A stretch of 64,000 nucleotides of DNA. It comes from Neelides folsomi (lineage: Eukaryota; Arthropoda; Collembola; Neelipleona; Neelidae). Location: positions 1-64,000 of the forward strand of contig JAQGBZ010000008.1 in assembly GCA_034687125.1 (NCBI GenBank), given 5' to 3'. Below the pieces are notes generated by a model. That model saw only the letters and a program-made list of their open reading frames with translations. It made no database searches and had not been told where the DNA came from. The position numbers and the translations under genes were made by a program. Of this stretch, positions 1 through 64,000 are shown piece after piece; within the stretch, counting starts at the first letter, position 1; every line of letters starts with the position of its first letter.

Positions 1-256
1 TTTAGTACTTTTAAAGAAAGTTAATTAATAATTAAAATTTAGGTATTTAGAGACGTATTTAATTAATATATCGTAATATAAATTTATGAGTAGAGGGGGT
101 GGTTCTTTCGAGCATGGGCTCTCATTAAAAAATTTAGCTTTACCCATGGGCTTTCTTTCGAACATGGGCTCTCTTTCGAACGATGACGGTATTCAATAGT
201 CGATTTTCCTATATTATTATTATGATGATGATCATAATGATAATATTTTATTTTAG
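1..256 (+). other. Intron of a plus-strand gene entering from the left
   Basis: AT-rich sequence that ends in a good 3' splice site (TTTATTTTAG at 247-256) leading into the exon at 257. It contains a short imperfect direct repeat (103-123 and 153-173). No coding signal is seen. Confidence 0.5.
103..185. repeat. Short direct repeat, about 21 bp units
   Basis: A 21-bp unit starting TTCTTTCGA and ending GGGCTCTC occurs at 103-123 and 153-173 with one mismatch. A third partial copy (TCTTTCGAACGATG) follows at 172-185, and CCCATGGGCTTT lies between them. It is too short to classify. Confidence 0.6.
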
Positions 257-406
257 AAACACGAACAACTCAAGAAGATGAAAATTGAACCAGGAGTTGG
301 AACTGTCGAAACTATCCAAGCTCATCCTTCACTTCTTCATCTTCTGCCGTTTCATATCAATGCATTTGATTTTGGAGATGCAAATGATGTGTTTAGCAAA
401 CACTGA
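257..406 (+). CDS. Terminal coding exon of an unrecognised gene
   Basis: A polypyrimidine-rich 3' splice site (TTTTAG, ending at 256) opens a frame of 49 codons that stops at TGA (404-406), reading KHEQLKKMKIEPGVGTVET then a hydrophobic tail with HLLPFH and ending FSKH. The amphipathic, charged composition looks coding, and KIEPGV resembles the sumoylation-like KxEP motifs of nuclear proteins, but I do not recognise the protein. The upstream exons are outside the window, so entry phase 0 is assumed. It faces tail-to-tail toward the minus-strand gene that ends at 705. Confidence 0.5.
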   Translation, partial: KHEQLKKMKIEPGVGTVETIQAHPSLLHLLPFHINAFDFGDANDVFSKH

Positions 407-704
407 GAATTCCAAATTGCAAAAGTGCGTTTGTAATAAATTGTATTTCGAGTTTGTGCTTTTATAAATTATAGAAATTAACTTCAATTTCAAAATTAAA
501 TATTTATTTCTTTGTGTTTCTTTCAAGTGCTTTTTATAAAGTGAGTTATTTTCATGTTCAATATACTTTGTGTATTCAAGATTAACTTTATTATTTATAA
601 ATATTAATTATTTAATTATATTTTATGTATATTATGTTTAAATTATTATAATATTTTAACAAATAGTTATAAATTCCGAAGATTGAATTGGAATCATTTC
701 AGTG

Positions 705-3180
705 TCACATGCGAAGGTTCAATGGCTCCAATTTACACGGCTTTTTCCTTACCACTTCGTTCTTGTTGTAAAAGGAGTTATTTAAAAACTTTCTTTTCTG
801 CTCCTCTGCTTCGGCTTCAAACATTTTCTGCTGAGCCGTTATTTTCGAAACAACCTATTTTAGTTAAATATTCAATTAATTAACACATATAATCACTTCT
901 TTTTAAAATGTTACTTTTAATCAAATAATTAAATAATAAATTCGATATAACATGGTGTTGAATATTGCATCTAATATATTAATTTCCTAATAATTAATAA
1001 AACCTAATTACTTAATTCTTATTAAATACTTATCTACCTTCAAGTAATTTATTATAACTATTCTAATGTTTTACTTTATTAATTGTTCAATTTAATTAAC
1101 TAAGTAAATAAAATTACCTTTTGTGCGGCATTCTGTTGTAAGGTTGAGTAATTGAGCCAAAATCCCATATCTCCCACCCCAACACCTCCCATGTTGCAGA
1201 CCATTTTTCGTCTATAGTGGTCACAGGGCTTAATGGGGCCTGATGCATTGATCATTGGGATTTTGCTCCCTTGATGAAACTGAATTCCAGGGCTCCAATT
1301 TCCATCTTCTAAGCTCATATTAAAATAATTTTCGACCTGATCCGGCTGCTCTTCATTTCGTCGACTTGGCCTTTGTCTTTTGTTCTCGCTGTTGTAACTT
1401 TCAAGGCTGTCCCTTGTTCCGTAATTAAACTCCGACTCACCTTGGACCTCGCTACTAAACCCTTCATTGATGATTCCCTCGACAATTCCTCCACTCACAT
1501 TTTGCATATCGTCATTGTCAACTCTTCGGCTCTTCCCGCAACTGTTGATGATTTTCTCCTCTGAATCATCATATTCCATATATTCGTGTCCCATGACCGT
1601 GTCACCGGAGTTCACTCCTGGGTCATCGTTGGGCAATCGAGTCGAAGAAGGCGGCGGGGTTTCGGGACTCAGAAGATGATCTTGGTCTGAACCAATGCTT
1701 GATAATGAACCAGACAAATTGGTCAAATTATTCCGCCCGAGAACTTTGTTCACTCGGCCGCTGTTGAAATGCTTAACGTCTTCGGTCTGTTCGGCCACGA
1801 TTTTAATAACGACCGAGTCGGCTGTCTCCGGCTTGTACTTTAAATTAATTAAAATGCCTTCGTTGCTGGAAGTGAAGGAGAAATTTGGATCCGCCGTTGT
1901 TAAACCGTTTAAACCAAAGGTCTGACTCCGACTGAACATTTCACTCAACTCGGGAGTTTGAACCTTCAACCAAAATGTCCAAAGTTCTGATGGAGCTCGA
2001 TTGAAATGAGTCACGAAAGGGTTGAACTAATGCGAGATGAGAAAGAAGATTAAATGGATCTTCAACCTCCACCTGCCAAAACATTCAAAACACCATCAAT
2101 TAACATCAGACGAATGAATATTAAAATATGCACATTACATTTTCTCATGTTAGATGGACTTTTATTTTGACATTTGATGGAGATAAGAAATTGCTTATAT
2201 TTGTATATGCAACTTTAATGCTTCATTTTCTTCAACCACCAAATCTTGAATAAAATCAGGATTGCAAATCCGAATATCAATCAGATTAAAATTTACTTCC
2301 TGGATCATTAAATTATTGCGGTACTTTTAACACCAATCTGCATTAATTTTAAATTATGGAATAAAAAAAGATACTAGAATTAACTATCTATAATATTATA
2401 ATTAAAATGCGAATTTATTAATTTTAATAATAAAAAGTAAACAGGAAAAATAGCATTAATATTCAGCAAAGAAAGTCAATGGAAAGTCGCAGTGTCACTC
2501 CGTGACAAGAGACAATGAGGAACCAAATGGATTTTGCTACATTTATTAGAAAACTTGTAAAAGTGGTTTTTCTATCTCTTTCCTCACAATTTTCATATAC
2601 GTACTTTTACTCCACTAAAACTTCGTTCATTCCATTCAATCCAATGCCCAAGTTATGATAGACAGCCAAACCGAAAGGAGCATTTTCGCAAACGACCCGT
2701 CATTAACTGCTAGACAAGTTGAAACCAAAAGGCTTTCCATTTCCAACCAATTTGAACCCAAAGCATTAAAAACACTTTTTTATTGTTCCAAGTTCAGAGT
2801 CGGGGGAAATGTCAATGTGAACAAGTCTAAATCATATCTAACTGTATAGGATAATAATACCTTTATGTTCTATAAAGAAAACTTCGACAAATCATAGTCT
2901 GCATATGCTTACAAATAAAATCTATATCTTTACAAATACATGAAATATATAGGGATGTACTGACACTGAGTATGTGTACTAACATTCAGTATATGTATCA
3001 AAATTGATCTTATAACTATACTTAATAATTCTACAGGAAATGTTTTATCTATAAAATTGTCTCAAAGGTCCATAAAGGATTGGAGAGGGAAAGCGAGGAA
3101 AAGCTTACGTTTGAAGTCGTGAGGATTTTAACTATCTGCGTCACGTCAGTTGATCCATTAGGAGTTTGGAAGCGGAGAAC
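705..3180 (-). CDS. Unrecognised gene, 3' part (three exons modelled)
   Basis: Modelled coding exons, in transcription order: 3180-3109 (24 codons, VLRFQTPNGSTDVTQIVK...), 2026-1118 (303 codons) and 854-705 (49 codons plus TGA). All junctions are phase 0, with good signals (CTCTCTTAG acceptor and GTAAGC donor for the first, CGCATTAG for the second, AAAATAG for the third). The large exon begins FNPFVTHFNRAPSELWTFWL and continues as a low-complexity, Ser/Asn/Asp/Glu-rich region with SPETPPPSS and a basic RQRPSRR patch. The last exon is a charged helix (QQKMFEAEAEEQKRKF) followed by a basic end. I see no domain I can name; a nuclear or scaffold protein is possible. The first exon of the model is less certain, and the true 5' end was not found. 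Candidate exons between 3200 and 3800 could not be joined. Confidence 0.55.
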
Positions 3181-3189
3181 CTAAGAGAG

Positions 3190-4763
3190 ATTTTCACTCA
3201 GAGTCCAACCGCACAACTCCGAACCTCAGCTCTGAATAATTGATCAACCGCCAATTACTCACCCACACCGAATGAAACTATTCTGTGACCAGAAATGACA
3301 CAAAATATTTTTCAATAGATCATGCCCACACTTCAATCACTAAATCTCACGACCTCCAAATTTCATAATGCTCCTTGGCCTCGACCAAGGCCAAGATTGT
3401 AAGCTCCAACTCATTTGTTAAAAGAAACACTGGAGTACTATGGAACACATAGGAGTTCAAAATGGCCATGAATAGTAGTTTTTACATATAGAGCCAAATC
3501 TGTATTGGAGTGAGAGACTGGAAATCCTTAAAATACATTATTGTGTGTGAGGTGTGTTGAGAAGTATAATTAAGGGAATACCTATAATATTGCAATATTA
3601 CTATTCGTCTCGTGACTGGCTTTTGAGAGGTTGAGAAGAAATATGGAAGGGCAAGGGTAAATTCACCTTGCTCTTTACGCTCAATTTCATCTTTTGGAAA
3701 GGCCGAGTGGAGGGAAGGAATGCAATGAGGATTTTCACCGATCGATTGATCGCTTTCTCGCATGAAGGAAACGAGGAGGAAGAGAATGAAGAAATGCAAT
3801 TAGAAAGATTTATCTTAAATACATTTCCCAATATACAGAGTAAAATTCTCTCCTTGTATATAGGCTTTCTTAATCCACTGCAGGAAACGACGTTAATTGT
3901 TCCATAAACACGCCAAGTTTAATTTCAAAACTTTAAAATGAACGATGGTATGACCGTATGAGTAACTTCAAGATGCTGTTTAATTTTTTAAATAAAACTC
4001 TTATACATAATAAATTTTTGATGCCAATTTCATTTATAGGTACATGATTCTTGAAAATTGTTTAATGCTGATGTATTTTTGTATAATAGTGTCAGTATTT
4101 CAGTATATAGTTAAAGATTGAGCATAATATGTGTAAAGCTAATGGAAGTACATATTTATTGATTAATGTAGCTGTCCTTAATGTCGCTGAATTTGCCAAA
4201 ATTTAAAATTATACGTTTTACGAAGAATTTGCTGGATTTGGATGATTCGATCAATGAATGGATTCAGGTGTTATTAACAAAACTCTTTTTATTGATAATA
4301 AAAGACAAAACGTATTTGTTTTTTTAGTTATGTGACTTACGTCAAAAAGGAAGAACACATGTATATATTAGTATAATAGTGTAATAATGTAACGTAAACA
4401 AATATTGTATTGATATTGAATTAAGACAAGAGCTCATTTTCGAGTCAAATTGTCAAACAAATTCTCTGAAAGACACCAAAGCAAGTACCTTGATTCTTTC
4501 TTACTTTACATAATTTACATTCACATTCATATTGATAAATTATCAAATTACCGTTCAATTACCTTATCTCTACACGCACGCCATCAAATGCTGATAAACA
4601 CCGACCACATCAGGTAAAACATCTTCAGTGTCAATTCTCAATTCTCTCATAAATAGCCTTAAAGTGCTTGTAAAATCTTTCACGTTCCAGAAGTCTAATA
4701 GTTCAATCATTTTAATGTGACAAAAGGATATTTAGTATTAGGAAGTGCTTCAGGAGTTCGAGA
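3190..4763. other. Spacer with no resolved gene
   Basis: AT-rich sequence. Short open frames on the minus strand (for example around 3650-3800, containing RESDQSIGENPHC) could be 5' exons of the gene to the left, but no joinable set of splice sites was found. The right end holds the promoter side of the gene at 4764; no clear TATA box is seen. Confidence 0.4.
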
Positions 4764-5507
4764 ATGGAATTCAATTCCGGATTCCGAGCAGGAATGGGAA
4801 GAGGAACGATGATTAAAAGAGGAGGAGCATCTTTCCCAAATCAAGTTAAGGCCGAAAAACCTGAGGATGAATCAACTGAAGGGAATGAATTGATCGACAA
4901 GGATGAAGATCCCCAAGATCACTCACGTTTTGGATATTCGCCTGAATTCATCACTGGCAATAAAGGAGTCATAACGTAATTGAAAAACAAAATAATAATA
5001 ATACATACTTAAATACAATTGTAATTATTCAAATTGTCAAATCCTATAAATTACCATTTTGACACATTGATATGACATATGGTTTACTATTACAGATTTC
5101 GTCCAGATCCCCAATGGAACCCGGATTCCCCCGATTACAAGATTTCAAGAGACGTTGTTGGGAACTGTTCTCATGAAGGGACTCTGGGATATGTCAAAAG
5201 TATTCAATATGCAAAGAAAATGAGGAGTCAGAATTTGTATAAACCTTCTTTTATCAACCAAGAACTGGACACCTCACCGAACTCACCTGATAAAGTCGTG
5301 AATCTCCCAATCATGTTCGACATAAAGACGGGAAGTGGAAGGAAAAAGAAAGAAACGATTCTGGAGGTTACTCGGAAAAGCATTGCAGAAGCCATTGCTA
5401 ATGGGAATACTCTTTTCTGTAAAGGCCGAAACCATCCATTAGCATACAAACCCCTGAATTATCTTCCGTATAAGAGATTACCATTTATGTTTCTTCCACA
5501 AGATTAA
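4764..5507 (+). CDS. Orphan two-exon protein, 207 residues
   Basis: Exon 1 is 4764-4975 (ATG in the context GAGAATGG) and exon 2 is 5096-5507 (TAA). The split codon AC|A joins the donor GTAATT to the acceptor TTACTATTACAG, and the frame is open across the junction. The N-terminus is glycine/arginine-rich (FRAGMGRG, IKRGG), followed by an acidic stretch (EKPEDESTEGNE, DKDEDPQD) and then a compact basic, hydrophobic C-terminal half with RPDPQWNPDSPDYKISRDVV, TGSGRKKKET and a Pro/Leu/Tyr-rich end. No transmembrane segment or signal peptide is visible. I do not recognise the family. The RG-rich start could mean RNA or nucleolar contact, but that is only an inference. A candidate AATAAA lies at 5899-5904. 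Confidence 0.65.
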
Positions 5508-6195
5508 TAACTATAAAATTTATTCATTTATGCAATATATTTTCTATAAAATATATTATTCTTAAATTTTTTAATTACAATTAAGTAATCATACATTGTA
5601 TTAACATATTTAACCATTAATTATTCTAATCCTTACCTAGTCCTGGTATGATTCTCATTATTTTTGCTTAATATTCTCAATTGTTCTCTTACACTATGTT
5701 AAAAATTAATCTATTGCTTAATTTATCAATATCATATAATATGTTAGAATATTTTGTATTAAATTATTTGAGATTTTGAAATATTTATGAACCTTAATAT
5801 CATTTTTTTAAGAATATTAAGTAATTTATGTTTGTTAGCTCCATATTTAAATACATTTAAACTGTTACCAAAAATGTAAGGTTTGTATACAAATATTGAA
5901 TAAATCGTTTATTCATTCATATATAATATACAATAGATTTCGAAATAGATTACAATGGTAAATAAAATAAGTACGTATAATAAGTAAAATGTCCAAGATA
6001 ATAAATCAAATTTGTATTTATTAATAAATCAAAACTCTGCAAACTGAATACACAACTTTTAAATTTGATAACACATTTATATCATGTTTCTGTATCACAT
6101 AAAATACATAAGTTAATTTCAAATTAATCATTATTTGTTTCAACTACATTTAATTAAATAACAAAAGGAATTAATTCGGTTTATATGAAAGTAAA
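5508..6195. other. Convergent 3' spacer with poly(A) signals
   Basis: Very AT-rich spacer between two genes that point at each other. AATAAA at 5899-5904 (+) could serve the left gene, and TTTATT at 6017-6022, which is AATAAA on the minus strand, could serve the right gene. The two 3' ends would be close together or slightly apart. No coding signal is seen. Confidence 0.5.
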
Positions 6196-8566
6196 TTATA
6201 AAACAACGGAATTTTCAAGTTCAGCAATGAAGAAGTCCAAGGCGTCAACGAAGAACAAAAGAATTGAGTTTTGATTCATTTTGAGAAGATCGAAAAATAA
6301 TTGTTCATTTATGAAAGCTCCTCTTTTACTCAACAACCATTTGACAATTGTTCCTTCCCAATCTTCAATTTTTGGTGGTGTCGAAGGGCGTGGTTGGCAT
6401 ATTTGAATCTTTTGTTCCTTCAGAGCTTCCACGAACGTTTCATGAATCAATTGGACAAGATACACTAAATTGTCCGTACTCAACAATGCAATAATTAAAC
6501 TCTTCAATTCCTCTTCGAATTTCGGCTTAAGGAGAGGTGTGAGGAAATCAATCCAACCAGAGGTGACAGGGCCGGAATAAGGATCTCTATCCATCCATGA
6601 CGTAACTAAATAAAAATAATTTGAAGTTAGTTAAATATTAAATATAAAAAAATGTAAAATATTTAAATAACCCATGTATTTAGTTATTTATACATAAAAA
6701 ATTATAGATAGACAATATTCACTAACCAATATTTGTCGAAGAATTAAAAATGTCAAAAGGTTGGGGTCGCAAAGAGACTCTGGAATGAACAGAAGGGTCG
6801 TCTTCTTTTTCATAACTCCTCGCTTCTGTGCCGACTCTCTTAGCTTTCACGGGGGATCTGGACGCAGAAGAAAAAGCTGGATCTTGGATTTTCTCATAAA
6901 GGTTCGTCGTAGAATTGAGGAATTTGAGAACAATGACGTCGATATTTTGAGGACGTTTCCGTATTTTAAAATCTGGCTCCACATTCCCTTCAATTGGCAA
7001 TGTGACGGAAGTGGAGATTGATGGATCTGGAGAATCATTGCTGTAAATGGCAAGTCCATCAACAACACTTTTTTCCAATTTCCATATAGGAATCCCAGTG
7101 TTGGAACCGCCATAGGAAGCTGATCGAATGTGTAATGTTTTCCTATAAATATAAAGGAATTAGTGAATTTATGGTTTATGGAATACCAAAAGGAATTTGA
7201 AAGCAAATCAAATAATCTATTGTTTAAGTTTTATAATTTAATTTTAGTATTATACAAATAAAATTAAAATTCGGCTTTGAGTAAATTATATTCATTTTAA
7301 TTATTTAATTTTAATAATGACTTACAATGTATTGGGAGATTCAAATCCGGCTTCGAGTCCAATTTCGATCCTGCTTAATCCCATGCTTTCAATGAACAGC
7401 TTCGACCGACAGAAACCAGGAATGAGTTCAAGCTCCAGAATTTGTCGACAATAAGCCGATCCATCGGGAGTGTCGTCCAAAACTGCTTGCAAATATTCCA
7501 ATGCCTTTTTCCCTCTCAGGTACTGAATTAAATAATAAAGGAGATCTTTTTCTCCGAGGATTTCCGACAACGTAGGGCGCCAACGGGAATTGATAAACTC
7601 CGGCTGTTCTAATTCATGTCGCGGGTCGAGGAATCCGTCCAAGAGAAATGGAACGTTATTCTTTTCTTCTATCACAATTTCATTTTTCGACAAATGAGTA
7701 GTAGCTGAATTAATAAAATACATTTGTGGCGAATCCACTTCGTCTGAATTCCCATCTTGACTATTTATTCCACTTGACTCTTTCAACTCATTGTATAAAT
7801 TTTCTAAAATGTCAGGTAACCTCTGTTTCCCCAATTGGAACAAATTCCAAAAGACTCCGTCTCCCAGGACGGACACGCAAAGTTCCACCCACATCTTGCA
7901 ATTCACATCTTCTTCACTCATATTTTGGATCAAAAGTATTCTGGCCAAACTCCGAACCTTCAATCTCAGTAAATCCAAATTGGCAATTCGCTCGTTCGAT
8001 TCTCCTCTTGAAGCTTGTTGGTAATGATGCAAAAACAAAGGGATGATTTGCGATATGACGAAATTTTCTAATTTCCCTTCTTCGGGATTTTTGGCAAAAG
8101 TGTTGTTCACTTTTTCTCCGAATGACGTAAGAAGTCTTTTGAGAGCTAAGCGGAGTTGTCTTCTTGTTTCATACGGCGCCCAAGAGGAATTCACATAATG
8201 GTCAAATACACAATTGGAGAAGTTGGACAATGCATGGTCCAATTTATCATTAACTCTTAAATCCTCTTTAGCTCTTTTATGGAACAGACTTTTCTTTTCT
8301 TCTTCCATTTGTGGGATTGAAAGGAGCGGATCGGACGTGGCCTCTTTGCGACAGCCATATTCTTCTTCTAACTCAATTTTATCGGAGTTGGACGAGGATT
8401 GGGCGAGGACGAGCTTAGATTGAAGGAAATCTACGGAGTAATAGCCCAGAAGGGTTGAGAAGACGAGAAGCACAATGACCCATGGAAAGACGAGGAAGAA
8501 GGTAAAGAGGGAGATGGAACACAAAATAAACAAATTCTGTGATGAAATTGATGTTAAACTCTCCAT
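6196..8566 (-). CDS. PXA-domain, sorting-nexin-like membrane protein
   Basis: Three exons: 8566-7326, 7142-6727 and 6605-6196 (stop). Phases agree at both junctions (donors GTAAGT and GTTAGT; acceptors ATTTATAG and TTATTTAG), giving 688 residues. Residues ~10-45 form a hydrophobic hairpin or two membrane helices (FILCSISLFTFFLVFPWVIV). Residues ~105-260 fit a PXA domain (the pattern KLDHALSNFSNCVFDHYV, RLALKRLL, FVISQIIPLFLHH, then LLRLKVRSLARILL). PXA proteins with N-terminal membrane anchors are the SNX13/14/19/25 group, which act at ER-endosome or ER-lipid-droplet contacts. Around residue 330, DLLYYLIQYLRGKKALEYL resembles the start of an RGS-like helix bundle, but the rest is absent. The last exon (VTSWMDRDPYSG..., then helical KPKFEEELKSLIIALL) may be a C-terminal Nexin_C-like region. 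I find no PX domain in the model, which is unusual for the group. Which subfamily it belongs to is unclear. Confidence 0.7.
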
Positions 8567-9138
8567 CTCCCCAAGATTATTTCACTTGACTATTTTAAAT
8601 CATAATGGAATTTGGAATTCGCTTATAAATTGCAAAAATCTGGGAGTAATTTTTATTTTGCAAAAGTTTTGCAAAAGTAAATATGTATCGACTTTGAATT
8701 GATGGCGGTTTTGTTCACAGGTTTTAGTGTAGATTATTAAAAATGGGTAGATTTAGACAAAGGCCCACTTTAACAAACTTTTAAAAGTTATTTAATGTAT
8801 GTTTATTTAAACATTTAACTTTTATGGTTAAATTTAAAAAATAAAATAAAATAACAAATTGACAATCTCTTTATTTTCATTTGTTTTTCTTTATTTTAAA
8901 TTCCAAAAATTCATTTTAAATAATTCAATGATTGGGATAAAAACTCTAATTAATAATAAATTGATTAAATATACTTTTATAACTAATTAAACATTATAGT
9001 TATAAAAAAGTATATTATGTAATATACACTTTGCATTTGTAATTATTTTATAACACGATTAATTACGTATTGGAAAATAAATTTAATTCATAAAGTAAAA
9101 AATCTTTTGCTTGTTATATTTATTTCACATTGAGATTT
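8567..9138. other. AT-rich spacer
   Basis: Upstream of the PXA gene start and downstream of the small acidic gene. It is nearly all A and T past 8760, and no open frame or RNA gene is seen. Confidence 0.5.
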
Positions 9139-9768
9139 TCATCCGTCGAATTTTGTAATGCTCAAAAATGCTGGAGGTTTGGGGAAGAAGGGGAAAAGCG
9201 TCTGCAGATGAAGTTTGTATTTCTCCTCTCCGTTTTCGTCGATTTGGTTAGTTAAACAACCCATCATCAACGATTCATCTTTCGAAAGAATCATTTCCTC
9301 CATTGGGATGTTAGTGGGATGTCCAGCGCTGCCGACTCTGAAGATTGGAATCTTGTATTTCTCTATAACCTCCATGGACGTTTCTGCATTTCCATTCTCA
9401 CCGTTTTTTTCAGGTTCTTTGGGAGTTTCTTTCATTCCTTCTGCTACTCCGCTTGAAGACTTTTTTGGTTCTCTAGCAGTTGTTTTCTCATCGGGGACGT
9501 CAAAGACTTCTTGATCGGAATCGGAAGAGTCCAATGAAGAACCATCGATTTCAACAACCGAATCGTAGCAGTCCTCCAAATCTTCAAATTTTGGCAGCTT
9601 TAGCTTCAAACATTTCCTGATAGCAAAAGAAAACAATTGAGTATTATCGTTGTAAAGGTTGGCAAATTATTCTAGTTTCACAATACCTGTATATAAGTAG
9701 TTAGCTTAAATTAAAAATATACTAAGGATTTCCGAATAGGTGATTTTTTCTTACCTTTGTTTCTTCAT
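9139..9768 (-). CDS. Small acidic orphan protein, 163 residues
   Basis: Exon 1 holds only 14 coding bases (9768-9755, MKKQR), then a donor GTAAGA; exon 2 (9616-9139) follows acceptor TTGCTATCAG. The joined frame reads MKKQRKCLKLKLPKFEDLED and stops after ITKFDG. It has a basic start, then an acidic Ser/Asp run (SSLDSSDSDQEVFDVPDEK), a Lys/Glu/Pro/Asn-rich middle, and a hydrophobic C-terminus (LHLQTLFPFFPKPPAFL). No signal peptide or membrane helix is seen. I do not recognise it. The frame is open a little further upstream, so a longer first exon is possible, but the ATG used is the first plausible one. It is divergently arranged with the scramblase 736 bp away. Confidence 0.55.
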
Positions 9769-10504
9769 CTTTGAATCTGAAAGCAAAATTGTCTTCTTGA
9801 GAGAGAGTCTTGTCGAAAAATTGTGAGTGCACTGTTCGAGAGTCTGAGCTGACAATGAGTGAGAGAGGAAAGCATTATTTTTTCATAATTTAAATTAATT
9901 TTAAAATCGCTATCATCATCAGTACGTTGACTCATGTTTATACACACTCGATATACCTATAATATGAATCACAGATTCACAGATAATATTTAATTATGAA
10001 AGGGTCGGTGGTAACATTCATTCAAGTACAAGTTTACTTATGAAATGATTGAAACGAATGTTTATTTTATAGCCTCCACGCCTCCGCTACCAAACCAAAC
10101 TTAATATTTGAATATCTAAGCAGTTTAATTCCAATGCATAAAATAATTAAAAGATGCATTTCATACAATATAGTCCATACATTTTTGACATAAATTAATA
10201 TATCCCATAAATACAGGCCAATATTATCGTTAAGTCAAATTAAATAGTAATGATGTCAACAATAAAGTATTAAACAATGTACAAAAAAATGCAACCAATT
10301 TCCTGATGAAATTCATAAAGACTCAAGTGAATCTCAAGTTTTTCTAAAAATTCTCTCGTAAGGAATTGGCCAAAATTAACTTTCCAGCTATCAAAATTCC
10401 TTCCAAACATCCCTCCTAATATAATCTGCACATTTCGCCCTGTGCTTTTTCATATTTTGACATAATATTACTTATATTTGGGTTTCTAACTAACTTTAAG
10501 ACAA
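9769..10504. promoter_or_regulatory. Shared upstream region of two divergent genes
   Basis: About 0.7 kb between the start codons of the small acidic gene (-) and the scramblase (+). It must hold both promoters and 5' leaders. I see no clear TATA box or other defined element, so the assignment rests on gene orientation only. Confidence 0.35.
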
Positions 10505-11744
10505 ATGTCTCATGCTCCAAGTCATAGTCATCGCCATCCAGGTCCGCAATAATTTACATCTAGCTCTTATAAGCCATGATTTTATATTTGTTTAATTAGA
10601 CGAAGTACTTTAATCAAATTAACAATAATTAATGAAAGTTTCTCTTAATTTTTGTTATAGCTGGAGGTTTAGGACTCCTCAAGCCGCTCAGCCAAATCTT
10701 TATCAAACAACAAATTGACATTTTGGAAAGTGAGAAGTGACATCAACTTTTAATTGACTTTATTTTACCCATATTTTGATTTACACTATATTATTCTGTG
10801 AAATAATGTCTATTTATTTTAACTTTTAATAGTGATTTCTGGATACGAACAAGCCAATCGATACAACATTATGGACCAATCAGGAGCACCAATATTTTTC
10901 TGCTATGAAACGACTGACGAGTGCACGAGGTAATTCATATTATTAAACTTATTAATTACCTATTCGTATATTAAAAATTAAGATTATTCTTTTCTATACA
11001 ATTGTGGAATATAGGCAATGTTGTGGAAATAAGAGAGGATTTGAACTCAACATTTCTGATGGAACCGGGGCTGAAATCATTCACGTTTTACTGCCGTACA
11101 ATTGTTGTGTTCAAGTAAAATTATAATTTAAACTGCAATTCATGTAGAAACACTTTAATCAATTAATCACTCAAAGTTAAAATTTCCATTAATTATAACT
11201 TAGGAAGCCACAATTGAATCCCCTCCTGGAACCATTGTGGGGAAAATTCAACAGGATTATAGTTGTTGCAGTGCGTTATTTGATATTCAAAATTCGACCG
11301 GTCAGAATGTTTTGCGAATTGAAGGCTAAGAAGCCACTTGCTACTTTTACGGAGATGTTGATTTTAATGTATACTCGTTTAAAAATTCTTAGCTTTATTT
11401 ATATTAATTAATACTAATAGTATTTCAATTAATGATATTCAGGTTTTGGGGAGCGACAAGCAAACAAACATTGGAAAAATTTCCAAGATTTGGGCAGGAC
11501 TTGCTCAAGAAATGATGACAAATGCAGATAATTTTGGAATGACGTTCCCAAGAGATCTTGATCTCAAGTCAAAGGCAACTCTTATCGGAGCTGTCTTTTT
11601 AATTGTAAGTTTTATCGCCATTTTAAATCATATTTTGCTTTCACATTTATTACAATTAAGTTTTTAAATTTTTAGTACTTCATGTATTTTGAGCAAAATA
11701 TGAATCAAAATCGTCGTCATCGTGGACGCGGTATGGGATATTAG
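10505..11744 (+). pseudogene. Phospholipid scramblase with an internal in-frame stop
   Basis: Seven exons: 10505-10541, 10661-10729, 10833-10929, 11015-11114, 11204-11368, 11443-11604 and 11676-11744. All phases agree, giving 233 codons. The family (PLSCR) moves phospholipids between bilayer leaflets in a Ca2+-dependent way and also has nuclear roles. The sequence matches throughout: QQIDILEMISGYEQANRYNI, ECTRQCCGNKRGF, CCVQEATIESPPG, GDVDF, GKISKIWAGL, then the signature NADNFGMTFPRDLDLKSKA with the membrane helix TLIGAVFLIYFMYF. The N-terminus is very short (MSHAPSHSHRHP), and the usual Cys-rich palmitoylation cluster is reduced to CC. Codon 143 is TAA (11327-11329), at the position where relatives have Pro in IEGP; everything after it is intact, so reading would stop at 142 residues. 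This fits a recent nonsense mutation (CAA to TAA would do it), a sequence error or readthrough; I cannot separate these. Called a pseudogene provisionally. Confidence 0.75.
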
Positions 11745-12448
11745 GATCAACTAATTTGCACTAATCAGCAACACAGTTCTAATAGTGAAAATGATCTTTA
11801 TTGTCAATATAACATAATTTACGTATTATTTTCTTGATATTGTATATTATATGATAACAAGTATTGTATATTATAATTTCCAATCAAAACTTAATTCTTT
11901 AAGGTTTCAAAATAAGAAATTTTAAGTTCATATTGTTATAACTAATTATCCCAAAAGGAATATTTTAAAAACGTTGTTTAATAGTAATGCTTTCTGTAAG
12001 TATTTAACAATCAATTTTGTTTTGTACAAGATTTAATTGAAATAAATTGACACTAAAAAATTATTATATTGAAACTTTTAATTTCGGGGTTCATCAACAA
12101 AATGTAATTTTTTAATATAAAATAATCAAATATACGGCATTCTATACATTATTTACATATTCACATAATTATATTATACTTAATAATAATTATATTATAC
12201 AAACATTATGTTATACTTTTATTATTAATGTTACAATTACTCTTATTGATTTATCGAATGTTTATTTAAAATGCATTATTGAGTTAAAGTGAAAATTTTC
12301 AAAATTCCAATCATTCAATTGAAGGCGAAGGGGATGTCGTATGTAATGAAACCTTTAGGATAAATTACAAATTAATTAAGCTCGAGAATAAATAAGCTGT
12401 TTATATATTTGTTAAATTGGATCTTGACTCACTGCCGTTCTTGGAGCT
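11745..12448. other. Convergent spacer, AT-rich
   Basis: Between the scramblase 3' end (+) and the coiled-coil gene stop (-). AATAAA at 12041-12046 (+) and its complement TTTATT at 12261-12266 (serving the minus gene) are candidate poly(A) signals. Nothing else is seen. Confidence 0.5.
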
Positions 12449-15400
12449 TCAATTCCTCTTTTGTTCATATTGAGAGTTGCAAAAGCGGAGAGAATATCGA
12501 TTCTTCCTCAAGAGATTCTTCACGGGATCCGCAATGTAAACTGGATGGAATGAATTGAAAGACGCCACTCCTCCGATCTCAGTTGGACAAAAATGTTCAG
12601 AGGGATCTTGAAGGCTTTGGATCTTCGCTCTCCTCAATTTGTTGATTTCAGATTGCAACGCGTCATTTCGTTCCATCAGAGCTTCCCTCAAAACGCTGTC
12701 GCCTTGCAGGGCAGATTTTAATTCTTGTAGCTTCCGATCCACCAATTTCCTTTAATTAAATATAATGATTGGTTTATAATTATAATTTATCTAAATTCTA
12801 AACTACAAATAATTAAGTTAAATATTCTATAATAAATATTTACAAACCTTTCTTCTTCGGCTGAGAGAACTTGCTGGGCTAAACGAGTTTTATCTTTCTC
12901 GTAGTTTTTAAGACGGTCGTGTGCTTGGGCCAATTGGTCGTTCAAATGCTCAATTTGGGACTGAAGCCATTTGCAATGTTCTTTGGTTTGGGAGGCTTCA
13001 GAGGAAAAAACTCGGATTCGATCTCCCCATTGTTCCTTCGACTCACTCAGACTTTGTCTTAATTGTTTGATCACTGTGCTCATTTGCTCAATCTGTTCCA
13101 TTAAACATTTTAATCATATTTTATTTATTTATCAGAATAGGCCTAAATATGGAATAAATAATAGAAATGTTTAGGGAAATTACATGTTCTTTATGTTCTT
13201 TTATATCTTGGCTTAATTTGTAATTGGCCTTTTGAAGATCTTGAATTTTCTTTTGGTATTTGAGAGAAGATTTGGATTGATTTGTCAATTCTTCGTCTTT
13301 TGATTTTATTTCTTCTTCTTTTGCTGCCAATGCCTTTTCTAATTGTGCCTAAATACATAAATTATCATTATTAACTATATAATTTAATCATAATGATGTT
13401 AATGATGTATGGTTAATGGAAAAAAGATAATATTGGAGAAATTCTCTTACAAAGGAACAATCTCCAAATGATAGCAAAAATGAAGCAATAAGTAAATATA
13501 AAACTATAATTATTTTTAAGCTATAAAATATAATAATTTAATGAAATATAAATAAAACCTTCGATTGTAAAACGATCGAGTGAAGTTCTTGCAATTGGTC
13601 AATTTTCTCTAACTGGTATTTCTTATCGTATTCATCCTCATCTGTTTTCCTATTCAATTCCTCTCTCAACTCCTCAATGTGATCGAGAGACCCTTTGAGT
13701 CGTTCTTTCAAATCTTGTGGGTTTTCAGCTTCGGTTGCTTTAATTCGATCGTTCAATCCTCCAATTTCCCCTTTTAATTCATTATTCTTGTCTTGGGCGG
13801 CTTTCAAGGCTTCTTCCAGTAAAGAAATCCGACAATTTTTTCCCTCCGTCTCGTTAGTGAAATTGTTCAGCTTTACAATGACACTTTTGAGTAATTCATG
13901 TAAAGAAATCTCGCTATTTTGCTTCTCGTCCACAATCATCTTCAGCATTTGCTCATAATGTTGTTTCTCTTTGTCCATTTCTCGATGTTCCTCCAAAAGG
14001 GCTTCGTAAGCATCGTTAATTTCATTTTTCTCTCCTTGTGACTTTCCAATTAAATCGTTCAATTCTCCAATTTCCTCTTTGCATTGGTCCAATTGAGTTT
14101 GGAGTTGATCGATTTTCTTCCCTTTGTCCTTCACTTCTTGGATCATAATATCAAAATTGTCCTCTACGTGGTTCAAGCTCTGTCCGTCAATTTCGTATTC
14201 TCCGATGATTTCGCTTCTGAATCCCACTGGACATAAGGAATTTTCCTCTTCGGGTTCTATAGGTGAATTATTTGGAAAATTTGCATTGAGATCCGGGGAA
14301 TAAAATCCCATTGAGACGATGCTTGTTTGGCTGGTTTCCCTTTTCAAAATCCGTTTGTGATGAGTTTGGAGCTCATACATTTTCTCGTATAAATTCACCA
14401 TTGGGTCTTGGTCGTCCCAAGGGGTGATTTTGCTCCTTGGGGGATTCTTGGGTTCTTGGATTTGATAGCGGGCCAATTGGGAAGTTAAATGTTTCATTTC
14501 CTCATTAAGAAGAACTTTTTCTTTAGAAATGTATATGATCTTCGCTTCCAAGCATCTCTGCATGAGCCGTCCGGACTCGAGCTGCTCATTCAAAACTCGA
14601 TTCGTTTGCTCGAGGTTCTTGAACCTAATCAATACAAATGGTAAGATGGTTAATTAAAACTTTTTAAACATTTTCAAAATCTTCACTTGTTTAAATCCAT
14701 TGAATTTTGGGAGAAAGTTTCCCAATCTGACTCCATTTCTTGAACGACGAAGCTGCAGAGGTTGACAAGTTCCAACAAAGGATTATCCGACTGTAAGTCG
14801 TTATATATTTCATTTTAATTAAATTAATAAAAATATGGGATTTATATTTGAAGTTAGTTAAGTTGATGAACTCCAGATAATTAAAAAAAACTATTAAATT
14901 ACCGTTATTGCAGGAAGCTGTGGAAAATTGGAATCTTTAACATTTAGCCAGAGAGATTTGAGTTGTTTGAGGAGACCCTTCAGAGCCAATTCAGCTTCTT
15001 CAATTAAATATTGACTTCGAGCTGTTTCTTTTTTGGCTAAAAACAAATCGCTTTCTGTTGGGAAAAGATCCGAGAGATTTGGTCCCAAACTGCGTTTCCC
15101 AAATGAGGATTGCGAGGGTCGAAACTCCGACTCTATTTACAATGTGAATCAATTACTTATTTTTTAAATTTAACAACTAATCCAAAAATTTATAATTGAT
15201 CTTTTAAACATACTTGATGGTTTGTCTTTTGTGTAATGTTTATGCTCTTTAATAATGTAAACAGGATAGTCATTGGAAAAGGAAACGGTCCTAAAACGTT
15301 CATGAACCACAAACCAAATTAGTAACAATGTGTAATACAGTATTCTGATAATAAATATTAAATAATAATAATAAATCATAGTATATTTAAGAGAGAATAA

Positions 15401-16063
15401 GAGACTATAAATGCTAATTTAGATTCTTAATTTTGATACTTTTTGGGAGATTTTGGTAATTTAATTTCGTTGTTATTTTCCAAATCTTCAGAATACTGTG
15501 AATTTGATTTGCTCCTTGTTCTCAATTCCTCTTCTTTCTTTGATACGTCTCTGATTGAATTGAATTTGCTGTACTTGGGCGTTTCAACAAGGGTCTCATT
15601 ACTTTCATTACTATCAACAGCTTCGCAATCGTTCTCCTATCAATACATGCAAATTTCAATTAAAGACGTTATCATAATTGAATTGAATTATATATATTAT
15701 ACAGAAACAGTATTTAGAAAAATTAAAATTTATAACATACTCAAATAATATAATAAATATTGAAATGCTTAAAAGTATTTAATGAATTAATAAAGTATTG
15801 TATTGTATAGAATATAAAATTAATACGTCATCATAATATTCTTCCTCCTCCTCCTCCTCCTCTTCAAAGATTTCCTCTTGTTGACGTTGTTTATGATGGT
15901 GGTGATGACGTCGGGTCTTGTTGTTCCTGTCTGTGAAATCCATTTCCTCGGAGTCTCCTTTCCCTAACTTGAACTTGTACTCACTTCTTTGTTCCTTATT
16001 TGGATCCTTCAACCTCTTACGCAACGACTTGAGTGTGAATACAAATTTTTGAACTCTTTTCAT
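12449..16063 (-). CDS. Long coiled-coil protein, 873 residues, RVxF-like motif
   Basis: Nine exons in transcription order: 16063-15827, 15636-15440, 15290-15214, 15132-14903, 14790-14687, 14624-13559, 13348-13184, 13092-12848 and 12749-12449; every junction keeps phase. Residues ~1-80 are basic, then His-rich (RRHHHHHK) and poly-Glu (ten in a row). A Ser/Thr/Lys-rich linker carries KKTVSF across the exon 2-3 junction, which fits the RVxF docking pattern for protein phosphatase 1. From ~residue 280 to the end is long heptad-rich coiled coil (for example KNLEQTNRVLNEQLE, HIEELREELNRKTDED, EELTNQSKSSLKYQKK), with a non-coil Pro/Asn-rich insert (~residues 340-400). The tail is HFCPTEIGGV and a basic end. 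I do not recognise the family; a centrosomal, cytoskeletal or golgin-like scaffold is a guess from architecture. A read-through of exon 2 would give a 148-residue protein ending KKYQN; the 3' splice junction above makes that stop intronic. Confidence 0.65.
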
Positions 16064-16529
16064 ATCATCGGGACAAGGTAATTCATTTTCAAAAGTAATT
16101 CATTTTTTTTCAATCCCGCTCATTACATTAGAAATTTTGATCAGATTCCTTAATTAAACCTAATTGAAGTTTAAAGGTAAATAATAATATTAGTGACGAA
16201 GTGGATAAATAACTTGATTATGATTCGAAAATCGAAAGATGTTTTATATCTCACATTATTTGATGAAACTGAATTAATTTTTTATTGTTGAAACGAGTTT
16301 GTAAATTGAATTACTGATGATTACTATAAGGATTGCGTTTCACACCGATAAAGACAGAGCTTACTATGTATATCAAATTAAACAACACACCTCTGTTGCA
16401 ACTTTTAAAAAATTACCGGACGGAATTATAAAAATTTCCAATATGCTACTAACATTCTTTCTTTCCGCTTGAATATTTACATACAGATTTTGCACTTATA
16501 GGTAGGTACATATTTATATGGTTTTTCTC
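16064..16529. other. Spacer upstream of the coiled-coil gene
   Basis: AT-rich, about 0.47 kb. It probably contains the promoter of the minus-strand coiled-coil gene. No element can be named. Confidence 0.35.
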
Positions 16530-17558
16530 CATGTTTGAATTCCAACTTGACCCACTAAACGTATTTGTACATTATATCCGCAATAATATTCACATACATT
16601 ACACTCACATTTATGGTTTTTCTCAAGTGTGAATTTTCGTGTGACGCACTAAATGTGCCTTAATTATCTGAGCATTTACATACCTACATACTGTCCAAGT
16701 AGTGGTTCTCAGTTGACCTTTTTTTCTATAAAATGGTTTCAAGTAATTAATGTAATAAGATTACATTGCAATCTAATGTAAAAAAACTTACATATTATTT
16801 GCCTTCGTTACCCCGTTTTCTCAAAATTAAAATTAGCAAAATGCACTATATTTCATAATAGATTTCTGTAGTCATGTTTTTATATCTTATCTGCGATGAA
16901 AAACTGTAATTTTAAAAAAAGGTCAACGGAGAACCACTACTTGGACAGTACATTACACTTATCTTTAAAGGTTTTTCACCAGTGTTTTCTCATGCGACTC
17001 ACTAAATTTCCTTTAGTTCCACATGAATATTTAAATATTTTTTCTTATATGGTTTTTCTCCAGTGTGAGTTCTCATGTAACACACTAAACTTTCCTTAGT
17101 TCCAGATGAATATTTACATAGTTTGCACTTATATGGTTTTTCTTGAGTGTGTGTTCTCAAGTGATACACTAAATTTCGCTTAGTTCCACATGAATATTTG
17201 CATAGTGTGCACTTATATGGTTTTTCTCCAGTGTGAGTTCTCAAGTGATACACTAAACTTTCCTTAGTTCCTGATGAATATTTACATTGTGTGCATTTAT
17301 ATTGTTTTACTCCGGTGTGAGCTATCATGTGACGCGCTAAATTTTCTTTAGTTCCACATGAATAGTTGCATATTTTGCACTTATATGTTTTTTCTCCTGT
17401 GTGAGCTCTCATGTGGCGCACTAAATTTCCCTTAGTTCCACATGAATATTTAAATATTTCTTCTTGTATGGTTTTTCTTTTATGTGAATTTTAATGTGAC
17501 TCTTTAGTGCAATTATACCACCAACATATTTTTTACAAAATATACATTTCAAATTCAT
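16530..17558 (-). pseudogene. Decaying C2H2 zinc-finger array
   Basis: Reading down the minus strand: a first finger (CIFC...HIKIH) in a 45-codon frame from an ATG at 17558; a decayed unit; then frame 17421-17002 with three intact C2H2 fingers of the type YKCxxC-x12-HxxxH (with SCGTKENLARHMIAH, SSGTKESLVYHLRTH, SCGTKRNLVYHLRTH) separated by TGEKPYKC-type linkers; a fourth finger whose first zinc His is Tyr (SLVCYMRTH); then decayed units, one split by the MITE at 16691-16948. Units repeat every 84 bp. C2H2 arrays bind DNA, but no start, regulatory domain or full array is present. Stops and frameshifts fall in several units, so this looks like a relic or a fragment of a large zinc-finger gene. 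A short protein from the intact middle cannot be ruled out. Confidence 0.65.
16691..16948. mobile_element. MITE, 258 bp, TA target site
   Basis: Terminal inverted repeats of about 35 bp with one mismatch: left starts CTGTCCAAGTAGTGGTTCTC and continues GTTGACC plus a T-run; the right end is its reverse complement. TA dinucleotides flank both ends (16689-16690, 16949-16950), as for Tc1/mariner-type elements. No coding capacity. It sits inside a degenerate zinc finger of the array above. Confidence 0.8.
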
Positions 17559-20112
17559 CAGAATTGAGATAAACAAATAACAGATTTTGCCTAAGATATC
17601 AAAAACAGCGAATTCTAAATATCTAGAGTATATTTCGCAATATGTTTTTCAACAACGAACAACAAATTAACTAACACATTTGTTATTCACACTTTCAGGT
17701 GATCAAAAAATCCCAGATTTTATTTATACCCATTTAAGTATGTATTACAAAATAATTCTTAAACGACCTTTGTTCTTAGAACAAGGATTATAAAATACCC
17801 AAATTAGAAATCTGACTTTTCCTTCATAAATTTTTACAATAATTTTGTTTTATTTATAAATATGAAAATAAATATGAAACAATATGAACTCTACTTGATT
17901 CTTATAAGGAAATTTATTTTTTAGGAATCTGATATTAACGCTAATTATATAACCCAAGTATGTAGAATTTAAACTGTTTTGAACGAAAATAGTTAATTTT
18001 AATCTATTTGTCATATTACATATAGTATAGTTATGTATTAAATTATGTTATGAAATTTTACATGGGTGAATTTGATGTAAATGTATGAATATAATAAATG
18101 GAAGTTTGTTAAGCGATAAAGAAAATTTTCCCCATTTCACTTTATTAGATGATTAGACAATTTGGTATTTACTTTGTTCGACGATACATAGAGACTCATA
18201 TCTTCTACGAAGGTACAATATCCATTTCATTTCATTTGATTAGATTTTCTTCATTCAAGGCGATTAAGCAAAGAGCAAACTTGAATAATTTACATTTAAC
18301 TTTTAATCCACTTTCATTTTCTTCCACCTTCTTTTTATGATATCATACAACTCTCATAGGTTTCGTTCTGGTAAGAAATAAACACATTTATTCACCATCC
18401 AATTTTATATTAAAATTTATAGTTGATAAAGTGTTGGATAATTAATTTGCATTGCAGTTGCAATATGCCCTTCTAATACACATTAACCAATACTCTTAAT
18501 TTCAGTAAACATATTAATAATATTATGTAATTATTTAAACATTCACATTCCGAAACGGATTTTTATTATCAAACATTAAAACATTTCATATATTGAAGAA
18601 ATGACTTTTCTTTTAATTGTCAACTCCCTTTGTTTTCTTATTAAGAAGAAGCAGATCAGAGATGTATTTTATTGATATTTATTTTTGCATCACTCGAAAC
18701 AGTGAATTGGCGAATGCAATGTGGAAATATGCAATATTTAACATATTTAGCTTCCAGTGTGCATTTAGCAATCATCACTTTCCTTCGTTTTTATACTTTA
18801 TAGTAAATTATTATAAGTATGTTACATGTTCATGACTTGGTTTACTATAACATTATTACAATCATTAACTTAAAGTTAGTTATATTATTTTATTTACAAT
18901 TATGACTTTATGACCTTTTTGATAATTAACAATTAATATAGCTGTAATAAGAGTATTTTTATTACATGTAATTGTTCATAAATTAAGTATTTTTTCATTA
19001 TAATATGGCTCACTCGAGATTCGCAGTGAAGTTAAATGTTAATTAATTAGTGAGATATGGCAAATGATTCGAGATCCTCGTTTGACGATTACACATGTAA
19101 AGTATTTAAGTTTAATTTATACAGAGAGATATTAGTCCTAATTTAATATTTTACATGGGTATACGCTAATAAAATTAAATATAATTGCACATCCTTATTA
19201 CAAATGCGCATTATAACAAATTGCAATTGAACATTTATATTTATTTAGTGCATTTGTGATTTATATCAGGGGTTTATGTATTGGGAAGAATTAAAATGTA
19301 ATATTGAATACAATTGTTCCCAGAAACCCCTTCCCGAATCTCAAGGCACACATGGGCCTCTATTGAATAAAGATAGAAAAGTCGGGGTGTCGTCGGGCGG
19401 CCACTGTTAACCTCAAAGGAGTCAAAACGTGTTTTAAGTCAGGGGAATTAAGTCGGACGAGGAGGATTAATTGAAGATTTAAGGGAGGTTGGAAGTGGAA
19501 GGGGCGTAAGCTTTTAAGCTTCTTCTTCCCTCCATCTTCACTCCAATTGTTTTCTCCTCCTTCTAAAGGAGGGCCAAATAAGTGTTGTCTAATCCTTTCG
19601 TCACAGACGACGTTGGATCAACCACGCTGTCTTCCCTTCAAAGGCCAAAGGTCCCCCCTTTCATCCACTCCCGAACAAACAGATCCTGTTGGAAACACAC
19701 AATTTACTATTATTTCAATGAAATCCTCCTCGGCCCATTTCGGACCCTTTCTTTCTTCTTCAATTCTTTACATCTATATAAAAAAGAGCGATTTTACAAT
19801 TGTCTATATACTCCATTCAACAATTGGATTGCTCAAAATAGGAAAGAAGCGGAGAGTGGGAAAGTGCACATTAAATTCAAACGCTTTTCAATTCTCATCC
19901 CAAGGACGCGCGGACGTGAAAAACGGTTCAGTTCCTCCAGAAGAAAATTCGAACATTTAATTCACTCTTCTCCTCCTCCCGAGACTTTCGCATGACTCAT
20001 TTCTAAATATCTCCCCAACCTCCACAATTTATAACTTCTCCTTCGGGTGGGTTCGGGAAGGTAAATTTAATTTTCTCTTTTGCTCCCAAAATCGAATTTT
20101 TTGAAAAAATCC
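17559..20112. other. Non-coding spacer
   Basis: AT-rich up to about 19.3 kb, then more G+C-rich into the X11 3' region. Open frames here are short and mostly overlap on both strands. I see no gene or RNA. Confidence 0.45.
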
Positions 20113-20118
20113 TTTATT
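20113..20118 (-). terminator. Candidate poly(A) signal of the X11 gene
   Basis: TTTATT on the plus strand is AATAAA on the minus strand, about 100 bases past the X11 stop codon (20221-20223). This is a typical place for a short 3' UTR end. Confidence 0.4.
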
Positions 20119-20220
20119 GTTTCCCCTAAGTCTCAATTCCGATCCGATTATCTCTTCCTGGGAGAAATGCGATAAAAAAGGATTGCTGACACAGAGGATA
20201 AAATAAAATTCTTACACAAA

Positions 20221-23200
20221 TCAAATGTACAACGGTGTCTCTTGACCAGTCAAGAGCCTGAACATTGATGTCGGCATTGTTTTCATGTTAATCTGAAAAG
20301 AAAAAAATATTTACAGCCAAACAAATAAAATTATTACAGCTATTTAAATAAAATTTCAAATAAAATAATTTTAGTAAAATGATCATCCTTTAAATGCAGT
20401 TATTATTTTAATTTACAATTTTATACATGGATGGACTTATAAAAATGGTGATTTAAATGTAAATGATTGATTTAATAGAGTTGTCCACAAACCTCTCCCA
20501 CAGAAGTCGCCAAGAGATTTACGATCTTTTCATGAGGGACGGCAACAACAGATTGATTATTGATCTCAATGATTCGATGTCCAACTCTGACGCCTCCTCG
20601 TTCCGCAATCCCACCCCGAAGGAGGCTACAAATCTGCCAAAAAAGAAAAAAAAACTTTAACTTCTCCTCTCCTCCTCTCACCCACATTCTCCTTATCTCC
20701 CACTCACGACTCCATTTTGTACGCTGAATCCAAGCTGGTACTTTGTGTCCGGCCTTTTTATCTTCACCTCCACGACAGGTGGACAGGGAACGACGGTGAG
20801 TTTGACCACAGTTTGAGTCTTCGTATTCTGCCCACGAAAAAAGAATATCAAACATCGGCCCATTTCAATTATTCCCAACCCCACTCAGTATGGTCGACCC
20901 ACGACGGGGAAAAGGAAAGTTAAAGAAAAGTCTCCGTCGTTTAGAATTTCAAAACCCCACCTACCAGGCCCAGGTGAAATGGGCGAAAAAAACATTTTAT
21001 TTCTCCTCCATTCAACCTTTTCACCCTTCTCACATAGAATGAAAAATAGCAATGGCAATGTCCAGACTATGGACAACCAAAAGAAATTCCCCCTTCACGT
21101 TCAAATGGATTTGAAATTCAATCATTTGGCCTGCCAACACCTTCAAACATGTCATTTCCATGAAAAACCTATTTGTGGTGGCAGAGGGATCCTCACCGTT
21201 CCCTTAATGAGCATCACTAAAAGTGTTTAAAAGTGAAGCTAAAGAAACTGAAACTTCCTGTCGTTTTCCCTCTTCCCTTAATGAAATGAGCAGAGGGAGA
21301 ATTGGAATTGTCTCTTTCATTCCCTTCCCTGATTACATAAAAGTTCTTCTAATGTGTGTTCACACACTTCAATGTTACTCAAACTCCCAGACTTGCCCAA
21401 AACAAATGGGAAATTAAATTAACTCCACAACCTCCCTTTCCAACTGCACTTACTTTAACTATAGTAGATTCTTTTATTCTTTCATTTATGCTCAATATTC
21501 ATAAAATAAAAGTTAAAAGTTAAAGTAAAATAAATATGATACATTTTCCTCATTCATTAATTTTAGTATAAAAAATGCTTAGAAGCTGCAAAGGATTAAA
21601 AACAAAATCTCATTTTTCCATTCATCAACTTCCAAAATGTTCGCCATGGGACCAATTATTCTTAAAGAGTCACCAAGAAGAGTTAAAACTCCCTTGGTCT
21701 CCTCAACAAACGAATTTAATGAAAAAAACTGGATTTAAAACTGGCGTAAGAACCGGCTTTTGTTAGATTTATCTCATTGGATCCTCACCTTAATATAATT
21801 TTGGCACGTGGAGAGGGGTAAACCGACGAGGGACACTCCATTGATGGCAATGATTTGATCTCCAATGTTGAGTTGGCCGCATCGAGCTGCCGCACCCGCC
21901 GGGGCCAAATTCGCAATCACAACAGTTGGCAACATGCTTCCCCACCCGGATTCCACAATGACGACACCGAGGATTTCTCCCTTCGTCTTCGGCACCACGA
22001 CCTGAAAAAACCATAAAGGAAGGATTAGGAGGTGTAAGTGGAAAATAATAAAAGGAGATGGGGGAGAGATGGACAAAGGGAAAGATAATTTGGGCCTGGA
22101 GAAAAGGGATTTCTTCTCAAGGTCTCCCCCCTTTATGGTCAGTGGGGGGAATGAAAAGAGAGATAATAATGGGGAGCGGATCACCAGGGATCCTTTTCAT
22201 TCCAACCCTCATATTTTCACTCCTAGAGAAAGAAATCAACTTCATCCGCACGAAACAACGAGTTTATAAATCTCCTTCAAATGCCCATTGTCCCTTTCAT
22301 ATGAACTCAAATATTTATTTCCCTCTTTTCTCATTCTTAGAGAAAATAATATATATTTTTTAAGTTAATAAAATTAAGTTAGAAAAAGGGGAAAATTCAT
22401 TATTGTAATAAATTTAGCCTTTATAACCATTTTATAGTGCAATGAGAATTTATTACTTATTAAAAATTAATAAAATAAAGAAAAGGTTTGGTAAATAAAT
22501 TAATTTTACCTCTTTTTGAAGTTCTTTCTTGGCAAACATTTGAAGTTCGTCTCCAAATATTTCTTGCGAATTGAGAACTTCTTGGTAGTCCATTTCCCTT
22601 ACAAAGCTATGATCCTCGATCCCATTTGCCTTTAGGAATTCCATATAAGCGACTTGAAAAGCTTGGCCAATTGACTGAGCAATGTATTGAGCCTCGTCGC
22701 TCTCGAACACGTGGCAAATCATCTTGGGTGGACGGGCAATCTTTGACTCATCCACGCTGTCCGTTGGAACAGGTCGTCGACGAGCCATTAAAACGACCAA
22801 ATCTCCAATGTCAGCTATGTAAGAAATCGTTCGAAGCGCGTGGTCCATCATGATCTCCTATAAATTTTATTACGGTCATGGTCATGTTTTCATCATGTTT
22901 TTAAAATTATGTAAGTAGTCCTATAAATCTTTAGATAGATATTGTGGAAAGAATTTCTACTTCTAAAAAAAGAGTATTTCTAAATATCAATTTAATAAAA
23001 AATAAATAAGTGATATTTAATATAAAAAATCATAAATTCTTTACTTTGAGATCCGTATTGAGCACCATAATCTTCTCAGTTGATATGAAAAGGTCGACTT
23101 CCGTACTTGGTTGAGTTTCGCCTTCCGGAGCCTATGGAACATTTAACAAACTCTGACTTCATTATGCTCCGGAGCAGGAGTTTTAATAAGCTTTTTCCAA

Positions 23201-26200
23201 ACTCGTAACATCCAACTAATAACTCTTGATGGAATTCCTGGGTGTGGAGCGTATGTATAAAAGGTCTCTTCAAGAGAGTGTCTTTAGGAACATAATTGAA
23301 TTTCGATATCCTTTTTATCTCCTCCCTCCTTTCGCCTCACATTAAAGAAAAGCAAACGAGTGTTTCTCTCCCGTATTATTGAGTTAGTAGAGATTCTGGT
23401 TATATAGTTAGGTATAATAAATGAAACGACATTTCTCCCTTCCTCTCCTCCTTCCCATTCTGAGAGAGTCAAGCAAGGAAGTGACATAAAGGAAGTTACC
23501 GGGAAGCTTCTTATACAACGCAAATGAAAGATAAACTCTACTTTGAGAAGAAAAAATATAATAATTTGGGTTAATCTCAATTACCACCTTAAATTAACTT
23601 TAAGCTTAAAACGAGGAAAATACATTTAAGGTTAGAAAAATCCATCAATTGGCATCAAACGCAAAAATGGTAATTAAATGAACTAATGGCCAATTCATTT
23701 TCACACATTTCCTTCGCAGTTATTATTCGAAATTTGTGTACAGGGTTATTTGTGTGCTGCTTGTGTTTATTTTGATTTATGTATTCTGTTCATGCTTAAT
23801 CGAGAACCAAATTTGTATTTTCTCTCTTAAAGCTTAACCCTTCATCTTTGGATTGCGTGGGAGGATTGAATTTAACTAAGGGAATTCCTTACCAGCGACT
23901 GAGGATCGAAATCAGCGCCAACGAACAGCGAAGGCAATGCAGGAATGTTAACCAACGAACGCAGCAATAAAGAGGGACAGAAGAGAAATCATAAGAGACG
24001 GAAAGAGAGGAATCACCCAACTCTTTTCACACTTTCTCTCTCATGCTTGTAATTAATATAATTACATAGATAAAATAAATATAATTCTTTTATTTCTATT
24101 TGTTTCAAAATCGATTAGCTGATATCAATTCCCACTTGCTACAATCTATTATATTATATTTAATAAATATCATATTCTCGGAATTTTTAATTTATGTACA
24201 ATCATATTTACAATAATTTTTTCGTTACTTCTAATTTTTGTAAATTTTATTTTATATAATATTCAATGGACTAATTTGCTTATCTGTAGTAATGTAACTG
24301 ATACATAATAAAAAATTCTTTTCCTTTCTGTTCTATCCCCATTTGTAAAATTGGAGAATCGCGGTGCGGTCATACGAGCTTACAATAGAAAAGCATTGAA
24401 AGTAAATGAGAAAGTCGGAGGAGTCACGTTTTTGAGCATTCAAAAATCCTAATGATCTTTCAATCAAAATCGACTAAAGAACATAATACTATGCATAAAG
24501 AACAAAAAGACTATGATTGATTTTGAGAATTGCAATTGAACTGAAGTTGAAAAAAACATGCATTTGGATTTTGGATCTTCCTCATTAAATCCGTTATGAT
24601 TTATAAAAAAATCTTTTTTGTATTTTATTGAACCTTCAGTTTCGCGACGGCTTCTTCGACCATAGCATTCTTCGGTCTTTTCCTTCTCCTCCTCCCAGCC
24701 CCAACTTCCTCCTCCACTTCCAGAGACCCGACAAATCTCAATCGGAACATGGTGCCCGGGAGTGCACTTCCACATGGCGGGCTCATGTGGGGTAACCCCT
24801 CCACAGGAGTCCTCCGGACAGGAGAAGTTCCCACGAGCGGCGATGAGGACGACGTTGTCGAGGACTTTCGTCTCTCCCTTGCCCCCTCCTCCTCCTCGAC
24901 ATCCGGCTCAGGGCGAGGACGAAAGGGATTTCTCTGCCCACGCTCAAAGAAAGTAGCGGTTTCTCCTTCAAGGAGACTCTCGCCCTCGCTGTCGTCCTCG
25001 TTTGGATAGATGAGGAAGTCTTGGATTCCCAGTTTGCCCTCAACCACTTGAGCCTCCGGCTCAACACATTCAACCTCCTCTCCTTCCTCGCTGACCTGAG
25101 CCTGCATTTGTAAGATAAGATGAGCCAGTGTGGAGAGTTAAAGCTAATCTGGGGAAGTGGGAGGTTCGAAATGGATGGGAGAGCCAGCTCCAATCAATCA
25201 GAACTTTCCCCGCAAACATGTCCAACTCCCTTGCACAACAAATAAATCTCGGCTTTCTTTTTCTACAAACTTATCCGATTCCCTTCATTACCTATACATG
25301 TGGTGGGATATTTATAAATTATAGCCTGTATAAAATACAGGGCAAAGAACCAACAAATAAACCAAACAATAAGAATCTTAGGTCAAGAATACTCATAAAT
25401 AAAATATTATTAATAAAATATCTTTGCCCTTACTATTGTATTTAAAAAATTCATCGTGATAAAATAACTTGTGTAAATAATCTAAACCCACCACAATAAA
25501 TCTATAAATCTAACAATTATGATTGATCAAGAAATCCCAAAAAGATTCATTTAAGGCTTTAAAACGAGAATCTGATACGAAATGAAAAGGAACTTTCCCC
25601 TTTTATTCATTCTCATATAAATCCCCTCAACTAATGACATTGAAAGCGAAAATGTGAAAAAAGTAAGAAACGGAGGGATTTAAAAAAGGATTTTCTCAAT
25701 TTGGGCCACATGAAAGGAACCATTAGTTGTGTAGTCTACTCAGGCACGAGTGCGGACGGAAGTGAGCGCAGAGAAAATCATTTTAGATATCAAATCACTT
25801 TTGGGAGAAAGAGGGGAAAATACAACTAAAATGGGCCGCATCCAATTCAATCCCCTCGAAAAATTGAGAAGAAGAAGCGGAAATTCAATGTTGTAATTCG
25901 ATTTCATCAAGGGGCTCATACTACTCACCCCAGATCCAATAACCAACATCGAAAAGGAAGCTGAGGAATATGTGCAGTTAACTTCCACCAACTTCCTCAT
26001 TTCCCTACCCAAGTCGCGAAAATTGAAAGAGCTTATGGAAAGTAAGTATAACTTCATTTCTCCCTTCACAAATTTTATTACCTTTCTTTTTTACCTTTAA
26101 TGCAAATTTTGGGCTTTTATCATAAATAAACAGGAAATCCGGATAAAACTTCCCTGAATAATTTTATTTACTCTATGAACCCCATTTGAACCCCAGCTCT

Positions 26201-29200
26201 AAATACTTTACTTGCTTTAGCTAAACTTTAACATTGAAAGAATAAATAAAAATCTTCAATCTCATAACATATAACAAAATAAGAATTTAAGAAAAATACT
26301 TTGTAAAGTAATTTCAGTTCTAAATTATATTAAGAAAACTTGAGATATTCTCTTCTATCCCATCTTAACCTTTCCAAAGAGTTAAAGCTAAGAAGTGGTG
26401 AAATAAAAGAAATAAAACTTTTCCTATGCCCTGAGGAAATATCTAAAAAATTCTAGCTCAAATCTGTTCCTTATGTTCAAATGAATCTGTGTAAGAAATC
26501 TCTATACCGCTCCCACATTGACTCCCTCCCAATACTAATACAGTAATACATAATAATGCAGAGGGTAGTAATACAAAGGGAGGAAAGTAGGCAAAAGCCC
26601 TGCTATAACCATTGAGTGGATTCATCCCGAGTTTTCTTCCCCTTGTTTTACGATCTCTCACACTCTCACTTTTGATGAGGATAAATTGAGAAGGAGTTTT
26701 CCTCCGTTCCACCGTCGGAAGCCAAGTTTCCAATATGACTTCGTCTCCGGAAGTCCCAAGAGGTCCCCATTACCCAACTCTCCTCCTTCAAGGTAAAGTT
26801 TGAAGAAAAATGGAGGAGTAATTTAGGAGATGTCCTCCGCCCAACAACCACCTTAACAACTCTCCAAAAACTTTGTCTTCAAAGGAAATGATGGAGCAGG
26901 TCTTCACCGCTCATTTTTACTACCTGCTTATTATCAATGAGGATCAAGCCATGTATTATATTTATCAAGTCCTATATATCCATACTGCAGTATGTATTTA
27001 TATGCCCCGTAATCCCTCACTCACTCAGTCAACCTCCGATGATTAAAGTTAATAACTCTCCCAACTCCACCGCGAGACCTCGAGGTGGGGAAAAGTTGGG
27101 AAATGTGAGAGGACCCAATAAGTTATATATGAATCATCCCAAGGAGAGTGGGGAAGTGAAAGGGAAACCATTATGATGAGCGAGACATGGAGAGAAGCTC
27201 AACATCATCCCGGATTCACTTTCACTCTCTAAATCCTATTCATTTCAAATATTGACACGCGAATTGAAAAAGGAAATAGAATCTGGTAAAAATTATAACA
27301 TTCCTTTTCTCAAAGGCTTAAAATTGACAATAACCGGGAAATCCAATTTGTTCATTAATTCTTATTTACTATCAACTTTTCAAATACATTTCTCGTTCCA
27401 TGAGCTAAAACCGTCTTTACATTTCGATTTATATATACAAACAAATTTCCCACACCAATCTTTACGTTTCGCACATGTGGTAATCAATGAGTTTGCATAT
27501 GCTCCGTCTCTCTCATCGATTCATCATATGACATCATTTGAATATTAAATGTTGATTTGTTAAGAAGCAAAACTTAAACATTCCACAGGAACAAATCACG
27601 AGTGCCATTTTCAACACTTTCACTCTTTTAATTAAACGGAAAAGTTTTTCTTTTAATTTCCCATTCAATCGACAATCAACAGCACAAACATTTACACATT
27701 TTACAACGAATACAACGAGTTAATTAGTTAATGTATTTATTAGTTCATGCAACGAACCATGAAGCGTGTAAAGAAATGAAAGAAGCATTGGACGTGAAAA
27801 AATTAAATGGATGAACAGCGCGCACAAGAAGCTCCCCTTTCCATGTCTTTCATATATAGTAACTGTTGAAAGATTTAAAGTCTGGCTACAAGTGGAAAAG
27901 AATTCCTAAACCTATTTCAATTAAATGTTGCCTCCCTGGCGAAGTTGAAAAAAGAAGGGGGAGAAAAAAGGGAAAGTACCTTAATTCTCGAAACAGCTTC
28001 TTCAGCCTGCATCATCCGGGTCGCTTTGGTCGGTTGGCCTTCGCAAACTAATTGAGTGGATCCCAAGTACCGGGCTCGGAACAAAACTCCTTCGATGAGA
28101 ACTGAAGGATTGTTCATCAAATCTGGAAAAAGAAATCAACGAACCATGAAAATCTCCCCTACCACCAAATTCCACCAAATTCTACTACGAGAACTTTTCA
28201 AAAAATATTAAAATTTTTAATTAATTGGATATTTACATAAAAGACTAATTGTAAGTAACTTACTATAAATACTAAACAATCTATTGATTAGAAGAATAAT
28301 AATTAAATTAATTCTTATTTATAAGTTAAGAATTGGAATTCTTGTCAGTGGATTATTTGATACAAAGTAGTTATAACGTACACAGTTAGTTTAATTTGAA
28401 TTAAGCTTGCATAGTTCTAAATTCAACTAAAAGTACTCAAGTATGAATTTATACAATTTATTCAAAATCTGACTGTTCAAGTTTGTAGAAAAGTTAAAAT
28501 ACAATGAATAAAAAGCAAAGCTTCTCGAAGCTTTAATCCTTTTTAGTTCAAAGCAAATATTGTCTGCTGATGCTCAATAGTCAAAGTAACTTTTTTAAAT
28601 GAATCATAATATTGTTTATGAATAGAAGTGGTTGAAAAGATATATAAATAAACGACCTATTCATATTTTTCAGTATATTAAAGTTAACACAAATAACATA
28701 AGATTATTTTTAAAATATGGTTGAGAGAAGTTTTGTAAGTTCCTATACATAAACGCGTATATCCATTGTCCCTAATTAGAGTCCCAAAGAAAATATATGA
28801 ATATGTGATTGCACTCACCAGCAGGAGCAGAAGTTCATTTCAAGTGAAATGAAGATGAAAGCAGAGTTGGAAGACCGAGTGTAGAAAAGAAAGAAAATGA
28901 AGAAGACGTGAAAATTGTGAAAATGATCCCAGCGTGAGGAGGGAGATAAAAATAGAGAGAAAAAACAATTATTTCAAAAAACTCCTTTTTAACTCCTTTC
29001 CTCGCTCTCCATTCAAAACCTCCCAACCTCTTTTGGAGAGGAACTTTACCTCTCTAAAATGAAATTTAATTGCGGAAAAATCCATCTTCCTCCATAACTT
29101 TCTTCAAAATGGGAAAAAGTAGAGTAAAATAGGAAAACTATTTTTGATGCCAACCATGTATGAAATATGATAAATGGTCTTACAAAATTTATATTGTTGA

Positions 29201-32200
29201 TACGTATCATATTTATGGAAGTGTGAATAGTATTTTTAATGCTTTATTTTTTTAAATAATGATAACTTGAATGTCTTATTAGTATTACTAACTTCGCTTT
29301 TATACAAGTTTGAAAAATATCCGCTCCGTTGAATCAAAAACCGATTCCGAGGAGGGGTAAAAAATGAAATATAAAATGAAATCAATTTCTCCTATTCTTG
29401 TTAATGCAGCCTACAGCTCTAGAATCTCAAAGACTTTCGGAATAAAAGGGATATGATAATACACGTGGAATAGGGAAGTTGAAAATGGCCCAGCTTCCCT
29501 CAAGGTTTTCCCGAATGTTCCCATATTTACCAGGCTCTTTGGATCTCCCCAGAAGGATTTATCTCGACGAGTCAAAACGTGAGGATAAAGACAATGTCTT
29601 TTCATGTATACCAGTCGAGGGGGTGGGAAAACAGAGAGTTAGGAAGTAAGCAAATAAACTTTCAAATCTTCAACGAAATATAAATTTATTGACTTAAGAA
29701 TATCCGCTAAGAGTTTCGACTATTTGGGAACTTTTAAGGAAGCTTTCCCTCCCAATCTCCCCTCCACCTTTCATTTTTCCACTTCAAAAAAGGATAGCGT
29801 CGGCTCCAGCTTCACTCAATGTGTATCAAGGGGCTTTGTCAACTCACCAACTTGTAAACCACTTCCACTCACAATGAATGAGAAAAACTTTGACGACTTC
29901 AAGGAGGGAAAAGCCCTTCAAAAAACACACTAATTTCTCTTCAAAATCTCGGACTTTCGCTCTTGAGCCATTGAAAATTAGCTTCCATGAACCTCTCAAA
30001 CGCTCTCAGTACAAGACACGAATTACAAAAATCGAACTCTTGGTGTTAAACGTAGGAAATATAAGAAAGTGAAAGTTTACGCAATATAATTATGAAAATA
30101 AAAAAATGGAAGCTGTATCAATACTAGAAAGATGTATCTCTCATTAGATCAATAATTCAATAAAAACTCGGCAACTCACATAGTTTTTCTAATCCTTACA
30201 ATATAACAACAAGAACTCTTATAATGGAATAATCGTTAAGATGCTCGTATTAAAAGTTGAAAAATGGATGTAAAACGATTAAGTAACGGTAATAAATAAG
30301 ATAATTCGATTTCCTCAATGGCTTACGTGAAAGGGAAGGCCCGGGGTCGGCGGAATGGAAGAAAGGAGTAAAAGAACCGGATGAACCTCTCTCGAGGTGT
30401 CTTATGCATATCACGAAAATCTCAGGGTATATGAATCTGTAAATGTTCTAATCCTCCGCCTCTCCCGGACCTCTGCGCAGATTCTTGTTCCAAATCCACG
30501 GCCCTCAAATTAACCAATGAATCATTTTATTCCACTCGGGCAAAAGGCTCAGGTGGAGGAGCTACAAGTTAACATCTTAGCACATTACTCTACTTCATTA
30601 AAGAGAAATTTCCTCCTCGATGACAAACTGCTTTCGTATTTAACTTTCCCTTCATAAATCTCCTCTCTCTGTTGGAAAGTGCAAAAAAGTTGTTCAGGAG
30701 CGATTAAAATGAAAATCCATTAGTCCGACCCCATACGATGAGCAAAAATGAAAGATTAAAATGTTAAATTCATGTTTTCATCCCCATGTTTTCATAAAAA
30801 TCAATGACGCATTATTTAAGTGCACTTTTTAAACCATAAAACTTGATATAAACCATCAACACCCCTCAGGCCATACTTTTCAACACCTGCAATAATTTTA
30901 AGTGTAAAATAATGTATTTATGTACTAGCGTTTAAAAGTTCATTGGTCTACTAATGTCAATAAATTGACTTATTTTTGCGCAAAGCTAACTCTAACATAC
31001 TTATTTAAATATTTATGTATGTACAAACGTAACGTGTCCAGGGTTAGTTGAAAGCATGCAGAAGTAATAAGAGAGCTTATGTATGAATTACTTATTTACA
31101 TCCATAATAAAGTAATTAAACTGCCCAGTCCGTTAGATGGTTTAGTGGAAGTTAATGAAGCATTGAATGCAGTATGAAGTTTCTATCAAAGAATCGTGCA
31201 CAAAGTAAATTAAATAGAGGAATTTTACAATGGAGAGAAAGCTCGGAGGAAAATGAAGTAAATGGAATTTATATATTTACATATTTAAATAGAGAGAAGA
31301 GAGCGTTGAAGCAACATTCGTCGCTCTCCGCTCTCCAGGTAGAGAGAGATGTTTTTAGATATAAAGAAAGTATTGGTTTACCTTCTTTGCTCCGCTTCTT
31401 CTTTGCCCCGTCCTTCTCCTAGAAAGAAGAAAAAACGTATAATTTATAGGGCACGAGGAAGGTGGCGAGGCGATTCCTCCTTGTCATACTCCGACTCGGA
31501 TTTACGGCCGCCTGAACCCCCAAACACACTTCCCATACATTATTAATTGAGAAATACATTAAATCTCAGGAAGTCCTTTCCCGCACAACAGACTCAAGAT
31601 TAACTTTTTCTCCCACTACTCCTTTTATGACAGGAACGAGATTTCTACTTTGGAATTCCTTTTTTACCTTCTCCAATCCTCACAGGATTTCTTTCAACGC
31701 TCTCCATTCCCACAAACATGAATAAACATCCGACGTTCTACTTACACAGTCAAAATGTGCAAGAACTGTATTAAAAATCCCATGTATTATTTACAAACAA
31801 TGGCATTAAATGTAAAAAATGCAGTTCATGTACTCTTAGAAAAATTAGACAATAAACATGAAACCATTTAGATAATATTAAAATAACGTTAAAAGTTTAA
31901 TTTTTTATTTATAGATTAATTGCAAGCTTAAGCTTATTATTTTTAATACAGTTTGATAATTAAAGTGAAAGATAGAGAAAATGGAAGAATTTTAGTTTTT
32001 GATGGGGAAATGTGTTATCGTGCTACATATTTATAAAGTTAATAGTAGAAAGAAGAGAAAGCAAAAGGGACCTTTTTCGGCTTAGCAGAAGCTGAGAGTG
32101 GAAGCGATGGGTCTTTGAATGAAGGCAGTGGCTTCGTGGCTGTCGGATTGCACCCAACACTCCCTCCAACACCACGCGGGTCTCGGATGGAACTTGACTT

Positions 32201-35200
32201 GAGGGATCCTTTGCCCAACGAGGGCAGAAGCGAACTCCGACACTTCAGCTTCTTCCACTCCTGACACGAATTGACGTTAGTTCTCACATCAAACACGCAC
32301 TTCAAACTCAATCACACAAACTTCATCCATATCCCAACTCTTATTCATAATAATATCCATATTTCAAAATTATGTTATTGTAATAAAGTACAGTATCCTT
32401 AAGCGGAATACATAAAACATGGATCGAAATGACCACGTATAGGACAGTTACAGATAAATAAGTTTTGGCTAAATGTAATCAAACAAAAAAGAAGTACACA
32501 AAAAGTAAAACATATTTTAAACGAGACAGGTGGGGTAGGAAATGCCACAACAAAAGGAAACAAATGAGGAAGTTGATAATAAAAGTGAGTAAAAATTGAA
32601 CTTTTCCCCACACCAATTCATGGCGGCGGTGGAGATCGGTGGGCCGAATGGGAGGCGACAAAAGAGTTTCCCCCATTCTCCTTTATTTTCTCTCCTTTCT
32701 CCGTAATGGGGGGTGCAACAATGAAGGGCGAAGAGCCATAAAACACAATGGGACATTCCGCTCAATTCCACTTCCTCACAAGGACCGTTTACAGAAGAGG
32801 AAAGAGGTCATTTGAAGGGAAAGAAATCCAACTTCGTTTTTCTATCTTGGAATGTCTTCAATTGGGAAAGTATTTGCCTCAGCATAAAATCCACAATAAA
32901 ATCAATCTCATTAAACCCTCCCGCCCACCTTTGCATCTCAATTCCTTACATTTCTATCCAAATTCTCAGCGCCACACTTTCTCTCCCAACTCTCAATGAC
33001 CAGTAGACTGAAGTAAGGGGAATGAACACTCAAAAGAAGTTTAAAATAAAAAAAGTAATTCTAGCTCCTAATGTCTTCCAAGTAGAACAAAGCGAGGAAA
33101 TAAAAGTCTATTATCCCAAGGCCGCACTACTATTTGGAAATCTTTCTATTACGGATTTCTAATCCTACTCGAGCCTTTGTATTAAAATGTTAAATATTTA
33201 CAACAAAAGACAGATTCCTTTGAGGTTTGCGAATCTGGGCATATTGACTCTCCGAGCTCAAATTAAGACTCCTAATGAGAGGACGGCCATTGCGTAAAAG
33301 GGCGGATAAAAAGAAGAAATTCCTCAATTCCGCAGAAAGCTGAACCAATTTCCTCCCCATTACATCCCTAGACATGGATCGATCCCTCTCTAGAGACACA
33401 AAAGAGAGGAAAAACGGAGTTTTGAGTAATCATCATTATTAAACTCATCCCAGAATCCATTAATTAGAGTTCTCATCTCTCCTTCTGTCTCATATTGGCT
33501 CGCTCACACTATTCTATTAACCTTTCTTCATAAAAGATTTTTTAATTTCTTTTCATAAAATTTCAACAAATCAAAGCAAGATCGGAATGGAAAATTCGAT
33601 ACTGTGTTCCTAATTTTTCGTAATGTTGGATAATTTCATAAATTGAAACTTATACAAAAGATTCCCAAGATGGGAATGTCAAAATCTGCTAAAAATTTCA
33701 TAATAAAATGAAACATAGAGTAAATACAAGTATAATTTCGGTTTCGGTCTCATGCAAAGAAAGTATACATAAATCATATTAGTTATTGTCAATCATTGAG
33801 TAGAATAATACTAGGAAAATTTTAACGTTTCGCATGAAGATAAGTGAGATTTAAAAGTAGAAGAATGGAAGATTTAAGAGAATGCCTTTTCCATATGAGC
33901 ATAATCGGATCGGAGAAGAAAGTAGTTAAAGGGAAAATTAGAGAAGAAGGGCGGAAATCCCCCCTTTGAATTCCATTCAAATTTGATAATGTCCTCAACG
34001 CGAGCTTCATTTGCTAAAAGCGCCGAGTAGATAATGACGTGTTTAATCAGCGGAATAATAGACTTAGCTCTCCCTAATCTTATAAAATTGGTTGAAACGA
34101 GGGATGGAATCTCACACATCCCTTTACATCATTCTATTCCTTGTTATTTTCAACTTGCGAAACTAAAGATGAAAGACAAATGCAATAGTAAAAATTGAAA
34201 GAGACATTTACATACTTCCAGAGTGAAAGTGAGTCGAAGAATGTAAGTAAATTGTATTATGTATAAAGGTCTTCTAACGAGAATTCTCCTCATTATTATT
34301 TCCTCCCCAATCGTCTCTTAATAAGGTAATGAAGAGGGACGAAGGAACGTCTTAATCTCTTTATGTTCACGTGAAAACTATTAAACTCTACTGTTCATTA
34401 AAGTTAAATATTCTCCCCAACCAAGCCCTAAGCCCCCACCTTCCCTGGCTCAATTATCAATAAAGATTTTGGGGAGTAAATATCAATTTATTTTTATGTC
34501 TCCCTCGGCCGAGATTCCTTAAGGCCGGGGAGAAGTGTGCAGATGCCGAGGATAATTATAAGTGTAAGTGTGAGGGTGAAATAAATTGTGAGGCACGGGA
34601 TTTGAGAGGGCGCAATGCATGGGTAATGGCTCCCATCCCTCTCCCTTCTCCCGACATGATGGCTCTCATTATACTTAATCCTCACTGTTATTATCTTCCT
34701 GACATCCAACAAACACATCTCATTTCTCTTCCCACCACTTCCCAGCCTCGGACAGTCATTTCCCCCGGAAACCCACAGAGACTCAGGGAAATGACAAGGC
34801 ATTGATTAAACCTCTTCCTTATTTATAAGGTGGAAATTAAGAGCCTCATTCGCTCTCGCACTATTCCTCAAAATCTATTCGTATTCCCATAAATGCCCCA
34901 TATTATATATTCCCGTTGACGAAATCTGCAAATTACACCTCATTAAACTACTAAAGTCCCATGTTACAAAGAAAGGCAAAAACCATTACTCATCTATTCT
35001 TTTAACTATTTTCAAGTTAAGTATCTGTCGTATAATAACGATCGTCGTAGTCGATAAATTGAAAAGTAATCACTGATTTAAAAATTCAAACCAAAATTCC
35101 TAAAGTGTAATTATTAAAATTTTACCTATGCTATATATGTATTTATTATTATGTAAATGTCACAATTAACAAGGTATAGAATTGTAGAATTACAATTACT

Positions 35201-38200
35201 TAGGTAGGTAGAAAGAGTCAAAAACGTTGGGCACTAATTTTAATTAAATATATCTTGAAAATAATAAAAACTTTCAAAAACATTAATCGGGAAAACAATT
35301 CCATAAAAATAAAATTTTAGCAAAGTGTTTGATAATGAACTTCCCCCTAATAGAACCCATCTGAAAGTCGATTCTCCCCAATGGATTCTCCAAATATTGG
35401 AAAAGAGGGGAAGCAACAGGGAAAAGTTAAGAAACATCTCAGATGTTCCGTCAAAAGCATAAAAAGGGAAGATCTCCATGTCGAGGGAACATGTAATTTG
35501 AGTAAAAGCTTATTACGGATTCAGAGTGAGTGTGAGTGAATTCATTTGATGAAGAATCGAGATCTGATGGATCTCCCCCCTTAAGAGACCTCCACGAACC
35601 TCCTCGATGAACTCAAAAAAGCCCCTCATGGCGTCTTTCACCATTCTTAGCCATCTCAACTGGGAGCGGGAGCCGGCGAGAAACATTAGACATTCTGCAT
35701 AGGTCTCTCCGCCCAAACCTTCATTTTTCTTTCCTTCCATTAGGAGACTGACCGAGAGAACCAACCAACCGACAAACCCACCACGTACGGGACATAAATG
35801 CTCAATATTTCTCGGGCCAAACTCCGAGAAATCAAGGTATATTAACTTACACTTTTGGAAGGGGGCGGGCTCGGGAAAAATGAACGACAGTCCTTCACCT
35901 CTCATTCATCATTTACCTCATTATCATTCCCTCAAACGACCATTCTTTGAGACCGGAAATCACTCACTCAATCCTTTTACAATGTACAACACTCACGTCC
36001 CCCCATTCTTCATTTGGTTCGATCGGAAATTGGAAGTTTGGTTCAAATGCTCCAGGCTCAAAATGAAGCATTTATTTCCTAAAATCCCACTTTAACGTAA
36101 TACTAATAGGATGACCATATTTATGGGCGCTGTAGTCTCATTTAAATAATTTTTTATCAACCAATCGACATGAAATTTGGACCTAATAAGTACAGTCGTA
36201 TGTAGTATAAGGCAAAAAAATGTTAGGTGTCAAAAGTCACCCCGTGACCGTTGGTGCATTGTTGAATTAAGGTCAACTTTTTACCCTTTTTCCTTAAAAA
36301 AGAAATGGCTTTACCACTACTACTCACCTCAACTTCTCCAAGACAAACAATATGGCGAATCCACATTAAAGTAAATATCATACTAATTTGAACATTTTTC
36401 ACCATTTAATTCATAGTGATCTTAAATATAAATATGAACGTTAATTATATAAATTAAAGATGAACGAGAAAGGGGTAAGAGCGATTATCGTCCGTTTTTC
36501 CTAGAACTTAAAACAACGGTTTGACCGAATCCTGCCAGTTCCATAGTAAACATTCAAAGGAAATTAAAATCTTTAAAACTCCAGCTTTTCGGGAGGTTCA
36601 TGATGATCTTGGATATCGTCCTTACAAAATATCAAAAACTCATATTGTTTCAAAATGAATCAAGTGAGAAGAAAAAAAAGGGTAAAAAGTTGACCTTAAT
36701 TCAACAATGTACCAAAGGTCACGGAGTGACTTTTGACACCTAACATTTTTTTGCCTTATACTACATACGACTGTACTTATTAGGTCCAAATTTCATGTCG
36801 ATTGGTTGATAAAAAAGTTATTTAAATGAGACTACAGCGCCCATAAATACGGTCATCTTATTATTTTACATATTATTGATCCTGGGAAGTACACTCATTT
36901 AAAAGTACAAGTGAAGAGTTGTTTGAACAAACTCCAATGTAAGCTAAAGGGAAAAGAGGGATAAAAACGAGTTCTTTAATTTATAAAGTGAAAATGAAAG
37001 GAGTAGGAAAGAGAATTCCTTATGAGGGCTCGTCTAATAAATAAAGTTCAATTTCCGCCTCATGTCCTCCGATTTTCCCGTTTTTGAAAGCAGAGTCAAT
37101 TAGAAAGTAGGAAGAAAATCCTTTAAAGAGTGAGTGATGAAAAAGCTAGTCTCCTCCTCCTCATCATTTATTTACCGCGAGAGGAGGGAAATGGGTGTAA
37201 AATGAGGAGCTCCATTTGCTTTGTCTCGATTCCCAAAGTGGACTTGTCTCCCTAATAACTCCACCGACCACTTAAGGTAAAACATATTTCTGCCCAAACT
37301 CCCATTTGAGCAACTTTCCGCAGCTGAGGACAGACGACGCACGACCGGGAAAACTATTCAACTCTCTTATAATAATGAAAATCATGATTCTGTCAGGACC
37401 AGGAACGCCGAGGAAATCTATTGGATTAAACTTGAAGGAATCAGGGGAATTTCAATGAGAAGACTTGGGCGGAGGACATGGAGATCCAAATTGGTTTCTT
37501 CGTATCAAATTCATTCCTCCTTAATGACCAATTTCAATTTCTCTTCGTCCTCAGATGTAAAACAAGGTTTGAGATTGTCAGGAGAAAAAATGGGACCCAA
37601 TTTCCATAAAACGACACACATTTCTCAATCCCAGCCTCTCCTGAATATTAATTCAAATTTTGAATGACTCTCACCTTATCATCATAAAATCCATAATCAT
37701 CTTCGGTTCGGTTCTTCCCAAGCAGTCTGTCAGTCTCTTGATCCGTATCAGCATCTAAAGAATCAATTTTTATTAGTAAAAAAATTATGTTAGTTTTCTT
37801 ATACAAAATCCAATAGAATACAGTATTATGCTTTTCTATAGTATATGGCACAGGTATATCGACTTTTTATAAATACCATCTTATAATTTGGAAGAAAAGT
37901 TTGGAAAAAATAAATGTGAAAAGAGTCCAAAAGAATAAATGAAAAGAGTTAAGGAGCGTTAGACTTTAATTACGTCCCACTTGAAGTCTCGTAAAAGAAA
38001 AAAAAGTCGTGGATAAATAATGTAAAGTCGAGGGAATTTGTGAATAAGTGTTGAATTGGAAAGTGAATGGAAACTCTGTGGAATTGAGCCTCAGAGGAAC
38101 AAAAGCCGCACATATTACATTAAGCATACATCCATAGGTGTACTTAGGATAAGAATATAAAACCATAATAAGTATTTATAAGGAAATTTGAATGCGAGAT

Positions 38201-41200
38201 ATAAAGTGCTCCCTAGTAAGTATGAGAGAAATGGATCTTTGGGAAATGGCAAAGTTCATCTCCTTGATAGAAAACACGTCACTGGGTAATTTGGAATTCC
38301 AGCTCATCGAATTTCCCCCCTTCCAACTTTTACTTTCCTCCGGACCAAATTTATGCCATTTCCTCACTGAAAAGAAAACTTTTACGGTTAAAACATGCAT
38401 ATGCATGGCCTATACGCGTGTCGTTGAAGGTAGTAAAACAGTGATTATTCCCCAGCTTTTTAATCCGTTCTTAACTTTATTTTAATCACACAGCCTCAAG
38501 TAATATAAAATTTAAATCTCAAAGACAAGTTTAATCAAAGGAACTATAACTCATAATTCCCTTAATGGTTAACAATAAATAATAATTGGTCCACATTAAT
38601 ATAAAAATACCATCCTGTAAAGAATGGAAGTTTTTTCCTATACTCAGGAACCTTCTAATCTTATATGGTACATTTACTCTATTTTCAGATGTGTAATGCA
38701 CCCAACTTCTTACTTTTTTATATAAAGAATGTAAAGAAAGTTGATGGAAAATTATGATAAAAATTGAATATGACTGGAACAATTAACAAAATGTCTCATT
38801 TGACTAATACCAACGGAAGGTTAGAGGTGAAAGGAGGAGTCGAGGTGGAAGAAGTAAATGTGAATTGAAATGCCAACGTGAGTTTTCCCCTCAATTTATA
38901 ACGACTAAGTTACACAAAAGAATTTCCACGACTTTTCCAGACAAGGGTGGTAAGGGGGATTGTGGAAGGATTCCTCAAAGTTGACAACTTGGAAAATTTA
39001 AACTTATTAGTCGACTCCTGTCCAATTCTACATAATTTTCTCCATTTTTCTCCCTCATATTCTCGGGGAAGTTCGGGCGTAAGGACTTTCTTTTAAAATG
39101 AATTTTCTTGGAATGTAGTCGGGGCTTTCAGTTAGACCCTTCCGTGCCTCAAACTTGTTAAGGAAACTTCGTCTCTTCCGTGCTCGCCCTCATCTTCCCA
39201 ATGCCCAATCCTCTACATTCATCCCACTTCCCTAATATTCACCCATGTTGTATATTCATTTAAGTAAAAGAATACAAATGACTTTTATTCCCCTTATAAG
39301 CCCTTTCTTTGCTTTTTTCTTTTTCCTTCAATATGCATTTTTCCTTATGTTACAACAAAAAGGGCGATTCATTTATTTCCCCTCGCCCCTTGTTGGCCCT
39401 CATAATAAAAATCCATCATGAGTTTAAAACTAAATGATCATCAGCACTAATATGAAAATGAGTACAAATTGGTTTCCTAAAAGATTGTTTCCTTCAATGA
39501 TTTTAATGACAGCGTGGTGAAAAGAAGTTAATGAGAGTGGAAAAAGGAAAAATATGAAATTCACTAGGATTGTAAAAATGCCTGGAACGATCTTCCTTGT
39601 AGACCCAATTGAGAACAATTATAGGAGTAGATGGACCAAAGTCACGAACAACTTTACATAACATCAAATCCCAACGAGTTCCACTCTCGAAACCTTCACT
39701 TAACTTACATATTCCTATACTTTATCTGATGAAGGGCCATAAAAGAGTGAAGAGAAAGTTTTCAAATTAAATGCATCGTACGTCAAAAGGATTCAAAGTT
39801 TTCTTCAATCCGCCCACCCGCCTCAGTGACAAGTCCCGCTTAATTTAATGCCATTATTGTACCAAATGTCAAATATTCATTCAGCTATTGAAAGGAGTGC
39901 AAATTTGCAAATGTCCCAAACAATGGAACTAAACATTGCCATGTTCAAATTCAATTTACATTCTCCAGGTACATTATATTCGGAATATTCAGGAGGGCTG
40001 AAATAGAGGAAATGCCATTTATGAAATGATTGGAATAAAGAATTCAATTTCGTCCGAGTCATTTAAATGAGGAAAATGAATCGGTTCAATCAATTTAAAT
40101 CAGCAGGAGCACAAAAGAGAATTTCCTGATAAATTGCAACAATAGATTTGGAGAATTGAAATGAGAGATGAACCTTGTACGTTTCAAATTCCTCTACTAG
40201 TCTATCTTATTCAAGTTGATATTTATACATATTGTTTAAATAGGACAGGAGCCTCCTTTGTGAAACATATACTACTCGTAGTGTATCAATCATGGATTTA
40301 TGAAGGAGTAAACAGGATGGCGGAAGAACGTCATTGAAATTTCCTCCATAATTTGAGAGATAGATGTAGAGGAACAAAGGGAGGGATCCGACTCTCAATC
40401 ATTTCACGGGGTCTAAATGAGGGAGGTGGAAGTGATGCTCATCTTAAGGCCAGAGATTCACAATGTGGTCCCTTTGTTCCCAATCCGCTTTAATCCCACT
40501 TCCATCATTCTCGACTTCAACCTCATTTTGGATTCCAATTTGAGCCCGTTTTGTAAAAGGAGAAATTCCCGGAACCTCGGCGGCTCTGCTTCAAAATCCT
40601 CCCATGGGTCGGTGAATCGGAGAGAACCCCACAAGACTTTCCTAATCATATAATGGTGAAAATATGAAATTCCTCAAACCACAATTCTCTTTCCTTATTC
40701 TATCCACGTTGAATATAACGTCACAATTATCTACTTAAAACATAATTATAAAAAAATATAAAATCGATCAAATAACACTACATAGGTAAAACATAAAATA
40801 TGTATATACTTACTTGTTTGCTAGTATAGTATAAATATCGCTATATGTATGTATATCATATGATTTAAAAATCCTAAAAAATTAATCAAAAAATAAATTA
40901 AAGAAAGATAATTGAGAAAGAAGAAATCATGTAAATGAGTTAAATGCATACAAAAAGAGAGATGGGGTTTAAAAAGTAGATCGATGAGTGAAGCAACTCA
41001 TCTTCCCAGCTGTCTCTTTAAAAAATTGAATAAATATGAAAGAAGCCATTTTCTCTTTGGGAAATGATAAAGATCCCTTGTTCCATAGAAGGCTCAACTA
41101 TGTATGTAAGATGGGGACCAGAGTCACATCTCCTTTCAAAATCCCTTTAACCGCACTTTCTTTCAAGTGAGGAGGAAAAGGGCGGTTATAAAGATTCTCC

Positions 41201-44200
41201 CTTGTTAGACATCTCCCACCTTCCCATGCAGATCCAATTCCAAGGGATCCGTGATGAATGTGCCACATGGATCAACTCCCATGGAATCCCTTTTCTCCCG
41301 TCACTCACCCTCAATTCTACTTAACTCCACATTACACTTCTCTCACAATGAGCCCCCTTGCAGACTCATCTGTGAGAGAAACACACAAGATTTAGCCATT
41401 CAAACCATCCTTAATGTAATGCATATTCAAACCTTCAATTTCCTCTTTGGACACATCTTGATCCGCCAGATTCAGTCTATTCATCCAATCCAATGGAACT
41501 TAAAGGGAAATTACGGAAATTGAATTAATAATAAAATTCCACCAGAAAAAACATCCACATATGGGCAATTTTATTGTAATGCGGTACATAAATGGAAAAA
41601 ATGGAAACGGTTGTTAAAACAAAAGCCGCGCGCAAAAAATGGTTGTTATTTTACTTTAGTTGACTATAACTCGTAAACTCCAAATAGACACTAGCAAACT
41701 GGCCCATTGTGTGTGATTGAAGTGAAGGAAGAACCATGTTGGATCATTATCTACGAATTACTCCCGCTCTTGTAAACTTCACCTTCTTCCCATTTCTTTC
41801 CGCCAAACTGGGAAATTCTCATTAAATGAATGGAGTAAAATTCTCCGTCCGGTCTCCTTAAAGTGGAGATTTGGAAATCTCTCAGCTGTTTCAGCTCACT
41901 CGATTGAAAATGCATGTTGGGGCGTAAATAATATAGTAGGGTCGTTAGGTTCCCATCAGCTTTCTCTCACTCATACAACTCCCTCTGCTCCGTTTACTCC
42001 TTCTCAAAAGAAGGGAATTCTCCTTCATTACGCTCTCCCGCGTTCTTAAAAGCGAAGAAGGACCTTTTCCTTAATCATCACTCAAAATGAAGGAGCCAAT
42101 GTGGTTCAAACTCCCACACAAAAAACTCCTCCCGACATGGAAACCCTTTTTCTCCTAATACAAAATTGATTGGGAAGTATGGAAAAAAGGAGTTCAATTT
42201 CTTAATCTCTCCACCTTCCCACGATTCAATTCAGCCAAAGCTCAACACATAGAGAGAGAGAGAGAAATGAACCGGGTGGGTATTTACATTTGAGCACAAC
42301 TGGGGGAAATGTGAGCATAATGCCCTTTGTGAGTTATGGTCCGCCTCCATAAGAATACTTATCCATTCATTTCCGCAGCTTCCCATTAAACTTTCTTCTC
42401 TCCGCCTTCTCCGCCGCTAATGAAGGACGTTAAAGGAAGGCAAGGATGTTCTTTACATCATCCTTCTCATATAAATACTTATCCTAAAAACACGTCGATG
42501 AGCCTAATTAGAAATCTAATTACTAATTACGGAAATGGCGATTCAATTCCTCGATTTGGGGGAAATTAAATTCGGATGCCCTTTGGTGCATTCCATTCTT
42601 CAAATATTTCCCAATCCTGGATTATTGATTGAACGGATTTGGAATGCGAGGAAGGAGGAAGATGATGGAAATAAATTGGAACCGCATCTGTTGAATTCCG
42701 CATTCTCTCAAAGCCTCTTTCAATTAAGAAAAAATTATTAAAAGGAGGGTTTAAAGGAAGGAAGGAAAGGAAATTAGGGAAAGTGGTTTCAAAATACAAG
42801 TAAATACACTCCCTTCTACTATTTTGACCAAGGAGGAGGAGAAATAAACGAGGAGAATTCGGTGAAATCTCTCTCTCGACTTTCCCTTTCATTTGATTAA
42901 TTCCTGTAGCGGGAATACGTCCTTCGCGCCTCCCCTGTCTCAACATGATTCATTTACTTCATTTTCCTTAACCAAGAACTCCTTCTACCGCCCTTGAGTG
43001 AAAAGGATTGGGAAATGAACTCACTTCTTCCCTTCTCCTATCTCCTCAACGTGTACCTGCTACTTTGCAATTTTAAAGAAAGGTAAAAGCAGGCGGGTCA
43101 TGAGATGAAACGAAACAACCAGGAATTCCCCGACTTTCAAACGGACTTCTACCCCTTTCACATCGAGGATCGATGAAATGCTTCACGTGCCGAATCTTTC
43201 AAACTTCTGTCAGCATAATGAATGAGAGGAAAAAGCTCCAGGTCAAATTCTAACCATGTTTGATATTCCCTTTAACAACAACTTTATACATCATAGTTTT
43301 TATTTAATTCCATTCCCTCTCTTATTTAACAATTTAATATATGATGTAAGATTCAATTTGAGCATTAGCATCATTTAAATATTCAATTTAAGATCAAAAT
43401 TACAAAATGCCTGTAGGCAATTTAGACAACATCCCATTATATTCTAGGAAGGCGAAGGAGCGTAAAATTTAATAGAAATGAAGTAATAAGTTTTAAATTT
43501 GGCATAAGTTTCCCCTTAACCCACCGCGCCGAGAGAGTTCGTAATAAAATAGGGACTGGTTTTTTCTTCCGGATGGAATAGAATGAATAAAACCACTTGT
43601 TCTTCCCTCCACTAGAATCCCTTTTCCCGGAGTTAGAAATAAGAAATGAGGATCTCATGCATGGAAATGATTTTGAATCACTCTAGAGTCTCGGGAAATA
43701 TTATAATGAGATGGAAGGAAAGGGAAAGAGATGAAAGCACATAAAATCGAATGGAAAGAGAATTGAATCAAGTAAACACGTTCCTCCTTCCTTTCCCCCA
43801 CTTGTCCAGAATATTCACTAGGTATGTGTATCTCTCTATGATGTAATTCCTATGCTTTTATTCTACTAGCTCCACCTTTTCACTAGTAAGATTGACCAAA
43901 GATCCAAGATTTACACTGTAGTCATGTAGTAAGTATGACCAAACACCCCAGTTCCGAAGAATTTAAAACTCTTCCCGGACTTTCAACGACCCAATGTAAA
44001 ATAATAATGGGTTGGGTGAGGAGGAATGAGATGCGGGGGAATGAGTTGAAGAGCTGTAAAAGGAAAAAAGAGTTCTTTTTACCGTCATCTGGGGTTTCCT
44101 CGTAGCGTTGTTTCCGCAAAAGTGGATCTCTCACTCCTGCATTTCCCGATCGATGATGATGATTCCCACTCGGAGGTCCTTGTCTGAAATATATTTATTT

Positions 44201-47200
44201 AAATTTAGAGCGGATGAAAAGTATTTATCTACTTAGGCCATAAGCACCAAGCAGAAACCCTAATTCCTTCCTCTTATTAATTAAAGAGACAAATTCGGAA
44301 ATGATTCGCAAACTCTCTGTGAATCATTTGTACAGAGGAACTGAGGACTCAAAACGTCTTCTCTAAAGTTTTATCCTCCTTTTCTCTTTATTAATGAGAG
44401 GGGCTTCTGTTCAATTTGAGTCATGATGAAGGGATTCAATTCATTCATCTCCCAAAGAACATGAGTTGACTCGTGAGGAATCTGTGAGACAAGAAACCTA
44501 TGGGTTATAGGAGACAAAGAATAATAATCTTCCCTCCTCTTTCATCTCTTATTATAAAATATACTCAGTCAGTCTATATGTAATACATATTACCTTCTCT
44601 AGTTATCAAATAATGGTAACTTATCATACATTATTACAATACATGTGTAGTTGTTACATTCGAGGCTATGGGGAGAGAGATAAGGACGAGGACGAAATAG
44701 AAATGATGACGCAAGTAAATTTCATTTGAGCGAAAACTTCCTCATTCCTCCTCCTCTTTACAGAATAATAATGCATAAAGATCAATCTTCCGACACGGGG
44801 AGACCATTGAACGGGATATTTACAAGAGGAAGGCCATTAAGTTTCCTTTAATATTACAAATTATAGAAGCAGTTTATGAAATTAATCGCTATAAAATCGA
44901 AATTATGTTTCGAGCTCCTATGGAACACTTTAACACTTTTTAGGTAAACACGGAACGATTATGGTACACAAATATCGTTAAAGAGTAATCATAAGAATAT
45001 CGTAAAATGAAATTTCCCCTCTCGTTTCAAAATTTATTGAAGCCCTGCCAAAAACCCCATTGAAACCCTTGAATTTAACAGTTCCATCCACAATTACGTA
45101 CTTATATACATACGTAAATTATTAAATTGGGAAATTCGCTAAACATTATACATCATATCGGTGTTTGGAAAATGTCAAAAGCTCTCTCTCATTATCAATT
45201 GTATTTATACAAAATAAACTTTCGTGAACAAAAATAATTTACTACAAAAGAAAATAAATGCAATGTTTGAATATATGGTTGAATAATCAGACGCTTGGTA
45301 TGATAAAAAGTATAAAAAAAATCCTGACTTTTTAATCGCGGGTAAAATGCTTTTTCCTCCAGACCACTTTCCCACAAAGAGAAAGGAAAAGTTTTGAAAA
45401 GTGGCTGTGAAAGTCAAACTTGTCTCTTTATAAAACTTTCTTTAGAATGTGTCTGAAACGTGGAAAAAGTATTCAAATAGTAATGCTTATGTATAATACA
45501 AAAAGTGTAACCAAGGAATATACACCTTTGATATATTTTTTCCAATTTTCCATTCTGTCCTATATTCAAACAAAATAACGTTTGCGGTTGATATAAACTT
45601 TTGTACATTTAGCTTCTTTCACCTACGACAAAGACCCGTCGTTTTGATGGAAGTGGAACTGGGAGGGTTTGTGTATTTACTTACAATGTCTATGTATTTT
45701 AAATGGAATTGAAGCCTCACCTTGGGACCCACACAGGGGAGGATTCTCTCAGAGCCAGTCGTTCATCCGAAGAGGAGGAATTGTCTTGTCCAAGATTCCC
45801 ACCTGACGAACAAGCTCCGTCAAAGTTCCTCTGGATTGGGAAGCTCTTGGCCCGCTGAATTGCATCTTTGATATCTTGAATAGCCGCCGCAACGGACGTG
45901 GAGGAACTTGAACCAGACGAACCAGGAGAAATCGCCGAAGCCTCGAGGGTCGTCAATGGCCCATTTGGGCTCAATGTTAGACCAGGATTAATGATTGGAC
46001 CACAGTGGCGAGTCGAAGCTTGGTGTAAATAAGGAATTCCTGGAGCAGGAGATGGAGGAGGAGTTGGTCCTGCAAGAAAAAATCCATAAGTCAAAAATTC
46101 ATTTATCAAAGAATAAAAGTCATTTAAAGGGAAATTCTCCTTAGCCTGTATATCCTAAGTATAAATTCTCCGAATGGAAAATCCCCCTACACTCCCCAGT
46201 ATAAAATATACTGAGAATAAAAAGGGGGAGAAATGAGTGGGAGAATAAAAGGTGTAATGGGAGATCGAAGAGATTTTTATTCCTTCCCTACTTTCGTCTC
46301 AGGGGCCGTAAAATCAACTTTATGTGTTTTTGAAAAGGAATCATTAAATGTGTGGTAGAGCCGCCATAATTCCTCCCACTTTATGGGTCAATGGTTCCTA
46401 TAATCATTAAAACTTTGATTAACATTTAACATCTATGAGGAGGAGAATAAAGAAAAGATTTCTAGAAGAAAAATACCCGCAACTTAACTCAGCCTACATC
46501 GAAGATAAATGAAAGGACCGGAGAGAGGCATTGAACAAATATGAGGAAAATCCTTCGGCCCAATCTAACATAATAACAACGGCAGACTTCTCTCTTAACT
46601 TTTTTCCCCTCCTGAGTAATTCCTCCCGAGGGAATTTTCCTCCCTACCTGGAAACAATCTTCTATGTTTTCTTCTCCCCCAACTCCCGGCTCAAATGAAG
46701 AGCCGTTTTAAATGTGTCGTCTTATAATTATCTAATTACTCCATGTCTTCTTTACATTTATAAGAGACCCAAGACAGCCATTACCAAGAAAACTTTTTAA
46801 TATTCCCCCTTCTCCCTTTATTGTAAAATAGGCCATTTTGTGTTCATCTTCAGTTTCCAATGATGAAATTCGATGAGTTTGTAAAATCTCTGCGGGCTCA
46901 TTTCAATTGAATTTGACCCACGCGCCGCAAAGGATGTAGGTCAAAAAACAAAATCAATACAAACTTCCCTATAAGTATACCAAAACTTCCATTGCTTAAT
47001 CCTCCCATTTTCATCACGTTGAAAGACGAGTCGTCGACTAATGCAATGTTACGAGCATCTCGTATTTAGTTATATAACATATCTGTAGTTAGTATCCCAT
47101 TAATCTCTTATTATATCAATACCTATAAGGGCAGAACTAGTAATTATATTTTATTGAACAAAACCTAACATAATACCTATATCGTAATTTCATCATTGGT

Positions 47201-50200
47201 ATCATATCTTTTTTCTTTTGAGTCATAAAGAGAAATTATACACATAAAAAGTGAAGTTGGTAAATAAAGAATCCAAATCATAATTTCCTTAGTTTATCAA
47301 GTGAAGCGCGGACAATAAACTTTTGTCACTTTCGAGTAAATAGAGAAAGAAAGAAAGGAAGAAGTGAAGTTTTCCTTTCAGTTCGAATATTTTCACTTGT
47401 TTCTAGTTTGGCCGTTGATGTTGGAGAGAAAACGAGCAGTTAATTCGAACAAGTTACTTTATTTTATTACAAAGGGAGAGTGACGAGACTCTAATTTCAT
47501 CCCTCTTGAAGGAGACAATGCTTCCAACCCCGGCTTCAAATTGAAGATGAAAATAATTTATCTCACACGCCGTCCCTCCGCACGTACAACAAACATGGAA
47601 GAACAATGAGCGTATTTCACAAGCTCCAGACTTTCCCGTTCTTTTCTCTTTAAACAAAACCATATGGGGAAAAGAGATAAAAAGAAATGTGGCTGGTCTG
47701 GTCGTCAAATAGTTGTTACTTAAATACAAGCTACTTTATATTAGGTATTTAAGAAAATGTCAGTCTTCTGGAATCTAACAATATTAGAATTATTAAAAGC
47801 ATTCTGAACTTACTCATAGGATCCAAAGCTTCCAACTCAGGGTCTTTCTTCTCATCATCGAGGGGAAATGCATGAAGCGGTGGATCACCGCTAATTTGGA
47901 CACGAGGAAGTTCTCCATTTCCCTCAAACTTCTGCTGTTGGTTGGCCTTCATTTTAATCTCTTTCTCAATCTCTGTGATCTGCTTCTTCATGAGCAGAAG
48001 AGTTGGATTGACATTGAGTTCATTGGTGGCCCCGTTGGGAGGATTAAGGAAATTCTTACGAAGTTTCTTGTTCCGAACCTCAGGGTTCTCCCCGTCCCCT
48101 TCATTGTCAGAAACATTACCGGAAGAGAGTCCGTCCTCCAGCACGGGCATCGTGGCTCCGAGACGGCTAGAGGAGTTTAACGAAGCCTCGTAGTCCAACG
48201 ACATCTCACTCTCGAGCTCATTGGAGTCACAGTCTGTTGTTTCCGGAGAAAGTGTAAAGTTTCGGCTATGCCCAACCTGGAAAGTTAAAAACTTGTTTAG
48301 AGCTCACAATTAAACGAATAAATAACAATAGGGGAATTTATTCCTTCTCTTGTCACTCCCTTCAACCCGAACAGTCGAAGCATTAATTAGATGAATAAAA
48401 TTTCCATTATTTCTACTCCTAGAGAACAACTCGCCGTTGAGGATACATAATTTGAATTCCAAGTCCTGGTCCGCTCCCGCCCCATCGATGAAATTTCGGA
48501 GAGAATTGGGGAAGTTGAACGAGGCCGACGTAATTTATTATAATCAACCCTCATTCCAAACCCTCATTCCCATTTCTGCACATATTGAGAGGGGAATTAG
48601 GAATTGAATCCGGGAGCGGCTCTTTGCATTCAGAGAGTATCAATTAGACCCGTTGACCACTCTGGCTATAAACTAATTAGAAGACACTGGACAGAGTGGA
48701 ATATTACGAGCTAAACCTCGCCCAGCCTCCCCGCCTTCTCCTAATGGGAAAAGCGGAAATCTCTCCGAGCCCTTTTAAATTATATCGTTGAAATCCGAAA
48801 CGGAAATTAAGCTCTTTGTATGTGGTCGTGGTTCTCGTGGTTTATTTCTAAATGTCAACATTATCCATAAATTAAGACAACTTGCGCTCCAAACGTCATA
48901 ATCTCTTCTATCAAATTATTTATTATTGCCTATAACAGGAAAATGATGGTATACAAACAAAATAAAATATTAATAATTCACAAAGCCCGGCATACTTAGC
49001 AAACTCAACCTAATAAACTAATAATAAAAATGGCCAAACCTATAATTATAAATAATAATCAAGTAAATTGACTCTATAATTTTGATAATTTATAAAAAAT
49101 AGTCAATTTGAATTGTTTTAAATGAAAGTCAAAAGCTAAAGGGTTGTAAAGGGAAATGACATATGCAAGTGAGTGAATCGCGTGCTAAAAGATATTTGAA
49201 ATTAAACTGCATTTCGGTTTACCGCATGGCTCAACTCCCCTCACTCCAAAACCCCCACTTATGAATTTATGAATAAAAGTCCGAGGAACACGAAATGAAC
49301 CAAAGATTCCTGGCACACTTTCCCTCCAACTCCCTATTAAATGTAGTGTAGTCTGGGAGGAGCGAGCATTTCTTTCGCCGTTCACAAGATTTATTATCTC
49401 TTTCCCTCCATCTCCCTCTGCATGTTATTATTGGAGATTGAAGAATAGGCGGAGTCGGTCGAGGACGGGAGTCAAAGGACTTTTGGAACCCCCGCATTCC
49501 TCTTTCTCTATCCCTTCTCTGATCCAACTTGAAATGGGTGAAATGCATAAAATAAGTGCATTTTGAACATAAGGAACAGTGACATCTCGGACTGTCCAGT
49601 TTGAATCTCTGTCTTTATCCCCCCAAGTCTCGTAAAACAAAAATGGGAAATTGAGCGAACTGGTGGGAATTGTGAACTGAGGAAAAAATGTGTTTCCTCA
49701 TCTACAGACCTTCGCCGATTGAATCCTTATGAAGAAATTTGGAAAGAAAGTTCCGAGTCAGCAAACTAGAGCCAAGCAATTGATGTCAAACACAAGAAAA
49801 GGGAAGTGGGACAAGAAAAGTTGTCACATCAACATCAATGTTCCTGTGAAGTATAGACGACTCCTGTTCCTCTCTCAAGTCTAGCAAATGTAGTCCTGTG
49901 AAGTATAACCGAGCACTTTGTACAAAGAGGGAAACGGCTGTTTGTAAATCTCCAACAAATCCAAATTGCTCCAATGGAATAAAGGCCAAAGGAAAAGGAG
50001 GAATAAATCTAGAATGGCTCAAGTATACACTAACCTTCACTTCCAGCCCCTCACAAGTCGAAATTGAAAGGAAATGAAGAATCTGAAGGGAGAAAGTTTT
50101 AAAGTGGAATAGAAATGAAGGTGGTTTTAAAAGAAATCCCTATTCAACAGGCGAAGGGAAACGAGGAAAACTTTCCATTATTCTTCCCTTTATTCTCCCA

Positions 50201-53200
50201 CTGTGGCCAAGAAGGGGGTATGGTGGAATTTAGGTGGCGGGAGTGGCAGGCGGAATAGTAATGAAAGGGAGAGGAAATTGGATTGCGAGAGAATAAACAA
50301 TCCTTCTTGGTCAGAAATGGTCAGAAATACGTAGGGAGGGGGCAGCAGGGCCAAGGAGATGTCCACAAGGGAACATCCTCCCCACTCTACAACAAATGAA
50401 TCTTTATTAACATCAGTCGAGAACATTCGAGAGGTCTCATTTTATTCTACCCTTATTACATTACCTTAATACCTCCCCATAAAATAAGAGAGAGATACAT
50501 CAAAAAACAATAACAGAGACAGAAACCTTCTGAAAATGATACTTCTTTTTCTCATGTGTACTTTATCAATGATTCGAGAAACAGATGTGTGTAAATTCCT
50601 ATTTGATTTCCCAAATGCACCCAAGCGTAATGTTAAAAGCAATATGTCGTATTGAAACATCAAATCATTATTGAATTGAAAGAGATGACTGATCGTGAGT
50701 TGAGTGGCTGTTAAAGGAAAAACTTCCCCGTTGTCGTATAAAAAAGTTATAAAGTAAAGGAAATCATATTTCATATGCAAGTACTGTAGTTTCAATAAAA
50801 AAGAGAAGGAAATGTAACTTACTTGAAGGCCGACTTCTGTATCACCAAGATCCGTCTCCGTGTTGGTCGATGCGGTGTCTGCATCAATGTCATTATCATT
50901 CACGTCCCTCCCTTGGTCGCCGGACGAAGTAGGGGACACCACGAGACCAGGACCGGGAAGGATCTCTTGGAAAGAAATGAGTCTCGGACTCATTCCTCCT
51001 CCCTCGGCTCCGAAATCGGTCGAAAGAGATAAAACTCCACGTCGCGGTGGCTTCTTGGGGCTCTCTTCCACACAACTGCTCTCGCCCCCAGCGAGTCTTT
51101 GGCCCACATATGAATTACCCGCTTGCCGCTTAAGCGTGTAGTCAAGCTCATCAAAGTTGGCAGGTTGGTCATTCGAATACCCGCCAGTAGCACCACGATT
51201 GAAAAACTCCTCCAGAACCTTCCTTGTTTCTGAGAACTCGTAAAGGTAGTCAGGTGGCGGTTGTTGAGAAGATGAGACCAAACTTGGTTCCAAATCCTCT
51301 TCGGTCACTCTCACTTCTTCCGAGCTGGTCGTATGGTTTGTATTGTTACTACCACCAGACCCATGATGGCTCGCCACGCTATCGTCGGGCGAGGAGTCTG
51401 TGCTCGTGTTATTACCTTTGTTCAAAATGCCCGAGTACGGAGCTCCGAGTTCCAAATTCCGATCGTCCTCTAACCCAAACAAACTCTCGTTCGTCTCAAC
51501 CAGTGACGTCTTGAAAGGGTTCTTAGAGAAATTGACTCCTGCCTTGTTGACCATGAAGGGAAGTTGGGTCTCGGTGGGAAAATCCTTTTCGCCCGAGACT
51601 CTCAAGGGGAAACCTGGGACTTTTGACCCAAAGGGATTGAGGGAATTGGGAGGGCCGACAGGTGCAGGGGATGGGAGACGCCCGAATACACTTTCACCAC
51701 CGTTCTCGGCTATGCTCGGAGCTTCACATTTCTCTGACGTAATTGGGCAGTCTGGCTCCTTGAAAGTTCCCAGCCCTAGGGAGAGGCTCGACGAATGCCT
51801 CAACCCATATCGCTTCGGCGAACCCTCATACTCGGCAATGGGGATACTTCCGATCACCTTCCGCCCTTTATCACTCTCCTTGATATTGGGCGAGGAGGCT
51901 GAGGTGGGAAGGGGACCTTTGGCCTCTTCGCTGCTCTCATACGGACTCCCGCTGTAGACATTTAAAAGAGATGGAGGGTCGTTGAGGGCCTCGAGGTCGC
52001 AATCCACTTCTTCTTCATCTTCCTCGTCCCAAGCGTCCTCGATGTCGTCGAATACAATTTCTCCAGGGGCGTGGAGAGCCGTTTCATAAATAAAGTGCTG
52101 GTGGGAGCGGGAGGTTGGAAATTGGGCGGGCGGGTCGTCGTTGGGTCTCAATGGTTTCTCTATCGACGTTATCTCGGATCCAAAGACTGTCTCCTTGATC
52201 TTCACAGACTGATGTGGTGGGGAGAGCAAAGACGCAGAATGGAGCTCGGGCAACCCGCGATGCAGAGAATGTTCAAAGTCCCCGTGAGGGATGGAGTGGC
52301 GATGATGGGCCATGGCCTTCCCTCGTGCTCGACCTTCCCTCATTTGAAAGTCTGTGAAATGGAAGTCGGTGGCTTTTGGGAACTCAAACGACTTTTGATG
52401 TCCAAACTTCTCATTTGCTCTGCCCTTGACATTTTCAAATTGCGGAGACCCCTCACCCACCCGCCCAATCCCTCTAATGTGATTCTCCCTACCAGGGCTT
52501 CTCCGTCTGCGACCGTACATGGGATTCGGAGGTTCCCAGAGTCCCCCGCTCGGACCGCCACAGCCGACCCCTCCTTCATTAAGACCAGAGTTGGGGCTCT
52601 TTCTCCTCTTCATGCTCACTCCGGGCCTAAGTGGAAGTATGTGACTCATTTTACCAATATCCTCACTGCTGTCAAGGGGAATTCTCCGGTCTCGTCTTCC
52701 AGCCCGAATTCGGTTCTGGGAAAAAATCTCTCTCCCTCCTGCAATTTCAATCCGCGAGTCTCGGAGACCCAGGGAGGTTCCGGCGGGGCTGAGTGCGCTG
52801 TTGCTCCCGCTGCTCCCTCCACTGCACAACCCATTCTCAAAATGTTCATCGGAGATATCGCCCTCCATGCCGGGCGGGGATTTGAAAACCCCTTCGCCCC
52901 GCCCACTCGATGAGTCTTCGGGGCTGGAAGAGTTATGGCTTTCGTAAGGGAACTGTCTCCTCACGTTGGGGCGACTATTGCAGATCCTCCGTTCAATGTC
53001 AATTTCTTCACTTGAGGAGACACTGGAAAGGTCACGAGAATCACGCGGAGAAAAGGGATTCGTTTCTAGTCGCTTCTTGTCCCTCAAAAAACTACCGTTG
53101 TTGTTCTCGAGGTTCAAGGATAAATGGGTTCTTGTTGGTCCTTTCTTCACGGCCCTGCCGCCGGCCTTTTTATTCCCTTTCGACTGGTTGTTGGGCGGGT

Positions 53201-53429
53201 TTTTGGTGGTTGGCGGGGGAATGCGAGGGATTTGGAGCTGCTGGTGACCGAACACGTTCCGTGTAGCCCCTGCGTTGAGGTTCGGAGAGGTAAAGTCTAT
53301 CTCCTCACTCTCATTATTAAAAGCGAGGGGAGACGCCCTCGGCTTGCACTTTGGGAAAAGACGATTGATCTGCTCATCTTCGACTTTACTCTTTTCATTT
53401 CGTTCAAGATGTTGGAGCAGACTACTCAT
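20221..53429 (-). CDS. X11/Mint (APBA, LIN-10) PTB-PDZ-PDZ adaptor
   Basis: Fourteen coding exons: 53429-50823, 48276-47814, 46069-45721, 44183-44083, 37754-37675, 32260-32072, 31418-31382, 28122-27980, 23131-23045, 22857-22510, 22001-21789, 20827-20708, 20633-20493 and 20292-20221. All phases agree, giving about 1,649 residues. The family binds APP-type cytoplasmic tails (NPxY) with its PTB domain, and its PDZ domains bind presynaptic and receptor partners in neuronal trafficking. The first exon (869 residues) is disordered, with an acidic block (~457-480, [13 protein letters not shown]) and a conserved-looking [17 protein letters not shown] (~727-743). Exons 2-6 are linkers, including [12 protein letters not shown] is ~1285-1460 ([39 protein letters not shown]), PDZ1 ~1470-1555 ([15 protein letters not shown]), PDZ2 ~1560-1645 ([24 protein letters not shown]). 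The C-terminus PLYI matches the family tail that, in Mint1, folds back onto PDZ1. The start ATG at 53429 is in good context (TCGCCATG); a 5' UTR exon further upstream is possible. Exons 6 and 7 (31418-31382, 37 nt) are the least certain. Confidence 0.85.
23893..23898 (-). other. Candidate 6-nt microexon in the X11 PTB junction
   Basis: On the minus strand CCTCAG is followed by TCGCTG and then GTAAGG. The CAG acceptor is preceded by a 120-base stretch (23901-24020) with no AG on the minus strand, and much of it is pyrimidine-rich, which is what a distant branch point leaves. The six bases would add Ser-Leu, in phase 0, between the exons ending SRIK and starting APEGE. It could instead be a recursive splice site or chance. 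Confidence 0.35.
24634..25101 (-). CDS. Second PTB-like exon inside the X11 intron
   Basis: An acceptor at TACAAATGCAG opens 156 codons at phase 0. The first part is acidic and Glu-rich ([36 protein letters not shown]), then a Ser/Pro/Arg linker ([20 protein letters not shown]), and it ends [12 protein letters not shown] then RRRRKRP and [12 protein letters not shown]. The end matches the canonical PTB exon 28122-27980 in layout: FR-x-R-[YF]-x-GS near the start of the domain, EEAV-x-[RK]-[IL]-K at the end, and a phase 0 donor. Immediately after the last Lys comes GTTCAA, a weak donor, then VQ-stop with AATAAA (24624-24629) over the stop. So it is either an alternative exon that replaces or extends the first PTB half, or a terminal exon with its own poly(A) site, or part of a separate nested gene with a Numb-like PTB. 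I cannot decide from sequence. Confidence 0.5.
28123..31381 (-). other. X11 intron, 3.3 kb
   Basis: Mostly non-coding. A good-looking donor (CTG/GTGAGT, around 28818) follows a long AG-free pyrimidine-rich tract but has no acceptor, and a short GC-richer stretch at 30327-30390 has a donor but a poor acceptor. Neither is used in the model. Confidence 0.5.
31382..31418 (-). CDS. 37-nt lysine-rich exon of X11
   Basis: Acceptor TTCTTCTTTCTAG, then [12 protein letters not shown] and one base of the next codon, then donor GTAAAC. It is listed separately because it is the only exon I found that goes from phase 0 to phase 1, which the canonical PTB exon (28122-27980) needs. It joins to give ...[24 protein letters not shown]. 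Too short to be found by open-frame length. Confidence 0.6.
32261..37674 (-). other. X11 intron, 5.4 kb
   Basis: Non-coding. Holds the foldback element at 36106-36861. Frames such as 35513-35905 (-) show no splice or homology support. Confidence 0.6.
36106..36861. mobile_element. Foldback DNA transposon, 756 bp, about 190-bp TIRs
   Basis: The left arm (36106-~36297) is repeated in reverse complement at ~36670-36861. I count about six differences in about 190 bases, so it is about 97% identical. The termini read ATA[GA]GATGACC[AG]TATTTATGGGCGC. TA occurs next to both ends (36104-36105, 36862-36863), suggesting a TA target. The 370-bp centre has no transposase-like open frame, so it is non-autonomous. 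It lies in an X11 intron. Confidence 0.85.
37755..44082 (-). other. X11 intron, 6.3 kb
   Basis: No exon or RNA gene is seen. A short (AG)n run lies at about 42250-42266. Confidence 0.6.
48277..50822 (-). other. X11 intron, 2.5 kb
   Basis: No exon is seen. The intron donor next to exon 1 is a textbook CAA/GTAAGT. Confidence 0.6.
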
Positions 53430-56400
53430 GGCGACTCACCGTTCCTCTCTCTACAACGAGACACTTCACTCACTCACTCACCCTAACCTATCGCAGATCC
53501 GCCATCCTCCCCACCGCAACTCAATCTCGGGATAACGAGGCTCATCAATTAGTGGAGAGGGAGCCGCGACCAACCTCCGCCCGTCAATCAATTACGCGAG
53601 CTTTCATTTCACTTCGACTGGGTCCAAGTCCAGCCTTTTAATAAAGACGTTGGTGGGAGAAGGCAGCCGGCATTCCTCCTGAAAGAAAGAAACAATCTTT
53701 TTAGCAAGACTTCGACTTGGGTGTAAAAAATTCACCCTCTCCGTAATTCAGGAGAAAAATGCAAGAATGAAAAATTGAGCAAATTACTTTACTACCACAA
53801 TGGGAATTGAGGAAGGATAAAGAAGTGCGGACCGGATTCACTCACTCTCATTCCACCATTTACGACTCGACAACGACCCAAACTATTTGTTTCTTTTCTC
53901 TCACAGAGGAAAGTTATTATTTGGCCAAGGAAATCCCAACAGAACCTCACCTTCCCTCCCAAGCCTTCCTCAAATTAACTTCTCAATTCTGAAATATCTC
54001 CCCCATTCACCCGAGAGAAATCCTCCGATTGAGTCCAAGAGAAGGATCATAAAAAAGAAGATTCATTATTTAATTATTTGATTCTCTTCCTTTCCCCTCA
54101 CACGTAGCCAACCCCGATAGAAATCCTCAATCTCTGAACAAAAACTTGCCCAGTGCTTTCCACGCAAAAAACGCAAATGCTCCATCCAATGCATATTTAA
54201 TTATTCTTTAACCTGACATGTGGAGAGAAAGAATAATAATAATTAAATTGAATTGTTTACACAATAAAATTGTAATAATTTTTCAGTTTTCCTTTCTATG
54301 TTTATGAAGTTCATTCAAGTTAGATTAGATAGGTATGTAACATTTAAATGCAATAAACGTTCATGTCTCCCTCGACGGCTACCATTGTCTCCCTCAAACT
54401 TCCTTTTTCTCTCGGAAACTCGTAAAGAAAGTGGAATGAGAGGGGAAACTCCACTCCGACCCATCTCCTTTTGTCATTCGATGAGAGAAAATATGTGGAA
54501 TACATGCGACTCTGCTTTCAGTCCCCCGACGAAGTCATATGGGATCGTCTGCCGTGTGTGCGCCACACTTACTTTAATTCCATATGGACACATTGAGACA
54601 TTCAGGTCTTATGATGCGTCTCCTGGCTAAATCTCCTATTCAGCCAAATGGCCTTGTACACAAATACATAGGGACATGAGTATACATATGTCTGCAAATG
54701 CATCCATTTCATCTCGGAGAAACTTGTGATGTAGTCATTCAAGCTGTAAAAGATGTTGATGCATGTTTACTTATGTATGGACGTTCTTATTCCCCGGAAT
54801 GTTATTGTAGGAATGTAAACGGAAGTTGATGTACCTGGCTAAAACATAAATATATACACAAGACATATATCTTGATCTTTTATTGCCTTTTACATATATC
54901 TTTGGCAGTAATATGCGACGCCATCACATGAGGGAGATGAGGATGAAGGTGAGACGTCGGAAGAAACGAGTTTGGTTTCAAATTCCTGTTCTTTCTCTTT
55001 CACCGCATGGAGCCCAAGAGTTACACTTTCTTCTCCATTTCCTCCTCCTTATGAATATATGGAGTTGGGAAAAAGAGGAGAGGGAATTCAAATGGGAGGG
55101 ATAGAACTATCGTCAGCCTAAACACATCTCATGTTTAGATATACACTCCGAATGTCTGTTCCTGGGGAGAGATATAAGGAAGATCCCACGTAGGAGCTAA
55201 CCATTAGGGAAGAAGGATGGAGATGACTTCTCTTAGTTCAAGCCCCTCAACCCTCACACAAAAGGAGGAAAGTTAGGAGAAACGCCTACAAAAAAACTCA
55301 CACCTAACACTCAAGATAATCCAAACCACATTTTACATTGAGAACCGCAGAGCAACGTAAATTTTTATTCAATTCCCTTTCACCTATTAAATTACTCAAT
55401 CCCACATTTAGAACCTATATCATCCTTCCTCTTACATGAATAGATTAAAGGACCAGTTTTTTCTATCGTATTGGTAAAATGGAATTTAATGAATATTTAT
55501 ACATTTATTATGTATCTGGCGGCTCAAGAGGAATAAATTGACTTTATCACCTCATCCAAAATAAATAAAACGATGATAATAAACTTGGCGTCAGAATAAA
55601 ATTCCACTTGAGGAATCAAATTAAGAAATGTTAGAGATCAAAGGCTAATTTATTTCATCCATTATATATGCCCATTGAAGTTATTTGAAATTGAAATAAT
55701 TGCGGAGAGTCATAAGTTGAACTGTCAGAAATATTAATGCAACCAACCGATAATGTAGATGAATGGGAGATTATTGAAGATGAATTGGACACCGCATGGT
55801 AATTTAAAACCTCTGTACATTCAGATGTGGAATATTTATTGAAAATTGTAGCATTTTAATGAGCCCCTTACCTTCCTTATTTATGATGTTATTTCACTTT
55901 CAAACTTTAGTACATTCATGTATGAGCCATTCCAAGGCTCTTACTCGAAAATGAATAGGAAACAAATGGAAAGTTTTATTAAATCCCCTAAACTCGCCCC
56001 ACGTCATAAATTTAATGGTTTTAAAGATTAGGTCTTGAAATGGAAAGTGAAGGTGTTCAAGGAAATGATTCATCTTGAATTTCCAACCTCCTCCTGACGC
56101 TTTATTAACTCGTACTTTGAATATAAATTGGGTCACTTCCCCCCAAAGCTCCCACAACTCCTCCCACTCAAAAATATTGCACTTCAACCCAAAAGGAAAT
56201 GAAGAATTATGAGCTGGCAGTCGGCAAGTTGGAAAAACTTGTAACTTCCTATCCATCTCAATCCTCTCGAATCATTTTACGAGTTTATGCACACTTCGCT
56301 CCTCATTCACTTTCCCACTACGTTTTACACTATACTAATACATACATACCTAAAAATATTACTTTCACTATTTTCCCCTTCTTTTCCCATTTCACCTCAT

Positions 56401-59400
56401 CTTTCCCTTGTAAATTCCCCATTTATGTATTTATGTGATCAAGAGGGTAGTAAATAAGATAAAATGTAATTGTCTACCTTCGGACTCATACAATGTCTCA
56501 TCCTCAATTTCCTGAAGGGGAAGGAGGGTGGGAAAAGGAGTAATGGCACGAAACGAATTTTCCACCACGTCGAGAAGAAGAGAGGGAAGTGGAGAGTTTA
56601 TGGCCAAGCTTGATGGAGTCTGTCAGAAAATGAGGGGTTCTGTTCAGGGGTAAGTCAAAGGGGAGCCTGGTGGTGGTAATAATGTAATGTATGGTTGATG
56701 GAAGCTCTTCTTCCTCCGTCTGATCCCCCTGAGACCCCTGGATTACCCATTCGAGGAGAAATTTGAGGGGGAAAGATCGAAAATGGAAATCTGCCACCTA
56801 GGCTCCTTCACAACTCCATCGAGTGAGGAAATGACCCAAACCCGCCCTCCCAAATGAACAACTCCTGGAGAAAAGAAAGAGTTAAAGACAATCTATGTAT
56901 CGATGATGAGTATTATAAAGAGTCCATCAATACAAGCCTCGTCAGTGCAATCCCCAATAGAAGTCAGAAAGGAGAGTTAGTAAAAAGGGAATCACTGGAG
57001 GAAGAACTGAAGATAAGTTGGGAGGAGGAGAAATAAATTCACCATTTGTATTCACTCGTCCTCCTCCTCCTTCCTCCCATTGAGCCGATAGAGATAAAAG
57101 GAGGACAAACTCGGATCCCTGATAACGCGCAAATGGGCTAGTCATCATAATAGAGATTATTAACTACAGCCAACCCCATTTAACCCGCCAGAGTGGAGGA
57201 AGAATCCAGGGAAAAATTTACATTATGAATGACAAGGAAGTCATGCCAGCCCGAAGGCACCCAAAGGCGACGAGACGAAGTGGAGAGATTAAAATTCATT
57301 ATTAAACAGATTATTATTATACTGGAGAGAGAAAGCTACCATGTGAGGGAAATGAATTTATTTCGCATCGGGACCATTGTGCCGTGTATGCAAAGTTGAT
57401 AACATTCTTGTGACCGTACGATATGAACCTCGATGCGGGACTGTGAACATTAGACCGAGTCTCAGAGGATATCGGAACTTCCAGGAAAGACCCCACACGA
57501 CTCATTTCCCATGACATTCACAAGGAAGTCAATTTATAATGCGTATCAGCCCTTCCCTTCCCCCATTCATTATTTCTCTATCAATTGTGTCGAGGGCCAT
57601 AAGAGGCTAAATTGAGAAAACGGTAAAAATGAATACGAGACCAACAAACGCATGTTCTTTCACCGCCCTCCACTCCACTTGTCAATCTTCGGCCTATGAA
57701 CTTTCACCTTTCCCTTTTCTTCCTCCCACATATTCTATTTAAATAGAAAATATTCGAACACAAACCAACCCTATGCCATAATGTTAATATTGTGTAAATA
57801 CTTATTTTGCTTTCTACAATTTGTTCATAGCGAAAAGTTAAATGGTAATGGTATACCATATATTTAATATCTAAATTTCAGAATTGTATAATATTATTAA
57901 ATAGCTAAAATGTGGGTTTCCCTCAATCATATGTAATGCTCTTGTTTTATAATTTAAGCGTCGGTTATTCATAATTTTATAATAGCTTACAAACCTACAT
58001 AGCATAAATAGCGACGTACCTTTAATTAATTAATGGAATTAAATAAGTACTAAAGGTCAGTCAGTAATTGATCTGTTTTAGTATGAGATTTAAAGGATTT
58101 AATTAGATAAAGTATCTGTCCTAATCACCACAGGGCGCTAATGAGATTAATTTTCAATTGTAATTGAGTTTACATTGTTAAAATTTATTTTAAAACAAGA
58201 AAACTTAGAATATGTAATTATAGTATATAGTAAACAACTGCTGTACCATTTTGTACCATTTAAATTTAATAAGGATTAATTGAAATCATTATGTAAATAT
58301 TAAGTATGGCTGAAGAAGATAAAACAGAAAATTAATTACGATTTCAATGGGGCACTTAGAGGGGGAAAGGAGAAATAGAAAAGTATCTTGATACTCCTTC
58401 CCTAAGTATCCTAAGCATATCCATGTTGCATTAAGAAAGAAAAGGAGTATTTGGAAGAGAGGAGATGAAACAAAGAATGCAATTATGGAAACTTTATCTT
58501 ATCATTATGAAAAGACCCATTAGAATAATGAAGTGAAGAACAAAAGAATCGAATTAACCGTGAGAGGAGAAAGGAATGGTGTAAACCTTCCCCGACAGCT
58601 CTCTTCACCTCAATTCCTCCCCAAGTTCTCCACCTGTCCAATAATTAATCTCTCCTCATTTCAAAATGAGTGAGGATTTGTCAAAAGAATTAAAAGGCTC
58701 TTCATTCTCTTTAACCACCACTCTCATTGAAATGATGCGGAATAATTCCCTAACTTGTCACTCTCCACAACTTCAGTCCCAATTTCCTCTCAGGAGGTAA
58801 TTGACTAATAAATTAGAATTACCCTGTCTCTCATGCCCACATGGGATCGAGAGAAATAAAGCCAAAGTTTGAGAAAGTTTGCCTGGCCCCCGCCGCCAGT
58901 GGATCTCCCTGCGGTCGAAATAGCCAACTTGGAACTCATTTAATATCCATTCAACTCATACTCCTTGGGAAATATTCCCAATTGTAAACAATTTCCCAAC
59001 CAAAATCAAATTCTCAAAACAATATTAGGTAAGAACAATAAAAGGGAAACTATTTGCCAAATGTTGATTTAAACTATTTATTAAAGTACAGTATTAGCAT
59101 AAATGTTATGCGGAGAAATTGAATGTCACAAGCAAAAGTAAGATGAAATATGAAAGTATTTACAAATGCTCTTCGCCATAAAATTCATTTTATGTTCATT
59201 AGGCATAAATAGGGAAAAAGATGTGCAGGGCTTGAGCCTGAGTTATGCTCTGTGGCTCCTCGTAATGTGCTGCTGAATATTTCCATATTTGAGAAGACTT
59301 CAAAGGATGAAGCTCATCAGTAGAAAATGTGTAAAATATTCTAAGAAGTTGAATTGATAGTTTGAAGACAAAAGCTCCCTGCTGCTCTCCCTGTTATTCC

Positions 59401-62400
59401 TCCACTTTCAAGTTGGAGAGCTGAGAGGGAAGTTTTCTCATTTACTTACCCCGTTCGTAAATTGAGCACTCGCCCCCTTCCGGAGTCCATGTTGAGGAAT
59501 TTCGCTCATTCGCCTTCTCACTTATTCATACCAACGTCTCTTCTCATCACATCACTCATTATCTCCCGAGACTCAAGCCCCATCCCTTAAATTAGACTTC
59601 CCTCATAATTCTCTCTTAAATTTCCAAAATAACGTCTCGTCAAACACATTTAATTATACTCCCCTACTTCCCTAATTTGAAACTCACACTTTGCTAATTA
59701 AAAAACTACTAACTTTTTTACAGTTTTAACTACAAATATAAAATATTAACCTATTTTTTTCATTCTCTCAAAGGAAATAACTTTTTCTATGCATTGTGTG
59801 AAAAGAACTAAACAATATTGTATACCTACAATACTTTTGTATTACGGACGAATATTTAATATTGTCATATGAAAAATATTGTATATGTATTGTAATAAGT
59901 AATAAGTTATATCAGAAGAGTCACGCTGCTGTCATTGAGTCCAAGTCCAAAATAATGAACATGGCGATGTGGGAAAGTACAAGGAAAGAACACGCAATGA
60001 AGAAGAAAGTAAGTTGATAAATTTCGTGAAATCATCTCCCATTACGACCAAGACTCTGGTTCCGATACCATTGAATACTCAATGATTAATTGAAGATAAT
60101 AAACTCCGTGCGTGAGCCGAAGAAAATTCATATCTCACATTTCTAATTTCCTCACATTTAACTCATCTTCCCCATTGTTTCATTTCCTTTTAATGAAATA
60201 AGAAAGTGAATGCATAATGTAAACTTATTCCGTCCCATTAGTTCGCGAGATGCCATTCGAGGGGAATTTCAGGGTATACATTTACTAAACGCATAGCACA
60301 AGATTGGGGAGGCCTGCATAAAATTCTCATCTACCTTGTCACGCTCAACGCTTCTCACTCTCGACCACTCGATTTGGGAAATGCAAAAGGGCAAAACTCT
60401 CTCCATTCCTCGTAAATACACCACTACACAACTTCACCCCTACTCAAACAATTGTTTCTTATAAGAACACACAATTTTATGCTCCTTTCTCTCTCCCCTA
60501 TTATATTGATGGGCCCAACTCAGTCCTTGTTCCTTCTTATAGCCCATGGAGTAATGAAAACACGCGTAAATTATATCCTATGAAGGAGAAGCATTGAAAA
60601 TAAAAGAGAATTTCTTCCGTCCGCTCTCAATCCCTTCGATCGCTTCTCCCCGCCCTCCCGTTTCTTCCTAACATTTCCCTACACACTCCCTCAAATATTC
60701 ATTCCGCATTAAAGAAACTTTGAGGAAGAAATTCAATAAAATGTGAGGATGAAAAGGGAAGGAAAATCTTTGTTAAACACCAGCTGTTCCTTCCAGAATG
60801 TGGGTAGAGAAAGTCATTCATGTCTTTAATCGAATATCCTCAATATCAAAAATCACAAACAATGTTGCCCCATTCAGTTTTACATACTTCCCTATAATGG
60901 ACCAAATCGACCTCAACAGCTCTCCTTAAACTGTAACAGGGTTCTCCTTAAAATGTTATTATTAGATAAGAAAAATTGCGGTAAATATTTACATGCTCCG
61001 ATGTTCATCTTACGGTCGCTATTTACGAGGGTAATAAGGAATAAAGGAATATTCTCATGTTCCTACGAGATAAAAACCAAGGCAAGGGACATGCCGATTC
61101 ATTTTATTACTTTTAGGTAGAAATTTCCTTTATCCGTACCTGGGGACGAGGACTGCCCTTGAATAAAAAACATTTGCCCTTTAACAGCTCAGAGTGCCCT
61201 TCAACGCCCTTATAGATTTTATTTTATCAACTGGTGAATTAGAAGATAAGCGGAATTTTGATTCCAATTCCTTCGCCATCCTTCATTGGGAAAATTGAGG
61301 AAGAATTGTGGTTTCATGGGAGTGGGACTTTGGACGTTGGAGGCTTTACCTTCCCTCCCACGCCCTGATTCTTTTGTATCGATCCCAACCAACGGAATAA
61401 TCCGGGGAGCAAACTCGAACTTCAAAAAATAATTCGACATTAGTAAATATTTGAAATTGGGGTTGGGGAGAGTTCCCCAAAAGTATTTGTAGGTGAAATG
61501 GGAAAATAAACCACTTTCTTCCCCAACAAAACCCACAGAAGGTTTTGAAGGAGAAGAGGAAGATTTACGAACTTGATTCCAACATCCCTCTCGGCTAAAT
61601 CTCTTCTTCTCCTCATCACTCATCTTTTACGAGAAATGCTTACTCCAAAGGAGTTTCCTCCCAAAATTCAACTTTCCTCCACATATTTTAATCCGCAATT
61701 TTCATTTGCAACGTTGAGATTTCGACCCAATAGATAATAACAAATCCGCCAACGTTTACCTAACCCAATTCCCCTCAGTTTAATTTTAAATTTACCACAC
61801 TTAAGGCCCTGGCTCTTTCCACTTTGGAAATTCCACTTTATTAAATCTCTCCCATTAATCCGGTAATCCGTTTATGTGCCATTTCTAACCGGGCAGGTTC
61901 ACTTCCCCTTTCACTATATCCACAATGTCACAAATGGTTCAAAAAACCCCCTTTTCACCTCATTAGAAATTGACAAGGTAAAAAGAGTAATAAAAATAAA
62001 TGGAATTCTCAAATCTTGAAGAGTGAAAAAGCTGATTTGAAAGGGCGGGTCTCCTTTTTACATAATAAGAGACGGGCGGTCGAGTCAAATGTGAATTGAG
62101 CTCTTCCCTCTGGTCCTCACGAGAGATTCACAACAAATAGTTCAACTGCAATTCAATGCTTTCCTATCTACTTTTATGCTCAAAAGAACATTTTCAATAT
62201 TTGCCCAACATTCCTTCCTCTATCACATGTTGCGACTTGCTGCCGCGGATTGAAAAAGGAGTAATCGCATCATTCCTATCTCATTGTATTTAAGAATTAT
62301 GTTGGTCTAATGTAGGAACCTTTTCTCTGAACAGAGAAGTAAAAGAGATGAAAGGGAGCTGAGGAAGAACAAAAAGAAGCTCATTTTCAAGATTCAAAGA

Positions 62401-64000
62401 AAACTGGGTTCCTCAGCTTTATTTCTCATTACTTTCTTACAAGGCATAAGCCGCCTTTCCTCACTCCCTCATTCTTTGAATGGAGAAATTGAGTGATTCC
62501 TCCGTGAGATCTTCGTGAAGAGCCTAATGAACATAAAAGGATTAAGCGAGGAAGCACACAAAGCCTTTTAACAATGGAATTATTTAAAGCTAAACTCTTC
62601 TCCTTTGAAGGCATCTCCTCCTCCTTCGACTCAATCCAAATTGATACTTGATTCTTCTATTGAGAGGAAATTCTTAATTCCATTACATCCTCATTCCTTC
62701 CCTAACATTACATTCTTCAATCCGCTCCCAATTCCCAATCACATTATCACCAGAGAGGAAAAGAATGTTCAGAGAATAGGGGAAAAGCTATTGCACAACA
62801 TTTCAAAGATTATTATTATTATTCGACAAAAGCCCTCAATTCTTCCCTTCTTTATCCCAATCCAAATTTTTCTTCGTGTCTTCAGGCTATGGAAGAAAAA
62901 CTTTTAATGTGAACTTTTGACATTTACAATTTTATTGGATAGGATTTTAGGAACAATAAGCATTATACTTGCTCAGAATTTGATAAAATTCTAATAAGAT
63001 CAAGCCCATACGGCTTCTTTATTCCCGATTTAAACAATGACTCGCGGAATATCTAATATAATAAGATATATCGGGACAAATACATGGACTACTCTGCATT
63101 TTAAAAAGAATAATAGCGGAAAGGAAAATTGAGCTTCATAAAAAGGATTTTCAATCTAACTCTGATTTTCCCCTCACTGATTTTGAAAGGAACAGACGGA
63201 TATGAGTTAATCAAATATGAAAGAGCATCAGAGAAAAAAGGATGAAGGAGTAATAGCAATTATAGAGTAAAATGCATGTACTCTCGTGTAGTATGTAGTC
63301 TGGGAAGCCTGCTCGGACTCGTTCGACTGAAAGTGGAGAGAAGTTTAATGAAAATGTCAAGTCACACGTCAGAAAGTGGAGATCGATTCGAATGAGAGGT
63401 CTCTTCATCTCTTTCAACCTTACCGGCCAACGTGAACCTTTTCATCATTATATTAGGCCGAAAGAATGCAAAGAATTAAATGGACCAAAGTTTTTCGGAA
63501 TTGCCTACATTTGTCTTTCTGATCTTTATTTATTTTAAAAATTAAAATAAATATTTTAAGTATAAGCTATTATAGAGAAGGTTTGAAACTAATGTTCTTT
63601 AAAAACCTAAATTGCAATAATTATTGTACTTATTTTCAAAAAAAACTTGTGTAAAGGATCTCGAAATGAACATGTTGTTCATTTCCCATGAATAAAATTT
63701 TGTATTTATATTTATGCACGCCTCTTGAGCAGAACGAGAATCATTTATTACCATATGTAGAGTTGAATATAAATTTCTCATCAATTCCTCATTTCGAATA
63801 TTTCATTATTCAAGAGCCAGGAGTGGAAGACAATTTGAATATAGGAAATATAGTTTGATGCATTCGAACATACAAATGGTATTATGGCACAGTATGTATC
63901 AGCTTTTATAGCGTCGAAAATATTGAACAAGTGAACAAATGTTCTCTCATTCTGTTGTAAATTAAGTAAAAGTCACAATTGAGTTGATAACAATATTTCA
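53430..64000. other. Upstream of the X11 start; no gene resolved
   Basis: Non-coding by my reading. It may hold 5' UTR exons, promoters and long-range elements. A minus-strand frame at 61219-61623 (134 codons with an ATG) has no splice, homology or composition support. CACT repeats lie at 53454-53475 just above the ATG. Confidence 0.4.

Follow-up and report, generated by a model that had tools for sequence, protein, structure and literature searches.

We report that a Mint/X11/APBA gene of the collembolan Neelides folsomi (contig JAQGBZ010000008.1 of GCA_034687125.1) carries, inside the intron of approximately 4.8 kb that separates the two halves of its PTB domain, a candidate exon whose end resembles the start of a PTB domain. 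The window, i.e. the whole stretch of DNA that was analysed, covers positions 1 to 64,000 of this contig, and all coordinates refer to it. The candidate, here exon B (24634-25101, minus strand), was pointed out in an earlier note, and the observation of a second PTB-start-like exon in the PTB intron is confirmed by our sequence comparisons. We lean slightly towards B being a real Mint/X11 coding exon, probably an old duplicate of the PTB-start exon, which would be spliced to the first exon of the second PTB half in place of the canonical start and would change second partners, membrane contact or location of the protein. That the gene encodes its PTB domain in two forms, in which an alternative exon swaps the whole first strand and helix and adds an N-terminal arm and a basic loop, with the NPxY groove and the PDZ pair in common, is a more tentative proposal that we place somewhat short of an even chance.

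Mint/X11 family adaptors are known binders of the Alzheimer precursor protein (APP), and Mint proteins connect APP, presynaptic release and PDZ partners. Judged by its domain matches, the minus-strand host gene is an animal Mint/X11/APBA gene. Specifically, the canonical PTB domain was spliced from E37 (31382-31418, a 37-nt exon ahead of the PTB start), C (27980-28122, the canonical PTB start exon), D (23045-23131, the first exon of the common second half) and F (22510-22857, the remainder of the domain), the last three being placed by PID and PDB matches. The spliced domain matches Pfam PID with 136.8 bits, and its closest solved structures in a PDB search are those of APBA1 (4dbb, 2.6e-58) and APBA2 (3suz, 7.8e-57). 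Downstream, the PDZ1 exon (21789-22001), an exon that completes PDZ1 and runs on into PDZ2 (20708-20827) and a PDZ2 exon (20493-20633) were placed by Pfam PDZ and 3suz, and the last coding exon (20221-20292), which ends in TPLYI followed by the stop, by 3suz. The joined PDZ region matches Pfam PDZ (7.8e-31) in two stretches, i.e. two PDZ domains, and APBA2 (3suz, 3.8e-85) over residues 4-181 of 181, through the final TPLYI. Upstream of E37 lies a phase-0 exon of 189 nt (32072-32260), the proposed splice partner of B, with a coding score of 24.9 vs 24.1 for its antisense; homology neither confirms this exon nor fixes its end. A very long coding-type open segment further upstream (53435-50823, minus strand; 339.7 bits) gave no Pfam match at 0.01 and is probably the disordered Mint N-terminus. 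Animal Mint/X11 proteins have a PTB domain, two PDZ domains, a conserved C-terminus and a divergent N-terminus, according to the part of PMC11405698 consulted. Elsewhere on the minus strand the window holds a C2H2 zinc-finger array (17490-17005; zf-H2C2_2, 7.6e-35) and an open frame (8581-7325), perhaps a sorting-nexin-like gene, with a weak PXA-domain match of 22.2 bits, which is under the Pfam cut-off of 27.

Exon B sits in the intron between C and D and has the coordinates, strand, length and phase that were claimed for it: it consists of 468 nt, i.e. 156 open codons, phase 0 to 0. The claims that E37 (31418-31382) and C (28122-27980) together make 180 nt, phase 0 to 0, and that exon D begins with APEGETQP, at 23131, were likewise correct, and the 180-nt and 468-nt sets are thus compatible in frame. 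Residues 1-112 of B are Glu/Ser/Pro-rich and the remaining 44 (24634-24765) form the PTB-like start, as defined by alignments and shuffle tests, with an Arg/Lys-rich loop, RRRRKRPK, between the first strand and the helix. An in-frame ATG (25105-25107) lies just 5' of B, with an in-frame TAA (25140-25138) ahead of it; at the other end, the frame reaches a TAA stop (24627-24625) if the donor is unused, and this stop is overlapped by an AATAAA (24624-24629). Structure prediction for B alone gave a mean pLDDT of 54.7 and a sole helix at residues 146-155, which was too poor for a fold search. A kinship of the first 112 residues with four upstream exons was rejected (84, 229, 354 and 239 of 500 shuffles were as good), as was the idea that B is a repeated or transposable element, since within the window B has no match longer than 23 nt besides itself.

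Part of the evidence for our reading is the likeness between the end of B and the canonical PTB start. The two align over 43 columns with 13 identities, and the motifs FR-x-R-[YF]-x-GS and EEAV-x-[RK]-[IL]-K, which the earlier note had listed as common to both, are seen in the alignment. The 52-residue tail of B and 48 canonical residues reach a BLOSUM62 local score of 51, a value that none of the 20000 shuffles attained, and each finds the other as its top match when the 2110 stop-to-stop peptides of at least 20 residues in the window are compared. Whole B against 60 canonical residues also scores 51, equalled by 1 of 5000 shuffles; when all of B is compared with the window, however, three unrelated peptides reach similar values, namely 52 (on the plus strand), 50 and 49, so the whole-B score is unremarkable and only the tail alone exceeds chance. 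Against a piece of human APBA1, the score of whole B was equalled by 181 of 3000 shuffles. Moreover, the likeness stops at the splice junction. In a test of junction register over the last eight residues, covering the 3543 GT sites on both strands that are preceded by eight open codons, the suffix score of B is attained nowhere except at the canonical junction and at B itself.

At the DNA level we found no similarity between B and the canonical exon (score 26, with a mean of 21.6 and a maximum of 30 in 300 shuffles), and 6 of the 13 identical residues are encoded by different codons, a pattern that conservation of the protein would lead one to expect. The codon differences and the lack of DNA similarity fit either an old duplicate whose protein sequence has been maintained or a PTB fragment of independent origin. 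The tail of B was also compared with other PTB starts, those of GULP1, LDLRAP1 and NUMB being entered by hand. The scores were 52 for GULP1, 47 for LDLRAP1 (first 26 columns only), 42 for APBA2, 38 for NUMB and 37 for APBA1, with 0, 0, 0, 2 and 4 of 5000 shuffles, respectively, as good. Since the tail scores with the starts of APBA2, GULP1 and LDLRAP1, it is PTB-like in general, and as the hand-entered GULP1 start scores 52 vs 51 for the canonical start, B may have come from another PTB gene, besides the possibility of a tandem exon duplication.

That the window holds a single recognisable downstream PTB second half, as claimed, was borne out: other peptides of the window score at most 42 against it, where F reaches 379 and D 144, and no second copy was recognised. 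To function as a PTB start, B would therefore have to use D and F, and the idea that the intron hosts another, nested PTB gene was rejected, as no other second half was recognised in the window. The search of B with a PTB profile, which the earlier note had proposed, gave a divided answer. B alone has no PID match, and neither B alone nor its tail alone gave a match in Pfam and PDB searches; joined to D and F, B adds 15.2 bits (95.3 bits for D+F, 110.5 for B+D+F and 136.8 for the canonical E37+C+D+F). The PID E-value obtained with the true tail was bettered by none of 20 shuffled tails (20 used of 30 made). In a PDB search with the tail joined to D and F, the best stretch includes the first strand of B in three of the nine listed chains (4dbb, 3sv1 and 6itu) and begins later in the other six. 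No relative appeared when viral contigs were scanned with B, or when genome contigs, from a collection without animal genomes, were scanned with exon F.

The frame of B looks coding. With a codon score calculated as log-odds trained on the other open frames of the window, B obtains 62.1 bits, compared with 29.1 for F, 27.2 for PDZ1 and 13.1 for C, and between C and B no minus-strand segment passes 12 except those that overlap B. Random sequences with the first-order composition of B stay open in 34 of 4000 cases, and 3 of these 34 score as high as B; composition thus accounts for a large part of the codon signal. Nor is the score a proof of coding, because the antisense of the large N-terminal exon (53435-50823) is also called coding, with 75.5.

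Splice sites were scored with hand-made matrices. The putative donor of B (AAG|GTTCAA; GT at 24632-24633) matches the canonical donor in position and is weak: its score of -3.06 is the lowest of nine scored in the gene, the other eight ranging from -2.66 to 6.87, and 89 of the 236 GT sites of the intron score at least as high. The donor of the proposed upstream partner at 32072 (AAG|GTCCCT, -2.66) is almost as weak. Weak donors are common in regulated exons and likewise in dead ones. The claim that either exon set can be spliced to D agrees with the phases and the single recognisable second half, and the poor donor speaks against it; the fit of phases is itself weak evidence, because D, F and the PDZ exons PDZ1, PDZ2a and PDZ2b all have lengths in multiples of three and keep phase 0.

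The weak donor bears on the alternative that survives best, namely that B is a dead or dying duplicate, formerly an alternative PTB exon, whose donor has been lost. Such a history would also agree with the absence of remaining DNA similarity and with a PID score that is lower with B than with C, but it sits poorly with 156 codons that are still open, which few random sequences of this composition achieve, with the still high coding score and with the last eight residues kept at the junction, and we regard it as unlikely.

On its 5' side B has a putative phase-0 acceptor (AG at 25102-25103) with a fair score of 1.55, above the acceptors of D and F; 23 of the 299 AG sites of the intron, itself included, score at least as high. 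The top acceptor of these 299 (AG at 25149-25150, score 7.26) would start an exon at 25148, i.e. 47 nt upstream of the proposed start of B, and is out of the frame of B for a phase-0 upstream exon; it suits non-coding sequence ahead of the ATG at 25107. This acceptor, together with an ATG that follows an in-frame stop, suggests that a short isoform may have B as its first coding exon. B may either connect to coding exons further upstream, in mutual exclusion with E37 and C, or provide the coding start at ATG 25107. A CpG-island promoter at B was rejected (CpG ratio of 0.79 vs 0.80 for the window).

Phase 0 at both ends would equally allow B to be a cassette inserted between C and D, giving an insert of 156 residues in the loop after the first PTB helix; like the use of B as a first coding exon, this reading was not considered in the earlier note. 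The intron that holds B corresponds in place to that of Mint1 exon 6, and a similar insert in a PTB domain, of 33 nt, exists in NUMB Ex3 (from the part of PMC6778778 consulted). A cassette would, however, leave unexplained that B ends in a PTB start of its own, would yield a protein with two PTB starts and one second half, and would be 14 times longer than the known inserts; we find this reading rather improbable.

A still more doubtful reading is that B is an alternative last exon, in which C or another exon would be joined to B, translation would end at the stop at 24627-24625 and poly(A) would be added after the AATAAA, giving a Mint protein that lacks the PTB second half and the PDZ domains. 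It would make the weak donor unnecessary, and the AATAAA does overlap the stop, as the earlier note had said in proposing a truncated isoform without PDZ domains. The signal is of ordinary frequency for the intron, though: the 1502 nt from B to D contain four copies, the stop-overlapping one included, and the 11,501 nt further up the gene contain 13. The AATAAA at the stop is therefore weak evidence for a terminal exon, and it would remain unexplained why the PTB pattern was kept in a start that has no second half to join. Finally, that B is a GC-rich segment, coding or non-coding, whose end merely resembles a PTB start by chance would agree with its Glu/Arg-rich composition, with the whole-B scores of 49 to 52 against unrelated peptides and with the absence of a Pfam match for B alone, but is very unlikely in view of the junction test, the tail test and the PID E-value that no shuffled tail bettered.

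We return to the reading of B as an alternative PTB start, for which the interpretation of the earlier note, an alternative exon swapped in, is partly supported by the sequence; transcription of B, use of its donor, duplication as its origin and its function are what we infer from the evidence above. According to this model, B would have arisen by an old duplication of the PTB-start exon and would be joined to exon D through its donor at 24634, giving an alternative transcript with the PTB start of B instead of E37 and C. The resulting isoform would keep the second PTB half and both PDZ domains unchanged, and would gain a Glu/Ser/Pro-rich, probably disordered stretch of 112 residues and the basic loop RRRRKRPK.

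The NPxY groove of PTB domains is formed by the fifth strand and the last helix. Both are encoded downstream of the splice junction (D+F), i.e. in the common second half, and the groove would thus be the same in the B isoform. In vertebrate Mint1 (APBA1), exon 6 is optional and 33 nt long, and its skipping allows binding of Rab6 while APP binding is kept (from the part of PMC3667844 consulted). The proposal that a swapped first strand would change ligand choice is therefore doubtful: with the groove in the common half, and by analogy with exon 6, which alters Rab6 and not APP binding, an altered NPxY choice appears unlikely. Mint PTB domains have a further ligand, a peptide of TJAP1 that docks on the side facing away from the NPxY groove (from the part of PMC10820826 consulted). 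The Rab6 and TJAP1 cases suggest that exchanging the first strand, the helix and the loop would affect such second partners, or membrane contact or location by way of the RRRRKRPK loop, more readily than NPxY choice, and it is these changes that we would expect in the B isoform. If the model is true, one gene that exchanges the first part of its PTB domain would be a natural case in which the NPxY groove is uncoupled from the remainder of the domain, and would offer a test of what the first strand, the helix and the following loop contribute, e.g. to Rab6-like or membrane partners.

The closest known counterpart is Mint1 exon 6 (Mint1 826). As proposed for B, its use is optional, and it lies at the corresponding junction, where SRIK meets APEG; the published Mint1 exon 5/exon 7 primer AGCAGGATCAAGGCTCCTG (in the part of PMC3667844 consulted) reads in frame here as SRIK|AP, as in the host gene, and the 3suz alignment has extra residues at the exon 6 point. 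It differs in being an insert of 11 residues without a second PTB start. In the host gene, a search for a microexon of this kind gave no clear one (of 43 candidates with lengths of 24-48 nt, the best reached a local score of 19 with a 12-residue query). NUMB exon 3 (PTB-long/PTB-short) is likewise an alternative exon inside a PTB domain, which adds the partner MDM2, and unlike B it is a 33-nt insert, a chordate invention that does not replace the first strand (from the part of PMC6778778 consulted). The CCM2 isoforms offer a parallel in their alternative start-codon exons, which have their own promoters, exon 1A being derived from exon 1, and in alternative splicing that bears on PTB content; they differ in belonging to another gene, and the part of PMC6825194 consulted mentions no second version of the first PTB strand combined with a common half. 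A duplicated PTB-start exon is not described in the parts consulted of PMC11405698, on animal Mint/X11, and PMC2429963, on Drosophila X11L, and no Mint gene with a second PTB-start exon was found in the literature searched, which lies largely outside the subscription journals and includes parts of PMC3667844, PMC8291497 and PMC10820826. The known relatives are thus small inserts (Mint1 exon 6 and NUMB exon 3) and alternative starts (CCM2); if the model is true, the junction that holds Mint1 exon 6 in vertebrates would be used differently in another lineage.
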